From positions 1-54,331 of the IMG/VR virus record IMGVR_UViG_3300032048_000004: a DNA stretch of 54,331 bases; one strand, 5' to 3'. This DNA comes from a virus. Of this stretch, positions 1 to 54,331 are shown piece by piece. Below the pieces are notes generated by a model, which worked only from the letters and a program-made list of their open reading frames with translations, was not told the origin of the DNA and did no database searches. How positions within the stretch are numbered: the first letter of the stretch is position 1; every line of letters starts with the position of its first letter. The position numbers were made by a program, and so were the translations under genes.

Positions 1-733
1 AATCAGCACCAGCAGCAAGAGCTTTTACAATGTCTCCTGCGTTTCTGATACCACCGTCAGCGATGATCTTAACGCCAGTGGGATTGGAAGCTCTTGCACA
101 CTCAAGGATGGTTTGAAGTCCTGGAACGCCATGACCTGTCTGAACCCTTGTTGTGCAGATTGAACCTCCACCTATATTACAGCGGATAGAGTCTGCACCC
201 CATTCGATGAGTGCTTCGAAGCCTTCTCTGGTTGCAACATTGCCAGCCATGATATGAATGTCTGGGAACCTATCCCTCAATATGATCAACCCATTCTTTG
301 TGAGAATGTGGTGTCCATGTGCAACGTCAATACAAATAACTTTTGCTCCTGCTTCGACGATTGCTTCTGCCCTATCCTCAAAGTTTCCTGTGACACCAAC
401 GGCGCCACCGACAATAGTTGCACCACTGTCTATGGCTTTGCGGATGAGGGTCGCCTGCTCTTCAATTGAGTTGTACCTATGGACAACAGACATTCCACCG
501 CTCTGTGACATGGCAGAAGCCATTTCATCTTCCGAGACAGTATCCATAGGGCTAGAGATGACTGGCAAGTCAAGCTTGAGATCTTTACTCAAGCTGTTTC
601 CAATGTCAACCTCAGACCTTGAGATGATATCACTATACTGTGGAACCAACAGGACGTCCTGATAGGTAACTGCCTCTTCCATAGCGGCTGTTTGAATCTC
701 ATTACTGTCATGCTTAAACCATTTAGTATGCAC
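1..733 (-). CDS. IMP dehydrogenase/GMP reductase family protein, 3' end beyond window
   Basis: Partial gene: 244 residues are visible and the C-terminus runs off the window edge. The family acts on IMP or GMP in guanine nucleotide synthesis or interconversion. Seen: the TIM-barrel N-terminus (YQDVLLVPQYSDI), the PMDTVSE segment, AHGHH, MAGNVAT, and the catalytic loop GGGSICTTR with Cys about 194, followed by ADGGIRNAGDIVKA. The conserved GIGPGS of the family reads NIGGGS here. The two CBS domains normally inserted after the 'IIHKN..IEEQ' region are absent: IEEQATLIRK runs straight on to the GAVGVT strand. The start is taken as the second of two tandem GTG codons, six bases after AAGGAG; this overlaps the upstream methyltransferase by 11 bases. 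IMPDH and GMP reductase cannot be separated without the missing part. Family confidence is high. Confidence 0.88.
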   Translation of the reverse strand, partial: MHTKWFKHDSNEIQTAAMEEAVTYQDVLLVPQYSDIISRSEVDIGNSLSKDLKLDLPVISSPMDTVSEDEMASAMSQSGGMSVVHRYNSIEEQATLIRKAIDSGATIVGGAVGVTGNFEDRAEAIVEAGAKVICIDVAHGHHILTKNGLIILRDRFPDIHIMAGNVATREGFEALIEWGADSIRCNIGGGSICTTRVQTGHGVPGLQTILECARASNPTGVKIIADGGIRNAGDIVKALAAGAD

Positions 734-1235
734 CACGTTCTCCTTTTGTGTTGATGGCATACACCTTGGGATAATTACCACCATTGAACACTGCTGTCTC
801 TTCTGCTTTGAAGACAACCACAGCAGACGGGAATGGTGCGCTGCTTGCGCCTCCACCAAACTTCAGTCTTCCCTTGATGAAGTAGACCTCATGAGCTTCC
901 ATACAATACTCGTGCCAATATTTGGTATCTGTACGAGATGGAATCAAACAAACAACAGTTGTGTTTGGCTTCCTGCTTTCATCATACGCCTTCTTGATCC
1001 AGTGTTTGATCTCACGACCATATGGTGGATTCATAAATACTGTATGTCCGCCCCAATCCTTACTCAAGCCATCATCCTCTTTTGTAAAATACTTTTTACA
1101 TTTTGCGGTCTGTGGCGTTGCACACGGATCCAAATCAAAGTTGAACTTTATCTTCAACTGTTTATAAAAATCTTGTGGAGTGGTCCACTCAGTGCTCTTC
1201 GACGAGAACATCATCTTCTGTGTTTTCTTGTTCAC
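723..1235 (-). CDS. Phage-type DNA N6-adenine methyltransferase (Dam family)
   Basis: 170 residues, typical of the small phage Dam-type methyltransferases (DNA_N-6-adenine_MTase family), which methylate adenine in DNA using S-adenosylmethionine. The N-terminal SSKSTEWTTPQDFY and FDLDPCATP segments and the catalytic NPPYG motif (about residues 69-73) are diagnostic. A GGGASSAPFPSAVVVF segment near the C-terminus is also typical. The GTG start is well supported by AGGAGGT about six bases upstream, which lies inside the preceding CxxC gene; the two genes overlap by 47 bases in different frames. The IMPDH-like gene follows with an 11-base overlap. It could protect phage DNA from host restriction, possibly together with the second methyltransferase at 5400-6491. 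Confidence 0.92.
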   Translation of the reverse strand: MNKKTQKMMFSSKSTEWTTPQDFYKQLKIKFNFDLDPCATPQTAKCKKYFTKEDDGLSKDWGGHTVFMNPPYGREIKHWIKKAYDESRKPNTTVVCLIPSRTDTKYWHEYCMEAHEVYFIKGRLKFGGGASSAPFPSAVVVFKAEETAVFNGGNYPKVYAINTKGERGAY

Positions 1236-1491
1236 CTAATACCTCCTGTATTACTTTTTGTGCAAATGCCCAACACTCTGGACAATATAAATTAACCTTA
1301 CCTTCTTCTTGTCTCACGACAACATTCCAAGATTCAACCATGGCACGATCTTTGCGGTCAAAGTCTTTCTTGCAAGCAAGGCACTCTTCGCCAAGCTTGT
1401 CGAACATCATCATCTTATCTTGCATATCTTTTTCAGTATTCTTTTTGATACGCTTCTGATTATCTCTTTTTATTTTCTTACCCAATCCCAT
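1189..1491 (-). CDS. Small zinc-ribbon-like protein (two CxxC pairs)
   Basis: 100 residues, strongly basic at the N-terminus and acidic at the C-terminus. Two CxxC pairs are visible (ECLACKKDF and LYCPECWAF, about 30 residues apart), the spacing of a small zinc ribbon. No enzymatic motif is recognisable. It sits between dUTPase (stop immediately upstream) and the Dam-type methyltransferase, whose ribosome binding site and first codons lie inside its 3' end. A nucleic-acid-binding or protein-binding role is only inference. The ORF is convincing because of the gene packing and a G-rich site before the ATG. Confidence 0.7.
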   Translation of the reverse strand: MGLGKKIKRDNQKRIKKNTEKDMQDKMMMFDKLGEECLACKKDFDRKDRAMVESWNVVVRQEEGKVNLYCPECWAFAQKVIQEVLGEQENTEDDVLVEEH

Positions 1492-1950
1492 TTAAGCCCC
1501 CGTTGATCCAAATCCACCAGCGCCTCGATTACTAATAGTAATTGGCTCCCAGTTATATAAGTTGTTTGCTTTTGTTTCCATTGCCCTGAAGGTCACGACT
1601 GGAATCATAACCAGTTGAGCAATCTTTGTTCCCGCTTCAATTGTCTGTGCGCCTTCACCGATGTTGTGGAGGTCAATGAAGACTTCTCCATCGTAGCCAC
1701 TGTCAACACAGTGTGCGCCGACGACCAAGCAACGCTTCGATGCCATGCCAGACCTGTTCATCACTTGCAGCATATATCCATGTGGCACACCGAACTTGAG
1801 TCCAGTGCCAAGCACCTTGTTTCCATTCGGTTCAACCACAACTGGCTTATGATCTGCTGGACAGAAATAAACATCAAGACCAGCATCACTTGGATTTGAC
1901 CTTGAAGGCGGGAGAACATCTCCACGGGTTCTATAATATTCTAACATCAT
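1492..1950 (-). CDS. dut: dUTPase (dUTP pyrophosphatase)
   Basis: 152 residues, the normal length for the trimeric all-beta dUTPase, which hydrolyses dUTP to dUMP and pyrophosphate, keeping uracil out of DNA and supplying dUMP. The five conserved motifs are visible in order: DAGLDVYF (motif 1), NRSGMASK in place of the usual PRSG (motif 2), GAHCVDSGYDGEVFIDLHN (motif 3), GTKIAQLVMIPV (motif 4) and RGAGGFGSTG at the C-terminus (motif 5, P-loop-like). It follows the polymerase III alpha gene after nine bases and fits a nucleotide-metabolism group with IMPDH, class II ribonucleotide reductase and the MazG-like protein. Confidence 0.96.
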   Translation of the reverse strand: MMLEYYRTRGDVLPPSRSNPSDAGLDVYFCPADHKPVVVEPNGNKVLGTGLKFGVPHGYMLQVMNRSGMASKRCLVVGAHCVDSGYDGEVFIDLHNIGEGAQTIEAGTKIAQLVMIPVVTFRAMETKANNLYNWEPITISNRGAGGFGSTGA

Positions 1951-1959
1951 TGTTTGCTC

Positions 1960-4900
1960 CTATGCAAGTAGTTTAAAGTTATACTTTGCGCTGCGACTGC
2001 TAAAGCCCCACTGCTCATCATAATCTAGTTTAGCCATGTACGGGCGATTCAAGTGAAGGCTGTCCTTATCCTGATTGATACCCCAACATTTAATTTTTGT
2101 AATCGTACCAGTTATATCTGTTGCGTTGACAATCCAGTAAGCCTTGCCGTTCTTTGTTTTCTTTGTCACGACTTCTCTCGGAACAAACCAAGCGATGCCC
2201 AACTCAGGATCAAATTCACCAAGCGGTGGGATGTTATTAATCTCCAAGGCCCTTTGAACTTTGCTGCTTAAAATTAAATTCATGGGGAATACTCCTGTTA
2301 AGTTTACGAGATACTCAATCTTCTCTGCATCGGTGAAGTCGCCTTCGGGTGCATACAGTTCAATATTCTCGGCAAGCTTCTTCTTGTTCGCTGGTCGATC
2401 AACTGCAACGCAGGACCAATAGTGTTTGAGTCCTGAGAATCTGTCGTCCATCAACTCACTAAGAGCCTGACTACATATTAACACATCCAATGCCTTTTTG
2501 TTAAGCTTTGAATAAGTGATTGAATCATCGAACAGGAACTCCTCTATGTTTCTGAACGGACGATGCTCAAGTATCTGCTGCATAGCTGCTGCACCCAATC
2601 CTTTGATTGCGGTGAGCGGCTGAATTAATGTCTTGCCATCGTCAGAGATTTCCCACACGGCACCAGAGTTATTAATACTCAGCGGCTGGAGTCTGAAACC
2701 TGATGAGCGAGCAACATTAACTGCTCTCTCTTTGCGGCTCTCTGGTTCTTTATCAAGGAACGCTGCCATCCACTCTGCTGGAAAGTAGTTAAGGAGCCAA
2801 GCGCACTGATAAGACAGGACGCTGTATGAGATTGCGTGAGACTTGTTGAAGCCATAGCCAGAGAAGTATTCAAAGGTTTCCCAAAGCCTGTTGGCTTCTC
2901 CATCCGAAAGACCCTTCTCCAAACAGCCAGCGAGGAACTTTGTAAAGATTCTTTCTTTGACCTCAGCAGTCTTTCCAGTTCCCTTTTTGGTGAGAACCTT
3001 TCGGAGCATGTTGCCTTCGTCAAGTGATAAGTCTTTTCCAAGCTTGTGTGCCAAGGATGCAATCTGCTCCTGAAAGATCAGGAAGCCATAAGTTGATTCC
3101 GTAATCTCTTTAAACTCTTCACAGGGATACTCAACCCCTTCAGGATTGCGGCGGGCATTAATATAATTCCTGTCAACCTTCGCTCCCAAAGGTCCAGGAC
3201 GAAAGATTGAAGTGACCGCAGCCAAGTCAGTAATGTTATTTGGCTGGACACGCTTGCAGAAGTTCTGTGCGCCTGTCTCTGTAAACTGGAAGATGCCAGC
3301 CCACTTGCCTTTCTGGAATACGTTCTTATACACCTTCGGATCATCCATGTCGATTACATCTGGATGGAGATTGTCGTTATAGAACTTGCGAACATCATCG
3401 AAGGATGGATTCTCAATACCCTTGTGACGCTTGAGGATGTGTGTGATTGCACCTTCCATCATTCGCAGTGAAGCGAGTCCGAGAATATCAAACTTGATGA
3501 ATCCCATCTCCTCAAGGTGACGAACATTCTGTCCTTCACTCCATGGAGTCTGTCGAACACCACCACTATAGATCAGTGGCATGTTCTTATCGAGCCTGTC
3601 TGCAATCACAACGCCACCTGCATGACGAGAGCAGGAGCGAACCTGACCGACAAGGTTCTTAACGTGCGCTTCAACATGTGGATACTTGGCAAGGAACTCT
3701 TTCAATGAAGTGCTGAACTCCATGACCTCTTCCCAAGTCGGACTGTAGATACCGGAGATGATCCCATTCTTTCGCTTGGCTGCTGGTGTCGCCTCATGCA
3801 TCATGCGACTGGTTACAGGGTTTACTTCCGTGAAGGGGATATTATAAAACTTTGAAATGTCTTTGATGAGAGATCGCAACTGTAGTGTGTTCCAGTTGGA
3901 GATCGGAACAACAGTATCCTTTCCCCACTCGTCAACGAGCATCTCTTTAATGACCATCGGGTCACTGACATCATAATCAATATCGGGATAGCCCTTACCC
4001 TCTTTAGTTAGGAATCTCTCGAACTGAAGTTCGTACTTGATAGGATCAATCTGTGTGATGTTGAGTGCATATGCAACAAGCGAACCTGCTGCCGAACCTC
4101 TACCTGGACCAACCAGTTGTTGCTTGGAGGATCGATCCGCAATCGCTTTCATCGTGAGAAAGTATTTACTGAACCCTCGGTTGGTGATTACTTCAAGCTC
4201 GCTCTTGAGTCTGTTGACATAAATTAATGCTTTACCCTCATCGTCTGGGAACTTGCTATTAATAATCTTTCGGAGGCCAGTGACGGAAGCGTGTTGCAAA
4301 GCTTTGTCTGCTGTCATTCCTTCTGGCACAACAAAGTCTGGCAGTCGAACTGTATTGTCTGGGAGAAAGGTTTCAATGCGCTCATGAGCAATCTCATGTG
4401 TTCGCTTGATTGAGTCAAGGACTATTTTATCGTCATACTCGATGCCACAGATCTTGGAGTACCGCTTGTACGACTCAAACATCTGATCACCATTCTTGGG
4501 ATACAACTCATACGCCATGTCTTCAAGCTTCTCTGGCAGCTTTGCATCTCCGAGATCACCCTTGCCCAACCAAGCGAGCTTCTTGTATAGCTCACGATCC
4601 TTCCATGCTTCTGGGTTTGGATAGTGGCTATCGGCTGTGGAGATCAGTTGCATACCGAACTCTTCTGCCATCTGGATAACATACTTATTAACTTTGTGCT
4701 GCTCTGGAACCTTATTCCATTGCAACTCTCCATACCATCGATCACCAAAGATAGCTTGCATCTTTGTGGTTGTGACCCTCATTGCTTCAACGACAGCCTC
4801 TTCACCGTCGTCCCTGTTCGTCCAATAGTCGTTTGAGTAAACGCCACCAAGACAAGCAGACGCTGCGATGACGCCTTCGTTGTGTTCCAATAGCATATCA

Positions 4901-5403
4901 TAATCAAGACGGGGGAAGCGATAGAAGTTGTCACCAGAGAACGACTTTGAAATCATAGCAAAGATATTATTTAAGCCTGTCTGGTTCTGGGCTAATAAGA
5001 TAAGGTGGCTTCTGCGACGGATGAAGTCTTTTGTTTGTCTATCCTCAGTCTCGATAACAGTTCCTTGAGAGTCGCCTTTCTTCTTTGACCCTCGGCCTTT
5101 CTTTTTCAACTGCTCTTCGTCATAAGCATCTTTCCATCTTGAAACAGATGGAATGAAATATGCTTCGACGCCAAAGATTGGCTTGAAGTTCTTGCCAGCC
5201 TTCTTCATCTTCTTTGCATGAAGAACCTGATAGGCAAGACCATTGGCATTGCCGTGATCAGTCAGTGCAAGAGCGTCCATGCCATTCTGATATGCATACT
5301 CCATGTGTTGTGGTGGATAGCCAAGAGCATCGAAGGGTGAACCTGCAACGCTGTGTGCGTGTAGCCCAACGAATGGGATGGATGATTTACTTCTGTCTGT
5401 CAT
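1960..5403 (-). CDS. dnaE: DNA polymerase III alpha subunit (family C replicative polymerase)
   Basis: 1147 residues, close to bacterial DnaE. An N-terminal PHP domain is visible (HAHS near residue 15, LALTDHGNANG near 47, FGVEAYFIPS). The polymerase core has PGRGSAAGS near 434 and the catalytic PDIDYD near 473, then SRHAGGVVI, FQFTETGAQNF, FRPGPLG, FQEQ and GYGFNKSHAISY. The C-terminus contains helix-hairpin-helix (IKGLGAAA) and OB-like sequence (TKIKCWG). It is predicted to be an active family C polymerase, presumably the main replicase. The start ATG overlaps the stop of the upstream methyltransferase (ATGA). T4-like phages normally carry a family B polymerase (gp43); a family C enzyme is an unusual replacement. 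A family A core lies elsewhere in the window (17.8-19.0 kb). Confidence 0.96.
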   Translation of the reverse strand: MTDRSKSSIPFVGLHAHSVAGSPFDALGYPPQHMEYAYQNGMDALALTDHGNANGLAYQVLHAKKMKKAGKNFKPIFGVEAYFIPSVSRWKDAYDEEQLKKKGRGSKKKGDSQGTVIETEDRQTKDFIRRRSHLILLAQNQTGLNNIFAMISKSFSGDNFYRFPRLDYDMLLEHNEGVIAASACLGGVYSNDYWTNRDDGEEAVVEAMRVTTTKMQAIFGDRWYGELQWNKVPEQHKVNKYVIQMAEEFGMQLISTADSHYPNPEAWKDRELYKKLAWLGKGDLGDAKLPEKLEDMAYELYPKNGDQMFESYKRYSKICGIEYDDKIVLDSIKRTHEIAHERIETFLPDNTVRLPDFVVPEGMTADKALQHASVTGLRKIINSKFPDDEGKALIYVNRLKSELEVITNRGFSKYFLTMKAIADRSSKQQLVGPGRGSAAGSLVAYALNITQIDPIKYELQFERFLTKEGKGYPDIDYDVSDPMVIKEMLVDEWGKDTVVPISNWNTLQLRSLIKDISKFYNIPFTEVNPVTSRMMHEATPAAKRKNGIISGIYSPTWEEVMEFSTSLKEFLAKYPHVEAHVKNLVGQVRSCSRHAGGVVIADRLDKNMPLIYSGGVRQTPWSEGQNVRHLEEMGFIKFDILGLASLRMMEGAITHILKRHKGIENPSFDDVRKFYNDNLHPDVIDMDDPKVYKNVFQKGKWAGIFQFTETGAQNFCKRVQPNNITDLAAVTSIFRPGPLGAKVDRNYINARRNPEGVEYPCEEFKEITESTYGFLIFQEQIASLAHKLGKDLSLDEGNMLRKVLTKKGTGKTAEVKERIFTKFLAGCLEKGLSDGEANRLWETFEYFSGYGFNKSHAISYSVLSYQCAWLLNYFPAEWMAAFLDKEPESRKERAVNVARSSGFRLQPLSINNSGAVWEISDDGKTLIQPLTAIKGLGAAAMQQILEHRPFRNIEEFLFDDSITYSKLNKKALDVLICSQALSELMDDRFSGLKHYWSCVAVDRPANKKKLAENIELYAPEGDFTDAEKIEYLVNLTGVFPMNLILSSKVQRALEINNIPPLGEFDPELGIAWFVPREVVTKKTKNGKAYWIVNATDITGTITKIKCWGINQDKDSLHLNRPYMAKLDYDEQWGFSSRSAKYNFKLLA

Positions 5404-6491
5404 CTTACTTCTTTCTTGTAAGTAATTTTTTCTGACTTTTGATTCTCTAAGTTGAAAGTCCTGCTGGGTTTAAATCCCGTGAGTTGATCGTCTTTCTCCC
5501 ATTCAAGAATATCTTTAATTCTCTTTGTTTCTCGTTTAGCTTTTTTTCTCTCTGCCTTTTCTTTAGCTTTTCTCTTTTCTTCTTTCTTAATCCACGCCCT
5601 GACGGGAGTTCCAAGTTTTCCTTTGAACCTTTCTAGCCCGTCAGGATAAATTTTAGCCATATCAAATGGCTCATCAGCGTGTGGTTGAAAATAAAAGTTG
5701 CCTTCTTTTTCCATTCTATCTCGTTCATCTTCTGCTTTTTGAATATTCCTACAAGCTGTTGCAAAATATTCATGGTCATTCTCGATCCCAATAAATCTTC
5801 TTCCATGTTTGACAGCTACAACAGCAGTAGTTCCAGATCCAAGATAGGGATCAATAACTGTATCTCCAATGTCCGTTGTTGGAAAAATACAGTTCTCAAC
5901 CAGCTTCTCTGGAAAGGTGCATACATGGTCATCATTGCCAGAGGGTGGAAACCTCCAAATAGTTTTAAAAGAATCCTTGCCCTTTTTTTGATAAAACTTC
6001 ATATTTTTACCAATTTGATATATCAATTCTTCTGATTGATGATACCTGTTTTTGATAGGGGTTCTTATTCCCCCTCGATCCCATGTAATTCTGCACCAAA
6101 TTGGAAATCGGCCTATCCACTGAAGGGGTTCAAAGATCTTGCTCGTTTCATATTTACCCTGCTGGTTTCTTCCATGCCATGAGTATCTTATCTTGTGATT
6201 GTAAAATATACTACTTCGGCAAACTCTCAGAAGATCATCAATAACTGCTGCCTGCTCCCCTTGATATTTCCATTCATTTGTTTCATCAACATACCATCCT
6301 GCAAACTTCTTGGTCATCTTCTTAGAGACTTCAGTTTTGTAATCTACATATCTCTTACATAGGTTGTACGGTGGCGAGGTTACACAAACCTCTGATGAGT
6401 TTCTACCTAAAGCCCTCAATACATCTTCACAATCACCAAGATAAACCACCCCATGTTTGAACTTTCTTTGTTTAAAATCCTCAAGCTTCAT
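5400..6491 (-). CDS. DNA methyltransferase, beta class (N4-cytosine or N6-adenine)
   Basis: About 363 residues. The catalytic motif TSPPYN (motif IV) comes near the N-terminus and the SAM-binding motif DPYLGSGTTAVVAV..FIGIE (motif I) follows about 190 residues later, the beta-class order of DNA-modifying amino-methyltransferases. FPEKLVENCI before motif I (motif X) is also typical. The C-terminal 80 residues are Lys/Glu-rich (KEEKRKAKEKAERKKAKRE) and may form a charged helix. The ATG of MKLEDF is preferred because it forms a TAATG junction with the upstream stop and is preceded by GAGGA; an in-frame start 33 bases upstream is possible. No restriction enzyme partner is visible, so it is probably an anti-restriction modification enzyme. 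Confidence 0.9.
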   Translation of the reverse strand: MKLEDFKQRKFKHGVVYLGDCEDVLRALGRNSSEVCVTSPPYNLCKRYVDYKTEVSKKMTKKFAGWYVDETNEWKYQGEQAAVIDDLLRVCRSSIFYNHKIRYSWHGRNQQGKYETSKIFEPLQWIGRFPIWCRITWDRGGIRTPIKNRYHQSEELIYQIGKNMKFYQKKGKDSFKTIWRFPPSGNDDHVCTFPEKLVENCIFPTTDIGDTVIDPYLGSGTTAVVAVKHGRRFIGIENDHEYFATACRNIQKAEDERDRMEKEGNFYFQPHADEPFDMAKIYPDGLERFKGKLGTPVRAWIKKEEKRKAKEKAERKKAKRETKRIKDILEWEKDDQLTGFKPSRTFNLENQKSEKITYKKEVR

Positions 6492-7360
6492 TATTGTTCC
6501 TCGTCGAACCCAATCGGGTTCCATTCTTTATATTTCATCTTATCAGGTCTGGCAAATTCTTTGCTCTCAGGTGACGACAGAAAGTTGCGGTAGCCATCCC
6601 AAGACCCAATATCATGATACCAATCGACTTCGATCTCTCCCTCCATTATAGCAGATTTAAAAACTGTGTCAAGGGAAAAATGCCTTGCAGAGTATCTTTC
6701 TTGCAGGGGAAGTTTGTCTCCGTCATCATCACGCATGTGGGTTCCTTCCTTACGGATTGTTCGTCGGCAAGCCTTGAAATCTTCTGCGTCGAAAGTGAAT
6801 CCCAGATAATTATTATTTTTTATCGACTGTCCGTTGTGCGTCAAGCGATATGTTTTCTGGCTGGAGAACTTGTCCCTGTTCGCTCTTATTATATCCAGGG
6901 GATACAATCCATATGGGAACGCTGCATAATATTTATCTGGGATAACCCACTTGCTCAGTCGGTTGCTGATTGAATATGCGGTGAGCGCACCATAAAGAAC
7001 AGACCACCCAAGGCAATCCCTTTTATATTTATCTTTCGGGTGAATCGGAACATAGAATATTGGTATCCGCTTTTGCTTCTGCTGTCCATTGACTGGATGG
7101 CGGAGAGACACAGGATCAAATATCCATTCACCGATGCGTTGGCGAATGAGGGGTTGCATCCCTTTGTGGCATACGATCCAGATTGTCTCACAACCTGCCA
7201 TCGCACATTCCTGCACAGCGTGTTCAGCAGCAAGATAGTTTTTGGCCAGTGGCATGAAGCAATCGTGCCATGGCATATTGAATTCGGATTCCTTGCCAGC
7301 GATCGGGATGATGCCAGCCAAGTGAAACGCATTGGTGTCCTGTGGTCCTGATTCGATCAC
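6491..7360 (-). CDS. Nucleotidyltransferase-like protein
   Basis: 289 residues. The N-terminus LAGIIPIAGKESEFNMPW followed by AVQECAMAGCETIWIVC and PIFYVPI resembles sugar-phosphate nucleotidyltransferases (NTP_transferase fold: IIPAAGxGxR, then a beta strand with IWIV). The Arg of the G-x-G-x-R loop is not obvious, so substrate and activity are uncertain. The C-terminal half contains FDAEDF and many aromatic residues and is not recognised. The GTG start overlaps the upstream stop (GTGA) and has GGAG five bases before it. It is translationally coupled between an unknown Rossmann-like protein and a DNA methyltransferase. A role in nucleotide or sugar modification is inference. Confidence 0.6.
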   Translation of the reverse strand: MIESGPQDTNAFHLAGIIPIAGKESEFNMPWHDCFMPLAKNYLAAEHAVQECAMAGCETIWIVCHKGMQPLIRQRIGEWIFDPVSLRHPVNGQQKQKRIPIFYVPIHPKDKYKRDCLGWSVLYGALTAYSISNRLSKWVIPDKYYAAFPYGLYPLDIIRANRDKFSSQKTYRLTHNGQSIKNNNYLGFTFDAEDFKACRRTIRKEGTHMRDDDGDKLPLQERYSARHFSLDTVFKSAIMEGEIEVDWYHDIGSWDGYRNFLSSPESKEFARPDKMKYKEWNPIGFDEEQ

Positions 7361-8046
7361 TTGAACTCCACCGTTTCCATCTCTGGGTATATGTTTGTTC
7401 CCAGCGGAATGACTTCTCGGTGTGACGTTTCGACTTTGTGGTTGGGGAATTTAATTCCTGCTTCCTTCATCATGCTGATTGCTTTTAATCTCGCATATGA
7501 ATCAGACCACTTCATGCTGTTTAAGTTCTTCTCCTCCATAAAGGAAACTGCGACTGCATCTTTCTTTGTCGGGTGATGACCGTCGAGTCTCAATGTGGGA
7601 TAGAACAATATGTGATTGACGAACTCCGAATCGGATTCGAGTCTCTCATGCGGGTGTGACATTCCTGCTCGCATGTTGATCCAGTCGAGAACCCTGTAGA
7701 GTTCGCTTGTCTTTCCAGTTGGTGTTGGGAGTCCTTCGAGATCCGTGTCGGAGAATACGACAGCTTTGTCAAATTTAATATTCAGGAAGGATCGTGTAAG
7801 GATGACTCGGAGTGTGTTTTTGTCTAGCAGTCTCATCCCCCTCACTTTTTCGGCAAGGGGGATGGAACCACTTAGAGATAGATCATAGCAATCTTTCAAC
7901 CACTGATCTTTTATTTCTGGCTTGTCGTCTAAGAAATGTGGAGGTTCGGGCTTAGAGAACACCACCATAGACTTATTCTGAACTGCGTAGCTTAACGCCT
8001 CCGATGAGCAGCCAATCACCAGATTTTTAGTTTGCAGTTCGAGCAT
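7357..8046 (-). CDS. Unknown protein with Rossmann-like N-terminus
   Basis: 229 residues from the preferred ATG (MLELQTKNLVIG), which follows the GroES-like stop by one base and has GGGGA upstream; an in-frame start nine codons upstream is less likely. The first 30 residues (NLVIGCSSEALSYAVQNKSMVVFSKPEPPHFLDD) look like a beta-alpha-beta nucleotide-binding start, but no catalytic motif is recognisable. HHPTKKDAVAVSF near the middle and a Pro-rich C-terminus are the only other marks. It overlaps the nucleotidyltransferase-like gene downstream (GTGA), so the two are probably co-expressed. Function unknown. Confidence 0.65.
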   Translation of the reverse strand: MLELQTKNLVIGCSSEALSYAVQNKSMVVFSKPEPPHFLDDKPEIKDQWLKDCYDLSLSGSIPLAEKVRGMRLLDKNTLRVILTRSFLNIKFDKAVVFSDTDLEGLPTPTGKTSELYRVLDWINMRAGMSHPHERLESDSEFVNHILFYPTLRLDGHHPTKKDAVAVSFMEEKNLNSMKWSDSYARLKAISMMKEAGIKFPNHKVETSHREVIPLGTNIYPEMETVEFK

Positions 8047-8047
8047 A

Positions 8048-8326
8048 TTATTCCCCGCTGATAAGACCAACAACGTGGTTTTCTAAAACAACTTTATACT
8101 CATCGTTTCCGACTTTAATATTTTCAATCATGTTAGAATTCACAACGAGCACATGCCCCACTTCGCCATTAAACTTTTCACAGTCAGGGGAGACTGCAAG
8201 AAGCTTGACAACGGAATGTGGGGACAAACTCTTTGTTGGGCTTTCGGGGAGAAGAATTGGAGACTTGCTCTCCTCATCTTCTGTCACTGGTTCAACCAGC
8301 AAGTATCTATTTATTGGAATAAACAT
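8048..8326 (-). CDS. GroES/gp31-like co-chaperonin
   Basis: 92 residues, similar in size to GroES (97) and T4 gp31 (111). The pattern INRYLLVEPV, acidic/hydroxyl-rich mobile loop with PILLPES, VVKLLAVSP, GHVLVVNSNMIE and VVLENHVVGLI follows the GroES beta-barrel with its central mobile loop carrying a hydrophobic tripeptide (ILL) for GroEL binding. In T4, gp31 replaces GroES to fold the major capsid protein in the host GroEL cage; the same role is inferred here, since the phage has a gp23-type capsid protein. It is the second gene of the short operon starting at the 8.6 kb promoter. Confidence 0.8.
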   Translation of the reverse strand: MFIPINRYLLVEPVTEDEESKSPILLPESPTKSLSPHSVVKLLAVSPDCEKFNGEVGHVLVVNSNMIENIKVGNDEYKVVLENHVVGLISGE

Positions 8327-8330
8327 ATTG

Positions 8331-8594
8331 TTACCGCTTTAAGTATTTGCTGATTCGCTCAAAGTAATCGGTCAACTCATGAATACATTCTTCTTTCTGT
8401 ACCATGCGCCATGCACGAACAGCCATCTTCTGCTCGTCCTTTGAAAGCCAACCCTGCTCATCATACTCTGTTCTCAGATCACGCTTCTGATCCTTGTAAG
8501 GCTCCATTGCATCTTCGATAGCTGCAACGCTCTTAATGTATGAGTCAATATATTTAGCTTTCTCTTGTTCTTCTTTAGTCATTTCATCTGACAT
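8331..8594 (-). CDS. Small charged alpha-helical protein, unknown
   Basis: 87 residues, rich in Glu and Lys, mostly predicted helical by composition (EEQEKAKYIDSYIKSVAAIEDAMEP). No family recognised. It is the first gene after the strong promoter at 8633-8661 and has a good AGGAG site nine bases before the ATG. The GroES-like gene starts four bases after its stop. The promoter-proximal position suggests an early-expressed gene, but nothing else supports a function. Confidence 0.65.
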   Translation of the reverse strand: MSDEMTKEEQEKAKYIDSYIKSVAAIEDAMEPYKDQKRDLRTEYDEQGWLSKDEQKMAVRAWRMVQKEECIHELTDYFERISKYLKR

Positions 8595-8632
8595 GTTTTC
8601 TCTCCTAGTGGTTGAGTTTCAGTTATGTTATA

Positions 8633-8661
8633 ATTTTAGCTTATTATGGGTTCAATGTCAA
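8633..8661 (-). promoter_or_regulatory. Sigma70-type promoter for the 8.6-1 kb gene cluster
   Basis: Reading the minus strand: TTGACA (perfect -35, 8656-8661), a 17-base spacer, then TAAAAT (5/6 match to the -10, 8633-8638). It lies about 40 bases before the ATG at 8594, in the 122-base gap after the ribonucleotide reductase gene. An alternative -10, TATAAC, is immediately downstream. Confidence 0.75.
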
Positions 8662-8679
8662 CAGTTATCTTGACGTTGA
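8652..8679. promoter_or_regulatory. Inverted repeat overlapping the -35 box, candidate operator
   Basis: TCAATGTCAA (8652-8661) and TTGACGTTGA (8670-8679) are inverted copies matching at 9 of 10 positions with an 8-base spacer. The left arm contains the whole -35 hexamer of the promoter, so a protein bound here would affect initiation. No regulator for it is identified. Confidence 0.45.
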
Positions 8680-8716
8680 TAGGTAAAAAACGATCGTTTT
8701 CTCTAAAGTGGAGCGA

Positions 8717-11140
8717 TTACCCGCACTTAGCGTAACCGCACGAAGCACAGGTCACACAACCATCCTGATAGATTAAAGCCTCTTGTTCGCAATTGTGACA
8801 AATTTTATCACTGGGGACTTCACCATCTTTAATATAGGTCTTCAGTATCCTCGCCACACATTTTGAGAAGCTAAACATATCACTATCTTTATCTTTCTGC
8901 AATTGCTCTGCAAGGAATCTTACTTCTGCTCCATGCCTCAACCCAAGTGAGATCATTCGGGTGAAGGCTGAGTTGTTTGGATTGTCGAAGGCTTTAACAA
9001 TATCTTTTACAGTTATCGTGTCTCCGTTGAATCCGAACGAAAGGTCATAACGATTATCTTTCGTCTTGAACCACTGCTTGATCAGGCGACCAGTTGTGTA
9101 TTTCTTTGGGATCTCGATCATGTTGGCTTCGCCACCCATGATTTCATATGGCTTGCCATCAAGTAGGCCGACCAACACCGTCCACTTTTCGCCCTTGATT
9201 GTGGTGTGGTGAATATCACACTCCAGGAGTTCAGGGCGGCTTGGAGATTCATGTTGCGGGAACATCTCTTTTTTGCTCGCTTCATCCTTTGTGACGAGGA
9301 CACCTGTGCGGCTTCCATCAACATAAACTGTGACGCCCTTGAGTCCCTGTCTCCATCCTTCAAGATACAGTTCAGACACAACGTCTTCCCCTGTTCCTTT
9401 CGGGAGATTGATCGTGGAGCTAATGGCGTGATCAATATGCTTCTGGATTCTTGATTGAATCTCAATCCTCTTTGTCCAATCAATCTGATCAGACTCAACA
9501 AAGTATTTTGGTGCTGTCTGTCGTCCAGTCAGTTCCATGTACTCTTTAATATTGTGGTGGAAGACTTCAAACTCTTTCCATCGATCTCCGAGATCATCCA
9601 CGAAGTCTGCTTCGAGTCCACCCTCAGTTTGATCCAGCTTTCGGCGTCGGATATATGAGTTTCGGAATACAGGCTCAAGACCTGAACTCGTCTGGGACAT
9701 AATGGAGACACTTCCAGTTGGCGCATTGGTCAAGATGGAAATGTTTCTTCGTCCGTACTGGCTCATGAGGGCGAGTATGTCGCTTGGCAGGGACTTAATA
9801 AATAAGTTGTCCTTCTCTTTCTTCCAATCAAATACTGGGAAGGCTCCACGCTCTCTTGCGAGGATCACACTCTCAGTGTAAGCTTCTTCCTTGAGGGTTT
9901 TATAAATCCTCTCTGTCACATCAATAGCGTCGTTGGAGTCATAAGCCAAGCGCAGACATGCGAGAACATCTGCAAGGCCGTGTGTGCCAAGTCCGGTCCT
10001 TCGTCCATTAGAACAAGCGTCCATGAGCTTTTGCCACATAGCCTTCTCGTCTTGTGTGTCAGAGACTTCCATGATGTTTGCCAGCTTCTCAAGCTCAAGC
10101 TCAACCAAGTCATCAGACAGGCGCATAGAGTCTCGCACTGTTTGTGAAAACTCTTCGAAGTCGAAGTAAGCACTGGAAGTGAATTTCTCTTTAACAAAGT
10201 TCTTGAGGTTGATTGAGATCAATCGGCAACTGTCATAAGCAGACAGAGGGATCTCTGAGCAGGGGTTCGTACAAATAGTCTTGAATCCTACATCTGCGTA
10301 GCTCTCTGCTGGAAGATACTTTTGAATGTTTCCCCACATCAACAGTCCAGGTTCAGCAGTGGTGGTTGCAGACTTTACAATGGTACTCCACAGATCCTTT
10401 GCATTGATTGTTCTGGTGATGGTTGGATTGTCAGACTCCACTGGGTAGCGAAGCTCGAAGTCTTCTCCTGCTTCAACTGCTTCCATGAAGTCATCACTGA
10501 TCTTGAGAGACACATTAGCTCCAGTAACCTTTGTCAAGTCCTGCTTCATCGTCACGAACTTCTCAATGTCTGGATGGCGAATATCCATCGTGACCATGAG
10601 CGCACCACGTCTTCCATTCTGTCCGATCATTCGGCACACATAAGAGTAGAAGTCTGCGAAGCTCCAAGCTCCACTGGTTGTACCAGCAGAGTTGTTGACG
10701 GCTGTTCCGTCAGGACGTAGATCGCTAATGTCTAATCCGACGCCGCAACGACGCTTAAACAGATTAGCAAGATCCCTTCCTGCATTTAGAATAGAGGAGA
10801 TATTATCTTTTGGAGATTCAACAACAACGCAGTTGGACAACGATACGTTAACAAAGTCATTACCAATCCCCATCATTGGGGATCCTTGTGGTACAATGTA
10901 GTCAAAGTTTTTCAGGTAATTAAATATTTTATCTTCGCCGATCTCGTGGCCAGCGTTAAACTTCTTCTCTATTCGTGCAAATTCCTTTGCAATGCGCCGA
11001 TGCATGTCGTCTGGTGTTAGTTCTCGATATTCGCCCTTCTTATCTTTCAGCGCATATTTCGTCATCCAGACATTGGTAGCTAACTCATCACCATTGAAAT
11101 ACTCCATAGTAGCATCTCGAACTTCATTCTCGGCGTACAT
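8717..11140 (-). CDS. nrdJ: Class II (adenosylcobalamin-dependent) ribonucleotide reductase
   Basis: 807 residues. Reduces ribonucleotides to deoxyribonucleotides with a B12-derived radical, independent of oxygen. Seen: SLSNCVVV (N-terminal redox Cys), FKRRCGVGLDISDLRP, NSAGTTSG, GRRGALMVTMDIRHPDIEKF, and the active-site block NPCSEIPLSAYDSC near residues 291-304, where the thiyl-radical Cys, Glu and second redox Cys have the spacing (Cys+11) known from Thermotoga NrdJ. NAPTGSVSI precedes the C-terminal domain. The extreme C-terminus has CxxC..CxxC (CHNCEQEA, CVTCASCGYAKC), the re-reduction tail of class II enzymes. No NrdB is needed or seen. The gene directly follows the helicase; ATG preceded by GAGG. 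Confidence 0.95.
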   Translation of the reverse strand: MYAENEVRDATMEYFNGDELATNVWMTKYALKDKKGEYRELTPDDMHRRIAKEFARIEKKFNAGHEIGEDKIFNYLKNFDYIVPQGSPMMGIGNDFVNVSLSNCVVVESPKDNISSILNAGRDLANLFKRRCGVGLDISDLRPDGTAVNNSAGTTSGAWSFADFYSYVCRMIGQNGRRGALMVTMDIRHPDIEKFVTMKQDLTKVTGANVSLKISDDFMEAVEAGEDFELRYPVESDNPTITRTINAKDLWSTIVKSATTTAEPGLLMWGNIQKYLPAESYADVGFKTICTNPCSEIPLSAYDSCRLISINLKNFVKEKFTSSAYFDFEEFSQTVRDSMRLSDDLVELELEKLANIMEVSDTQDEKAMWQKLMDACSNGRRTGLGTHGLADVLACLRLAYDSNDAIDVTERIYKTLKEEAYTESVILARERGAFPVFDWKKEKDNLFIKSLPSDILALMSQYGRRNISILTNAPTGSVSIMSQTSSGLEPVFRNSYIRRRKLDQTEGGLEADFVDDLGDRWKEFEVFHHNIKEYMELTGRQTAPKYFVESDQIDWTKRIEIQSRIQKHIDHAISSTINLPKGTGEDVVSELYLEGWRQGLKGVTVYVDGSRTGVLVTKDEASKKEMFPQHESPSRPELLECDIHHTTIKGEKWTVLVGLLDGKPYEIMGGEANMIEIPKKYTTGRLIKQWFKTKDNRYDLSFGFNGDTITVKDIVKAFDNPNNSAFTRMISLGLRHGAEVRFLAEQLQKDKDSDMFSFSKCVARILKTYIKDGEVPSDKICHNCEQEALIYQDGCVTCASCGYAKCG

Positions 11141-11141
11141 T

Positions 11142-12527
11142 CTAAACCTCTTTATCTTTCTTATTCTTTAAGTGTGTTTTATATTTTTGCTGAAGGGACT
11201 CTTTCTGTCTTTTGACACCGCTCTCGATAACAGATGCTGGGGATTCTCCCCTGTTGTTCAAAACTTTAATAGATACATTCTTTGTCTGCATGTGTATTGG
11301 AAACACGATGCCATCAGGACCGTTACGATTCTTGGCGATGAATACTCTTCCCTCGTCTGTAATTTTATCTTCAACAGTTCTTGAAATTGTGAAAATAAAG
11401 TCAGCGACGAAACATTTATTAAATGCTTCAGAAATGGATTCCATCGTTATCACCTCGGCATTTATGCCAGTTCTATTCGTTTGTGATGCTGTCCAAACTG
11501 GACAGTCATAGATTTGGGCAAGTCCCCTCATCTCTTCATAAATAGATTCCAGATCAGTTCTTTTCTCTCGCTGGACCTTTATTGGACTTAAAAGATCTCC
11601 GTAGTCGATAATGATCATGTCGGGTTTATTGTCGAGAAGAACAAGCCTCTCAAGGTGGTTTTTTAATGTCTGTGTTGTCGCAAGTTTGGTTGGATATTCC
11701 TTCACGATCAGCTTGCCAGGTATCTCTTTTACAATCTCAAAGATCTCATCTTTCCTGTGGAACAGATCACGAAGATCAATGCCGGATATGCAACTATCGT
11801 ATCTGGATGCAACGACCGTATCGGCCAACTCAAGTGTGTAGTGAACAACTGTCTTGCCAGCCTTGACTGCCTCTGCTCCGAGATGAACAAGGGCCATCGA
11901 CTTGCCAACGCCTGTTGGTGCAATTACAACACCAAGCTCTCCTGAGCCGAGTCCACCAGAAATTATTCCATCAATGGCTGTCCATCCAGTTGTTACTGGA
12001 TTCCTTGCTTTGATCTCGAATCTCTTTTCAAAGTCAACTAGGTAATCATAACCAAAGTTGTTATCCGTTCCTAGCTTCAGTGCTGTGTCGATCTTGCTCT
12101 TAACATCTTCGTATGAGGCTCCCGTGGAAGCGTCATTGATAAGCTCCGCAGATTCAATCAATGCTGTCTTGAGTTTTTGCTTGCGGCAGAAGTCAAGCGA
12201 CACCTCTTTGATAAAGTCTGCATCGCCAACTGCACTTCCAGAAGTGATACGAACAAAGTAGTCTCTCACCTGCTTCTGAACCACCTCGTTGTGTTTGCCA
12301 AGGTCTGTCCTCAGCAGTGTTGTCATTGTATCGAGGGATGGGTGAATCCCATATCGATCTCGATGTGAGAAAACGTATTCAACGAATATCCTGAGATATT
12401 TTAATTCAAGAAACTCTGGATCGAATACCTCCCTAATCTGATCTGAAAATGTTCTGTCCTCAAATATTAAATGTATGAGGCTCTCTTGAAATGATTTGCC
12501 ATATTTTGAAAATCCAATGTCGGTCAT
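11142..12527 (-). CDS. Replicative DNA helicase, DnaB/T4 gp41 type
   Basis: 461 residues from the ATG of MTDIGF, preferred over a GTG three codons upstream because AGGAG then has normal spacing. The RecA-like motor has Walker A APTGVGKS near residue 205, an ELAD segment in place of the DnaB SLEM motif, Walker B MIIIDYGDLL, and a WTASQTNRT sensor segment, all typical of the DnaB/gp41 family of hexameric 5'-3' helicases. The helical N-terminus would bind primase. It follows the 5'-3' exonuclease with a short overlap. The matching primase lies at 53.1-54.1 kb. Confidence 0.93.
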   Translation of the reverse strand: MTDIGFSKYGKSFQESLIHLIFEDRTFSDQIREVFDPEFLELKYLRIFVEYVFSHRDRYGIHPSLDTMTTLLRTDLGKHNEVVQKQVRDYFVRITSGSAVGDADFIKEVSLDFCRKQKLKTALIESAELINDASTGASYEDVKSKIDTALKLGTDNNFGYDYLVDFEKRFEIKARNPVTTGWTAIDGIISGGLGSGELGVVIAPTGVGKSMALVHLGAEAVKAGKTVVHYTLELADTVVASRYDSCISGIDLRDLFHRKDEIFEIVKEIPGKLIVKEYPTKLATTQTLKNHLERLVLLDNKPDMIIIDYGDLLSPIKVQREKRTDLESIYEEMRGLAQIYDCPVWTASQTNRTGINAEVITMESISEAFNKCFVADFIFTISRTVEDKITDEGRVFIAKNRNGPDGIVFPIHMQTKNVSIKVLNNRGESPASVIESGVKRQKESLQQKYKTHLKNKKDKEV

Positions 12528-12532
12528 AATAG

Positions 12533-13501
12533 TCACTCTCCTTTTGTTCTAGCTATATTATTAAGCTGCTGAAACATCTCATTAGGACTCCATGTGGACC
12601 CGAAACCATCTTCAATCATCATCTTTCTAAACTCTGTCTTATTAAAGAAATAATCAAAGTTATCAATATTGTAATTTATCTTAGTTACGCCCTGTGCGGA
12701 TATGCTTGGAGAGTACAACTGCATCATCCTGTAGTTTAACATAACTTTATCAAATTGTTCAGCTATATTTCCATAAGCTTTAACATTACTTTCACTGGTG
12801 GAACAGTGATCGTAGACCTCATCCAACGTATAACTCTTCTCCTCTGATAAGAATGGCAACCGCTTGGCAACGGTTGGAAGACCGACACCATCGACACCTG
12901 GAAGGTTATCTGACGCATCTCCCGCAATAGCTCTTGCAAGCGCAAAGTTGGTTGGGTGAATTCCAAACTCCTCTACGATTGAGATTTTATTTTTTACCTG
13001 CTTTTGGATGGGTCGAAATATAATTGTCTCATCATCACACAGTTGATAGAAGTCTTTGTCACTGGAGACAATAACCTTCTGCCAGCCATTCAAACTGTGG
13101 TGTTGGGCAACGTGGGCGATGATATCATCAGCCTCAACGTCGTCAAGCATGAGTTGGATAATCGGAACGGTGTTGAGATACTCAAAGAGTCTTGTCTGCT
13201 GCCAGACTTTATTTTCTATCTCTTCTTCCTCGGACAAGTTTCGAATATCACGATTGAGGCGGATTGGCTTTCGCCCCTCTTTGTATCCCTTGACCATCTT
13301 CTTTCTCTTTTGCGAGCCACCTGGACCATCCCAACAGATAACAACCTTATCTGGATTGGTTTCTCTCATGAGTTTTTGCAGAATCTTAAGGAATCCTTTT
13401 ACGCCCCCGATGGGTTGCCCTCCCGACGTTGATCTGCTTGGATCAACTATGTAGGCTCTAAAATACATATTCAATGCATCAATGATTAAAACTCTCTTCA
13501 T
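12533..13501 (-). CDS. 5'-3' exonuclease / RNase H-like flap nuclease
   Basis: 322 residues, of the Pol I 5'-nuclease/T4 RNase H family, which removes RNA primers and flaps from lagging-strand fragments. Seen: LIIDALNMYFRAY at the N-terminus, WDGPGG...KRKKMVKGYKEGRKP (basic helical arch), SSDKDFYQLCDDE (metal-binding Asp pair) and AGDASDNLPGVDGVG (helix-hairpin-helix with metal ligands). The protein is close to T4 Rnh in length (305). The neighbouring helicase, recombinase and SSB fit a replication operon. The family A polymerase core at 17.8 kb lacks its own 5' nuclease, so this protein could supply that activity in trans. Confidence 0.93.
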   Translation of the reverse strand: MKRVLIIDALNMYFRAYIVDPSRSTSGGQPIGGVKGFLKILQKLMRETNPDKVVICWDGPGGSQKRKKMVKGYKEGRKPIRLNRDIRNLSEEEEIENKVWQQTRLFEYLNTVPIIQLMLDDVEADDIIAHVAQHHSLNGWQKVIVSSDKDFYQLCDDETIIFRPIQKQVKNKISIVEEFGIHPTNFALARAIAGDASDNLPGVDGVGLPTVAKRLPFLSEEKSYTLDEVYDHCSTSESNVKAYGNIAEQFDKVMLNYRMMQLYSPSISAQGVTKINYNIDNFDYFFNKTEFRKMMIEDGFGSTWSPNEMFQQLNNIARTKGE

Positions 13502-13502
13502 C

Positions 13503-14237
13503 CTATATCTCCACTATTAAATTCTTATCAAACGCACGATTTCGGAGTCCTGCTCCATCGTGACTATATCCGTATGGATTGCAAACAACCCTAGTTTTGT
13601 CCACTTTATAATCACAGGACTCGTGTGTGTGTCCATGGAGCCACAAAGCTGGTTTCGCATCAAGAATCGTCTGGAGCATATCACAAACAAAATAGCAGTT
13701 AAATCTGTCGCCCTTGTATTGTGGCGCAACACTGATCCAAGACGGGAGATAGTGCGTCACAACGATGTCTCCCTCTTTAATGTTCTGATTCAAATAATTC
13801 TGAGCCTTCTCATTGGACTTGTAAACCCAGTCACTGAAGCCATCAATAAATCGGAAGTCGTTAATGCGATCTTCTTGTGACAGTGCTTCTTGTGTGGGTG
13901 GAAACCAAAGAGTTGATCCAACGAACCTCTGTCCATCAATCTCAACAGAATCATTTCTTAACCAATGGAAGCTTGAGAACCTCTTGCTCAACTTCTTCAG
14001 CGAGCGGTGGACAACTTCTCTGGTTGAGCCATAGTATTCGTGGTTTCCGGTAACATATACGACGTGCGGGAATCTCTCGCACAGAACCTTAAGTGAGACA
14101 TAAAGCGTATCAATGGTACCAAAATCCCCAGCAACGACCAAAACATCAATATCATCAGTGGGTAGATCATTGCAAAACTTAAGACCTCTATCACGATGAA
14201 ACTCAGTGTGGATATCACTGATTATCTTAACTTTCAT
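13503..14237 (-). CDS. Calcineurin-like metallophosphoesterase
   Basis: 244 residues with the full set of metallophosphoesterase metal-binding motifs: SDIHTEFH (D-x-H), AGDFG (GD), TGNHEYYG (GNHE), VTHYLPS and HGHTHES (GHTH). The substrate cannot be told; relatives include cyclic nucleotide phosphodiesterases, Ser/Thr phosphatases and DNA end-processing enzymes. It is separate from the SbcD-type nuclease domain at 49.9-53.1 kb. It sits between the recombinase and the 5' exonuclease, with three bases to the UvsX stop, so it is co-transcribed with DNA-repair genes. Confidence 0.88.
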   Translation of the reverse strand: MKVKIISDIHTEFHRDRGLKFCNDLPTDDIDVLVVAGDFGTIDTLYVSLKVLCERFPHVVYVTGNHEYYGSTREVVHRSLKKLSKRFSSFHWLRNDSVEIDGQRFVGSTLWFPPTQEALSQEDRINDFRFIDGFSDWVYKSNEKAQNYLNQNIKEGDIVVTHYLPSWISVAPQYKGDRFNCYFVCDMLQTILDAKPALWLHGHTHESCDYKVDKTRVVCNPYGYSHDGAGLRNRAFDKNLIVEI

Positions 14238-14240
14238 AAC

Positions 14241-15365
14241 TCAGCTTTCTGTGTTTTCGTCTTCTTCGTTGTCATAAAAAATGGCAGCTTCACCTTCACG
14301 TTTCTCAAACTTAAGAATCACCTCTTCGTCCATTAGCTGGAGGATTCTCTTTTCGAACTTCTCGTTCGCCATCTTCTCCATCCACTTGCTTGCTTGGAAC
14401 TTCTCCCCTGTTCCATCTTCATGTTGGAGTGTGTACCAAGCACCACTGACAGTCAAGTGTTCAGAACTCTTCACTGCGTCAAGCCAGCTTTCTTTATCCT
14501 GAACTCCAACCAGATCTCCCCAGAGGATTTTAAAGTTACAGATCCTCCCTGCTGTTCCAAACCTAGACTTCTCAAGCTTTGCTTTGACCTCAGATCCAAT
14601 TTGGAATCCTCGTTCGTCAAGAACTCTCGATGCCTTTGCTTTGCGTCCTGTCAGCCAGATACGGAGACTGTATGCATATTGCATTGCCTTGCCACCTGGA
14701 GTGAAATATGGTGTGGTCATCGCCTCTGCAACATTGCTTGTAATGTTTGTCTTCAACTGGTTCAGGACCAGAAGGGTTGCATTTGCATTTGCAAGAGGGA
14801 TCGCCAACTTTGACATACCCTTTGAAAGAATACGAGGCTTGACTGCCATCGAACTCAGCGGGTTGAAGTCGCCTTCAATATCCGTCCTGCTTGGCGTGAG
14901 TGCAAGGCTGTCCCAAATGAAGAGCCACTTGTTACCAGTAGTGAGGAGATCCTCAATCTGCTCAAGAACAAACTCAACGGACTCTGCCTGAATATATAGA
15001 ATCTCATCTACATTGCATCCTGCTGCGGTGAGGAACTCAGAAGAGATCGCAGACTCAGAATCAAAGTAAACAACATCGATTCCCATCTTCTGTGCGTTGG
15101 CTGCAACCTGTGCCGCCATATATGATTTACCAGTTGACTGAAGGCCAGCGATCTCTGAGATCTTACCAACTGGAATTCCTGCAAGGTGGCCTCTGGAGAC
15201 AATACTATCAAGCCATCGAGAACCAGTGGGGATCCACTCTTCAACATCTGTTGGGTTCTTCTCCGTAAGACTATATGCAACCGCCTGTCCATGTTTTTTA
15301 TTTATCTTCGCTTTGATCTCTGCGATTGAGAGCCGACCTGCTGCGGGTGCTTTGCTCTTAGCCAT
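14241..15365 (-). CDS. uvsX: RecA/UvsX-like recombinase
   Basis: 374 residues (T4 UvsX 391). The ATPase core shows Walker A GLQSTGKS near residue 73, VVYFDSESAIS (strand with catalytic-Glu region), LFIWDSLALTPS (Walker B), LLVLNQLKTNI and TPYFTPGGKAMQYAYSLRIWL, the RecA/UvsX loop 2 and following strand. The C-terminus is very acidic (DNEEDENTES), as in RecA. It would catalyse strand exchange and recombination-dependent replication with the gp32-like SSB encoded just upstream. It starts 77 bases after the SSB stop, with a GGAG site; a hairpin lies in the gap. Confidence 0.95.
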   Translation of the reverse strand: MAKSKAPAAGRLSIAEIKAKINKKHGQAVAYSLTEKNPTDVEEWIPTGSRWLDSIVSRGHLAGIPVGKISEIAGLQSTGKSYMAAQVAANAQKMGIDVVYFDSESAISSEFLTAAGCNVDEILYIQAESVEFVLEQIEDLLTTGNKWLFIWDSLALTPSRTDIEGDFNPLSSMAVKPRILSKGMSKLAIPLANANATLLVLNQLKTNITSNVAEAMTTPYFTPGGKAMQYAYSLRIWLTGRKAKASRVLDERGFQIGSEVKAKLEKSRFGTAGRICNFKILWGDLVGVQDKESWLDAVKSSEHLTVSGAWYTLQHEDGTGEKFQASKWMEKMANEKFEKRILQLMDEEVILKFEKREGEAAIFYDNEEDENTES

Positions 15366-15392
15366 TTTATTTTCTCCAGTTTGTCGATTGTT

Positions 15393-15417
15393 GAGGCACC
15401 TGATTACCCTGTGCCTC
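15393..15417 (-). other. Intercistronic hairpin between SSB and uvsX
   Basis: GAGGCAC and GTGCCTC form a perfect 7-bp stem with an 11-base loop. There is no T-run after it in either direction, so it is not a standard terminator. It may stabilise or process the upstream SSB message, or reduce read-through into uvsX. Confidence 0.5.
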
Positions 15418-15442
15418 CCCGTGGGTCATTCCTGAGTCCTAC

Positions 15443-16204
15443 TTATCCAAGAAGCTCTTTAAAAGCTCCTTCGACAGAGGATGAAGATGTGTTGGAACTT
15501 CCAGAATATTTGGTTGTTTCCTTAGAAGCTTCCTCAGCATCTCCGTCATCGCCACCTGCAAGATATGCATTGAGCAAGGTACCTACCTGCTCTGGTGTCT
15601 TACGCTCAAAGAGTCCATCAAAGTCTGGAACCTGCTCTAATAGAGCAACACACTCGGTGTCACTCAAGTCGGGACAAACAGTGCTTGCCTTCCTTGAGGG
15701 GGTGAGTGTGGTAACTGGAAATGAAGCTCCAGCAGGTTTCCCATACTTGAGGTTTAAATCAGTACCCTCTTTAACGTCCGTGATATCTCCATACTCTGGA
15801 TTGAGAACGAGGTTCAACAGTTGTTCATACACCTGTTTACCAAATCCCCATACACGAACGCCTTTGTCCTCTTCGCCACGAACAATGACAGGAGCGAAAA
15901 AGCGTTGCCGAGCCGAAAGGCTCTTTGCCATCTTAATACTCTCCTCTGTATTCTCATTGTAGAGACTCTGAATGAAGTCGTTCAACGGATCGTTTTCACC
16001 ATAGTTTCTCTTTGGACTTAGAAAGCCAGCGTTCTGGCCTAAGTTATAGTGGAACCAATATTCCTTGAAGGGATCTCCATCAGCAGTTGGGACGATACGA
16101 ACCGTCTGCTCTCCATCTGAAGGTCGCCAGAACAAAGACTTGTTCCCACCTTTATTTTGAAGCTTCGTCAGCTTCTCTCTCATTTTGTTTAAATCAATAC
16201 CCAT
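15443..16204 (-). CDS. Single-stranded DNA-binding protein, T4 gp32-like
   Basis: 253 residues (T4 gp32 301). The N-terminus has the basic cooperativity-type segment (MREKLTKLQNK), followed by LFWRPSDGEQTVRIVPTADGDPFKEYWFHYNL and a core with VIVRGEEDKGVRVWGFGKQVYEQLL, characteristic of gp32-like OB folds. The C-terminal 50 residues are acidic and then Ser/Thr-rich, ending VEGAFKELLG, a flexible tail for protein contacts. The gene has its own strong promoter at 16274-16303, as expected for a protein made in large amounts, and is followed by a hairpin and uvsX. Confidence 0.9.
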   Translation of the reverse strand: MGIDLNKMREKLTKLQNKGGNKSLFWRPSDGEQTVRIVPTADGDPFKEYWFHYNLGQNAGFLSPKRNYGENDPLNDFIQSLYNENTEESIKMAKSLSARQRFFAPVIVRGEEDKGVRVWGFGKQVYEQLLNLVLNPEYGDITDVKEGTDLNLKYGKPAGASFPVTTLTPSRKASTVCPDLSDTECVALLEQVPDFDGLFERKTPEQVGTLLNAYLAGGDDGDAEEASKETTKYSGSSNTSSSSVEGAFKELLG

Positions 16205-16273
16205 GATTTTTTCTCCTTTTTGAGTAAATTACTCTGTAGTATGTTTAGCAAATATTCCAAACATCTGTTCCTA

Positions 16274-16303
16274 ATTATACCACAACTGCATTATTGCTGT
16301 CAA
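16274..16303 (-). promoter_or_regulatory. Sigma70-type promoter for the SSB gene
   Basis: On the minus strand: perfect TTGACA (16298-16303), 18-base spacer, perfect TATAAT (16274-16279), about 70 bases before the SSB ATG. The -10 overlaps the stop codon of the preceding small gene. The sequence before and across the -10 (CAGTTGTGGTATAATTA) is nearly identical to that of the promoter at 16592-16620. Confidence 0.8.
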
Positions 16304-16571
16304 GTATTTTTTTAGAATTAACTTCACTGACGATCGCCTCGCCAACGATTGTATTCCAGTTAAAGACTCTGAAGCCTTTACTGTCGATATCCCAAACGAT
16401 TTCCATACCTTCCGACAATCCGTTCTTACGATTGGATCCTTTCAGGTGAGAACTGAGGAATTCTTTTGGCAAATCATCAAGTTTTACAAAACTCATCTTT
16501 CGCTCATCGCCGTTCTTCTTGAGGAAGGTGGCGGTGGTTGATTTAATGTTATTCTTCATAAGCACTTTCAA
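16275..16571 (-). CDS. Small SH3-barrel-like protein (DUF2693-like)
   Basis: 98 residues. The pattern ATFLKKNGDERKMSFVKL ... IVWDIDSKGFRVFNWNTI resembles small phage proteins of the DUF2693 type (strand-KKDGTxRxM, then VWDxDxxxWRSF), thought to have an SH3-like barrel. Function unknown. It has its own promoter and a symmetric operator-like site at 16584-16609, and its last codons contain the SSB promoter. Being promoter-proximal and possibly autoregulated, it could be a regulator, but no DNA-binding motif is visible. Confidence 0.6.
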   Translation of the reverse strand: MKVLMKNNIKSTTATFLKKNGDERKMSFVKLDDLPKEFLSSHLKGSNRKNGLSEGMEIVWDIDSKGFRVFNWNTIVGEAIVSEVNSKKILDSNNAVVV

Positions 16572-16583
16572 TCTCCTATGTTG

Positions 16584-16609
16584 TTTCAGTTATTATAGCA
16601 CAACTGAAA
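16584..16609. promoter_or_regulatory. Perfect 8-bp inverted repeat around a -10 box, candidate operator
   Basis: TTTCAGTT (16584-16591) and AACTGAAA (16602-16609) flank the TATAAT box of the promoter for the gene at 16275-16571. A dimeric repressor binding here would block RNA polymerase. The half-site with context (GTTTCAGTTA on the plus strand) also occurs at 8616-8625, just downstream of the other early promoter. Confidence 0.5.
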
Positions 16610-16620
16610 TGTATTGTTAA
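16592..16620 (-). promoter_or_regulatory. Sigma70-type promoter with extended -10
   Basis: On the minus strand: TTAACA (16615-16620, 5/6), 17-base spacer ending TGC, then TATAAT (16592-16597). It drives the small gene at 16275-16571 and may read on into SSB and uvsX. Its -35 overlaps the end of the FtsZ-like gene. Confidence 0.75.
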
Positions 16621-17519
16621 ATGTTTTTTAAGGCGTCTTCGCCTTGGGGTTCATCTGAATGAACAGCGACATAAACATAACTATCTTCATATTCTGTCTC
16701 GTTGATGACATAGGATATGCCAACACCTTGCTGCTCTGCTTTCTTCTTCATGTTCTCTTTCAACTCCTTAAAGAATGTTTTATCTTCCAGGACTTCTTTA
16801 TTCACTGCAATGTAATATGTCTTGTCAGTTATATTTTCCAATGGGAAGAACAGACGCTCTTCTCCCGTGTCTGGATTTACAACACCATAGGTCGTAATCC
16901 GAACATGATCTTCTGTATCCGACTTGTTTTCGAATACAGGCTTCGTGTTGTTGAAGATATTGAGCATGTGATGCGTTGAAACAATGGTCTTGTTTAGCTC
17001 ATCGAAGTACCCCTTGATTGCAACATCGCCAGTGGCGTTCTCAATGGATGGGTTATACGTCAGATACATTCTCTCGAACATGCCAGAACGTGCATACTCT
17101 TGCATGACATAATAAGAGATCCTATCCAAGATATATTTTTTTCCACCAATCAACTGGAGATCTGGCTTAACATACATTACCGATAACTTACAGTTTTTGA
17201 TAGTTTCCAACACCCTAAGTGAAGCCCCTGTTATCTTTCCGCCACCAGCCATAATAAAGAGAACATTGTCTCCATCTTTCAGTTCTTCAAAGAACGTCTT
17301 CATCGAGGGACAATTCTTTTCATAGTCCTCCGAGGTTAATTGAAGAGGCATAGAGAAAGTCTTAACATTACTTTCCTCCGCCTCATCGTAGACAAGGCCG
17401 CTTAGATCGTTAAGGCTCTCCAGCCCTACATCGATCTTGTATACTTTATATTGCGGGTATTTCGCAAACTGGTCTGCTATGTTACAGCCAGCCGCACCCA
17501 ATCCAATTACAGCATCCAT
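16617..17519 (-). CDS. Divergent FtsZ/tubulin-like GTPase (second copy type)
   Basis: 300 residues. The first residues AVIGLGAAGCNIADQFAKY match the first nucleotide-binding loop of the tubulin/FtsZ fold, and LFIMAGGGKITGASLRVLE near residue 90 is a degenerate form of the tubulin signature (GGGTGSG becomes GGGKITGAS). A DTED segment (about residue 202) is a possible counterpart of the T7-loop acidic pair, but this alignment is weak. The C-terminal third (YYIAVNKEVL, ISYVINETEYEDSYVYVAVHS) may be the activation domain. It is clearly different from the FtsZ-like protein at 38.7-39.7 kb. GTP binding is plausible; polymerisation cannot be judged. ATG preceded by GAGG, right after the MazG-like stop. 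Confidence 0.7.
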   Translation of the reverse strand: MDAVIGLGAAGCNIADQFAKYPQYKVYKIDVGLESLNDLSGLVYDEAEESNVKTFSMPLQLTSEDYEKNCPSMKTFFEELKDGDNVLFIMAGGGKITGASLRVLETIKNCKLSVMYVKPDLQLIGGKKYILDRISYYVMQEYARSGMFERMYLTYNPSIENATGDVAIKGYFDELNKTIVSTHHMLNIFNNTKPVFENKSDTEDHVRITTYGVVNPDTGEERLFFPLENITDKTYYIAVNKEVLEDKTFFKELKENMKKKAEQQGVGISYVINETEYEDSYVYVAVHSDEPQGEDALKNI

Positions 17520-17520
17520 A

Positions 17521-17835
17521 TCAATCCTCTACTGACTCCAAGATGTGTCCATCCGTGAATCGTCCACGAGTTGCAGCTTTTCTAACCTTGAGGTTGTTAA
17601 CCTCTGCGATACTAGATCCGATCGAGTGTGCAAGAGCTTCAAGAACTTCTTGAATATCTGCAATCTCTTCTGCACAGGGAGCTTCAAGAAACTCACTCAC
17701 TTCTTCCTGGAGCTTCTCCATGAGTTTGCTTTGATATTCTTTTTCATCCTTTGCAGTGTGAGAAATAAAACTCTTCCCCTTCTCTGTCAAGATGTTTGGG
17801 ATCTCGTCCCTTACTAATTTATTGTAAACTGGCAT
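17521..17835 (-). CDS. MazG-like nucleotide pyrophosphohydrolase
   Basis: 104 residues. The start VYNKLVRDEIPNIL is typical of the PRA-PH/MazG-like family, and the metal-binding helices show LQEEVSEFLE (EExxE) and EEIADIQEVLEAL (ExxD). These all-alpha enzymes hydrolyse (d)NTPs or related compounds to monophosphate and pyrophosphate. In phages they are proposed to clean up nucleotide pools or lower alarmone levels; the substrate is unknown here. Strong AAGGAG before the ATG; the start overlaps the polymerase gene end by 17 bases. Confidence 0.85.
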   Translation of the reverse strand: MPVYNKLVRDEIPNILTEKGKSFISHTAKDEKEYQSKLMEKLQEEVSEFLEAPCAEEIADIQEVLEALAHSIGSSIAEVNNLKVRKAATRGRFTDGHILESVED

Positions 17836-19024
17836 TGTTAATCTCCTTCATGTCACCAAAGTTTTTTCCTGCACGAACATTCACTTTATACTTACCTAAT
17901 TTGGTATTTGCGAATATCCGCACAATCTCTGGAAGCTTCTTACAGTCTTCCTCGGTCATGTCAAGCACAACATTATCGTGAATACAAAAGCTAACGTGAG
18001 AGTCTTTGCCCTCAAGAAAGTTGTTCACTTCGATCATCTGGCTCAATAGCAGATCGCTTGTTGTGCTTTGAATAATATAGTTCAGGGCGTGATCTCCATC
18101 TGCCTTGATTGTTCTGTCGAATGGTGTGGTGATCTCTTGTCCGTTCCAATATTCACTGAGAACGTCTGATCGACTGTATGCTCTGCCCGATAAGTAATCT
18201 TTGGAGGCTGGATTGTATAGCCAAGCAAAGATTCTCTTCTTTGCATCGTCCCTTGTTCCTTTGCCCTCGAATACGTTCTTGCGGTTCCACTCATGCAGAT
18301 CCTCTTCAGGCTGTTTCTTTCCAGAGAGCGCAAGAAGGGTTCTAAGTTCTGCTGCGTTGAAGTCAAGCTCAACGAACCAATCATTTTTAGGTCTAATCAC
18401 CTTGCGAAAGTCCTTATCCATTGTGAGGATGGGAAAACTACTCTTAGTTGTGGTTAATCGTCCAGTACGAGTACCATATATATTATACCTGATGCTTCTT
18501 GGCGTGTTAAGGAGTTTTTTCCAGAAGTTCCGTATTTTTGTTACTTGTAGCTCACTTTTGAATACATCAGGATCCAATTGTAGCTGCTGTGTGGAAATAT
18601 CCTCCACCATAAAGGATAAATCCCTCAAAAAATTATAATTTTGGGGTTTTTCGTAGGTTTCAAGAACGTGTTCGCATATCTGGTTCTTCAGATCACAATA
18701 CTCAAGCAGGAATTTGGGTGGAACGAGATCGTAGAAGCAGTGTTCATTAAAGGAAACGCCAGCTTCAACAAACGATCTTATGAAGGCTTTCATCTTCCCC
18801 TCAATACGCTCCCAATCGGCCATGAGAGGCTCTGGGCAGGCTTCTGAGAGGCTTTTGCCGCCACAATAGAGTTGGGCATACTCGATATCATTTTTTATTG
18901 ATTTGATTCCAGGACAGTATCCCCAAGTTGCCGTAAGTCCGCTTGGGATCTCATCAAATACGAGTTTTCCATCGTAATAGATGCCTATGCAGTGTATTTT
19001 GTCATCCAGAGACTGGAAGAGCAT
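17819..19024 (-). CDS. Family A DNA polymerase catalytic core, no exonuclease domain seen
   Basis: 401 residues. The polymerase motifs of family A are in order: YNIYGTRTGRLTT (T-x-R-x-S/T-S-like template segment, near 184), motif A ELDFNAAELRTLLALSG near 217, motif B RDDAKKRIFAWLYNP near 260, and motif C FCIHDNVVLDM near 353, where the usual HDE reads HDN. The catalytic Asp residues of motifs A and C are kept. The N-terminal 150 residues have no DxE exonuclease motif and no 5' nuclease, and the protein is much shorter than T7 or Pol I enzymes. A split arrangement, with exonuclease elsewhere, is known in phage RM378. Its job beside the family C replicase could be gap filling or repair. Confidence 0.88.
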   Translation of the reverse strand: MLFQSLDDKIHCIGIYYDGKLVFDEIPSGLTATWGYCPGIKSIKNDIEYAQLYCGGKSLSEACPEPLMADWERIEGKMKAFIRSFVEAGVSFNEHCFYDLVPPKFLLEYCDLKNQICEHVLETYEKPQNYNFLRDLSFMVEDISTQQLQLDPDVFKSELQVTKIRNFWKKLLNTPRSIRYNIYGTRTGRLTTTKSSFPILTMDKDFRKVIRPKNDWFVELDFNAAELRTLLALSGKKQPEEDLHEWNRKNVFEGKGTRDDAKKRIFAWLYNPASKDYLSGRAYSRSDVLSEYWNGQEITTPFDRTIKADGDHALNYIIQSTTSDLLLSQMIEVNNFLEGKDSHVSFCIHDNVVLDMTEEDCKKLPEIVRIFANTKLGKYKVNVRAGKNFGDMKEINNASLQ

Positions 19025-19033
19025 TGTCTTGCC

Positions 19034-20293
19034 TTAGAAGTTAAACGTGCCTTTGACGCCTTTATTAATGTTACTTATTATAATAGCATCTATTTCTTTA
19101 TCCGTCAAGGTTTTTTCTACAGAATACTGCTTTTTTGGATAATCTTTGATATTTTTATATAAATTCTTCATTCCGGTGTTGCGACCTCTGTATTTTGCAT
19201 ATTCAGAAGACTCTTTGACCACTCTATCAAATTTAACCTGATTCCACTTTTGTCTCGTTTCTACGGCTCTCGCATATGCATATATCCTCAACCACTTCGA
19301 ATCTGAGATTTTTGCAAAAGCTTGTTGTTCAGTCAAAACCTCTCTCTGGATAAGCGATGATGTTGCTTGCCCTTTGCATTTTGGTATAACCACTTGCAAC
19401 ATTGGCCTTGAAGCGACATATTGATTATACCATCCCCAAGCGTAGTGTTTAAAGATATCCATATCATGCTCATAGCTTTTAAGAAATAGAAGATCAAAGG
19501 CCATCTTCTTGTTATCGGCTATTCTAATCATATACGTCTTCATTGCTGGTGAGTCAAAATCTGCCACAAATCTCCATGGTGCGTTCTTGTCAACTTTAAA
19601 ACCATGCTTCTTGGCAGCAATAACAATATAGTCAAAATTAATATCTTCAAAGAATGGAACCTTTTTTGAATCTTCGGCTTGCGATTCTTTGGAAGTCTCA
19701 ATCACAAGTCCGCTAATCTGTGGGGGGCAGCGATTCGAGGTGATGTATGCTTCTCTCGTTATTGGAAACAAATGTCCCATCTGTTGAATGAACTCTGCAT
19801 AGACTTTTAAGAATCCATTGAAGTCTTTCATCTTTTCATCTCGCTCCTGATTCATAAACGGACCAGAGAACATTTTGTACATTGTAGAGTTGTATTCGTG
19901 AAACACATTGTGTAAGCTAATCCAACCACGGGCAGGGATGAGCGACGAATATGGGGAGGCAGATATTGCGCCGAGCTTAATAGATTCATCTATAAAGTCC
20001 TTAAAGCCACTCCAAGCATCAGCAACAAAGTTTAAAGCAAGAACGGTGTTTGGTCCGCCCAGTTGTTTCAAAGAAGCTTCGAGTGGGTATGCTGGCAAAT
20101 TGTCTGCATCGACTCTTCCATAAAACATATCTTCATACCAAAAGTCAATCGGTTTAGATCTTCTCTCTGTGTCTTCTGGATAGATGAAAGATTTGTATAG
20201 ATCTCTCCAATAAAAGGATGAGGATGATCCTGAATTATTATTGCCCTCTGGATTATCCAGATGTTCTATGTCTCTGAGTTCTTTAATAATCAT
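19034..20293 (-). CDS. Unknown protein following the tail genes
   Basis: 419 residues, rich in aromatic residues, with no motif I can name. The N-terminus has a Gly/Ser/Asn linker (NNNSGSSSSF). Segments such as ARGWISLHNVFHEYNSTMYKMF and ITREAYITSNRCPPQISGLVIE look like a well-folded virion-type protein. It begins 11 bases after the hub-like gene stop and is followed by the family A polymerase after 9 bases, so it is the junction between tail and replication genes. A structural role is favoured by position only; an exonuclease partner for the short polymerase was considered but no catalytic acid pattern is visible. Confidence 0.6.
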   Translation of the reverse strand: MIIKELRDIEHLDNPEGNNNSGSSSSFYWRDLYKSFIYPEDTERRSKPIDFWYEDMFYGRVDADNLPAYPLEASLKQLGGPNTVLALNFVADAWSGFKDFIDESIKLGAISASPYSSLIPARGWISLHNVFHEYNSTMYKMFSGPFMNQERDEKMKDFNGFLKVYAEFIQQMGHLFPITREAYITSNRCPPQISGLVIETSKESQAEDSKKVPFFEDINFDYIVIAAKKHGFKVDKNAPWRFVADFDSPAMKTYMIRIADNKKMAFDLLFLKSYEHDMDIFKHYAWGWYNQYVASRPMLQVVIPKCKGQATSSLIQREVLTEQQAFAKISDSKWLRIYAYARAVETRQKWNQVKFDRVVKESSEYAKYRGRNTGMKNLYKNIKDYPKKQYSVEKTLTDKEIDAIIISNINKGVKGTFNF

Positions 20294-20304
20294 AGTTTAT
20301 TACC

Positions 20305-23300
20305 TTACCTGATGTTTTTATTTCCAGATCTTCCCGTGATTGTTGCGCCAATGACGCCATCATTTGTCTCCTCGCATCGTTTGCGGAGGGGATCACCGGC
20401 CCAAGTTCCCACCTTAGAGCAGTCTTTGGACTTGGGATTGCTGGAGGCTGCTGGCGGCGAGGTTGCTGTTGTTCCAGAGTCTCCTGGCAACACAAGATTG
20501 ATTGGATCTTTAACACAGGGTTCCTTATCTCCAGTTGACACCCAAGTACATTTTAATGATGTTTCGAACATTCCAACGGACACGGTTGATTCTACATCCA
20601 AGATCATATAGTATCCGCCCAATCCTATATCTCTTGCTATTTTTCCACCAGACATGCTTGTGGCGTCGATGAAAATCAGACTTCCTGGCTTCCACAGTGT
20701 GTTGCCAATCATAGATATACTCGCATCATAAAGCTCTCGTATTGCGCCTGTGTCGGTGGGGTTATCAACAATACGCATTGCTGTAATCTGCGGTGAATCA
20801 ACTTTTGAAAACTGAATTGTTTTGACAAGACCTCTATCCTGCCCAAGTCGAAAATGATATATACCTCTAGCTTCGTCGATGACCTTGCGTCCAATCGCCA
20901 TTTTCTGCATCTTCGTCAAGTCAACAGACGATGTTATATTCGTTGCAAATAAAAATAAATATTGAGCCAACTTCTTTTCTGGGGTTGTCCTTGTCATTTC
21001 AGCAACTTCTTCCTGTGTTTTACCAACAAATGGTCTTGTTGCTATAATTGATGCTGTCTTATTAAATTCGTCAGCAGTTTTAGTTCCCGTGAGCGCACAA
21101 GTGCCGTCCTTGAGTAGAGGAAGTCGAAAGGGGGTCATTGACATTGTAGGTGTTTTTGATTGGCCTTGGACGAAAGCATCGTCAGTATAACAATCTTTTG
21201 ATATTGACGGTAAAAATAAACTATTCATTATCGAGTTTAGAAAAGATTTTAAATTCCACGAGTCAAGCTCCTTCTCAACACAGTTTCTATAAAACCACAT
21301 TTGAAATAAGTTCATAGATATTGGAATATCTGCAATATTCACCCTTTGAGCATATCCAGTTCGTGGATCATCGAATTGAATTTCACCCACCATATGTCTG
21401 GTTTCTAAGTTCCTCTCTTTCTGGTTGTCTGAAAGCACAGAGAGGGCAGCATCAAGGATCTGACCAAGGTATATAAAGTTGATTTTTGTCACATAGGGGT
21501 TGAATTTTTCCACTGGTTGTGTTGAAAGCTCCTTGTTGTTGCTTTCACCGTTGCCAGTAAACCAGTCCATCGTTGCAGAAAATTGACTCTTGCCCGTGGT
21601 GTTGCTATCAACCGAAGAATTATTATTCGAAACTTTTTTGGCATCAGACTGATCCGCCAGCTTTTTGGCATCTGTAACGGCTCCTGGTTCAGCTTTATCA
21701 ACACTGGCTTTATGATTATCAGTTTTATTATGAGCATCTCTGTTAGCTGCCGCCCCTTTTGCTGATTGCTGTTGCCAGCCACCAAACATAGATTTTTTCC
21801 ACAGACCAAGCATCTCTGAAGGTATCGTTGTTGAAAATACTTTGTCTTCATGATATATCTTTTCTAGCAATTTGGAGTATATACCTGATTTTAAATCTTG
21901 GATCTTCTTAGCTTTCTCATCAGCCAACTCTTTTATGGCTTTGTCTGCCGCATCGTCAACAGCGGCATCCCTTGATTCACTATTGCCTTTTGTTGCACAA
22001 TTGTTATATCCACCTTTCGATACAAGATCTTTTTCCAAGCATCTCTTCTCTTCTTTTAGTCTTTCCAGCGTTGTTGTATCGCCAATTTTTAAAACATCAG
22101 ACATTCCAGAGGCGAAGAATGCATCAATGGATGCCTGATAGTGTATAACAACTTCTATGGAACCATCTTGTTGAAAATTAATTTCATGCTTTATCATAGA
22201 AAGAAAAAACTCATAAGTATTTGACTGAATTTCTTTTCGAAGTCGATGGTCATCAGAACAATTCCAGCCAACTCGGGCTTTAATCCTGAAATACTTTTCA
22301 TTAAAAGATCTCGTAGAGCCTCCTTCGCAGAGGGCATTGTTTTTATATTTTGCTTGCTGATGGAATAAGTCTAAGTATCTAACGCCCATGTCTTCTATCC
22401 GACTCTCAAGGGACTCTTGTTGTTTTTTATTTATACCCTTTATTCTCGGCACTGGAAGAGTTTTGTCTAACACTTCGATACTTTGAAAGAAGAGGGTCAT
22501 TCTTGCCGAAACAAGTCTTTCCGACTCGAACTGGTTGGTTCCGCTAAGGTTCCACCAAAAATCTTTAATACCAGCTTCTTCACCCCTGAAGACTTTATTT
22601 TGCGTTATCCCATCAATCGCACCTTTATCCATGAAGTTGCCAAAATGTATTGGAACCTCCAGACCTTCATCTTTTTCACTCTGATAATAAACCTTTGATA
22701 ATTTAATTGAGGGAATTGCATTTGATATCTCGTGTGGTTTTGCTCTGAGCAGTTCTGAACATCCCAGAGGGGTGGATACATGTGTTAAAAAAGTCTGTGC
22801 ATCCCCATCTTTGACTTTTACAAAATTGTTATAAGCCATTGCCTTTCCATGATTTGTATAAAATCTCCACTGATCCATTAAATAACATTGTTCTTGAAAT
22901 CTTCGAGCATCGGCTGCTTGCTCCGCTGTTGATGTATCTTTATATTCTGGTTCATAAGTTCTATCAAAGAAGACAGCCTCTTCAGGGGGTATTTCAATAC
23001 CTGCTCGTTCCATGGCCTCGATCCAAGTAAGACCTTCCAAATTATCAAGTCCAGGAAGATCTGTTGTTGATCTTAAAGAACCATACTTTCCAGAATCCTC
23101 TATGAATCCTTCGACTTCTTCTCTAGTGAGTCCAAGTTTGGCGGCTAGTTCGTCATTATATTTACCACGGATGGCCATCCGCTTGTTCTTGTGAGACTCC
23201 AACATCCTCAAGGCGTTCTTGCGCCGCTGATCTTGGGATCCTCCGCCACTGAGAGAGTTGTGCGATTCCATCAAATCGCCAAAAGTGGCTCGCTCTTCGG

Positions 23301-23352
23301 TGGTCATGTTTGCCCACTCCGCTGCGGAGATACCGTATTGTGGATCTGACAT
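20305..23352 (-). CDS. Large baseplate/hub-like virion protein
   Basis: 1015 residues. Not recognised along most of its length. Around residues 515-610 is a low-complexity linker (many Ala, Asn, Ser, Asp, Lys). The C-terminal region (PGSLIFIDATS..., GLGGYYMILDVESTVSVGMFETSLKCTWV) has the pattern of phage hub or late-control proteins, where a tail-tube-like barrel ends in G-G-Y-Y-x-I-x-x-V and T-x-L-x-C/A-x-W. It lies after the LysM-like wedge gene and the tube-cap-like gene, where T4-type and cyanophage genomes carry baseplate genes. Structural role likely; exact baseplate position unknown. Confidence 0.65.
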   Translation of the reverse strand: MSDPQYGISAAEWANMTTEERATFGDLMESHNSLSGGGSQDQRRKNALRMLESHKNKRMAIRGKYNDELAAKLGLTREEVEGFIEDSGKYGSLRSTTDLPGLDNLEGLTWIEAMERAGIEIPPEEAVFFDRTYEPEYKDTSTAEQAADARRFQEQCYLMDQWRFYTNHGKAMAYNNFVKVKDGDAQTFLTHVSTPLGCSELLRAKPHEISNAIPSIKLSKVYYQSEKDEGLEVPIHFGNFMDKGAIDGITQNKVFRGEEAGIKDFWWNLSGTNQFESERLVSARMTLFFQSIEVLDKTLPVPRIKGINKKQQESLESRIEDMGVRYLDLFHQQAKYKNNALCEGGSTRSFNEKYFRIKARVGWNCSDDHRLRKEIQSNTYEFFLSMIKHEINFQQDGSIEVVIHYQASIDAFFASGMSDVLKIGDTTTLERLKEEKRCLEKDLVSKGGYNNCATKGNSESRDAAVDDAADKAIKELADEKAKKIQDLKSGIYSKLLEKIYHEDKVFSTTIPSEMLGLWKKSMFGGWQQQSAKGAAANRDAHNKTDNHKASVDKAEPGAVTDAKKLADQSDAKKVSNNNSSVDSNTTGKSQFSATMDWFTGNGESNNKELSTQPVEKFNPYVTKINFIYLGQILDAALSVLSDNQKERNLETRHMVGEIQFDDPRTGYAQRVNIADIPISMNLFQMWFYRNCVEKELDSWNLKSFLNSIMNSLFLPSISKDCYTDDAFVQGQSKTPTMSMTPFRLPLLKDGTCALTGTKTADEFNKTASIIATRPFVGKTQEEVAEMTRTTPEKKLAQYLFLFATNITSSVDLTKMQKMAIGRKVIDEARGIYHFRLGQDRGLVKTIQFSKVDSPQITAMRIVDNPTDTGAIRELYDASISMIGNTLWKPGSLIFIDATSMSGGKIARDIGLGGYYMILDVESTVSVGMFETSLKCTWVSTGDKEPCVKDPINLVLPGDSGTTATSPPAASSNPKSKDCSKVGTWAGDPLRKRCEETNDGVIGATITGRSGNKNIR

Positions 23353-23355
23353 GTA

Positions 23356-23691
23356 TTAAGGCTCCAAGGCTTCTAAGGCATCTTCAAGAGAGGTTGGTAT
23401 TCTAATGCGATCTCCTAGAGTGACATGGGAATCGGTTGGTAGTTTATTAAAGGTGGCAATTATCCACCAATATGTTGCATCGCCATAATACTCATGAGCT
23501 AGTTTGCTATACCTATCTCCAACTTTCCAGATGTGTGTGACAAAAGATATTCGAATGATATCGTTGGCTGTCGGGTGTTTCATCTTTGGTGTTCGATAGT
23601 GATCGATGAACTTAACGCCTCTTCTCCTCAGAAGATCTTCATATAATTCTTCTGCGTTTCTTACGACTGATTTTAATATTCTTCTTGCCAT
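23356..23691 (-). CDS. LysM-like baseplate wedge protein (gp53-like)
   Basis: 111 residues. The second half, HIWKVGDRYSKLAHEYYGDATYWWIIATFNKLP...VTLGDRIRIP, is a LysM-type motif as found in gp53-like and P2 gpX-like baseplate proteins: a short domain that binds between wedge and hub or contacts peptidoglycan. The N-terminus is basic. It sits four bases before the hub-like gene and seven after the tube-cap-like gene, consistent with a baseplate component. Confidence 0.78.
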   Translation of the reverse strand: MARRILKSVVRNAEELYEDLLRRRGVKFIDHYRTPKMKHPTANDIIRISFVTHIWKVGDRYSKLAHEYYGDATYWWIIATFNKLPTDSHVTLGDRIRIPTSLEDALEALEP

Positions 23692-23697
23692 TTTATA

Positions 23698-24969
23698 TTA
23701 GTCCTCCCCAACTACCCAGTCTTTTTTCTCTTTGCTCCATCGAATCGAGCTTTTGCCTTTAAGTTCTATGTGTGAATGAAATCTTTCATCATAGCTTATA
23801 ACATGTTGAATGAGATTCTGGGCAGTTTTTAGTTCAGCCGCTGTGCCATCGAAACTCCCGTTATCAATTTGTGCTGCATATCTTCTTGCGGCGGCATGAT
23901 CAAGGGCGTTTGGTGGTCGCCCGCCTGGGGCATTGCCAATTCCCATCGATGGGGTGTCATTGGTGCGACCAAATCCTGTGCCTCTAGATCCGATTCCAAA
24001 GGTGTCGAGTGTTTGAGGCGTCCTTTGCAGCTTGCCCATAGCGTCGTCGAGGGAGGAGTTGTCCCCGCTGGCGGTCGTGGCTGTGAGGTGGCTGCCTGTG
24101 GCATCTGGAGGTCTTGCACCCAGAGCGACAACAGCATCGGCTGCTATTTCATATTCCTCGTCCCTCTTTCCCGCTGGAGTGTGTGCATGATTTTCAACAC
24201 TTGCGTCCATGGAAGCTGGTGCATAGGGCCATGCATCATCGCCAATCCAGTCGTTCTTTCCAGCTTTCCAACCTGGAGTTTCCTGATGAAGAACAGTGAA
24301 TGTACAACTCAGATCAATAACTTTAGGAAATAATATTCCAGCACCTGGATCGAAGAAGCCAGCATCAAGATTTGGTGTTAAAGAGAATCCATTTACGACA
24401 CCAAGAAGACCTCCGGTTTTGGCGGCTATTGTTCCCTTGGCGCTGATATTAACATCTTGAATGAGATTTCCAAATTTCAACTTCATCAAGGGGGGTGCTT
24501 TCAAAGTTTCGCTTTCATACGTTGGATATAACATCTTAAACAACTCAGAACAAGCAGCAAGGTTTGACATTGCTTCTTCAAAGCTCGCTGCAACAACTTG
24601 CCAGCCAATATCGATTCTTCTCTTAGTTCCTTTAAATTGTTGTATGTCATCCATTCTTCCATACACTTCAACGGATTCCCAATTTGATTCATAGTTATCT
24701 TTGAAGTCGGTGAGGTAAGCTTTAAAGGCAATGGAATTGCTCGTTGGAACGTGATAAAAGTCCAAGACATGTGATTTATAGTCAGCTTGTATATTAGACG
24801 GATCTACATAGTTGCTTTTTCGATCTCCAAACTTATCTGGATACTTTTCTATAAGTTCGTTAGCAGCCTTTTCATATTCCCTGAGTCGCTCTTGGGCGAT
24901 GTTTGCTCTGGCATCGGAAATTTTGTTTCTTCTTGCAATTTCCTTTGCCCGTTTACTTATCCATGGCAT
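23698..24969 (-). CDS. Baseplate tail-tube cap/initiator-like protein (gp48/gp54-like)
   Basis: 423 residues. A central region (IAFKAYLTDFKDNYESNWESVEVYGRMDDIQQFKGTKRRIDIGWQV then EAMSNLAACSELFKMLYP) has the tube-like fold pattern seen in gp48/gp54-type proteins that start tube polymerisation on the baseplate, and PPLMKLKFGNLIQDV and FPKVIDLSCTFTVLHQ follow. The last 170 residues are Gly/Ala/Asp-rich and probably flexible. Position between tape measure and wedge/hub genes supports the call. GGAGGT site before the ATG. Confidence 0.65.
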   Translation of the reverse strand: MPWISKRAKEIARRNKISDARANIAQERLREYEKAANELIEKYPDKFGDRKSNYVDPSNIQADYKSHVLDFYHVPTSNSIAFKAYLTDFKDNYESNWESVEVYGRMDDIQQFKGTKRRIDIGWQVVAASFEEAMSNLAACSELFKMLYPTYESETLKAPPLMKLKFGNLIQDVNISAKGTIAAKTGGLLGVVNGFSLTPNLDAGFFDPGAGILFPKVIDLSCTFTVLHQETPGWKAGKNDWIGDDAWPYAPASMDASVENHAHTPAGKRDEEYEIAADAVVALGARPPDATGSHLTATTASGDNSSLDDAMGKLQRTPQTLDTFGIGSRGTGFGRTNDTPSMGIGNAPGGRPPNALDHAAARRYAAQIDNGSFDGTAAELKTAQNLIQHVISYDERFHSHIELKGKSSIRWSKEKKDWVVGED

Positions 24970-24988
24970 TATTTCTTACCTCCGTTCA

Positions 24989-26944
24989 TCATGATTGCAT
25001 CTTCAGTTCCTTGTCTTTGTCGAATGCTTTCACAACCGCTGAAGCAAATGCTGTTTCACCAATTTTAAGAATAACTGTTTTCCCTTCACCACCTGCGCCT
25101 GAACTTTTGCCGCCACCAGATTGTTCGAGCTTTCTTGCTTCTTTAAGAGCTTGAATAAAGTTATCCTCAGATGGATCTTTAAAACTAAGTTCAACATAAC
25201 TCTTTGCGTGTTTAACAATATCTCCAACTGAAGCTGATGTTTCAGGTGTCACAAGAGCCATTGTAGAGAACATATCGGTCGAAGCCTCTGCGATCATTTT
25301 CATCGCATATCCAAGTGCTAAAACCGCAATCGTTATAACAGCAATACCAGCAGCTATAGCAACACCTCCCATGGCGAAACCTCCGAGGCCAGCTAATATT
25401 GCTCCGCCGCCAGACATTAATACTGAAACAAGGCCAAGTCCACCAGCTAGTGCTTTAAACCCAACCACCATCATACCAATCGCAGCGGCTGCTGCAATTC
25501 CTTTTTGTAAGAAACCTCCAAATTGATCGCTGAGTCTTAACAACCCTGAAACTGCTGAATTGAGAACATCCAATATAGGAACAACAAATACAGCAAAGGA
25601 TTGCTTAAACAAATCCCACTTCTTACTAACAGAGATTGCAGCCTCTTGTGCTTCCTTTAACTGCTCTGCCGACAAGGTTGTTTCATTCATTGCCTTTTGT
25701 CCAGCTTCAAATGCTGATAAGCCACCTTCAAAGAATTTTGCTGCTTCGCCCATGTCTCTAAAGCCTGCGGCGTTCTGGTAAGCTAGTTTTGCATTTCGAC
25801 TCATATCCTTCCACACCATTCCACTGCGAGAGAATGATTCAAGCAACAACCTATTTCTCTCATCGAGGGTAACATTCATCATTTCGTATGCATTGAGAGA
25901 ATCTCCGCCCATGAGTTGGTTAAGCTTGCCAACAGCAGATGAAGCGCCTTCGAACGTGTCAAACTGCTCACCAAAGTTAATAAGTGTACTCATCTCAACA
26001 TTAAGTTTCTTTGATGCTGCTGCAAGTTTACCAAATATTCTCGGGCCTTCTCGACCCCATGACATAAGAGATGGCAGTGCGCTCTCATAAGCAGAGGCTA
26101 ATTGATTGGGTGGGATTTCCAATTTCAGTGCTGTCGCTGTTATATCCTCAGCAACTTTGGCGGCTTCGTTTCCAGTCATTCCCAATCCCGCTGTAAGTCC
26201 GTGTAGTATGTTTCCAGAAGTCTCGCCAGCAATACCAAAAGCTTCCATGGCCGCTGTTTGAGAAGCAAGCCTCTGCTGAGTTTCTTTCGACATAGATGAA
26301 AAGTTTGACATGGTGGAGTTAAGTGCGCCGATTGCGGCAGCAGCTTCACGAATTCCCACACCAACAGCACGACTGGAGTTGTGGATATCCATGATCATGT
26401 TGTCATATTTTTTTCCCTGTCCGGTGGAAGCAGCGAGGGAAGAGCCAGCGTCATCGAGTGCAAAGACTGCGGCGATTGTTGACTCAACCACCTTTTGCAT
26501 GGTGGAACCCATGATATTTGTGAGTGTAAAGGTTTCTTTTAATCCCGCACCAAAACCCTTGAGTCCCTTTGACGATTGCATAATCGATCCAAGGATGCCA
26601 CTCTTCCAGTTATCGCTGATACCAAGAGTGCGGTTGAGGAGATCTTTTGCGCCTTCAATACCCTTCTCTTGCTCTGCGTTGGCTATTTTCCTGAGTCTTA
26701 TGTCTTCTCTTCTGGTTTTGGCTTCGGCGTCGGCGGTGGCTTGTGTCATGGTGCCATTGCGGACCAGGAGTTTATTATGGTACTCTAAAGCCTCATTCTT
26801 CGCTTCCAGAACATCCAGATCGGCATTATTTATTTCGAGCAGACCTGTGGCAGAAGCTTGTACCTCTTCAGCAATCTTTTGTCTCTCGTCTGCTTGGGCT
26901 TTTTCTCGTTCTTCTCTTCTGAGTTCTTCGGCGTCCATCGTCAT
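24989..26944 (-). CDS. Tail tape measure protein
   Basis: 651 residues (T4 gp29 590). Long helical N-terminus rich in Ala, Glu and Lys, Gly/Ala-rich central part, and a hydrophobic segment of about 60 residues (around 490-550, including AIAAGIAVITIAVLALGYAM) of the kind that inserts in the host membrane on DNA ejection. It sets tail length and is ejected first. It follows the gp26-like/frameshift pair and the 110-residue protein, the usual position after the tail assembly chaperones. Confidence 0.85.
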   Translation of the reverse strand: MTMDAEELRREEREKAQADERQKIAEEVQASATGLLEINNADLDVLEAKNEALEYHNKLLVRNGTMTQATADAEAKTRREDIRLRKIANAEQEKGIEGAKDLLNRTLGISDNWKSGILGSIMQSSKGLKGFGAGLKETFTLTNIMGSTMQKVVESTIAAVFALDDAGSSLAASTGQGKKYDNMIMDIHNSSRAVGVGIREAAAAIGALNSTMSNFSSMSKETQQRLASQTAAMEAFGIAGETSGNILHGLTAGLGMTGNEAAKVAEDITATALKLEIPPNQLASAYESALPSLMSWGREGPRIFGKLAAASKKLNVEMSTLINFGEQFDTFEGASSAVGKLNQLMGGDSLNAYEMMNVTLDERNRLLLESFSRSGMVWKDMSRNAKLAYQNAAGFRDMGEAAKFFEGGLSAFEAGQKAMNETTLSAEQLKEAQEAAISVSKKWDLFKQSFAVFVVPILDVLNSAVSGLLRLSDQFGGFLQKGIAAAAAIGMMVVGFKALAGGLGLVSVLMSGGGAILAGLGGFAMGGVAIAAGIAVITIAVLALGYAMKMIAEASTDMFSTMALVTPETSASVGDIVKHAKSYVELSFKDPSEDNFIQALKEARKLEQSGGGKSSGAGGEGKTVILKIGETAFASAVVKAFDKDKELKMQS

Positions 26945-26976
26945 CTATATTATATTCCTATTAACTGTCCTTTCTC

Positions 26977-27309
26977 TCACTTAAAGGGCCACTTCAATCT
27001 TGTTGAAGTTTCAAACTTCTTGATCATGTTTCTCAATTTAAACTTATCTTTATAAGTTCTGGGGTTGTCAAGACCATACTTTGCTGCTGTCTTGATATAC
27101 TTCTTCTCCGAACCCAAAGCTCTTGTGAAGTCTTTAACCTGTCGTGGACTGCCCTTGACACTCAAGGGAAGGGTGCTTCCACCGAACATAGAACGAAGGA
27201 TCCACTTCAGATTGGAACCAAACATTCCAAGCCAACTTTCAGTGACTTCTCCTCTCTCTGCGACAGTGAGATCGATTTCAATTGTTTGTAGTTCTTTATC
27301 CTCTTCCAT
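26977..27309 (-). CDS. Small basic tail-region protein, unknown
   Basis: 110 residues, basic. An N-terminal beta-rich acidic stretch (ELQTIEIDLTVAERGEVTESWLGMFGSNLKWILRSMFGG) is followed by a Lys/Arg-rich half ending KWPFK. No family recognised. It is the first gene after the terminator at 27365-27391 and the ACTACTTA motif at 27344-27351, and it directly precedes the tape measure gene. A tail assembly role is inferred only from position. GGAG eight bases before the ATG. Confidence 0.6.
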   Translation of the reverse strand: MEEDKELQTIEIDLTVAERGEVTESWLGMFGSNLKWILRSMFGGSTLPLSVKGSPRQVKDFTRALGSEKKYIKTAAKYGLDNPRTYKDKFKLRNMIKKFETSTRLKWPFK

Positions 27310-27343
27310 TGTGGTTCTCCATTTATAAGGTTGTTCTTATCAG

Positions 27344-27351
27344 TAAGTAGT
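27344..27351 (-). promoter_or_regulatory. Candidate late-promoter motif (tape measure operon)
   Basis: ACTACTTA on the minus strand, 34 bases before the ATG at 27309 and just after the terminator at 27365-27391. One of five copies of ACTAYTTA in front of structural operons. Confidence 0.5.
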
Positions 27352-27364
27352 TATATTGGAATAA

Positions 27365-27391
27365 AAAAGAGGGCTGTGATGGCCCTCTTTT
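27365..27391 (-). terminator. Rho-independent terminator after the tail-chaperone gene
   Basis: A 10-bp stem (AAAAGAGGGC / GCCCTCTTTT) with a 7-base loop, followed on the minus strand by a T-run (TTTTTTAT). It lies just after the frameshifted ORF stop at 27396-27398. T-rich ends on both sides would let it work in both directions. Confidence 0.88.
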
Positions 27392-27395
27392 AAAC

Positions 27396-27578
27396 TTATC
27401 CCCTGTTCTTATTCTTTGATTTATCCATCGCTTCCATCTCGTCTTCGAGTTGTTTTTTAAGCCTCTGGACAAACCATGTTCTCAATCCGATTGGTAAATT
27501 ATAAGCTTCGATGAAGCTCCAACCACCATAATACTTCAAGTAAAAGAACAGTTCATAAACACTTTTTATATAATCATT
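27396..27578 (-). CDS. Probable +1 frameshifted C-terminal extension of the gp26-like protein (gp51/tail chaperone type)
   Basis: An open frame of 60 codons in the +1 frame relative to the gp26-like gene, overlapping its stop. Its translation is strongly protein-like (YIKSVYELFFYLKYYGG, WSFIEAYNLPIGLRTWFVQR, then KKQLEDEMEAMDKSKN) and resembles the C-terminal part of tail assembly chaperones. It has no ATG, GTG or TTG with a ribosome site at its beginning; the first ATG in frame is near its end. The frame stays open upstream across the end of the gp26-like gene, so it is best explained as a translational frameshift product. A possible slip site is TTT-T (27587-27590), where Phe-tRNA can move +1 and still pair. 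The exact slip point is not proven. Confidence 0.65.
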   Translation of the reverse strand, partial: NDYIKSVYELFFYLKYYGGWSFIEAYNLPIGLRTWFVQRLKKQLEDEMEAMDKSKNKNRG

Positions 27579-28476
27579 GTTTAGGCCAAAAGAAGTCCGT
27601 CGTAAACGGAACCTCCATATCCCCTGAATAATCGCAATTCGGGCAAGCGAAGTTTTGTCTTATGTCTATATTTGGAATAATCTTCCTATAGACTCCTCTG
27701 AGATATCTTGCATCTCTAGCTGGTAGATTTGAAACCGCCTCAATGATTTGAAGGCGATCGGTGACACCAGAAATAGAAACAATGAACATTGCCATCTGTG
27801 TTGACAAAGAATCTTCAGGCAGGTTTTGTTTTTTTCTAGCATCTGCCGCCTTAGACATATTCTTCTCATCTGCACCAGTCAGTGGTCGAACCTCAACATC
27901 CCATCTTGTAACTGGAAGCTGATGAACAACATATGTTCCATCGCTCGTTGCTGTTGCAATGACAGGATTGTGTTCATTACCAGTAATGGTAACTGCATCA
28001 TCCAAGTCCCAACTGTAACTGATGTTATCTTGGCAACCTGGACATGAAGTTTGCGTTGTATATGCTGAACCATATCCTGACTTCCTAGCAGCAACAAGAA
28101 GGGCGTTTCTATCGCCAATCAAGAGGCTATCTGGATCAATTCCTCTTTCAACAATAATTTGCTGTAGCAGCCTATCGATAGCCTTACCTTGTTTTAACAG
28201 GGTTGCAGAGCTAAGAATATCTTCCTCTTTTGTCGTCATATGTTTGATCTCAAGAGTGTCTTGTCCATGGAGTGGATGACCTTGAGCATAGAATTTACCG
28301 CCAGAAGGCAGTTCAACAAACTCTGTTGGTGAAACAAAGCTAAGTGGTGAAGCACTGCGAGGCGCTTCCATTGGTGCTGATTTTGCTTGTGTCGGAGTTG
28401 AATAATCCAGTTGTGGTGCTTCTGCACCTGAATGTAGATCGCCAACTCCAAGGCGATCTTTATTATTTCTCGACAT
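27574..28476 (-). CDS. gp26: T4 gp26-like baseplate hub/tail assembly protein
   Basis: 300 residues (T4 gp26 208). The first 45 residues are low-complexity Pro/Ser/Ala. Then FVELPSGGKFYAQGHPL, IKHMTTKEEDILSSATLLKQGKAIDRLLQQII and LLIGDRNALLVAARKSGYGSAYTTQ match the T4 baseplate gp26 family (PF12322-type). A zinc-ribbon pair is present: SCPGCQDN in the middle and FACPNCDYSG near the C-terminus. In T4, gp26 is needed for hub assembly but is not in the finished baseplate, consistent with a chaperone. The stop overlaps a +1-frame extension. It has its own sigma70-type promoter. Confidence 0.8.
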   Translation of the reverse strand: MSRNNKDRLGVGDLHSGAEAPQLDYSTPTQAKSAPMEAPRSASPLSFVSPTEFVELPSGGKFYAQGHPLHGQDTLEIKHMTTKEEDILSSATLLKQGKAIDRLLQQIIVERGIDPDSLLIGDRNALLVAARKSGYGSAYTTQTSCPGCQDNISYSWDLDDAVTITGNEHNPVIATATSDGTYVVHQLPVTRWDVEVRPLTGADEKNMSKAADARKKQNLPEDSLSTQMAMFIVSISGVTDRLQIIEAVSNLPARDARYLRGVYRKIIPNIDIRQNFACPNCDYSGDMEVPFTTDFFWPKQ

Positions 28477-28509
28477 TAATACCTTCTTTCTATAAAGTGT
28501 CTATTGTCT

Positions 28510-28538
28510 ATCATAACATATAAAAATGTATTTGTTAA
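28510..28538 (-). promoter_or_regulatory. Sigma70-type promoter for the gp26-like gene
   Basis: Minus strand: TTAACA (28533-28538), 17-base spacer ending TGT, TATGAT (28510-28515). It lies in the gap after the tail-tube gene, about 34 bases before the ATG at 28476. Confidence 0.65.
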
Positions 28539-28545
28539 ATTTTTA

Positions 28546-29097
28546 TCAACCAAGTTTAAAGAACTGTCTTTCGCTCTTGGTATGCCCAGTGTTTGCTGTC
28601 TCAAGCTCTGCCCAGTCATATCGAAGAATAATAGTAATCTCGGTCATGTCATCGCCATCATAGCTCAACTCGCCATACTTAACATCTTTAATCCAAGGAT
28701 TGACAAGTTTCCAAGTTTCAACGGCATTGCCATCGGCATCAATTTGAACAATCTCAACCAAGTTTCCAAGCGCAGCAACTGATTTTTGCTTCGACATAGT
28801 TGAAGTATCATTGGTATTCTGTGCGGGGAGATATCCACCATCTTTGATGATGTTTGTAATGGTAGCTGCCATATCGGGATTAATAGGATCTGCAAGGGTT
28901 ACATTAATTTCCTGCCATTGAACACGGCCTGGATAGTAATAAGTATGATTGAGATACTTATGCTCAGTTTCAGTAACCTGGAAGCTGGGTTTATCAGTCT
29001 TCTTAAGGACATATGCGGGAACTGATGCGATTCGCATAATCCACCTATATTGTCTTTTTGGGTCTTGTTGTGTTGCGTCTGACCAGAAATTTGCCAT
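28546..29097 (-). CDS. gp19: Tail tube protein (gp19-like)
   Basis: 183 residues (T4 gp19 163). It has the tube-protein pattern: YRWIMRIASVPAYVLKKTDKPSFQVTETEHKYLNHTYYYPGRVQWQEINVTLADP at the N-terminus and GNAVETWKLVNPWIKDVKYGELSYDGDDMTEITIILRYDWAEL near the C-terminus, matching gp19-like proteins (beta barrel with a WQE/V-T-x-D-P strand and an ITI-x-x-R-Y-D end). It is transcribed just after the sheath gene, as in T4, and forms the inner tube through which DNA passes. AAGGAG before the ATG. Confidence 0.92.
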   Translation of the reverse strand: MANFWSDATQQDPKRQYRWIMRIASVPAYVLKKTDKPSFQVTETEHKYLNHTYYYPGRVQWQEINVTLADPINPDMAATITNIIKDGGYLPAQNTNDTSTMSKQKSVAALGNLVEIVQIDADGNAVETWKLVNPWIKDVKYGELSYDGDDMTEITIILRYDWAELETANTGHTKSERQFFKLG

Positions 29098-29143
29098 TTT
29101 TAAAAATTCTCCTTGCTAAAGATTGTCATAATCCTTTCTCTTA

Positions 29144-29151
29144 TAAGTAGT
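29144..29151 (-). promoter_or_regulatory. Candidate late-promoter motif (tail tube gene)
   Basis: ACTACTTA on the minus strand, 46 bases before the ATG at 29097 and starting two bases after the hairpin at 29154-29172. Second of five copies of ACTAYTTA. Confidence 0.5.
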
Positions 29152-29153
29152 AA

Positions 29154-29172
29154 GGGGGAATCGTTTTCCCCC
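29154..29172 (-). terminator. Hairpin after the sheath gene, possible weak terminator
   Basis: GGGGGAA/TTCCCCC, 7-bp stem with 5-base loop, just downstream of the sheath stop. The following sequence (TTACTACTT) is T-rich but not a clean T-run. It may partly terminate or protect the sheath message. Confidence 0.5.
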
Positions 29173-29186
29173 CGTTCTACTTTTTA

Positions 29187-32100
29187 TTAATCATCAAATG
29201 ATGCACCAGTATTGGTGATGACAAAATCAATTGCGATGAACTCAATAGCCCTTGCTGGCTTCAGCAAAATCTTGGCATATAGAATATTTCTATCAATCAA
29301 GTCTGGTGTTGTGGTTGTTTCGTCCAAGACTACTTTGAAGTCTGACAGGCCGAATCTATTCTTAACGCTTGCCAAGAAAGGCTCAACCTGAGAAGTAAAT
29401 CGGTGCCAAGTCGAAGGAACATTGTTATCAAACAAGATGCCCGTTGAGATGACTGAGATTTCTTTCTTCAAGTAGATGAGGAGTCGTCTAACATTAATCC
29501 TATCAAGTGCCGATGGAGTTACCTGCAAAGTCTTCTGTCCGAAGATTACAAGGCCCTCTGACGGGAATGTTGCAATAGGGTTGATGTTTGCTTCATAAAG
29601 CTTGTCACGGTCCTTAGAGGTCAACCTGCGTCGTGCCTGAAGCACTGGAACTCCAGCGGAGCCTTCAGTTAATCCACCTCGGTTAAAACCAGCAGGTGCA
29701 AACCAAAGTTCAGACTTTTGCTGTGAGCTTGCCATGGTTCCAAGAGCCACAACTGATGGTGGCGACCAGAGTACCGAATCAGAGATGGTATCTTTGATTT
29801 GTACCCAAGGGAAGTAAGCACATCCATAACTGGAGTTGATTGCTCTATTTTTAAGGTTTGTTATTGTGTTCTTAACACTTGGGAGTCTACCCGACTCGGC
29901 GGTGTCATTCTCTGCGCTTGGTACATAATCACCCTCAAGGTCAATTACTGCCAAGGCATCTCCACGAGCCTCACAAGCATCAATCAATTGAGAAGTAAGT
30001 CCTTCATTTGTGATACCAGGCATTGCAGCTAAGTTCATCTCTACAATTTCTGGGTCTGTGACTGCTTTAATAGCTCGTTGAACAGAGTTGTATGCATAGT
30101 GTCCCAATGCACCACCTGTAACATTATCAAGAATTGCATTTCGGAAAGGATCTTTCTCTCGAACATCCAATCCGTCAAATCCACCTACGAGTGGAAGTGT
30201 AAACTTGTCATATCCATGGTCAAGAACATCTTTATAAATTCCATTTTCGAGAACAGAGTTTGAGCCAACATAGTTAGCTGAAGCTGTTCCACAAACGGAA
30301 ATTGAAGCACCAGCGTATCTAGCGCCTGGATACCAACTTACATGTGTTGTACTCTTTGCCACCCCACCTGAAGTGGTTATTTCGTCCATTACCAAGTCAT
30401 CAAGTGTAAAAGCAGAGACTTGATCTGTGTTGTGAAAATCTCCTGCTGCTTTGGCATGAGGTTCTAATGGCGTAACAAAGTCCATACCACTATCTGCGTA
30501 TGTCCCTTTGCTTGCAAAAATTGATGGGAGGGCGGCATGTGTGATGCCTTCTCCAAGAGAGTGAGCAGATGAATATGGTTTTGCCAAATCTCTGTTTGCT
30601 CCATCAAAAGTTCTGGAGCCGCTCTCATCTCTAGTGAAGTTGATACCAAAGTATGTTTCAGTTCCACTTGCCAATCCAAGATTCGATGAATCTGTCTGGC
30701 CAGAGAAGGATGGAAATACTAAGTTAATGACTGCTTGTCCGGAGGTGGCGCTGAGGTATGGCGACAGGGAGGAGGCGCCGAGTTCTGAGGAACGATTTGT
30801 TCCCTGATCAAGACTAGCTCCATAGTTATTAACATCACCGTCAGCAGAGGTTACACTATTATTATCCGTGTTGGTTATCACTGTGGGTGCGGTTGAGGTG
30901 GCGGCATTGGTTCCAAGTGTTCTTGGGAAAGCCGATCCATAAAATCCAAACGGGAGTAGTGTTGCGGCTGTTGAGCCAGCTTCAACTTCTGGATTTACCT
31001 CAACTCGAACAAAGCTGGAAACATTTGGCCACTGACCAGTCGTTTTATATCTGGATTCTGTCTCGTCCCACTGTGAACTCATATCGCCAATTCTTCTAGC
31101 AATAAAGTTATTTGAGTTGGGGTTGAGGTTACAATTTGTATATCTCTCGACATATACAGGTGACACATCAGTATCTCCAATTTGTCGAAGGCCGACAGTA
31201 AAAGAGCCATATGGTTCGTTGTCAACATCTGAAGCTTTAATATCACTAATGGATACTTTTAAGTTTGCAGATGACCAAGCTCCATCGTCAAGACCAACAA
31301 GTCTAAAGAGGTTGGTTACGCCAGAATTATATTTCCCAGTAGATGGTGATACTTCATGATCTCCACGATCACCAGTATGCTGGCTGAAGATCCATGATGT
31401 TTGAGGAGATTGAGCTTCAAGTTCCATTTCATTCTTATCAAATGTGGATGAGGAGTGGGGGTCATCCAGCTTCAAAAGGACTGCCATGGTTCCACTTGCG
31501 CCTGCAAATGCGGAAGAAGCAACAATGTTCTCCACATGTCGTTCATAAGTCTCTCCAAGGAAATAATCCAATCGAGATCCTGAAGCAGTAATAGCATCAT
31601 TAGTCAGCGTTGGATTCGTGTTCAAAGCGCTTCTAATAAACTTTCTTGAAGAGCGATCAAGGTTAAATGAGTAATTCTTTCCGCCGATGTGAATCTTAAA
31701 TTCAGCACCTTTGTTTTGACATTTTACCCATTGGCCAGTACAGAAAGTTCCTGCGACAGTGCTATCTGTACCAGTTGCAAAGTCTGCAAGAACGATGCTG
31801 GAGGTGAGGGTGGATGGATTTATAAACGATATTGACATCTCACCTTCACTTGCCTTTCTATTTCCTGCGGCGCCGCCGACAGACTGAGTTAGCACATTTG
31901 GTGAACCTGTATTGGGGTCAGTCGCTGCAATTCCCAATGTAAGATTTGCTTGACCTGCTGGAGCGATGTAAGTACCAGAATCAACTGACTGATCAAAAGC
32001 TGTTACAGCGTTGATAGCGGCGTTGATGCGAGTTACTTGGTCGGCTATTGCGGTGGCACCGCTGATCCCAACAATTACTTTTCCAAATCCGTTTACACGG

Positions 32101-32765
32101 CCATCAACATCGGTCGCTCCGTCTTCAAATACAAACTCAACAGTATTTCCAGAAGTATCAGTGAGTTTAAACTCATCACCATCTACAAATACATCAGATG
32201 CAGTTGCAAAAGTAAAACCACTTACAGCAGCAGAAGCGTTTGAAGTCGAGACTGAATTCGTAACCGCTGCTGAGGAGGCAATCTCTTGCCCAGCAAGTCC
32301 AATTGCAGTATCTGTTTCTTTAAGATAGACCACTGCGGCAAGGGCTGCGTTAGTTGCTGTCACTCCCTGCTTGGCAACAAACAGTCCATATGCAGAGCCA
32401 GTAGTTGCCCATCCAGCATCGACGGCACCACTATTGCGTTGTGCATTATCAGTTCCAAGAAGTCGAACAATCGTACAGGGGGAAGCATTTCTCAGCCATG
32501 CTTGTGCAGCATAACCAGCATAAGTGGGAGCAGTATAGTTTCCATCTCTCCAAACATCTCCGCCTGATCCACCAGGAATAGGATTGCCGAAGATTTCAAC
32601 AAATTCCGAGAAGGAACCAACCTGAACAGGTCGCATACCTGGACCTCTAGCGGTTCGACCAATAATAACTGGCCCCATTGGACCTACTTCTTTGGCCAAT
32701 TGCGAATTATCAATCTCGTTGATGAAAATGCCTGGCGATACGAATCTAAATTTTTTAACTGACAT
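29187..32765 (-). CDS. gp18: Tail sheath protein (gp18-like), unusually long
   Basis: 1192 residues, against 659 in T4. The N-terminus (VSPGIFINEIDNSQLAKEVGPMGPVIIGRTARGP) is diagnostic of contractile sheath subunits, and the C-terminal domain (NPIATFPSEGLVIFGQKTLQ, RINVRRLLIYLKKEIS, WHRFTSQVEPFLASVKNRFGL, AIEFIAIDFVITNTG) is the conserved polymerisation core. The middle (about 150-900) holds large Ala/Ser/Thr/Gly-rich insertions that would sit on the outside of the sheath. Candidate late promoter motif and AGGAG site upstream; the tube gene follows. Confidence 0.95.
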   Translation of the reverse strand: MSVKKFRFVSPGIFINEIDNSQLAKEVGPMGPVIIGRTARGPGMRPVQVGSFSEFVEIFGNPIPGGSGGDVWRDGNYTAPTYAGYAAQAWLRNASPCTIVRLLGTDNAQRNSGAVDAGWATTGSAYGLFVAKQGVTATNAALAAVVYLKETDTAIGLAGQEIASSAAVTNSVSTSNASAAVSGFTFATASDVFVDGDEFKLTDTSGNTVEFVFEDGATDVDGRVNGFGKVIVGISGATAIADQVTRINAAINAVTAFDQSVDSGTYIAPAGQANLTLGIAATDPNTGSPNVLTQSVGGAAGNRKASEGEMSISFINPSTLTSSIVLADFATGTDSTVAGTFCTGQWVKCQNKGAEFKIHIGGKNYSFNLDRSSRKFIRSALNTNPTLTNDAITASGSRLDYFLGETYERHVENIVASSAFAGASGTMAVLLKLDDPHSSSTFDKNEMELEAQSPQTSWIFSQHTGDRGDHEVSPSTGKYNSGVTNLFRLVGLDDGAWSSANLKVSISDIKASDVDNEPYGSFTVGLRQIGDTDVSPVYVERYTNCNLNPNSNNFIARRIGDMSSQWDETESRYKTTGQWPNVSSFVRVEVNPEVEAGSTAATLLPFGFYGSAFPRTLGTNAATSTAPTVITNTDNNSVTSADGDVNNYGASLDQGTNRSSELGASSLSPYLSATSGQAVINLVFPSFSGQTDSSNLGLASGTETYFGINFTRDESGSRTFDGANRDLAKPYSSAHSLGEGITHAALPSIFASKGTYADSGMDFVTPLEPHAKAAGDFHNTDQVSAFTLDDLVMDEITTSGGVAKSTTHVSWYPGARYAGASISVCGTASANYVGSNSVLENGIYKDVLDHGYDKFTLPLVGGFDGLDVREKDPFRNAILDNVTGGALGHYAYNSVQRAIKAVTDPEIVEMNLAAMPGITNEGLTSQLIDACEARGDALAVIDLEGDYVPSAENDTAESGRLPSVKNTITNLKNRAINSSYGCAYFPWVQIKDTISDSVLWSPPSVVALGTMASSQQKSELWFAPAGFNRGGLTEGSAGVPVLQARRRLTSKDRDKLYEANINPIATFPSEGLVIFGQKTLQVTPSALDRINVRRLLIYLKKEISVISTGILFDNNVPSTWHRFTSQVEPFLASVKNRFGLSDFKVVLDETTTTPDLIDRNILYAKILLKPARAIEFIAIDFVITNTGASFDD

Positions 32766-32825
32766 GTTTTACTCTCCTGTATAATGGTGTCTTAACCAAT
32801 TTAAGCTTAAAGCTTATTTCTCTAA

Positions 32826-32833
32826 TAAATAGT
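32826..32833 (-). promoter_or_regulatory. Candidate late-promoter motif (sheath gene)
   Basis: ACTATTTA on the minus strand, 60 bases before the sheath ATG. A short GGGC/GCCC hairpin (32842-32854) precedes it. Third of five copies of ACTAYTTA. Confidence 0.5.
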
Positions 32834-32858
32834 ACATTAAAGGGCGAAAGGCCCAAAA

Positions 32859-33707
32859 CTAGCCTCTGAATTTTGCTTTATCCCATTCACCTGGCGCATC
32901 GTCGTAAATTACAGTCTCTCTGGGGATTTTAACTTCAACGGCGTTCTCGGTGACGGTAACTTGTGGGACTTCTTGGTTGGGTCCGTCACCCAATAGCATA
33001 CCAAGGACTTTTATTTCAAGAGTAGTTTGATACTTTCTCTCGTCCTCGTCCATGCTTGAGACATTATCCTCTTGAGTGAACGAGCTATCGATGAATATTT
33101 CATATCTGTGTCCGTCCTCCTCGATCATGTCGTAATTGATTCCCTTGCCAGAAGTTACGAGCGGTTGAACGATCTCATTCATCTGCTGCTGGTACTCTGT
33201 CCATATAGTTAGCTTATATGAAACATCGACATAAACTGGCTGAGGGATAGTTGTATACTGGTATACAATTTTGTTATTCTGCTTTTCAGTCTTGAAATTA
33301 ATCTGACCGTATTTTCTTTTAGCGTCTGCATTTTGGAAGTTCCTCGTCTTCTTCTGATTGATTTTTCTGGCAACCGTCAATACGTTTCCGGTCTTATCAT
33401 TTGGTGGGACGTTTGCCCAATACGGACCTTTTCTTGCCATGTCTTTTACAACACCTGTTCTCTCCACTGTAATAATAGGGAGGATCAATTGGCCAGAAGT
33501 ATCTCTTCGTTCTCTGGAGTCTTTGGTTTGTTTGGCTCTCTCTGCTGTTGACCAAGCGACAGGAACTTTCTTCCAGCCTTTGTTGGTTGTGCAGAATAGA
33601 TTCTTATTTTCATCAACCCATTTATACATTGCCATATCAATTGTCTCAATCGATGATGGTGCTATATGTTGGACCTTCTTGTCCATCTTATCTCTCTTAG
33701 GAAGCAT
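32859..33707 (-). CDS. Tail terminator/sheath stabiliser-like protein (gp15-like)
   Basis: About 282 residues (T4 gp15 272). The segments KKVPVAWSTAERAKQ, LILPIITVERTGVVKD and YKLTIWTEYQQQMNEIVQPLV have the order and pattern of gp15-like proteins, which cap the finished tail tube and sheath. A long basic middle (KINQKKTRNFQNADAKRKYG) is extra. The start is uncertain: an in-frame TTG at 33710, ATG at 33707 and ATG at 33686 are all possible; 33707 is chosen for its spacing to GAGGG. It overlaps the gp14-like gene slightly and precedes the sheath, as expected for the 13-14-15-18 order. Confidence 0.6.
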   Translation of the reverse strand: MLPKRDKMDKKVQHIAPSSIETIDMAMYKWVDENKNLFCTTNKGWKKVPVAWSTAERAKQTKDSRERRDTSGQLILPIITVERTGVVKDMARKGPYWANVPPNDKTGNVLTVARKINQKKTRNFQNADAKRKYGQINFKTEKQNNKIVYQYTTIPQPVYVDVSYKLTIWTEYQQQMNEIVQPLVTSGKGINYDMIEEDGHRYEIFIDSSFTQEDNVSSMDEDERKYQTTLEIKVLGMLLGDGPNQEVPQVTVTENAVEVKIPRETVIYDDAPGEWDKAKFRG

Positions 33708-34185
33708 CAAACAAACCCTCTCTTGCCATCGTACACTTAGCGGTTATTTCCATCTTATGCTCTGTTCTCCCAAATAACTCTTTTGGGTGAGAGATATCAA
33801 CAATCTCATAATAGTCCTGTCCATAAAGAATGAAATCACCCTCACGAACATACAGATCTTGATCCTCGGTCAACCTTCGTTTGTGGAAGTGAACCGTGAT
33901 ACTAGCCTTTCGATCAACGCCGAAGCTTGTACTCGTTGTTTCTGAACCTTCCCAGTCAACAAGAGCATAGACATGGACGGGTGGCAGAAATGATTTCCTA
34001 ATCGCTTCTCCATAGAGAGAGTGATAGTTTGTCTCATCTTGTGCAATTGGATAATAAAGAACAGTCTGGCCGATGACTCTTTCAATAAGCTCATCGTTGA
34101 CCTGCTTTACTAAGTCTCGCTCTTTCTGCCCTGCAAAAAGCGGGGGAGGTGGAGCGGCTGGTTGTTCCCATTTATTATCTGCCAT
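33697..34185 (-). CDS. Neck protein (gp14-like)
   Basis: 162 residues, shorter than T4 gp14 (256). LYYPIAQDETNYHSLYGEAIRKSF, SITVHFHKRRL and especially REGDFILYGQDYYEIVDISHPKELFGR...MEITAKC match the C-terminal pattern of gp14-like neck proteins (EGDxIxFPxxxxxFEIxxVxH). The N-terminus is Pro-rich (AAPPPPLF). It would help join head and tail. It starts seven bases after the gp13-like stop. Confidence 0.65.
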   Translation of the reverse strand: MADNKWEQPAAPPPPLFAGQKERDLVKQVNDELIERVIGQTVLYYPIAQDETNYHSLYGEAIRKSFLPPVHVYALVDWEGSETTSTSFGVDRKASITVHFHKRRLTEDQDLYVREGDFILYGQDYYEIVDISHPKELFGRTEHKMEITAKCTMAREGLFDAS

Positions 34186-34192
34186 CTATTTC

Positions 34193-35515
34193 TTATCCTA
34201 TGAAAATTGGAAGTGGGATATTCTTCTGAACTTCCGATGTTGATTCGAGCATCTTAGCATCGCCTTCAATCATCTTACTATAAGTCAACTCATCCAAGAT
34301 TTCTTTAAGCTCATCTCGAAGTGCTGTCTGCTCTTCCTTGCCTTGAGATACCAGATCGCTTCCATTCATTTGAATGTCGTTACCTGGAATCGGAATTGAA
34401 CTAAATTTGCTTCGAACCAGACCAAGCATCTCTTTGCTCAAGGCCAGTGCAAATCTTCGAATCCACTGTTTTCCAATAGAGTTAATGTTGTCATATGGGA
34501 TATTTGCAAACGGAGCAGTGTTGAGATTGTTGACGCCATCCAATCCAATATCTGGATCTAGTGGGTCTTCTTTGGCCCAAGCATCTACTCCAACTGTAAA
34601 TTCAAACCACATCTGTTTTGAGGTTACTCCACTGGGGATTGGGAATATTCTTAAGTTATTATTTCTCAACTCAAAGGAGTGGTGTCCATATCTGTTATAC
34701 AGTCGATCTTTATAATCCTGAATCATCAGCTTTGTTTCCCAAGCTGGCATCACATGAAAGAATGAGGCGTTTGAGTATGAGCCGTAGTTCAAGAAGTTTC
34801 CAACAATACTTGCTCCTCCAACAAGTCCATAGTATTGCCATGATGCGCTTGGAGTCTTCCAATATACTTTTTTAATTTGAATCTTTTCATCTCCGATTGG
34901 ACGAACAGTTCCTGTCGTTTTGTGAAACTCTGTGCTGGTGCCGATAATAGTTTGAAGATCATAATCTTGTTCACCATCAACAAGGGGAAATGACGCTGAA
35001 TAAACCGTCAGAGAACCACCCATCCCAACTTCCTCAGAAATACCATCAGCAACTCTTCGTGCATATGCAAAGTCGAATTTGGGGAACTTAAGGCTTACAT
35101 TACTTTTTGCCGGAAGGGAGTCGGTATCTCCAGTTAGCTCACCATCACTATCAAAGCTTCCTGTGGAGGCTCCGAGAATGTTCGAGAGTACGTTCTTTCC
35201 TTGGTGGATATTAACCAAATAAGAATATTCCAAACAAGCTTCTTCATAAGCTGCATAGATTTGATACTCAGTGACTTCTAGGTCAAGAACATCTCCGCCA
35301 AGCTTTTTATAAACATATGCAACTTGGTCTGCTGCACCTTTTTTAAAGTAATCGATTTGGTTTTGGGTCCATGGAGAAGTGGCGGAGCCAGTTGGAACCG
35401 TATAAATACCAAGAGGTAATGGGTTGTCGGAGGAGTCCACATTAATTATGTTTCCTGCTGCTGGCAAAACAATTGCGCTCGTTTGACTTGATGGGGTTAG
35501 ATCTGGTATTGCCAT
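34193..35515 (-). CDS. Neck protein (gp13-like)
   Basis: 440 residues (T4 gp13 309). The region TQNQIDYFKKGAADQVAYVYKKLGGDVLDLEVTEYQIYAAYEEACLEYS matches the start of gp13-like connector proteins (helix, then 'LG.PVLEI..D..QI..A..EAL.EY'). The C-terminal RFALALSKEMLGLVRSKFSSIPIPGNDIQMNG...LRDELKEILDEL is also typical. It would form the ring below the portal. It is the first gene after the terminator at 35558-35591 and carries the fourth ACTAYTTA motif 21 bases before the ATG. Confidence 0.75.
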   Translation of the reverse strand: MAIPDLTPSSQTSAIVLPAAGNIINVDSSDNPLPLGIYTVPTGSATSPWTQNQIDYFKKGAADQVAYVYKKLGGDVLDLEVTEYQIYAAYEEACLEYSYLVNIHQGKNVLSNILGASTGSFDSDGELTGDTDSLPAKSNVSLKFPKFDFAYARRVADGISEEVGMGGSLTVYSASFPLVDGEQDYDLQTIIGTSTEFHKTTGTVRPIGDEKIQIKKVYWKTPSASWQYYGLVGGASIVGNFLNYGSYSNASFFHVMPAWETKLMIQDYKDRLYNRYGHHSFELRNNNLRIFPIPSGVTSKQMWFEFTVGVDAWAKEDPLDPDIGLDGVNNLNTAPFANIPYDNINSIGKQWIRRFALALSKEMLGLVRSKFSSIPIPGNDIQMNGSDLVSQGKEEQTALRDELKEILDELTYSKMIEGDAKMLESTSEVQKNIPLPIFIG

Positions 35516-35536
35516 GTTGAATGTCTCCTACGCCAA

Positions 35537-35544
35537 TAAATAGT
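35537..35544 (-). promoter_or_regulatory. Candidate late-promoter motif (neck operon)
   Basis: ACTATTTA on the minus strand, 21 bases before the ATG at 35515 and 13 bases after the terminator at 35558-35591. Fourth of five copies; an mRNA starting here would have a very short leader that still holds TAGGAG. Confidence 0.5.
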
Positions 35545-35557
35545 TTCCACATACAAG

Positions 35558-35591
35558 AAAACCCCGCCTTAGTAAAACTAAGACAGGGTTT
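35558..35591 (-). terminator. Rho-independent terminator after the major capsid gene
   Basis: A 14-bp stem (with two G-T pairs) and a 5-base loop: AAACCCTGTCTTAG / CTAAGGCGGGGTTT on the minus strand, followed by TTCTTGT. It lies 34 bases after the capsid stop and separates the head and neck operons. Confidence 0.88.
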
Positions 35592-35624
35592 CTTTGAATT
35601 ATTATAAGTTAGCTTATGCTATTC

Positions 35625-37409
35625 TTACATATCCCGTACAATAACAACTGCGTACATATCTGAACGCACCATCTTCTTACCGTAACGAGTCATCACGCCC
35701 TTTCGGGGGGTCAGATCCGCAGGATCAAAGATAGTTGGAGTTGTTTGCAGAGGCACATAAGGTGCATACACATACCCGCTTTCTAAAAAGCTTGAACCTT
35801 TTCGGCCCACAAGAATTGCATTCCGTGGGAAGTAGGGGTCAACATAGACATCCCACTTCTTATTCAATGCACCTTCCTTAACTGCACCAACGGTTCCTCG
35901 GTCAGCATCATGAGTGACGCTTGCTCGGAATCCAGAGGTAAACTCAAGGATGTTAGCCGTTTCGGGTCCGCAAACCAAGAAGTTTGCGCCACCACGAAGG
36001 GTCTTGCGGTGAATGTCAGCAGACGCATCGTTGACAGTTTCAACGAGAGTCTCATACCACTCACTTACATTACCAGTGAAGTCCATATCAGTAAGGCTTC
36101 CATCCGCTCCGGCTTTTTGGCCAGAAAGTTTTGACCAGTACCTAGTGCTTGCAGCACCTTGAAGAAGGTCGGTGAGGATTTCTTTGTCAATCTCAAGAGC
36201 AATTTGCTCCGAGAGGACAGAGGTAAGCTCAACTTCTGCATCAAGGTTGTGATAAGCATTAAGGTCTTGTCCCAATTCTGGGGTCCAGTGTGCTTTCAGC
36301 TTTTTGGTCTGTGCCGTGATAGCTACGCTATCAACTTTGATATCAATCTCTGGGATATCCGCAGATTCCATCGCCCAAGCAGCAGAGCCAACGACTCCGC
36401 CTGTTCCTACACTGGCAAATCCATCGCCAAGAACCCAAGAAATATCTTTAGCAGCGGTGATGGCTGTACCTGCAACGGCGCTGGCAGCGTTGGCGATAGC
36501 CAAGTCAGTACCAACTTCAGTAGGTTCAGTAAACGTAGTTGCGGTAAAGACAAATCTTACTTCATCAACAACACCATCGGCGGTGTAAGTTGCAGTAGTC
36601 AGTCGTCGGACCATCGATGGCGTTCCCGTACCTGATGGCGCTTCAAGCACAGATGCAATCTCTGCACCTTTTTGCATCCGAGCGGCTTTGCCGCCTGTAG
36701 TCGCAGTATATGAAGCTTCAACTTCTGCATTAACCAGTTTAAGAACAACAACCTGTGTACCAGTACCAGTAGCAGCGGGCAAATCAGCCAGAAGATCTGG
36801 ATCATGCTGAATGGCTGCCAATTGTGCGGCAGTTAAATCAGTAGAGTTAAGTGCAAAGGTTGGAACCGCAACTTGCAACGATGTAGCACCTTTACATTCG
36901 GCAGAAGCACGATTGTTGGAATATCCAGTACCAAGGTTATAAAAACCAGTATCTGGATCTGTGGTTAAATCCACTCCAGCGGCAATTTCACTTGCGACGG
37001 CTCCGCCACCATGTACTGAATTAGTAGAGTTTGGCGCTCCTGGGGTCGATGCCGCAGCATCGCCTAGATTTCTTGTAAAGTCCAAGAAGAAGATAAGTCC
37101 AGATGGCAAGCTCATAGGCTGCACCGAAACTATATCATTTGCAAGAAGTCCGCCGAATACTCGTCGGACGATGGGGAAGGCAACAGCAGCGAAACCGCTT
37201 ACATCTTGACCAGCACCCATGCTGCTTTCCTCACGAAGTAGTTCCTTCGCTTGGTTTTCGAGAAGACAGGCCATTGACTGCTTCTTTTGATCACTTTCTA
37301 GTCCTTCTAAAAGACCAGTGTTTGACCACTTGTTTAAGAGGGCTTCACCCTCTTTGGCGACATTGCGTGACACAATGCCTTCAGTTAGTTTTTGTAAAAC
37401 ATTTGACAT
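35625..37409 (-). CDS. gp23: Major capsid protein (gp23-like)
   Basis: 594 residues (T4 gp23 521). Seen: AAVAFPIVRRVFGGLLANDIVSVQPMSLPSGLIFFLDFTRN, then LKAHWTPELGQDLNAYHNLDAEVELTSVLSEQIALEIDKEILTDLL, and the C-terminal MTRYGKKMVRSDMYAVVIVRD, all characteristic of the gp23 HK97 fold. A variable Ala/Thr-rich insertion lies about 200-310. An LRE site at residues 58-60 matches the (I/L)xE target of T4-type prohead protease and gives a propeptide nearly the same length as in T4 (65). The gp21-type protease gene is in the same operon. Confidence 0.96.
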   Translation of the reverse strand: MSNVLQKLTEGIVSRNVAKEGEALLNKWSNTGLLEGLESDQKKQSMACLLENQAKELLREESSMGAGQDVSGFAAVAFPIVRRVFGGLLANDIVSVQPMSLPSGLIFFLDFTRNLGDAAASTPGAPNSTNSVHGGGAVASEIAAGVDLTTDPDTGFYNLGTGYSNNRASAECKGATSLQVAVPTFALNSTDLTAAQLAAIQHDPDLLADLPAATGTGTQVVVLKLVNAEVEASYTATTGGKAARMQKGAEIASVLEAPSGTGTPSMVRRLTTATYTADGVVDEVRFVFTATTFTEPTEVGTDLAIANAASAVAGTAITAAKDISWVLGDGFASVGTGGVVGSAAWAMESADIPEIDIKVDSVAITAQTKKLKAHWTPELGQDLNAYHNLDAEVELTSVLSEQIALEIDKEILTDLLQGAASTRYWSKLSGQKAGADGSLTDMDFTGNVSEWYETLVETVNDASADIHRKTLRGGANFLVCGPETANILEFTSGFRASVTHDADRGTVGAVKEGALNKKWDVYVDPYFPRNAILVGRKGSSFLESGYVYAPYVPLQTTPTIFDPADLTPRKGVMTRYGKKMVRSDMYAVVIVRDM

Positions 37410-37436
37410 TTTTAATTTTTCTCCTATTATGAATGT

Positions 37437-38582
37437 TTATTTAATCCCAGCTAGGTGCTTCCAACGATTCATCTCGTTGTTTGCCTCTGCTGGCTTTTCA
37501 CGCCTTGGCATAAAAGCTGGGGATCGTTTTGAAATTGCTTCGCTCAGTGATTTCGGGTTCCGCTTGGTGCGAGAACTCTCCACTGCGCTTTGAAGGGTTT
37601 CATAAATAACCTTTGCTTCTTCAACCGTATTGGCATTAGAAATAGCTTCGGCAATCTTTTCGATTTGCCGCTCATTCAAGGAGCCACTATTTAAAATCTT
37701 ATTCGTATATACTAATTTTGCATTTGAGAGGTTGGTTTTCTCAACCTCTTCTTTGAGATGGTTAATGACTTTAATGTATTTTGATTGATCATTAGTCATT
37801 TTATCAACACTCTCTTTTAATTCTTCAATGGTTTTCTTAAGTGCATCAGCTTCTTCTGCTCGCTCATCATCTCGTTGAGATGCGAGAATAGCGTCACGCT
37901 CTGCTTCCATTTCTGCATTGTTGGTGATTCCACGACCACCGATCGTTCCATTTGGTTGAGGATCATAATCAACAGTGAGTGCTTCCTCAACAGTTTCTTC
38001 TTCTTCCTCTTCGATAACCTCTTCAGCGTCTGGCTCTTCAGAAATTACTTCTTCTTCAGAATCTTCTTCTGAGAGAACTTCATCAATCAAGTCTCCAATG
38101 ATTGATTCAACTTCACCAAGATTATATTCTTCTTCTTCGTCCTCTTTGACCTCTGCAAAGATTTCTTCTTCGTCTTCAGGGGCGCCAAGTGATTGCAGAT
38201 CATCAAGTGATCCAACAGTGTCGTCTTCCATCGCTTCTTCTTCTGCGTCAACAGCAGCAGCGAGTTGATCAAAGTCAATCACAATCTCTTCTTCGTCTTC
38301 TGGACAAGGGCAAAGATTCTCACCATCTGAGACAGCGGTTGGTGCCTCGATGGAATCAGCGGCTGCGGCAGCAGGATCTGCGTCCATTCCCACGTCCATT
38401 CCAAGATCCATTCCAAGATCCTCTTCGGCCTCGGTGATTTCTTCTTCCTGCTCCAGCAGTGAATCGACTGCATCTCGAATACTATCTGCGTATTTCTCGA
38501 TCAGTGCTGATTCAGCGTTTTTAATTGCTGCTTCCTTAAGTGCTTTTGCATCTACTATAGCTTGCTCTAACATTGTTGACAT
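37437..38582 (-). CDS. gp22: Prohead core scaffolding protein (gp22-like)
   Basis: 381 residues (T4 gp22 269). The N-terminus is a helical Ala/Lys/Glu segment. Residues about 45-210 are extremely acidic with long Glu/Asp runs, and the C-terminal half is coiled-coil-like (ALKKTIEELKESVDKMTND, VINHLKEEVEKTNLSNAKLVYTNKIL), ending MNRWKHLAGIK. This composition and the position directly before the major capsid gene are those of the T4 scaffold, which is cut up and removed during maturation. Only the helical C-terminal half is recognisably gp22-like. Confidence 0.8.
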   Translation of the reverse strand: MSTMLEQAIVDAKALKEAAIKNAESALIEKYADSIRDAVDSLLEQEEEITEAEEDLGMDLGMDVGMDADPAAAAADSIEAPTAVSDGENLCPCPEDEEEIVIDFDQLAAAVDAEEEAMEDDTVGSLDDLQSLGAPEDEEEIFAEVKEDEEEEYNLGEVESIIGDLIDEVLSEEDSEEEVISEEPDAEEVIEEEEEETVEEALTVDYDPQPNGTIGGRGITNNAEMEAERDAILASQRDDERAEEADALKKTIEELKESVDKMTNDQSKYIKVINHLKEEVEKTNLSNAKLVYTNKILNSGSLNERQIEKIAEAISNANTVEEAKVIYETLQSAVESSRTKRNPKSLSEAISKRSPAFMPRREKPAEANNEMNRWKHLAGIK

Positions 38583-38619
38583 TTGTTTTCTCCTACCGCA
38601 ATAAAGTCTTTTGCAATAA

Positions 38620-38627
38620 TAAGTAGT
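38620..38627 (-). promoter_or_regulatory. Candidate late-promoter motif (scaffold-capsid operon)
   Basis: ACTACTTA on the minus strand, 37 bases before the scaffold ATG, in the 104-base gap after the FtsZ-like gene. Fifth of five copies of ACTAYTTA. Confidence 0.5.
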
Positions 38628-38686
38628 TGTCTGGTGTTTGAAAATACCATTTAACAGCCATTATTTCGCAAAGGGATTGCTATGTT

Positions 38687-39727
38687 TTACTCTAATCCGT
38701 TCAACGCCATGATTGCAATCAATCCTGGCAACGATTCTCTAATATACACACCCGAAAAGAGTGTCTCTGTTCGTCCACCGACATAAGAGATAGCTGCATC
38801 CAAGTGCTTGCCGACCTCTGGGTCGTCTGCCATCTCTGGGGTTATAATCAACAGCATAACACCCGTTTTGGGGCGTCCAACTGGATCTGGACAGGGTGAT
38901 CGCTTCAAACAGTTGTGAAAGATCTCTGCGCCCATGTTTGCAGAAGCTTCCTTCACCATTGTTGAACCAACGAACATCCTTTTATTCGTTTTTAGGCATC
39001 TTTCAAGATCTTTCGAGTCAAAAGACTGAATTGGTGACTTTTCTCCGGCCAATTTAAGAATCTGAAGGAATAGTTTTCCAAATGTCTTGTTGGCTGTCGG
39101 GAACATGCCAAGCATACCGACTTTTCCCCTCAAAAGCTGAACTTGCTTCTCATTATCGAGGATAACGTGAGGTTTGTCTTTCAAATCCTTGGCAAGTGCT
39201 GCTGAGTTTTCTTTAATTGTTGGGTTTAGTTTTTCTTGGGCGGTTGGTTGGGTGATGACATAAAGAACTTTGCCTTCTGCCGACACTGACGCCAAATATC
39301 GCTCAAATACGGGATCAAGAGCGGCTGTTGATGAACCAGTTCCGCCTCCGCCACCTGCACAGACGACGAGCCAGTCAACCTTTCCGAACTTTGTTCGCAA
39401 AGCGTCTTCGACGACGACTCCGTTCTCTCTAAAGACCTTCTTGCCGATGGCTGTATCCTTTGCGGCACCATCTGATCCTGGAACGTGGACGAAGTGTTCT
39501 TCGGGGACGCCCATGGGTTGGTCTTTTTCCGTTGTATTGATTAAAAGGGTCTTGTTGAATCCCAAATCAAGGAATGACTTGGCAATTTTACCACCACCAC
39601 CTCCAACACCGACGATACCGATGTTAATTGCGGCACCTGCTTCGTTGTCAGGCAGTTGGTCTTCATTCTTTACTTCTTCTGATTCGCCATACTGCTCAAT
39701 AAAATCAAAGTCTTCAAAATCGCTCAT
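38687..39727 (-). CDS. FtsZ/tubulin-like GTPase in the capsid gene cluster
   Basis: 346 residues, near FtsZ core length. An acidic N-terminal tail (first 35 residues) precedes INIGIVGVGGGGGKIAKSF (first nucleotide loop). The tubulin signature is intact: CAGGGGGTGSSTA near 123-135, followed by a helix and VLYVITQPTAQEK. Further on, SPIQSFDSKDLERCLKTNKRMFVGS aligns with the FtsZ T7 loop and following helix (INVDFADV...MMGSG): the D-x-x-D acids needed for polymer-coupled GTP hydrolysis are present. The C-terminal domain ends without an FtsZ-type membrane or FtsA peptide. It is transcribed between the bS21-like gene and the scaffold, so late expression is likely. Polymerisation and cargo are inference. 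Confidence 0.88.
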   Translation of the reverse strand: MSDFEDFDFIEQYGESEEVKNEDQLPDNEAGAAINIGIVGVGGGGGKIAKSFLDLGFNKTLLINTTEKDQPMGVPEEHFVHVPGSDGAAKDTAIGKKVFRENGVVVEDALRTKFGKVDWLVVCAGGGGGTGSSTAALDPVFERYLASVSAEGKVLYVITQPTAQEKLNPTIKENSAALAKDLKDKPHVILDNEKQVQLLRGKVGMLGMFPTANKTFGKLFLQILKLAGEKSPIQSFDSKDLERCLKTNKRMFVGSTMVKEASANMGAEIFHNCLKRSPCPDPVGRPKTGVMLLIITPEMADDPEVGKHLDAAISYVGGRTETLFSGVYIRESLPGLIAIMALNGLE

Positions 39728-39788
39728 ATCACATAGCTCCCTATTTTAATTTAATTAGCTTGTGGATGGGTTTTTTGACTAAAATTGG

Positions 39789-40004
39789 CTATTTTCGCCG
39801 TCGATTGCGACGTTTTTCCGCTTTGCGTCGATCACGCTGGCGTTGTTGTTCTGCTTTTTTTCTTTTGAGTCTTTTTTTAATAGAAGGCTTTACATAATAC
39901 TGTTTGTCTCGGTGATCTTCTAGGATACCGGAGATTTTAACTTTTTTTATAAATCTTCTGATTAGCTTTTCGATGTACTCATCTTTTCTGCTATCAACTT
40001 GCAC
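39789..40004 (-). CDS. rpsU: Ribosomal protein bS21 homologue
   Basis: 71 residues, exactly the size of bS21. The pattern EYIEKLIRRFIKKVKISGILEDHRDKQYYVKPSIKKRLKRKKAEQ followed by an Arg/Lys-rich tail (RQRDRRKAEKRRNRRRK) matches bS21: helix with RRF-KK, 'GIL-E-R--YY-KPS-KRKRKK', then basic helix. bS21 sits near the anti-Shine-Dalgarno sequence in the 30S subunit and helps initiation. Phage-borne bS21 has been reported in some aquatic phages. GTG start just after the preceding stop. It lies in the head gene cluster, between a small charged protein and the FtsZ-like gene. Confidence 0.85.
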   Translation of the reverse strand: MQVDSRKDEYIEKLIRRFIKKVKISGILEDHRDKQYYVKPSIKKRLKRKKAEQQRQRDRRKAEKRRNRRRK

Positions 40005-40433
40005 TTATTGTCTACCTTTCTTATCAGTTCCTGCTAACTGTTTCCAAGCGGCTGTTCTTCCGCCAGTGAAGTTTGAAATATCAACACCAGCATCTCTTGG
40101 ATCTCGTCCAGAAAGTGGGCTTTGGCCATTGCTTTCTGCGGGTGCTGGGGTTGTGCCTTCGAAGATATCAACTCCGCCATAAGCATCACTTCCGATTGAG
40201 TCAAGCAATGCTTTTCTCTTTCTCTTTGATTCCTCTAGGGCTTGTTGGTGTCTTTCTTCCTCTTGCCTCTCTTGTTCCTCTGAAACAATTTGGGCAGTTG
40301 GAGCAGCGGTTGATAAACCGTTTGCAACTTCTGATACAATACTTGATATGATGCCATTCTCTTCCAATATGACTTCACGGATGCACTCTCGGATGAGAGG
40401 CTTTAAGATTTTCTTTAGTTCTGATTTTTTCAT
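40005..40433 (-). CDS. Small charged protein of the prohead region, unknown
   Basis: 142 residues. A helical, Lys/Glu-rich N-terminus (MKKSELKKILKPLIRECIREVILEENG) is followed by an EEQERQEEERHQQALEESKRKRK helix and a disordered Gly/Pro/Asp tail ending WKQLAGTDKKGRQ. The ending resembles the W-K-x-L-A-G ending of the scaffold protein encoded nearby. It overlaps the protease stop by four bases (ATGA). A minor prohead core component (as gp67/gp68 in T4) is a guess from position and composition. Confidence 0.6.
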   Translation of the reverse strand: MKKSELKKILKPLIRECIREVILEENGIISSIVSEVANGLSTAAPTAQIVSEEQERQEEERHQQALEESKRKRKALLDSIGSDAYGGVDIFEGTTPAPAESNGQSPLSGRDPRDAGVDISNFTGGRTAAWKQLAGTDKKGRQ

Positions 40434-41038
40434 TCTTCGCTCACAATTGAATTTAAAATACGGTTAATTCTATCTGCTTTTGTAAACATCTTCTTTTCCA
40501 TGCTCTCATTGACACTCATATATGCCTCTGGTGTTGATGGCTCTGAAACAAAGTCGAAGCAGATTAGTTGGAAGTCGTCTTCGACAACCGTTGCTCCGTT
40601 GTTATCTTCATGAACCGATCCCAAACCTCGTGATGAGATTCCAAGCTTGACGCCAGATTCAACAAGTGATTTAAGGATTTGTCCTGAAGGGGTGTTGAGG
40701 ACTTTAACTTTGCCCATAACATTTTTTCCATCCCACCATACGGAAGTTACCATATGGGATGCGTTTCTGAGGTTTACAACTGAATCTTCTGGGTGATCTA
40801 ATTCTCCCAGTGCTCTGCGTTCATTAATGATCTTGGTATAGTTTTTCATTTCTCTCTCCAAAACCTTGTGAGGGTAGACCCTTCCATTTCCATTGAGTTT
40901 GTCAGCGCATTGCATAATGCCAGTTAAGTACAGAGTGCCGTTGGCGACTTCTTGCTTCTCATGTTCAGTGAGCAGATCTTGGCAAACACCGCCTTCACAC
41001 AGTTCATAATATTCTCTTAAGAGAACTTTTTTAGACAT
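40430..41038 (-). CDS. gp21: Prohead core protease (gp21-like)
   Basis: 202 residues (T4 gp21 212). Seen: GTLYLTGIMQCADKLNGNGRVYPHKVLEREM, ALGELDHPEDSVVNLRNASHMV (catalytic His region, near 80-95), and SGVKLGISSRGLGSV (catalytic Ser region, near 128-140), then LICFDFVSEPSTPEAYM, all typical of the T4 prohead serine protease (S77-type). It cuts scaffold and capsid proteins at (I/L)xE sites during head maturation. The mRNA leader holds two strong hairpins (41058-41126). Overlaps the downstream gene by four bases. Confidence 0.95.
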   Translation of the reverse strand: MSKKVLLREYYELCEGGVCQDLLTEHEKQEVANGTLYLTGIMQCADKLNGNGRVYPHKVLEREMKNYTKIINERRALGELDHPEDSVVNLRNASHMVTSVWWDGKNVMGKVKVLNTPSGQILKSLVESGVKLGISSRGLGSVHEDNNGATVVEDDFQLICFDFVSEPSTPEAYMSVNESMEKKMFTKADRINRILNSIVSEE

Positions 41039-41057
41039 TTTACATTCCTCGTTTTCC

Positions 41058-41079
41058 CCCTACATCCTCAGATGCAGGG
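41058..41079 (-). other. Leader hairpin 1 before the prohead protease gene
   Basis: On the minus strand CCCTGCATC / GATGTAGGG, 9-bp stem with one G-T pair and a TGAG tetraloop, ending about 19 bases before the protease ATG and close to its ribosome site. No T-run follows, so control of translation or mRNA ends is more likely than termination. Confidence 0.6.
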
Positions 41080-41093
41080 CATAGCTAAGATCC

Positions 41094-41126
41094 TTTGCAG
41101 CAACGCCTGACGGGTTGCAGGGCAAA
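41094..41126 (-). other. Leader hairpin 2 before the prohead protease gene
   Basis: Inner stem GCAAC/GTTGC with 9-base loop, outer stem TTTGC/GCAAA separated by a small asymmetric bulge. Its 5' arm shares GCCCTGCA with hairpin 1, so the two may be related copies. The 113-base gap holds nothing else recognisable. Confidence 0.5.
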
Positions 41127-41151
41127 CTTTCTAGTCCAAAAATTATTCATA

Positions 41152-41475
41152 TCAACTCTCCGTTCCTGATTGGGTATGCTCTATCTTGAATCCATTGTCT
41201 CCAAGTACAGCGTCAAAGGCATAAGAAAAAGTAGATCCTATACCACCACACAGAAGATAATTTGCAACTGTATGTTCAAAACTAAATAGTTCCGTATAAT
41301 CGTTTATGCCACATAAAAAGGCACCGACCCAAAAGCCAGTGCAGAGTGTACAGGAGAACAATTTTCCAAACCATCCCGCTGTAGGTCGAATTTTATTAAA
41401 TATCTTACCGTAGACGATAATAAAGGTTATGCCAGATGAGGCGGTTCCGAAAGTCAGCAACTCACTGAGTGTCAT
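41152..41475 (-). CDS. Small membrane protein, DUF1360-like
   Basis: 107 residues with two or three hydrophobic segments (about 11-25, 38-57 and 70-88). The motif FSCTLCTGFWVGAF (C-x-x-C in a membrane segment before W) resembles DUF1360-type membrane proteins. ATGA overlap with the upstream gene and GGAG five bases before the start. It lies between portal and protease genes in the head cluster, an odd place for a membrane protein; its function is unknown. Confidence 0.6.
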   Translation of the reverse strand: MTLSELLTFGTASSGITFIIVYGKIFNKIRPTAGWFGKLFSCTLCTGFWVGAFLCGINDYTELFSFEHTVANYLLCGGIGSTFSYAFDAVLGDNGFKIEHTQSGTES

Positions 41476-42068
41476 TCGTTCTCCATTGATTCAAACATGC
41501 CAATTGTAGATCTGTTGCCGCCATACAAACCGCCGATGGGGTCTTTGGGAATAACGCCTTTGTTTGCACTATGCTCAACGTCACCAAGACTTGTAGTATT
41601 CTCTGGTTCTGTTACCCGATCGGTTTCCTCATCGGCCATTCTGGAACTATACATGAAATAAGGTCTTTCCTCGTTCATAAACTTTCCAATGCCGAATGTA
41701 ATCGTTTGTACTGGATCTGCTCCGTTGAATGTCTCAGCAATATATCGCCCCTCCATGGAGCCGTATACATTGCCGCTTCGCACAGATGTTATATCAATAA
41801 GACCCTTCTTTCCAAGATATTTAAAAAACCTATCTTGAGAGTCATATACATCTTCAGTGAGATGATCTTTTGCCACGACCAATACCTTGCTGCTACCTGG
41901 CATTATGATAACATCAATATCAATATGATCAGTGATCATAAGATTGCCATCCATCGATTTTCTAATTTTTAATTCAAGCGAGGCTTGTGGTTTGGGTTCC
42001 TCGACGACCTCTTCTTCGGCATTTGCTGCTGCAATAGCCTCTTCACCAACTGCTATTGAAATAGGCAT
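41472..42068 (-). CDS. Unknown protein of the head gene cluster
   Basis: 198 residues. Short acidic N-terminus (EEEVVEEPKP), then a beta-rich central part (LELKIRKSMDGNLMITDHIDIDVIIMPGSSKVLVV; SGNVYGSMEGRYIAETF; VQTITFGIGKFM) and a disordered end. No family recognised. The start has GGAGGT at good spacing and forms TAATG with the upstream stop. Co-transcribed between the portal-linked gene and the membrane protein. A minor head role is inference from position. Confidence 0.6.
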   Translation of the reverse strand: MPISIAVGEEAIAAANAEEEVVEEPKPQASLELKIRKSMDGNLMITDHIDIDVIIMPGSSKVLVVAKDHLTEDVYDSQDRFFKYLGKKGLIDITSVRSGNVYGSMEGRYIAETFNGADPVQTITFGIGKFMNEERPYFMYSSRMADEETDRVTEPENTTSLGDVEHSANKGVIPKDPIGGLYGGNRSTIGMFESMENE

Positions 42069-42907
42069 TAGGAGTTGACCTCCCGAACCAAATCTTGAAT
42101 CTTAAGGATTTTTCGAATTTGTTCTTCATCGACCACCTCTTGAGCAAACGACTCAAGCATTTCAACAACCTTGTCTGTGCTCTGGATCATGTTATCGTCA
42201 GAGTTGATTTCTTCAGCTTCCTTGGAGGCTGAAACTTCCTCTTTTAATCTTCCGATTTCTTCATTAAGATAGGTTTTCAATTCAAGTCCGTTGTCAACAA
42301 AAGATAGAATATATTTACTCAAGAGGTCTTTTTGTTCTTCGTGCAGTTCATCGCTATAAGATTCATTAAACTTGTTGGTAAAGGTCTTATAGGTCAGGTT
42401 GCTAATGTGGTGCATCTGATCAGGTCGCTCATTGTCTTTGATCATGTTACAGATAATTTTGTTTTCGAGGAGGACACGATCCTTCATCCTAATTCCGTCG
42501 CTAAATATTTGTGATAGTGTTGCGAGGTTTTTATAGTTGGGAACAAAGTTCGCATAGGTTGAATCACCGACTTCCTTATTGATATCATCAACAAGTGCAG
42601 ACTGGGCTGAGAAGATATCATCATTAGACAGGGTGGAATACATCCTCTTTGCCTCCAATAATATTCTTTCAGCAGTGATTCTATCTGTATCTCTAGCTTC
42701 ATTAACAGATCTATAAAGATCTAATTCTTGAAACAATATACCACTCTTTTTGAAATGCTTTTTAAGAACTTTTGAGATAGCAACTCTCTGATCAGTATCG
42801 CTGGCGATGGATGCTTTTGTTAGCTCCTTCACCAGTGCTTCAAACAAGAAGGCGGTGTTCCGCTTCTTATTGTGTTTGAGCTTTTTACTCTTTTTCTGAT
42901 TGGCCAT
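42068..42907 (-). CDS. Unknown helical protein following the portal gene
   Basis: About 279 residues from the ATG of MANQKKSKKLKHNKK, preferred over an upstream in-frame start because it limits the overlap with the portal gene to 23 bases and follows GGAG. After a strongly basic N-terminus comes TAFLFEALVKELTKASI and a mainly helical, acidic body with heptad-like stretches (LKTYLNEEIGRLKEEVSASKEAEEINSDD). No known family. Position suggests a prohead core or connector-associated protein, but this is only inference. Confidence 0.65.
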   Translation of the reverse strand: MANQKKSKKLKHNKKRNTAFLFEALVKELTKASIASDTDQRVAISKVLKKHFKKSGILFQELDLYRSVNEARDTDRITAERILLEAKRMYSTLSNDDIFSAQSALVDDINKEVGDSTYANFVPNYKNLATLSQIFSDGIRMKDRVLLENKIICNMIKDNERPDQMHHISNLTYKTFTNKFNESYSDELHEEQKDLLSKYILSFVDNGLELKTYLNEEIGRLKEEVSASKEAEEINSDDNMIQSTDKVVEMLESFAQEVVDEEQIRKILKIQDLVREVNS

Positions 42908-44822
42908 CGTCTTTTTTCTCCAAGTTTTGAATGAGGTTTTTAATATCTGCCGATACCTCAAAGAGTTTCTTTTCCTCTTTATCATAATTAGTATTAATTT
43001 TAGATTCGGCAATATTAAGACCCGTTAAGCCCATAATATCCTGTGCACCTTTAAAGGTGTTTCTGGTGGTAGAGCTTGCAGTCTCAGCAGACCACTGAGC
43101 TTTGTTGTGCTTTCGTCTTCCACCTGCTGCTCTTTGATCTCCACCACGTTGTGAAACGCCGCCGATATTCTTTGGAACATATTTCTTGCCCTTAGATTTT
43201 GGTGTGGTTGTCTCAATATTTCTATTTGCTGGTGCTGCGAGGAGCGGGCTGTCACCGCCTTCGCCTTCGTCACCAAGATCTAAGTCTCCGCCGAGATCTT
43301 CATCGCCGCCGAGATCCATGTCTCCGCCAAGGTCGTCACCGAAGTCACCACCGAGATCTCCTCCACCTTCGCCGCCTTCGGCTGCTCCCTCAAGTTGCTG
43401 GTCAAGCCAAGCATCGTAGAACATTTCTCTCTGATTTTGGATAACTTCTTCATCAGACATTCCAAAGAAGTTCTTGGAAATCCATCGTCGGCTGAAGAAC
43501 TTCTCAGTTGCTCCACTGGCAACATCAAATTTAGTTTTCCAATGCTCAAGTTCTTGAAGCTCTGCAATCTTTGAAGGATTATTCAGAAATAATTTAAAAT
43601 TAATCAAATCTTCGTTTCTATACCCAAGCGTATAAAGATGGACAATACCAATCTTCTCAAGTTCGGAAACAATCGCTCGCTGGAGCCTCTGGATGGTTCG
43701 TGCAAAGCGAATGTCCTTCTGTGCGAGGGTTGCCTTGTCTTCATCTGCACCTTCTGCTCGTGATAGGTAGGACGCTGGGACTTTAAGCGCAGAGAAGAGT
43801 TTATCTCTGAGATATTTAACATCGTCAATATCACCAGTATATTGACCACCTGCGAGGGTTTCAATTCTGGTTGAACCAGAACCACCACGGACAGGAATAA
43901 AATAATCCTCATCAATACTCATTGGATTGTATCTCAAGTCAACACGACCAGTGGTTGGATCGACAACTTGGTTTCGCTTCAGTTGAGTCTTGGCCTTCTC
44001 CATGAATTGCTCAACATCTTGTGGTGCGATCGTTCCAACGTCAAAGTAAAATACTCGGCGCTCTGGTGAACGAACAATACGATACGCCATCATAGCGTCT
44101 TCGAGAAGGGTGAGTTGGCGCCAGATTCTTCGAGCAGGTTCAACAACTGCCGTTCCATATGGGGCAAATTTATCATTGCCAAGGATTCGGAAGTGTGCGA
44201 TTTGCCAATTCTCAAAAGTCATTCCACCAGAGTTCCACTGGTATTGGACATAATTTGCATTAGTTTGGTCTTGACCTTCCATTCTTTCGACCTCAATCGA
44301 GGGTAGACCAATGGCACTGCGGATTCCATGATGGTCGTCGATCTCAAGATATAAAAAGAAATCACCATACTTGCACATAGTTCTCGCCCAACCAAAAAGA
44401 TTGTGATCTACATTGAGGATGTTGTGATAGAGTGCGCTTAGGATATCTTTAATTTCTTGGTTATGGCAGTCAATTGTCATGAGCGGGGTGAGTTTTGTCG
44501 AGGTTGTAATCTCATCTGCATAAATATCCAAAGCAGATGCAATCTCTGGTGTGTACTCCATTTGATCGAAATCCTGATAACGAAGAGTTCTATCTTGCTG
44601 CATAAGTGCATGGGAGTTGAGAGCATCAAAGGGGTTGTAAGCAGTCTTTTTAAAGTTAAGACCTTGTGCTGACTTGAAGTCTCCAGCATACTTATCAAGC
44701 TGTCGTCGTCGGAACCGTCGCTGTGTTTGCGCTCTATAATTAATAATAGGACCAGAAAATAGTCTGGTTAGTTGTCGAAACAATAATGAATCTTGATTTC
44801 TTGGATTTTTGTTATCTGCCAT
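42885..44822 (-). CDS. gp20: Portal vertex protein (gp20-like)
   Basis: 645 residues (T4 gp20 524). Seen: YTPEIASALDIYADEITT, DHNLFGWARTMCKYGDFFLYLE, WQIAHFRILGNDKFAPYGTAVVEPARRIWRQLTLLEDAMMAYRIVRSPERRVFYFDVG, and LKVPASYLSRAEGADEDKATLAQKDIRFARTIQRLQRAIVSELEKIG, all typical of T4-type portals. An acidic Gly/Asp repeat tract (about 485-535, units like GGDxDLGGD) and a basic tail follow the core, extra to T4. The portal is the DNA gate at one head vertex. It begins three bases after the terminase stop. Confidence 0.95.
   Translation of the reverse strand: MADNKNPRNQDSLLFRQLTRLFSGPIINYRAQTQRRFRRRQLDKYAGDFKSAQGLNFKKTAYNPFDALNSHALMQQDRTLRYQDFDQMEYTPEIASALDIYADEITTSTKLTPLMTIDCHNQEIKDILSALYHNILNVDHNLFGWARTMCKYGDFFLYLEIDDHHGIRSAIGLPSIEVERMEGQDQTNANYVQYQWNSGGMTFENWQIAHFRILGNDKFAPYGTAVVEPARRIWRQLTLLEDAMMAYRIVRSPERRVFYFDVGTIAPQDVEQFMEKAKTQLKRNQVVDPTTGRVDLRYNPMSIDEDYFIPVRGGSGSTRIETLAGGQYTGDIDDVKYLRDKLFSALKVPASYLSRAEGADEDKATLAQKDIRFARTIQRLQRAIVSELEKIGIVHLYTLGYRNEDLINFKLFLNNPSKIAELQELEHWKTKFDVASGATEKFFSRRWISKNFFGMSDEEVIQNQREMFYDAWLDQQLEGAAEGGEGGGDLGGDFGDDLGGDMDLGGDEDLGGDLDLGDEGEGGDSPLLAAPANRNIETTTPKSKGKKYVPKNIGGVSQRGGDQRAAGGRRKHNKAQWSAETASSTTRNTFKGAQDIMGLTGLNIAESKINTNYDKEEKKLFEVSADIKNLIQNLEKKDDGQSEKE
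43257..43385 (-). repeat. In-frame GGD/DLGGD repeat tract in the portal gene
   Basis: On the plus strand a run of closely similar units (such as CCGCCGAGATCT, CCGCCAAGGTC) encodes repeated Gly-Gly-Asp and Asp-Leu-Gly-Gly-Asp in the portal C-terminal region. The DNA-level similarity suggests growth by slippage or unequal exchange. Confidence 0.6.
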
Positions 44823-44825
44823 TTG

Positions 44826-46403
44826 TTATCCCTTACTGACCCATAAAAATGGTTCTAGTTCTTTTATTTGTGCTGCGTACTCTCTCGCCTTGTCGTAACC
44901 AGTTTGGCCTTTTATTTTTGTATCCAGAGTTGTATCGCTTCTGCTAATGCCATTAAGCAAAGCTTCGCTATATTCTGCATCTCTCTTGTTCGCAACCAGC
45001 GCAGTATCACGAACCCAACATCCAATTGCCATTGCCATGGTAAGGTCGTCGTTATAACCTCTCATCGCTTCCGGTCTTCCATTATTCCAAACGAAAGTTT
45101 TCAGTTCACCAGCGAACCTATTTGACATTACTGTAATTAGGTCATTCCTGACGAATTCCTCCAATTTTGCGATAATTAATGGTCTTGTTTTCATAGAAGT
45201 TGTGAATCCAGGTACAACACCTGCTCTGGAACTAACATCATATCCCTCGACATACTCGTTGGTTGACTTGATTGAGTGATATACGTTGGGATATTCCATG
45301 TCCAACAGCTTTGTGAGAACTGAATATCCAATGTTATTATTCTCCACAATGATCATGCAATCACCATAGGATTTCCCTGCGTCGAAGAGCATTGTTGCAA
45401 ACGTATTCAAGTCTGGCTTACCTTGATATTCTGCGACCTGTCTCATATTCGTAACATCGATTATATGATAGACAGAATAGTCTCGTCCGTCGCCTCGTGC
45501 AACGTCTGCCGTGATCAGGTATGAACTCTCTGGTTTAAAGTTTTCCCAAATATATAAGTTTCTATCGAATCCTGCTCGGTGTTCTGGTGGTGTCACGGTA
45601 TTGAAGATCCTTTCAAGATCCTCTCCTGAAATGACTGTTTCACCAGACATGTTAAAGTTACACTCAAGCTCTTGTGCGATCTCACGCCTTGACATGTTTC
45701 TGGTTTCTTTTTCAAACCACGCCATGTCTCTCTCTGGGTGTTGATCCCAAGTGAGTCGAGTTGTTACAAAGTCATTTTGCTCTTCTTCAGCCTCAGTATA
45801 GATTTTGTGAAACCAGTTACCAACACCATTGGGTGTGGAGAGTGCAATGCAATTACCGCCAGTAGAGAGCGTAGGGTATAGGCCCATCCACAGTTCATTC
45901 AACCCTTCAATGTGTGCGGCCTCATCGAGAACGAGCAGTGACAGTGCCTCAGAACGGCCAGCATCGCCGCTGGTTGAAGATGCTTTGATAATGGAGCCAT
46001 TTGAAAGCTCAAAGGATGTTCTGTTGTCTGTGGAGATTCTTGCGATCATCAACCAGTCTGGCAGGTTCTTTAAGATCTGCTTTACTTTTTTGACAAGGTT
46101 GGTTGCGGTGGAAAACTTGGTGGCCATGACAAGAACATTCTTGTCTCTGTGAAAAAGCATGAGCCATACGACATACCCAGCAGTAACAGTTGAAATACCC
46201 AACTGTCTTGCTTTTAAAATAATATTAAATCTTGAATCCTGAAATGACTGGAGGAGGTCATCTTGGAATGGGAAGGTCTTGAAGGGGATCAATCCCTTTT
46301 GTGGGTGGGAAATCTTTGTATAGGTATTTATGAAGTATACCGGATCACGTCCGCACTTCACAATCTCCTTGACAACTTCCTTTTTAGATAATTGGTATGA
46401 CAT
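44826..46403 (-). CDS. gp17: Terminase large subunit (gp17-like)
   Basis: 525 residues (T4 gp17 610). ATPase: adenine-binding FPFQDDLLQSF, Walker A KARQLGIST near 63-71, Walker B LLVLDEAAHIEG near 155, and coupling motif ALSTPNGVGNWFHKIY. Nuclease (RNase H fold): YLITADVARGDGRDYSVYHIIDV (first Asp), MIIVENNNIGYSVLTKL, and a C-terminal GYNDDLTMAMAIGCWV (last Asp pair). It pumps DNA through the portal and cuts headful lengths. Followed by the portal gene after three bases. Confidence 0.96.
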   Translation of the reverse strand: MSYQLSKKEVVKEIVKCGRDPVYFINTYTKISHPQKGLIPFKTFPFQDDLLQSFQDSRFNIILKARQLGISTVTAGYVVWLMLFHRDKNVLVMATKFSTATNLVKKVKQILKNLPDWLMIARISTDNRTSFELSNGSIIKASSTSGDAGRSEALSLLVLDEAAHIEGLNELWMGLYPTLSTGGNCIALSTPNGVGNWFHKIYTEAEEEQNDFVTTRLTWDQHPERDMAWFEKETRNMSRREIAQELECNFNMSGETVISGEDLERIFNTVTPPEHRAGFDRNLYIWENFKPESSYLITADVARGDGRDYSVYHIIDVTNMRQVAEYQGKPDLNTFATMLFDAGKSYGDCMIIVENNNIGYSVLTKLLDMEYPNVYHSIKSTNEYVEGYDVSSRAGVVPGFTTSMKTRPLIIAKLEEFVRNDLITVMSNRFAGELKTFVWNNGRPEAMRGYNDDLTMAMAIGCWVRDTALVANKRDAEYSEALLNGISRSDTTLDTKIKGQTGYDKAREYAAQIKELEPFLWVSKG

Positions 46404-46425
46404 ACACCCTGCTCTTTAAAGCGGT

Positions 46426-46923
46426 TTACTCTCTGCCAGCTTTGAGAATGTTTTCGATAGCTTCCTCAAGCTTGGCCTTTCCATCATCCATGTCGGACAC
46501 TTGATCGCCATAATTGCCGACTTTATAATCCTGTCGTGCAACAACCCAAGAGCGTTGACGGCTCATATTCTGAACATTAATATCAGATTCGCCTTCTCGC
46601 TTCAAGTTAAGATTGCTTCCAGTCTCAGTCTTATATTGCTTCTTGAGATAACTTTCAACAGCACTAATGTATCCATTGATATCATTCTCAAATCCGTTTC
46701 CATGAACTTCTTTCATGGTCACTTCACTGTTATAATAGATGCAGAGTTTATCTGCTGCGAGTCTAATAGAAAATCCGTCAACCACTCGTTTGTCAGTGAT
46801 AGCAACTTCTTCCTCTCGTCGCAATCCAATTTTAATTGGATCCCCATTTTCGTCAATCGCACCATCGTGGGTGTTTGACATAGCTTGTGAGATTCCTCTA
46901 ACAATTTCTAATACGGTAGCCAT
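46426..46923 (-). CDS. Unknown protein directly before the large terminase, gp16-sized
   Basis: 165 residues, the size (164) and position of T4 gp16, the small terminase, but without a helix-turn-helix or coiled-coil pattern that I can recognise. The first part is EIVRGISQAMSNTHDGAIDENGDPIKIGLRREE; the middle (FSIRLAADKLCIYYNSEVTMKEV) is beta-like; the end is a helical, acidic segment (DMDDGKAKLEEAIENILKAG). Strong AGGAGG site before the ATG. Small terminase or a head completion protein are both possible; evidence is positional. Confidence 0.55.
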   Translation of the reverse strand: MATVLEIVRGISQAMSNTHDGAIDENGDPIKIGLRREEEVAITDKRVVDGFSIRLAADKLCIYYNSEVTMKEVHGNGFENDINGYISAVESYLKKQYKTETGSNLNLKREGESDINVQNMSRQRSWVVARQDYKVGNYGDQVSDMDDGKAKLEEAIENILKAGRE

Positions 46924-46939
46924 TTTATTTCCTCCTCGA

Positions 46940-47134
46940 TTAATCCGACTCTTTATTAATCTGTTGAACTTCTGCTCGAAGTTGTTTTAACTCTTCACGA
47001 ATTACTTGACAAGCCTTTCGGAGTCTGACTCCTGCCGTCTTGTTGCCTTTCGATTCACATTTTAGTGCATCAATCTTTGCTTCTTCCAGCAAATCTATAA
47101 CACACTGTAGTCTCTCCAGTAAAGTACAATTCAT
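46940..47134 (-). CDS. Histone H1/Hc1-like small basic protein
   Basis: 64 residues, helical, with KCESKGNKTAGVRLRKACQVIREELKQLRAEVQ matching the Hc1-type pattern (GNKxAGxRxRKxxxxLxxxxKxxRxEIQ) of small bacterial histone H1-like proteins. Unlike chlamydial Hc1 it lacks the long Lys/Ala tail. It might bind DNA before packaging or act on the host nucleoid; neither is shown. Starts in a TAATG overlap with the CxxC gene. Confidence 0.55.
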   Translation of the reverse strand: MNCTLLERLQCVIDLLEEAKIDALKCESKGNKTAGVRLRKACQVIREELKQLRAEVQQINKESD

Positions 47135-47517
47135 TATTCTTCACCCTCAACCTCTTTAATCTTCCACTCTCGTCCTTCTATATGTTGAATATAGCAGTCA
47201 AAGCAACTATCGAATTTTTTCATATACAAATCATCTACCATGTTAAAAGAATATGTTTCACAATATGAGCAAACCCTGTTAGTCTTCTTCTTATTAAGTA
47301 GTTTCTTTGATACAAAAACGCCATCTAACTCAACCCTATCATCATCTTCTGATGCGCTATTAAGCTTTTCTGCGACCTTTTTCTGCTGCTCCAGGTACTC
47401 TGCCTCTTTCTTGTCATCCCAACCAGATTTGGGGTTTTTGACTGCAACTTTGCCATATTTCTTTGCAATGGCTTTTTCAATAGCTGCTATATCATTGAGG
47501 TCTTTACCCTTGCTCAC
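47134..47517 (-). CDS. Small zinc-ribbon-like protein
   Basis: 127 residues, GTG start in a GTGA overlap with the upstream gene. A helical Lys/Glu-rich N-terminal half is followed by a Cys cluster, RVCSYCETYSF and DSCFDCYIQHIEG (two CxxC pairs about 20 residues apart), probably a zinc ribbon. No known family. Co-transcribed between the membrane proteins and the Hc1-like gene. Confidence 0.6.
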   Translation of the reverse strand: MSKGKDLNDIAAIEKAIAKKYGKVAVKNPKSGWDDKKEAEYLEQQKKVAEKLNSASEDDDRVELDGVFVSKKLLNKKKTNRVCSYCETYSFNMVDDLYMKKFDSCFDCYIQHIEGREWKIKEVEGEE

Positions 47518-47960
47518 TGGATTCCATTCCCCTTTGTCAGCGCATAAACGAGGACTGTGGTTGAGATCGCACCAATAAAGAATACGCCCGCTGTGGTCAG
47601 GAAAGTTGACTTAGTTCCTTGGGTTTCAATGAGAAGATCGTTTGTTCTCTCAAGCTCCATGGCCAAGTAATCAATTTGCTTATCACGCAGATCAATCTGT
47701 AACTGTGTATTGATTTCCATTATCTCCATGTCAGTATCATACTTCAACTTCCATTTCCTTTGAATCATTTCGTACTCAGTGTTGATCAATGCCCATGCAT
47801 CGGGCAGCAAAATATATACATCATTCTTAAGTGTGAGGGTTGTTCCCTTCTCTGCAAATGAATACGAGAACTCTGGGAGGGTCTTCGTTTCACTTGCAAG
47901 TAGATTTGCTGGGAATGTTAATCCTAATATAAGGAATGGTATCATTAGTGATTTAATCAT
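47514..47960 (-). CDS. Secreted/membrane protein with coiled coil and C-terminal anchor
   Basis: 148 residues from the ATG of MIKSLM, which has GGAG eight bases upstream and overlaps the preceding gene by eight bases. A signal peptide (MIKSLMIPFLILGLTFPANLLAS) comes first, then a helical middle rich in Glu, Ile and Leu (MEIMEINTQLQIDLRDKQ) and a C-terminal membrane segment (TTAGVFFIGAISTTVLVYAL). It therefore lies mainly in the periplasm, held in the membrane. Together with the next two genes it may form a lysis or envelope group; a spanin-like role is possible, but no lipobox is seen in it. Confidence 0.6.
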   Translation of the reverse strand: MIKSLMIPFLILGLTFPANLLASETKTLPEFSYSFAEKGTTLTLKNDVYILLPDAWALINTEYEMIQRKWKLKYDTDMEIMEINTQLQIDLRDKQIDYLAMELERTNDLLIETQGTKSTFLTTAGVFFIGAISTTVLVYALTKGNGIQ

Positions 47961-48369
47961 CTTTGTTCTCCACTGTTGCGATAGAGTCGAGAGGCACATA
48001 GTTGAGCTTACCGAAGTTTCTCTCTATGTCCTCGACGACCTTTTTTCTCTCTTCGAACGTATCAGCAGCAAGGTATTCTTTCTTTCTCTTCGCCAGAGTT
48101 TCTTCCTGCTCTTTTGTTATCTCTTCTTCTTTTCGTCTTGCGTCACTCAGAATCTTCTTTTCAAGATCCTCGAACTCTGCTTGTCGATCCATCGTGTCTC
48201 TATACATTTGAAGTCTGCTCTTCTCAGACTCGCTTTTATTCTTCAAAACGAGTTCAGCAATCTTCTTGGAGCCGGATGTACCATAAGCAAAGATGGCGGC
48301 AATGAGCGCACCGCAAAGTGCGCCCACTGCAAAAAGATTATCTTTTATAAATCTTAACGCCTTCATCAT
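47953..48369 (-). CDS. Membrane-anchored coiled-coil protein, spanin-like in layout
   Basis: 138 residues from ATG 48369 (TAATG with the upstream stop); an in-frame ATG at 48387 has a ribosome site too close to be good. One membrane segment (FAVGALCGALIAAIFAYG) near the N-terminus is followed by about 90 residues of charged coiled coil (ARRKEEEITKEQEETLAKRKKEY). This is the layout of an inner-membrane spanin (i-spanin), but many small phage proteins look alike. The gene directly follows the holin-like gene, which supports the idea. Confidence 0.55.
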   Translation of the reverse strand: MMKALRFIKDNLFAVGALCGALIAAIFAYGTSGSKKIAELVLKNKSESEKSRLQMYRDTMDRQAEFEDLEKKILSDARRKEEEITKEQEETLAKRKKEYLAADTFEERKKVVEDIERNFGKLNYVPLDSIATVENKDD

Positions 48370-48584
48370 TACTTTCCATGTCTCCAAGTTGCAGCAATAT
48401 CTGCGACACCTTGAATTCCAATGTACGCCAATGAGATCGCAACCCAGTCACCAGACGCCAAGTTTGAATTAAACATGAGTCCGGTGGCTGTGAGCCACAC
48501 CATCAACTTACGGGAAACTACTTTCTTCTGGACTGTATCGAGCATCCCGCCTTCACCGATAACTCCATTAATTAAATTCTTCAT
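48369..48584 (-). CDS. Small membrane protein, holin candidate
   Basis: 71 residues. After VQKKVVSRKLMVWL comes a hydrophobic region with one or two membrane segments (VWLTATGLMFNSNLASGDWVAISLAYIGIQGVADI), ending in a short basic tail (ATWRHGK). Size and charge pattern are those of phage holins, but no endolysin is visible in the window, so the role is unproven. Strong AAGGAGAT site before the ATG. Confidence 0.55.
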   Translation of the reverse strand: MKNLINGVIGEGGMLDTVQKKVVSRKLMVWLTATGLMFNSNLASGDWVAISLAYIGIQGVADIAATWRHGK

Positions 48585-48596
48585 CTTATCTCCTTC

Positions 48597-49913
48597 TTAT
48601 TCGACAATACACATTTTTGTGGGTCGATTACACGATTTCGGATTGTTCTGATTGGTCGCAATGCAAGAAAAACCTCTTGCAGTGTCACACTCAGAATCAA
48701 TCTCACAAGTCGCAGTTGTTGTATATGCTGAATCAAGCACCGATTGGTGAACATAATTCAACTCTTTGCCAGCTTCTGGAACCTCACAGGTATATCCAGA
48801 GCCGCAATCCAATTCTTTCAGGTCATCCCCTGCTGCGTTTTTGATGCCTTGATTTTCACAAACAGCAACACACATTGGGTACAGATCGTTTCCATCAATT
48901 TGATAACTACCCCAACAATCTGTGTTAGCAGGGGTATCAGTAGCACCTGTTACAGCGCACATATCATACTCAGGCGCAGTGTTGCAAGGATTCTGTTGAG
49001 CGCATCGGACCATTCCTACACGGTCAAAAGCATCACAGAAGACTGCACTCTTGCCACACCAATGCTCAAACAGCGTACAGTAATCACCAGTGGCACCACT
49101 CTGAAATCGGAGTGGCGTACATTGAAACCCTTCAGAGCACTGAGTGGGATCTGAGTTTGCAGCATCGCATGTTCGGTAGTCGCTCATGTCATTGCTCATT
49201 GAAGCAACTCCAATATCTGAAACACTCTCGACGCCTTTAATAATTCCGGTTGGTGAGGGAATACATTCCTCATTTGACCCGCAGGTCGAAGCATAAGGAT
49301 CTGATCCTGATGGATCACAGATCGTCTTACATCGGAAATCAACCATCTCTTGGCCTGTAAATCCAGACCCAGTTGTATTAGAGATAAGATTAATCTTTGT
49401 TGCAGCACAACGTCCTTGACCGTCCGCACAGAGCGAGAAATTGTCCCAGCCGCAGACCTCATTGATTTGAGATTCCTTTTTGAAGCAGTGGCCGCCTGTG
49501 GAATTTGTAGCGATACATATACCAGGACCGCCTTCGATGTTACGACACTCTGAGTCTGCGAGACACGGAGTCATACAAACACTCGTTCTTGGATTCACTG
49601 AATGACAGTCCAACCCTTCATCACAGTTTCCCTGCTCAATGCCAGTACACGCTTGAAATTCCAACGCTGCTGGGATATCAACACAAGCGGTTGTTATCAC
49701 CTGACAGGTGCTAGATTCCTGATTGTACTCACAGGTGACGCTTCCTTCCTGATACTCTCGGCTATCATATAGATCGCACCGATATTCAGGATTTCCCGCC
49801 AAGGCTCCAGAGCAGTCAGCAGAACACATAACCTTTGGAACCATTTCCTTCTTCTCCTCGGCAGTGCAGGCAACAAGCCCTAGTGCGAGAAGCGCAAATA
49901 ATATTTTTTTCAC
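48597..49913 (-). CDS. Large cysteine-rich lipoprotein
   Basis: 438 residues from a GTG start with AAAGGAG six bases upstream. Signal peptide MKKILFALLALGLVAC ends in a lipobox (LVAC), so the protein should be lipid-anchored. The rest holds about 40 Cys in repeated units of the type C-x(5-8)-C-x(3-5)-C (for example ADSECRNIEGGPGICIA, DSECDTARGFSCIA), a disulfide-rich pattern of surface proteins common in Myxococcota/Bdellovibrionota-type bacteria. No enzyme motif. Such a protein is unusual for a phage and may come from the host; superinfection exclusion or surface change are possible roles. Confidence 0.75.
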   Translation of the reverse strand: MKKILFALLALGLVACTAEEKKEMVPKVMCSADCSGALAGNPEYRCDLYDSREYQEGSVTCEYNQESSTCQVITTACVDIPAALEFQACTGIEQGNCDEGLDCHSVNPRTSVCMTPCLADSECRNIEGGPGICIATNSTGGHCFKKESQINEVCGWDNFSLCADGQGRCAATKINLISNTTGSGFTGQEMVDFRCKTICDPSGSDPYASTCGSNEECIPSPTGIIKGVESVSDIGVASMSNDMSDYRTCDAANSDPTQCSEGFQCTPLRFQSGATGDYCTLFEHWCGKSAVFCDAFDRVGMVRCAQQNPCNTAPEYDMCAVTGATDTPANTDCWGSYQIDGNDLYPMCVAVCENQGIKNAAGDDLKELDCGSGYTCEVPEAGKELNYVHQSVLDSAYTTTATCEIDSECDTARGFSCIATNQNNPKSCNRPTKMCIVE

Positions 49914-49931
49914 TTTGTTCTCCTTTAACAT

Positions 49932-52900
49932 TTAGTGATTAACAAACGCAAACCCATTCTTCTTTTCAATTGAAATTTGCGAGTCTACAGAGTCCTTCAG
50001 TGCCTCTTGGTGAGATATGAGAAGGACTGTTTTGAAGTGTGTTTTAACGAGATCGAGGATTCTAACGAACCCTTCCATGTTCTCTTCATCCAATGCTGTT
50101 CCTGGCTCATCCAAGATGAATATGTCGCCTTTCGGCATGGAAGACACGCTCAAGAGTGCTAAACGAATTGCCATGGCAGCAATGGTTTTTTCCGCTCCTG
50201 AACCCATTTCCAATGGTCTTGCACTAAACTTGGGATGTTTAATAAATATCTCAAGCCTCTTGTCAATATCTTCGACATACACTTCAAAGTCAACGATGTT
50301 GGCAAGGGTTGATGCAATTTCAGCATTAATAATTGGTAATCTATTTTTGATAATATCCAGAGAAATTCCATTTGTGTGGACGCATCGCATAAACAAATCG
50401 TAGGCTGCGTACTCTTCTCTGGCTTCTGATAATTCTTCTTTCTGCTCGCTCAAACTCTCAAGTTGTTGAGTCAGCGAGCCGCTCTCCTTATATAACTCCG
50501 TGAGTCTATTTTCGCATTTAATGAGCTTATCTTCGGATTCTCTCACCTTGACAGTCTTCTTTTTTCTATCGGCAATAAGGTGTTCCAAGTTCTCAATTGC
50601 GTCACGATTCTCTTCATACTCAGCAATTTTGTCAGAAAGATTTCGAATCTCAGAGTCAATGTTTAAGACTTTGGTTTTGTTTTTCGCAATTTGTAGCTCA
50701 ATCTTGCCAATTTTTGTTTCCGTCGATGCTCGCTTCTCAATGACCTGACGGTGCTTCTCAATGTACTGGGCAATGACATCTGGCTGGAGATTGAGAATTT
50801 CCTTACCAACTTCTTTCTCTCTGTCTTTTGCCTCGTCAAGATCTTTTTTCGTGATTCCGATACTTTCAAGCGCAGTAAAAGCATCCTTGATGAATTTACA
50901 TTGCGGGAAGCTTTCTCCACACGGAACTTCGTTGAGGAGTTGGATCTTCTTCTCTTCTACTTCTCGGACGGTTTCTTTTTCTCTGATAAGTCTAAGTACC
51001 CCATCGAGGGCATCTTTTTTCTGTCGCACCATCTCTTGCTTATCATTCCACTCGTCAATATTAAATTCACTACAGAGGCTGTCAATCTTTGCAACAATAT
51101 CCCTATTTTCATCAGATTCCTCTTTTAACTTTTTATTTTTATTTTCTAGGCTGTGAGAGTTTCTTTTCTGCTCTTCCAACAATTTGGTGACTTCTTTAAT
51201 ATTAATGATAACCGCTGGGATGGCATCAATTGAAGATTGAAGTTCGATAAGATTAGCCTTGCTGGTTGCAATGTCGCCTCTTAATATGCTGCAAGTGTCT
51301 TTCTGCTCGCTCACTTCTTTGTTGTGTGAAATGAGTTGTGTTTGTATAACCTCTGACTCTGTGTCGAAATCGATCACTTCAAGCCTCTTCAGGATTGCCT
51401 TAAGATCAGAAGCGTCATCCTTTGCAAGTTTGAACTTTTTATCGAAAATCTCAAGGTCAAGGAACTTCGCAAGGATCTCTTTCCTCTTCGTCGAACCCTC
51501 ACCAATGAAGTCCAGAGAGCCTAATTGAGAGGCCATTGAGGTCAAAAGGAAGTCATCCATCGTACCAAAGTATTTTCTGATATTCTTGTCTGTTCCGTTA
51601 CGATCAAGGCCATTAAGAGGCTCTTTCCTGTTGGTCACTGGATTGTACGTTGAGAAGGTTACGTTAGTTTTTGCTTCGTCTGTTTCTTCTCCTCGGAGTT
51701 TTTTAGTATATTTCTCACAGTCACGTTCAATGATCAGTGTGGTGTCTCCAACCTCAATTTCGGCCCTTCCTTTGGCCCAATCAGCCTTTTCATTGATACT
51801 GTTCAGATTCTTCCGATTGCCCTTTGAGGTCGAATTATAGACGGTGAACAACAGACTATCGATGATACTTGACTTTCCAGAAAAGTTTTTTCCAAAGATG
51901 CCAACGATGCCATTCATGTTCTCGAAATCAATTTTATTCTTCTCTCCGTAGTTGAACAGGTTATCCCATTCAAGAGACTTCAAGCTCCAACGAACATTTC
52001 TTTTTACGTCCTCGCCAGCTTCGACGACTGTATTGTATTGTTTATTCAAAGCACAGACACGATCGAACATTACGTCGGTTACTTCATAATCTTCCAAGAA
52101 TTGCTTGAAGAACTTTTCCTGCACTGCAATGTTCCGCAAGTCCTCTTGTATGAGTTCTCCTTCGATCTCGACACTACGACGTGCTCCTGAAGCTCGATTG
52201 AGAAATGTTACAGAGGTTGGCTTGAACTTTGATTTTGCAGTGTCCAATGCCCTTCTGAGCTTGTGAATCGGAAGGCTGTGGTTTGTTGCAACACGAAGTC
52301 TTGCGCCCTCTGGAACAACTGCGTTCTTGGGAATACGACCTTGCTTGGTCAATTCGATTGTAACGAACGGACGTGGGTTTTCAAGGACATGATGCTCAAC
52401 AGTGAACTCATCTTTACTTTTAATATCCCAAACGAGATAGCCCTTGTCATTTGTCTCGCCATGGTTTTGTTGAACGGTGGAACCTGGATAACGGACACGA
52501 CCCTCAGTATCAAGAATCTGATTCGTTTTGTGAATATCCCCAAGAAAGGCATAATCAAAGTCCTCAAACACTGCAATATCATGATCGCCGTGTTCCATTA
52601 TCCAGCCAGTGTCTGTTACGACACCACCTACCGCTCCATGGTATAGAGCAATATTTATTTTATCCGCATTTGATGGCTGGACCCAATTGTCTTCATCGAA
52701 CACACTCAACACATTAATGGTGAAATCTTTGTCCAACACAGTCTCGCCAGCGGATTTGAGCAAGTGAAGGTTGGGAAGATTGAGTGCCTCAATAATTGGG
52801 GTCAACGCATCTTGGCGACTTTCGTTCTTAAGGTTTCCGTCATGATTGCCCAATATAATATAGGTGGGGGCGATACTCGATAATTCCTTAAAAAAGTTAG

Positions 52901-53084
52901 CTGCCATATCAACAAACTCAGGTGAAATCTGAGTCTTGGTATGTGCGATATCTCCACAGTGAATAATATAATCCACGTTTTGTTCTCGCAACATATTATA
53001 CATCTTTTCGAATACAGTTCTGTACTCGGAATGATATTTTAAATTTCGTATGTGGGTATCTGCAATATGTGCAAATCGTGCCAT
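49932..53084 (-). CDS. SbcD-SbcC (Mre11-Rad50, gp47-gp46) fusion protein
   Basis: 1050 residues in one continuous frame. Residues 1 to about 340 are an SbcD/gp47-type nuclease: ADTHIRN (D-x-H), HCGDIAHT, LGNHDGN, LYHGAVGG and FLGDIHKT. Residues about 370-1050 are SbcC/gp46: Walker A FGKNFSGKSS near 400, a long coiled coil split by a hook region with two Cys (VPCGESFPQCKF, near 718, C-x6-C rather than CxxC), signature EMGSGAEKTIAAMAIRLAL, Walker B FILDEPGTALDEEN near 990 and LLISHQE. In T4 these are two separate genes. It would resect DNA ends for recombination-dependent replication and may degrade host DNA. Confidence 0.93.
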   Translation of the reverse strand: MARFAHIADTHIRNLKYHSEYRTVFEKMYNMLREQNVDYIIHCGDIAHTKTQISPEFVDMAANFFKELSSIAPTYIILGNHDGNLKNESRQDALTPIIEALNLPNLHLLKSAGETVLDKDFTINVLSVFDEDNWVQPSNADKINIALYHGAVGGVVTDTGWIMEHGDHDIAVFEDFDYAFLGDIHKTNQILDTEGRVRYPGSTVQQNHGETNDKGYLVWDIKSKDEFTVEHHVLENPRPFVTIELTKQGRIPKNAVVPEGARLRVATNHSLPIHKLRRALDTAKSKFKPTSVTFLNRASGARRSVEIEGELIQEDLRNIAVQEKFFKQFLEDYEVTDVMFDRVCALNKQYNTVVEAGEDVKRNVRWSLKSLEWDNLFNYGEKNKIDFENMNGIVGIFGKNFSGKSSIIDSLLFTVYNSTSKGNRKNLNSINEKADWAKGRAEIEVGDTTLIIERDCEKYTKKLRGEETDEAKTNVTFSTYNPVTNRKEPLNGLDRNGTDKNIRKYFGTMDDFLLTSMASQLGSLDFIGEGSTKRKEILAKFLDLEIFDKKFKLAKDDASDLKAILKRLEVIDFDTESEVIQTQLISHNKEVSEQKDTCSILRGDIATSKANLIELQSSIDAIPAVIINIKEVTKLLEEQKRNSHSLENKNKKLKEESDENRDIVAKIDSLCSEFNIDEWNDKQEMVRQKKDALDGVLRLIREKETVREVEEKKIQLLNEVPCGESFPQCKFIKDAFTALESIGITKKDLDEAKDREKEVGKEILNLQPDVIAQYIEKHRQVIEKRASTETKIGKIELQIAKNKTKVLNIDSEIRNLSDKIAEYEENRDAIENLEHLIADRKKKTVKVRESEDKLIKCENRLTELYKESGSLTQQLESLSEQKEELSEAREEYAAYDLFMRCVHTNGISLDIIKNRLPIINAEIASTLANIVDFEVYVEDIDKRLEIFIKHPKFSARPLEMGSGAEKTIAAMAIRLALLSVSSMPKGDIFILDEPGTALDEENMEGFVRILDLVKTHFKTVLLISHQEALKDSVDSQISIEKKNGFAFVNH

Positions 53085-53091
53085 GCTGTCC

Positions 53092-54051
53092 TCATTTAAT
53101 TAAACCAATTGAATGGTTCAAGTAGGCTTCAGCATCTACTGCCTTCGCCTTTTCTTTTCTTTTATTGAACTCATCCCTCGACATCTCACCAACGTCGGAG
53201 AACGGTTCTATCTCTATCTTGTATAATTCTACACCATATTCCAACAATTGTTTAATTAAAAATAAAGATTTCTTCTCTGCATCGGCATCCAATGCAAGAT
53301 AGATTGGGGTGTCATTTTTGACTATCTCTTTGAAAACCTTGGACTTTTCGGAAATTGTGGACCCCAAGATCGGAATTGCGTTTCCTGCGACGATCGCATC
53401 AAAAACACCCTCGACGATCGTTAAGTCGCTATCCCAATCAATATAAAGCTCGCTGAAGACAATATCCTTGCTGACGGATGGACTTAAATATTTTCTCCAA
53501 TTGTTATCATATGTACGCCCAACGAAGTAATTCACACCGCCGTTTGTTGCAAAAGACGGGATGACCACACGGCCCTCATATTCGCCTGTGCCGCAGTATC
53601 CGATTTTCCAACGCAATATATCAGTCTTGGTTATGCCACGCTCAGAGAGGAACCTCAAGGCTGGTGAGGCGGTTATAGGGAGGTTTTTTGAAGTGAGCGT
53701 CTTGAACTCGCTGGGGAGTGGAATAAGCTGTTCTGGTTCTATTTCCTCCTTTTTACCAAACAGTTTCTCATTCAGTATCTCCTGGAAAGACTGGAGGTCA
53801 TGCGTGAAGGACTTCTCGTATTTGTCCCATTCTTTGAGTTGTTTGAAGTCTCCATACTTTCTTACGACCCTCCGAATTGAATTGCCACGATACTCGCAAA
53901 TCCAACATTTGAACTTATCTTTCTCGACATTGATTGAGAGTTTCTTTTTGTGGTGATCGCAAGCAGGGCAAGCGAACAGGTATTCACTTCCAGATTTGTA
54001 GCCTCTTCCAAGAACCTTCTTCAGGACTACTACTTTTTCGGTTGTATGCAC
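53092..54051 (-). CDS. DNA primase, DnaG/gp61 type
   Basis: 319 residues. An N-terminal zinc ribbon is visible (C28, C31, C49, C52: ACPACDHH and CWICEYRG). The Toprim domain has IVEGVFDAI (catalytic Glu) near 209 and LALDADAE (DxD) near 250. Preceding ITASPALRFLSERGIT...WKIGYC and GRVVIPSF are typical of the DnaG core. It would lay RNA primers with the DnaB-type helicase. The start is a GTG overlapping the upstream gene by 22 bases and has only a weak ribosome site, so the first residues are uncertain. Confidence 0.93.
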   Translation of the reverse strand: MHTTEKVVVLKKVLGRGYKSGSEYLFACPACDHHKKKLSINVEKDKFKCWICEYRGNSIRRVVRKYGDFKQLKEWDKYEKSFTHDLQSFQEILNEKLFGKKEEIEPEQLIPLPSEFKTLTSKNLPITASPALRFLSERGITKTDILRWKIGYCGTGEYEGRVVIPSFATNGGVNYFVGRTYDNNWRKYLSPSVSKDIVFSELYIDWDSDLTIVEGVFDAIVAGNAIPILGSTISEKSKVFKEIVKNDTPIYLALDADAEKKSLFLIKQLLEYGVELYKIEIEPFSDVGEMSRDEFNKRKEKAKAVDAEAYLNHSIGLIK

Positions 54052-54331
54052 TTAGCACCAGCTTTCGCTATAATTAAACTATCGGCCCGATCATATGTAC
54101 CAGGCACAGGATTTCCAAACTTAGTCTCATCATAGCAGAATTGTGGTTCAGTGTCAAGTAAAAACTTCAATACAACCTTTTTTATATCTCCACCCTTTTC
54201 TTTTTTGGGGACACCACAAGATTTCCTTGCAGAAGGTGCGGAAATGTATTCAGGTTCCATACCCCATAGCTCATAACAGAGCCAACTGACAATTCCGTTG
54301 AACGCTGCGAGTGTTGAGATTGTTTTTGCGG
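54030..54331 (-). CDS. RuvC-like Holliday junction resolvase, 5' end beyond window
   Basis: Partial: the C-terminal 99 residues of an open frame that runs off the window edge. Seen: LAAFNGIVSWLCYE, then YISAPSARKSCGVPKKEKGG..KKVVLKFLLD and GTYDRADSLIIAKAG at the end. This is the C-terminal pattern of RuvC/RNase H-fold resolvases ('..ARK..CG......KE.V.......YD.aDAl.iA.ag'), where the last Asp is a metal ligand. It would resolve branched DNA before packaging. The missing N-terminus with the first catalytic acids prevents full certainty. Confidence 0.65.
   Translation of the reverse strand, partial: AKTISTLAAFNGIVSWLCYELWGMEPEYISAPSARKSCGVPKKEKGGDIKKVVLKFLLDTEPQFCYDETKFGNPVPGTYDRADSLIIAKAGAKCIQPKK

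Follow-up and report, generated by a model that had tools for sequence, protein, structure and literature searches.

A distinct tubulin/FtsZ-superfamily GTPase family in T4-like marine phages without a detectable phage-nucleus gene

The literature ties phage tubulin to nucleus-forming phages of the phiKZ type: the tubulin of marine jumbo phages was reported from the phiKZ-like cluster and no other (PMC9123017), and in a 2025 survey tubulin was found to distinguish the Chimalliviridae, apart from a few scattered exceptions (PMC11835377). The locus studied here raises the question of what kind of tubulin a T4-like marine phage encodes among its head genes, and for what use. The window, that is, the whole stretch of 54,331 bases that was analyzed, is a single IMG/VR virus record (IMGVR_UViG_3300032048_000004) from a marine virus of bacteria, and one of its genes, here named TUB, had initially been annotated as an FtsZ/tubulin-like GTPase, a member of the protein class from which cytoskeletons are built. 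Against that literature stands a coherent TUB family that co-diverges with the capsid gene. The family is widespread and previously uncatalogued, in T4-like viruses without a detectable phage-nucleus gene; we found no description of it in the open-licence literature, the scope of our search. The reading that best explains the whole, with a probability of roughly 0.6, is that TUB represents a distinct phage tubulin family whose probable GTP-dependent filaments organize infection without a phage nucleus.

The initial annotation gave the frame of TUB correctly and did not name its strand, which is the minus strand. It placed the gene between a prohead protease group and the scaffold gene of a T4-like phage; this was confirmed by the matches and positions of the neighbors (Table 1), and the setting is indeed unlike that of known PhuZ or TubZ genes. 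Upstream of TUB, terminase, portal, three small ORFs, protease, a core-position ORF and bS21 follow one another on the same strand, and downstream lie the scaffold-position protein, the gp23-type major capsid protein (MCP) and then a neck protein. Transcription of the head block may terminate at the hairpin 3′ of the MCP gene, a candidate proposed by consensus match only. The T4-type late promoter TATAAATA was considered for TUB and rejected: it matches twice in the window, in neither case upstream of TUB, and this count is not above chance. A late-expressed bS21 in the head block is known from Bacteroidetes phages, and the window bS21 that adjoins TUB resembles those genes (PMC9723584). Elsewhere in the window, the minus-strand ORF at 49932–53084 (1050 aa) has an SbcD-like nuclease match at the N-terminus, and its remainder matches SbcC-like ATPase; this apparent SbcD-SbcC fusion is kept in relatives.

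Table 1. Features of the TUB locus in the window; residue numbers refer to the TUB protein.
Feature	Position	Strand	Observation
TUB, tubulin/FtsZ-superfamily GTPase gene	38687..39727	-	346 aa, ATG start
Ribosomal protein bS21 homologue, 71 aa	39789..40004	-	directly upstream of TUB; PF01165 E 6e-8, over cut-off
Small ORF 3′ of protease, prohead-core position	40005..40433	-	neighbor kept in relatives; no PHROG match at E <= 0.01
Prohead protease, T4 gp21 type	40430..41038	-	phrog_207 E 2e-58
Acidic protein, scaffold position, gp22-like by position	37437..38582	-	between protease group and MCP; no PHROG match
Major capsid protein, T4 gp23 type	35625..37409	-	phrog_138 E 1e-70
Portal, T4 gp20 type	42885..44822	-	phrog_213 E 2e-72
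Terminase large subunit	44826..46403	-	phrog_2 E 3e-53
Hairpin with T-rich tail 3′ of MCP gene	35558..35592	-	16-pair stem, strongest site in scan
T1 loop GVGGGGGK, residues 40-47	39587..39610	-	(nearly) invariant in 59 sequences; aligns with FtsZ T1
T2 loop NTTEKDQP, residues 64-71	39515..39538	-	N64, T66, K68, D69, P71 invariant in 59 sequences
T3 loop DGAAK, residues 86-90	39458..39472	-	D86, G87, K90 invariant in 59 sequences
T4 tubulin signature GGGGGTGS, residues 125-132	39332..39355	-	residues 127-132 invariant in 59 sequences
T7 catalytic loop QSFDSKDLE, residues 234-242	39002..39028	-	D237, D240, L241 invariant in 59 sequences; aligns with FtsZ NVDFADV
Family-specific acidic peptide EDFDFIEQYG, residues 5-14	39686..39715	-	predicted helix inside low-confidence (low pLDDT) acidic leader

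As a single protein, TUB matched the Pfam Tubulin family (PF00091) with E 7e-5 and 23.6 bits, under the gathering score of 33. An alignment of 59 members was built from IMG/VR relatives with identities down to 50%; PF00091 matched 59 of 59 (best E 2e-10), as did the NCBIfam FtsZ model. PDB FtsZ was found at 7e-6 by the single sequence and at 2e-10 by the family profile, which also matched CetZ (3zid, E 4e-9) across nearly the whole protein. An earlier AlphaFold model built on 5 sequences, in which the C-terminal half had a pLDDT of 60, was replaced by a model from the 59-row alignment (pLDDT 91.6, pTM 0.89). The latter shows the tubulin GTPase fold with the C-terminal activation domain, in the element order of FtsZ and with S10 as the last strand. 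Its best PDB matches in Foldseek were FtsZ, TubZ and CetZ (FtsZ 4dxd, E 1.4e-19), and known PhuZ models scored lower (TM about 0.5). Structure prediction and phylogeny had been named beforehand as checks: the predicted fold is that of tubulin, and the tree described below does not put TUB in a non-polymerizing NAD/GTP family. An NAD-binding or ThiF/E1 reading, which has weak glycine-loop matches only, is ruled out by the full tubulin fold. The identification of TUB as a tubulin/FtsZ-superfamily GTPase is thus supported.

When the nucleotide loops of TUB and reference tubulin/FtsZ proteins were compared, the key T1–T6 residues aligned. The GGGGGTGSS and SFDSKDL sequences, described at the outset as an intact signature and a T7-like D-x-x-D, correspond to residues 125–133 and 235–241; they are not chance motifs, and the key residues of the GTP-binding loops together with D237 and D240 are invariant in the 59 sequences. 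In FtsZ and tubulin, T7 works on the nucleotide of the adjacent subunit, so the strict conservation of the DxxD in TUB points to selection for polymer-coupled hydrolysis. In the 11 TUB pairs compared, amino-acid identity was 75–95% and dS was saturated in 10; dN/dS was consequently uncomputable for most pairs, and the persistence of such identity despite saturation indicates strong purifying selection. From sequence conservation, we infer that TUB very probably forms a GTP-dependent polymer. In such a polymer, GTP would sit between the T1–T6 face of a subunit and the T7 loop of its neighbor, subunits would assemble head-to-tail into filaments, and these would hydrolyze GTP and turn over.

To place TUB among known families, a tree was built from 21 TUB, 6 PhuZ and 5 FtsZ sequences together with 4 proteins of plasmids or phage G, with CetZ left out. 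Each group formed one side of a branch, with supports of 100/100 (PhuZ), 96/97 (FtsZ), 94/98 (plasmid/phage-G) and 86/95 (TUB). The tree shows group separation only: long branches connect the groups, and we assert no branching order between them. In profile–profile comparison, TUB was closer to FtsZ (E 2.5e-9, 238 columns) than to PhuZ (E 3.8e-7, 184 columns). FtsZ is the top match by both profile and fold, and TUB keeps its loop order, its catalytic DxxD and its C-terminal order S7-H9-S8-H10-S9-S10. However, TUB reaches 27.8 bits against an NCBIfam equivalog cut-off of 295.2, is about 17–20% identical to FtsZ and forms its own clade. Furthermore, it ends at strand S10 (residue 346) without the C-terminal linker or conserved division peptide, its T1 loop has K for the N of FtsZ, and the position of FtsZ R142 is not conserved. 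Derivation of TUB from the FtsZ of the metagenome-assembled genomes (MAGs) holding family contigs was also considered and is not supported by the tree, in which the TUB clade lies outside those FtsZ.

These comparisons bear on interference with the host FtsZ, which the initial annotation had suggested. In a host takeover of this kind, TUB would cap or co-assemble with host FtsZ, division would stop and the cell would enlarge. FtsZ being the nearest characterized relative by profile speaks for it, as does the fact that TUB adjoins non-structural genes in many of the phages, but FtsZ mimicry is hard to reconcile with such low identity and with a clade outside FtsZ, MAG FtsZ included. In addition, the N-terminal motif of TUB is unlike the flavobacterial FtsZ C-terminal peptide FLHDNVD, and a poison could dispense with an invariant catalytic T7 loop. 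The suggestion was not borne out, and we regard host takeover as unlikely.

TUB resembles PhuZ in being a phage-encoded member of the tubulin superfamily, in length, in its T7 DxxD and in occurring as a single copy per large-myovirus genome. However, it falls outside the PhuZ clade, with a structural TM of only about 0.5 and a weaker profile match than to FtsZ, and the families hit by the 59 TUB members do not include PF22334 (TubZ_C_2), which phiKZ PhuZ matches. TUB has an N-terminal peptide where PhuZ has a C-terminal tail, and its carriers have no detectable chimallin or phiKZ-type RNA polymerase. CetZ, a cellular archaeal family, matches TUB in fold and profile. The best reading is that TUB is neither FtsZ nor PhuZ and constitutes a distinct phage tubulin family. 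One uncultured circular phage contig has likewise been described with an FtsZ homologue and without chimallin or a nuclear shell (PMC7452251); it differs in being one contig, with family and extent not described there, and is set beside TUB by description only.

Likeness to TubZ lies in the fold (TM up to 0.76), and the T3 and T6 loops of the plasmid/phage-G group are similar to those of TUB; among deposited phages, the TUB consensus matched best to Bacillus phage G gp138 (E 0.2), which is annotated as FtsZ-like. These proteins nevertheless group separately from TUB in the tree. A TubZ-like role in DNA partition, by which a plasmid-like phage genome would be kept in dividing cells, would accord with TubZ among the top structural matches and with the shared loops. 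However, the gene-order table shows no constant TUB neighbor across contexts, such as a TubR-like DNA-binding gene, and no partition partner was seen; 72,556 plasmid records contained no TUB relative, and TUB carriers resemble lytic T4-type phages. We consider partition highly improbable, more so than host takeover.

Within IMG/VR, at least 122 distinct contigs of up to 293 kb encode TUB (repeats of the same contig were taken out by eye from the locus list). Five further contigs come from bacterial MAGs that carry the labels Flavobacteriales, Flavobacteriaceae or Halobacteriovorax, which suggests that the hosts are marine Bacteroidota and possibly Bdellovibrionota, unless these contigs are mis-binned. 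No TUB member was found in 50,697 deposited phage records searched with the window protein and the family consensus; by comparison, phiKZ PhuZ found 179 records among deposited phages. In the 16 long carriers (117–293 kb), a gp23-type MCP was present in 15 and one clear TUB copy in all 16, and chimallin and phiKZ RNA polymerase were each detected in 0 of 16, with phiKZ positive in both controls. That no nucleus gene was detectable in these carriers argues against TUB having the exact PhuZ role of centering the phage nucleus. PhuZ filaments also carry capsids (PMC13282480), an activity that could remain for TUB. In the 293-kb carrier (G011; locus L114, MCP loci L195 and L201), two gp23-type capsid genes adjoin each other at 176341–180096.

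The closest cultured capsid relatives are Flavobacterium phage immuto, Microcystis phage Mel-JY01 and Rhodothermus phage RM378, and no TUB match was found in these three. The Mel-JY01 ORF at the TUB slot was tested as a divergent TUB and ruled out as unrelated. This slot (L145:12392–13558), between bS21 and scaffold-position genes, holds a lysine-rich 388-aa protein whose C-terminal half is, by eye, reminiscent of ADP-ribosyltransferases.

The genomic position of TUB was surveyed in 127 contigs (122 viral, 5 MAG) with a simple neighbor rule. It lies in the head/neck module in 44 of them (about a third): in 22, TUB is flanked by MCP or scaffold at one end and by a gp14-type neck gene at the opposite end, 13 show a partial MCP/scaffold–neck arrangement at contig ends, 5 have the window-type position (one, L002, assigned by eye) and 4 have TUB between portal-side genes and protease. 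In the remaining contigs, TUB stands after SbcCD or before terminase (some 17), near PhoH (29) or elsewhere (37), and the TUB–MCP distance in long records ranges from <1 kb to >80 kb. Occurrence in head, SbcCD and PhoH neighborhoods indicates no single expression class. The capsid-operon setting is a trait of some TUB lineages and, since position varies among relatives, late co-expression cannot be assumed family-wide. The late co-expression with capsid genes and capsid role proposed initially are plausible for the clade of the window and do not carry over to the family, of which only about a third sits in the head/neck module.

The same survey weighs on the idea that TUB is a late head-assembly factor, that is, a GTP-binding part of the prohead core or neck that forms no free cytoskeletal filament. 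Its location amid genes for protease, scaffold, MCP and gp14-type neck protein, seen in the window and in roughly one third of the relatives, would fit this role, but most relatives carry TUB elsewhere than in the head block, and in several long records the two lie tens of kb apart. Moreover, heads appear to be assembled without TUB in close MCP relatives, and no conserved gp21-type protease-site motif was seen by eye in its leader. A head factor thus appears quite improbable, ranking between host takeover and partition, and we retain the filament-forming tubulin family as the preferred reading.

A possible attachment site of such filaments is the N-terminal peptide, whose motif DDFDF[VI] occurs in 130 of 144 family ORFs versus 2 of 1828 other ORFs. 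We infer that this peptide is the most likely cargo or membrane adaptor site of TUB: on its flexible leader, acidic DDFDFV/I would attach a partner or cargo, replacing the C-terminal tail of FtsZ and PhuZ. In L020 and L025 the peptide occurs twice in the leader, a doubling that suggests a multivalent binding motif. The filaments would probably place or move intermediates of phage assembly or replicating DNA within cells that form no phage nucleus; that TUB does position or transport phage material is tentative, and we hold it at slightly less than an even chance. Just as tentatively, and with odds a little short of balanced, TUB may form a third major branch among the viral tubulins, in which nucleus-less T4-like marine phages build a GTP-driven cytoskeleton with cargo attached via the N-terminal peptide. 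If so, viral cytoskeletons would be far commoner than the Chimalliviridae and not bound to nucleus formation; if TUB forms filaments, cytoskeletal organization of the cell by phages would not be an adjunct of the phage nucleus.

Finally, TUB and MCP identities were correlated (Mantel r 0.76, 0 of 5000 permutations), which shows co-divergence, and TUB is conserved no less than the capsid protein (mean pairwise identity 63% versus 56%). In the MCP tree, a clade of 13 rows is entirely TUB-positive and its sister of 18 comprises 12 positive and 6 negative rows; overall, six presence/absence changes are needed, counting possibly incomplete records. This pattern, together with the identity correlation, suggests old vertical inheritance with losses, and transfers are also possible; TUB would have been passed down with a large group of marine T4-like myoviruses, some of which lost it. 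No TUB match was found in some of the MCP relatives, whose records span 127–203 kb. If TUB forms filaments, its natural presence or absence in sister phages offers a route to asking what they are for. In G009, TUB (C1:138311–139447) stands after SbcCD and before terminase, its start codon overlapping the SbcCD stop, and in the sister G027 (C1:88136–95392) it is cleanly absent between the same flanking blocks. Its absence from this sister and from MCP relatives indicates that the role of TUB is not essential.
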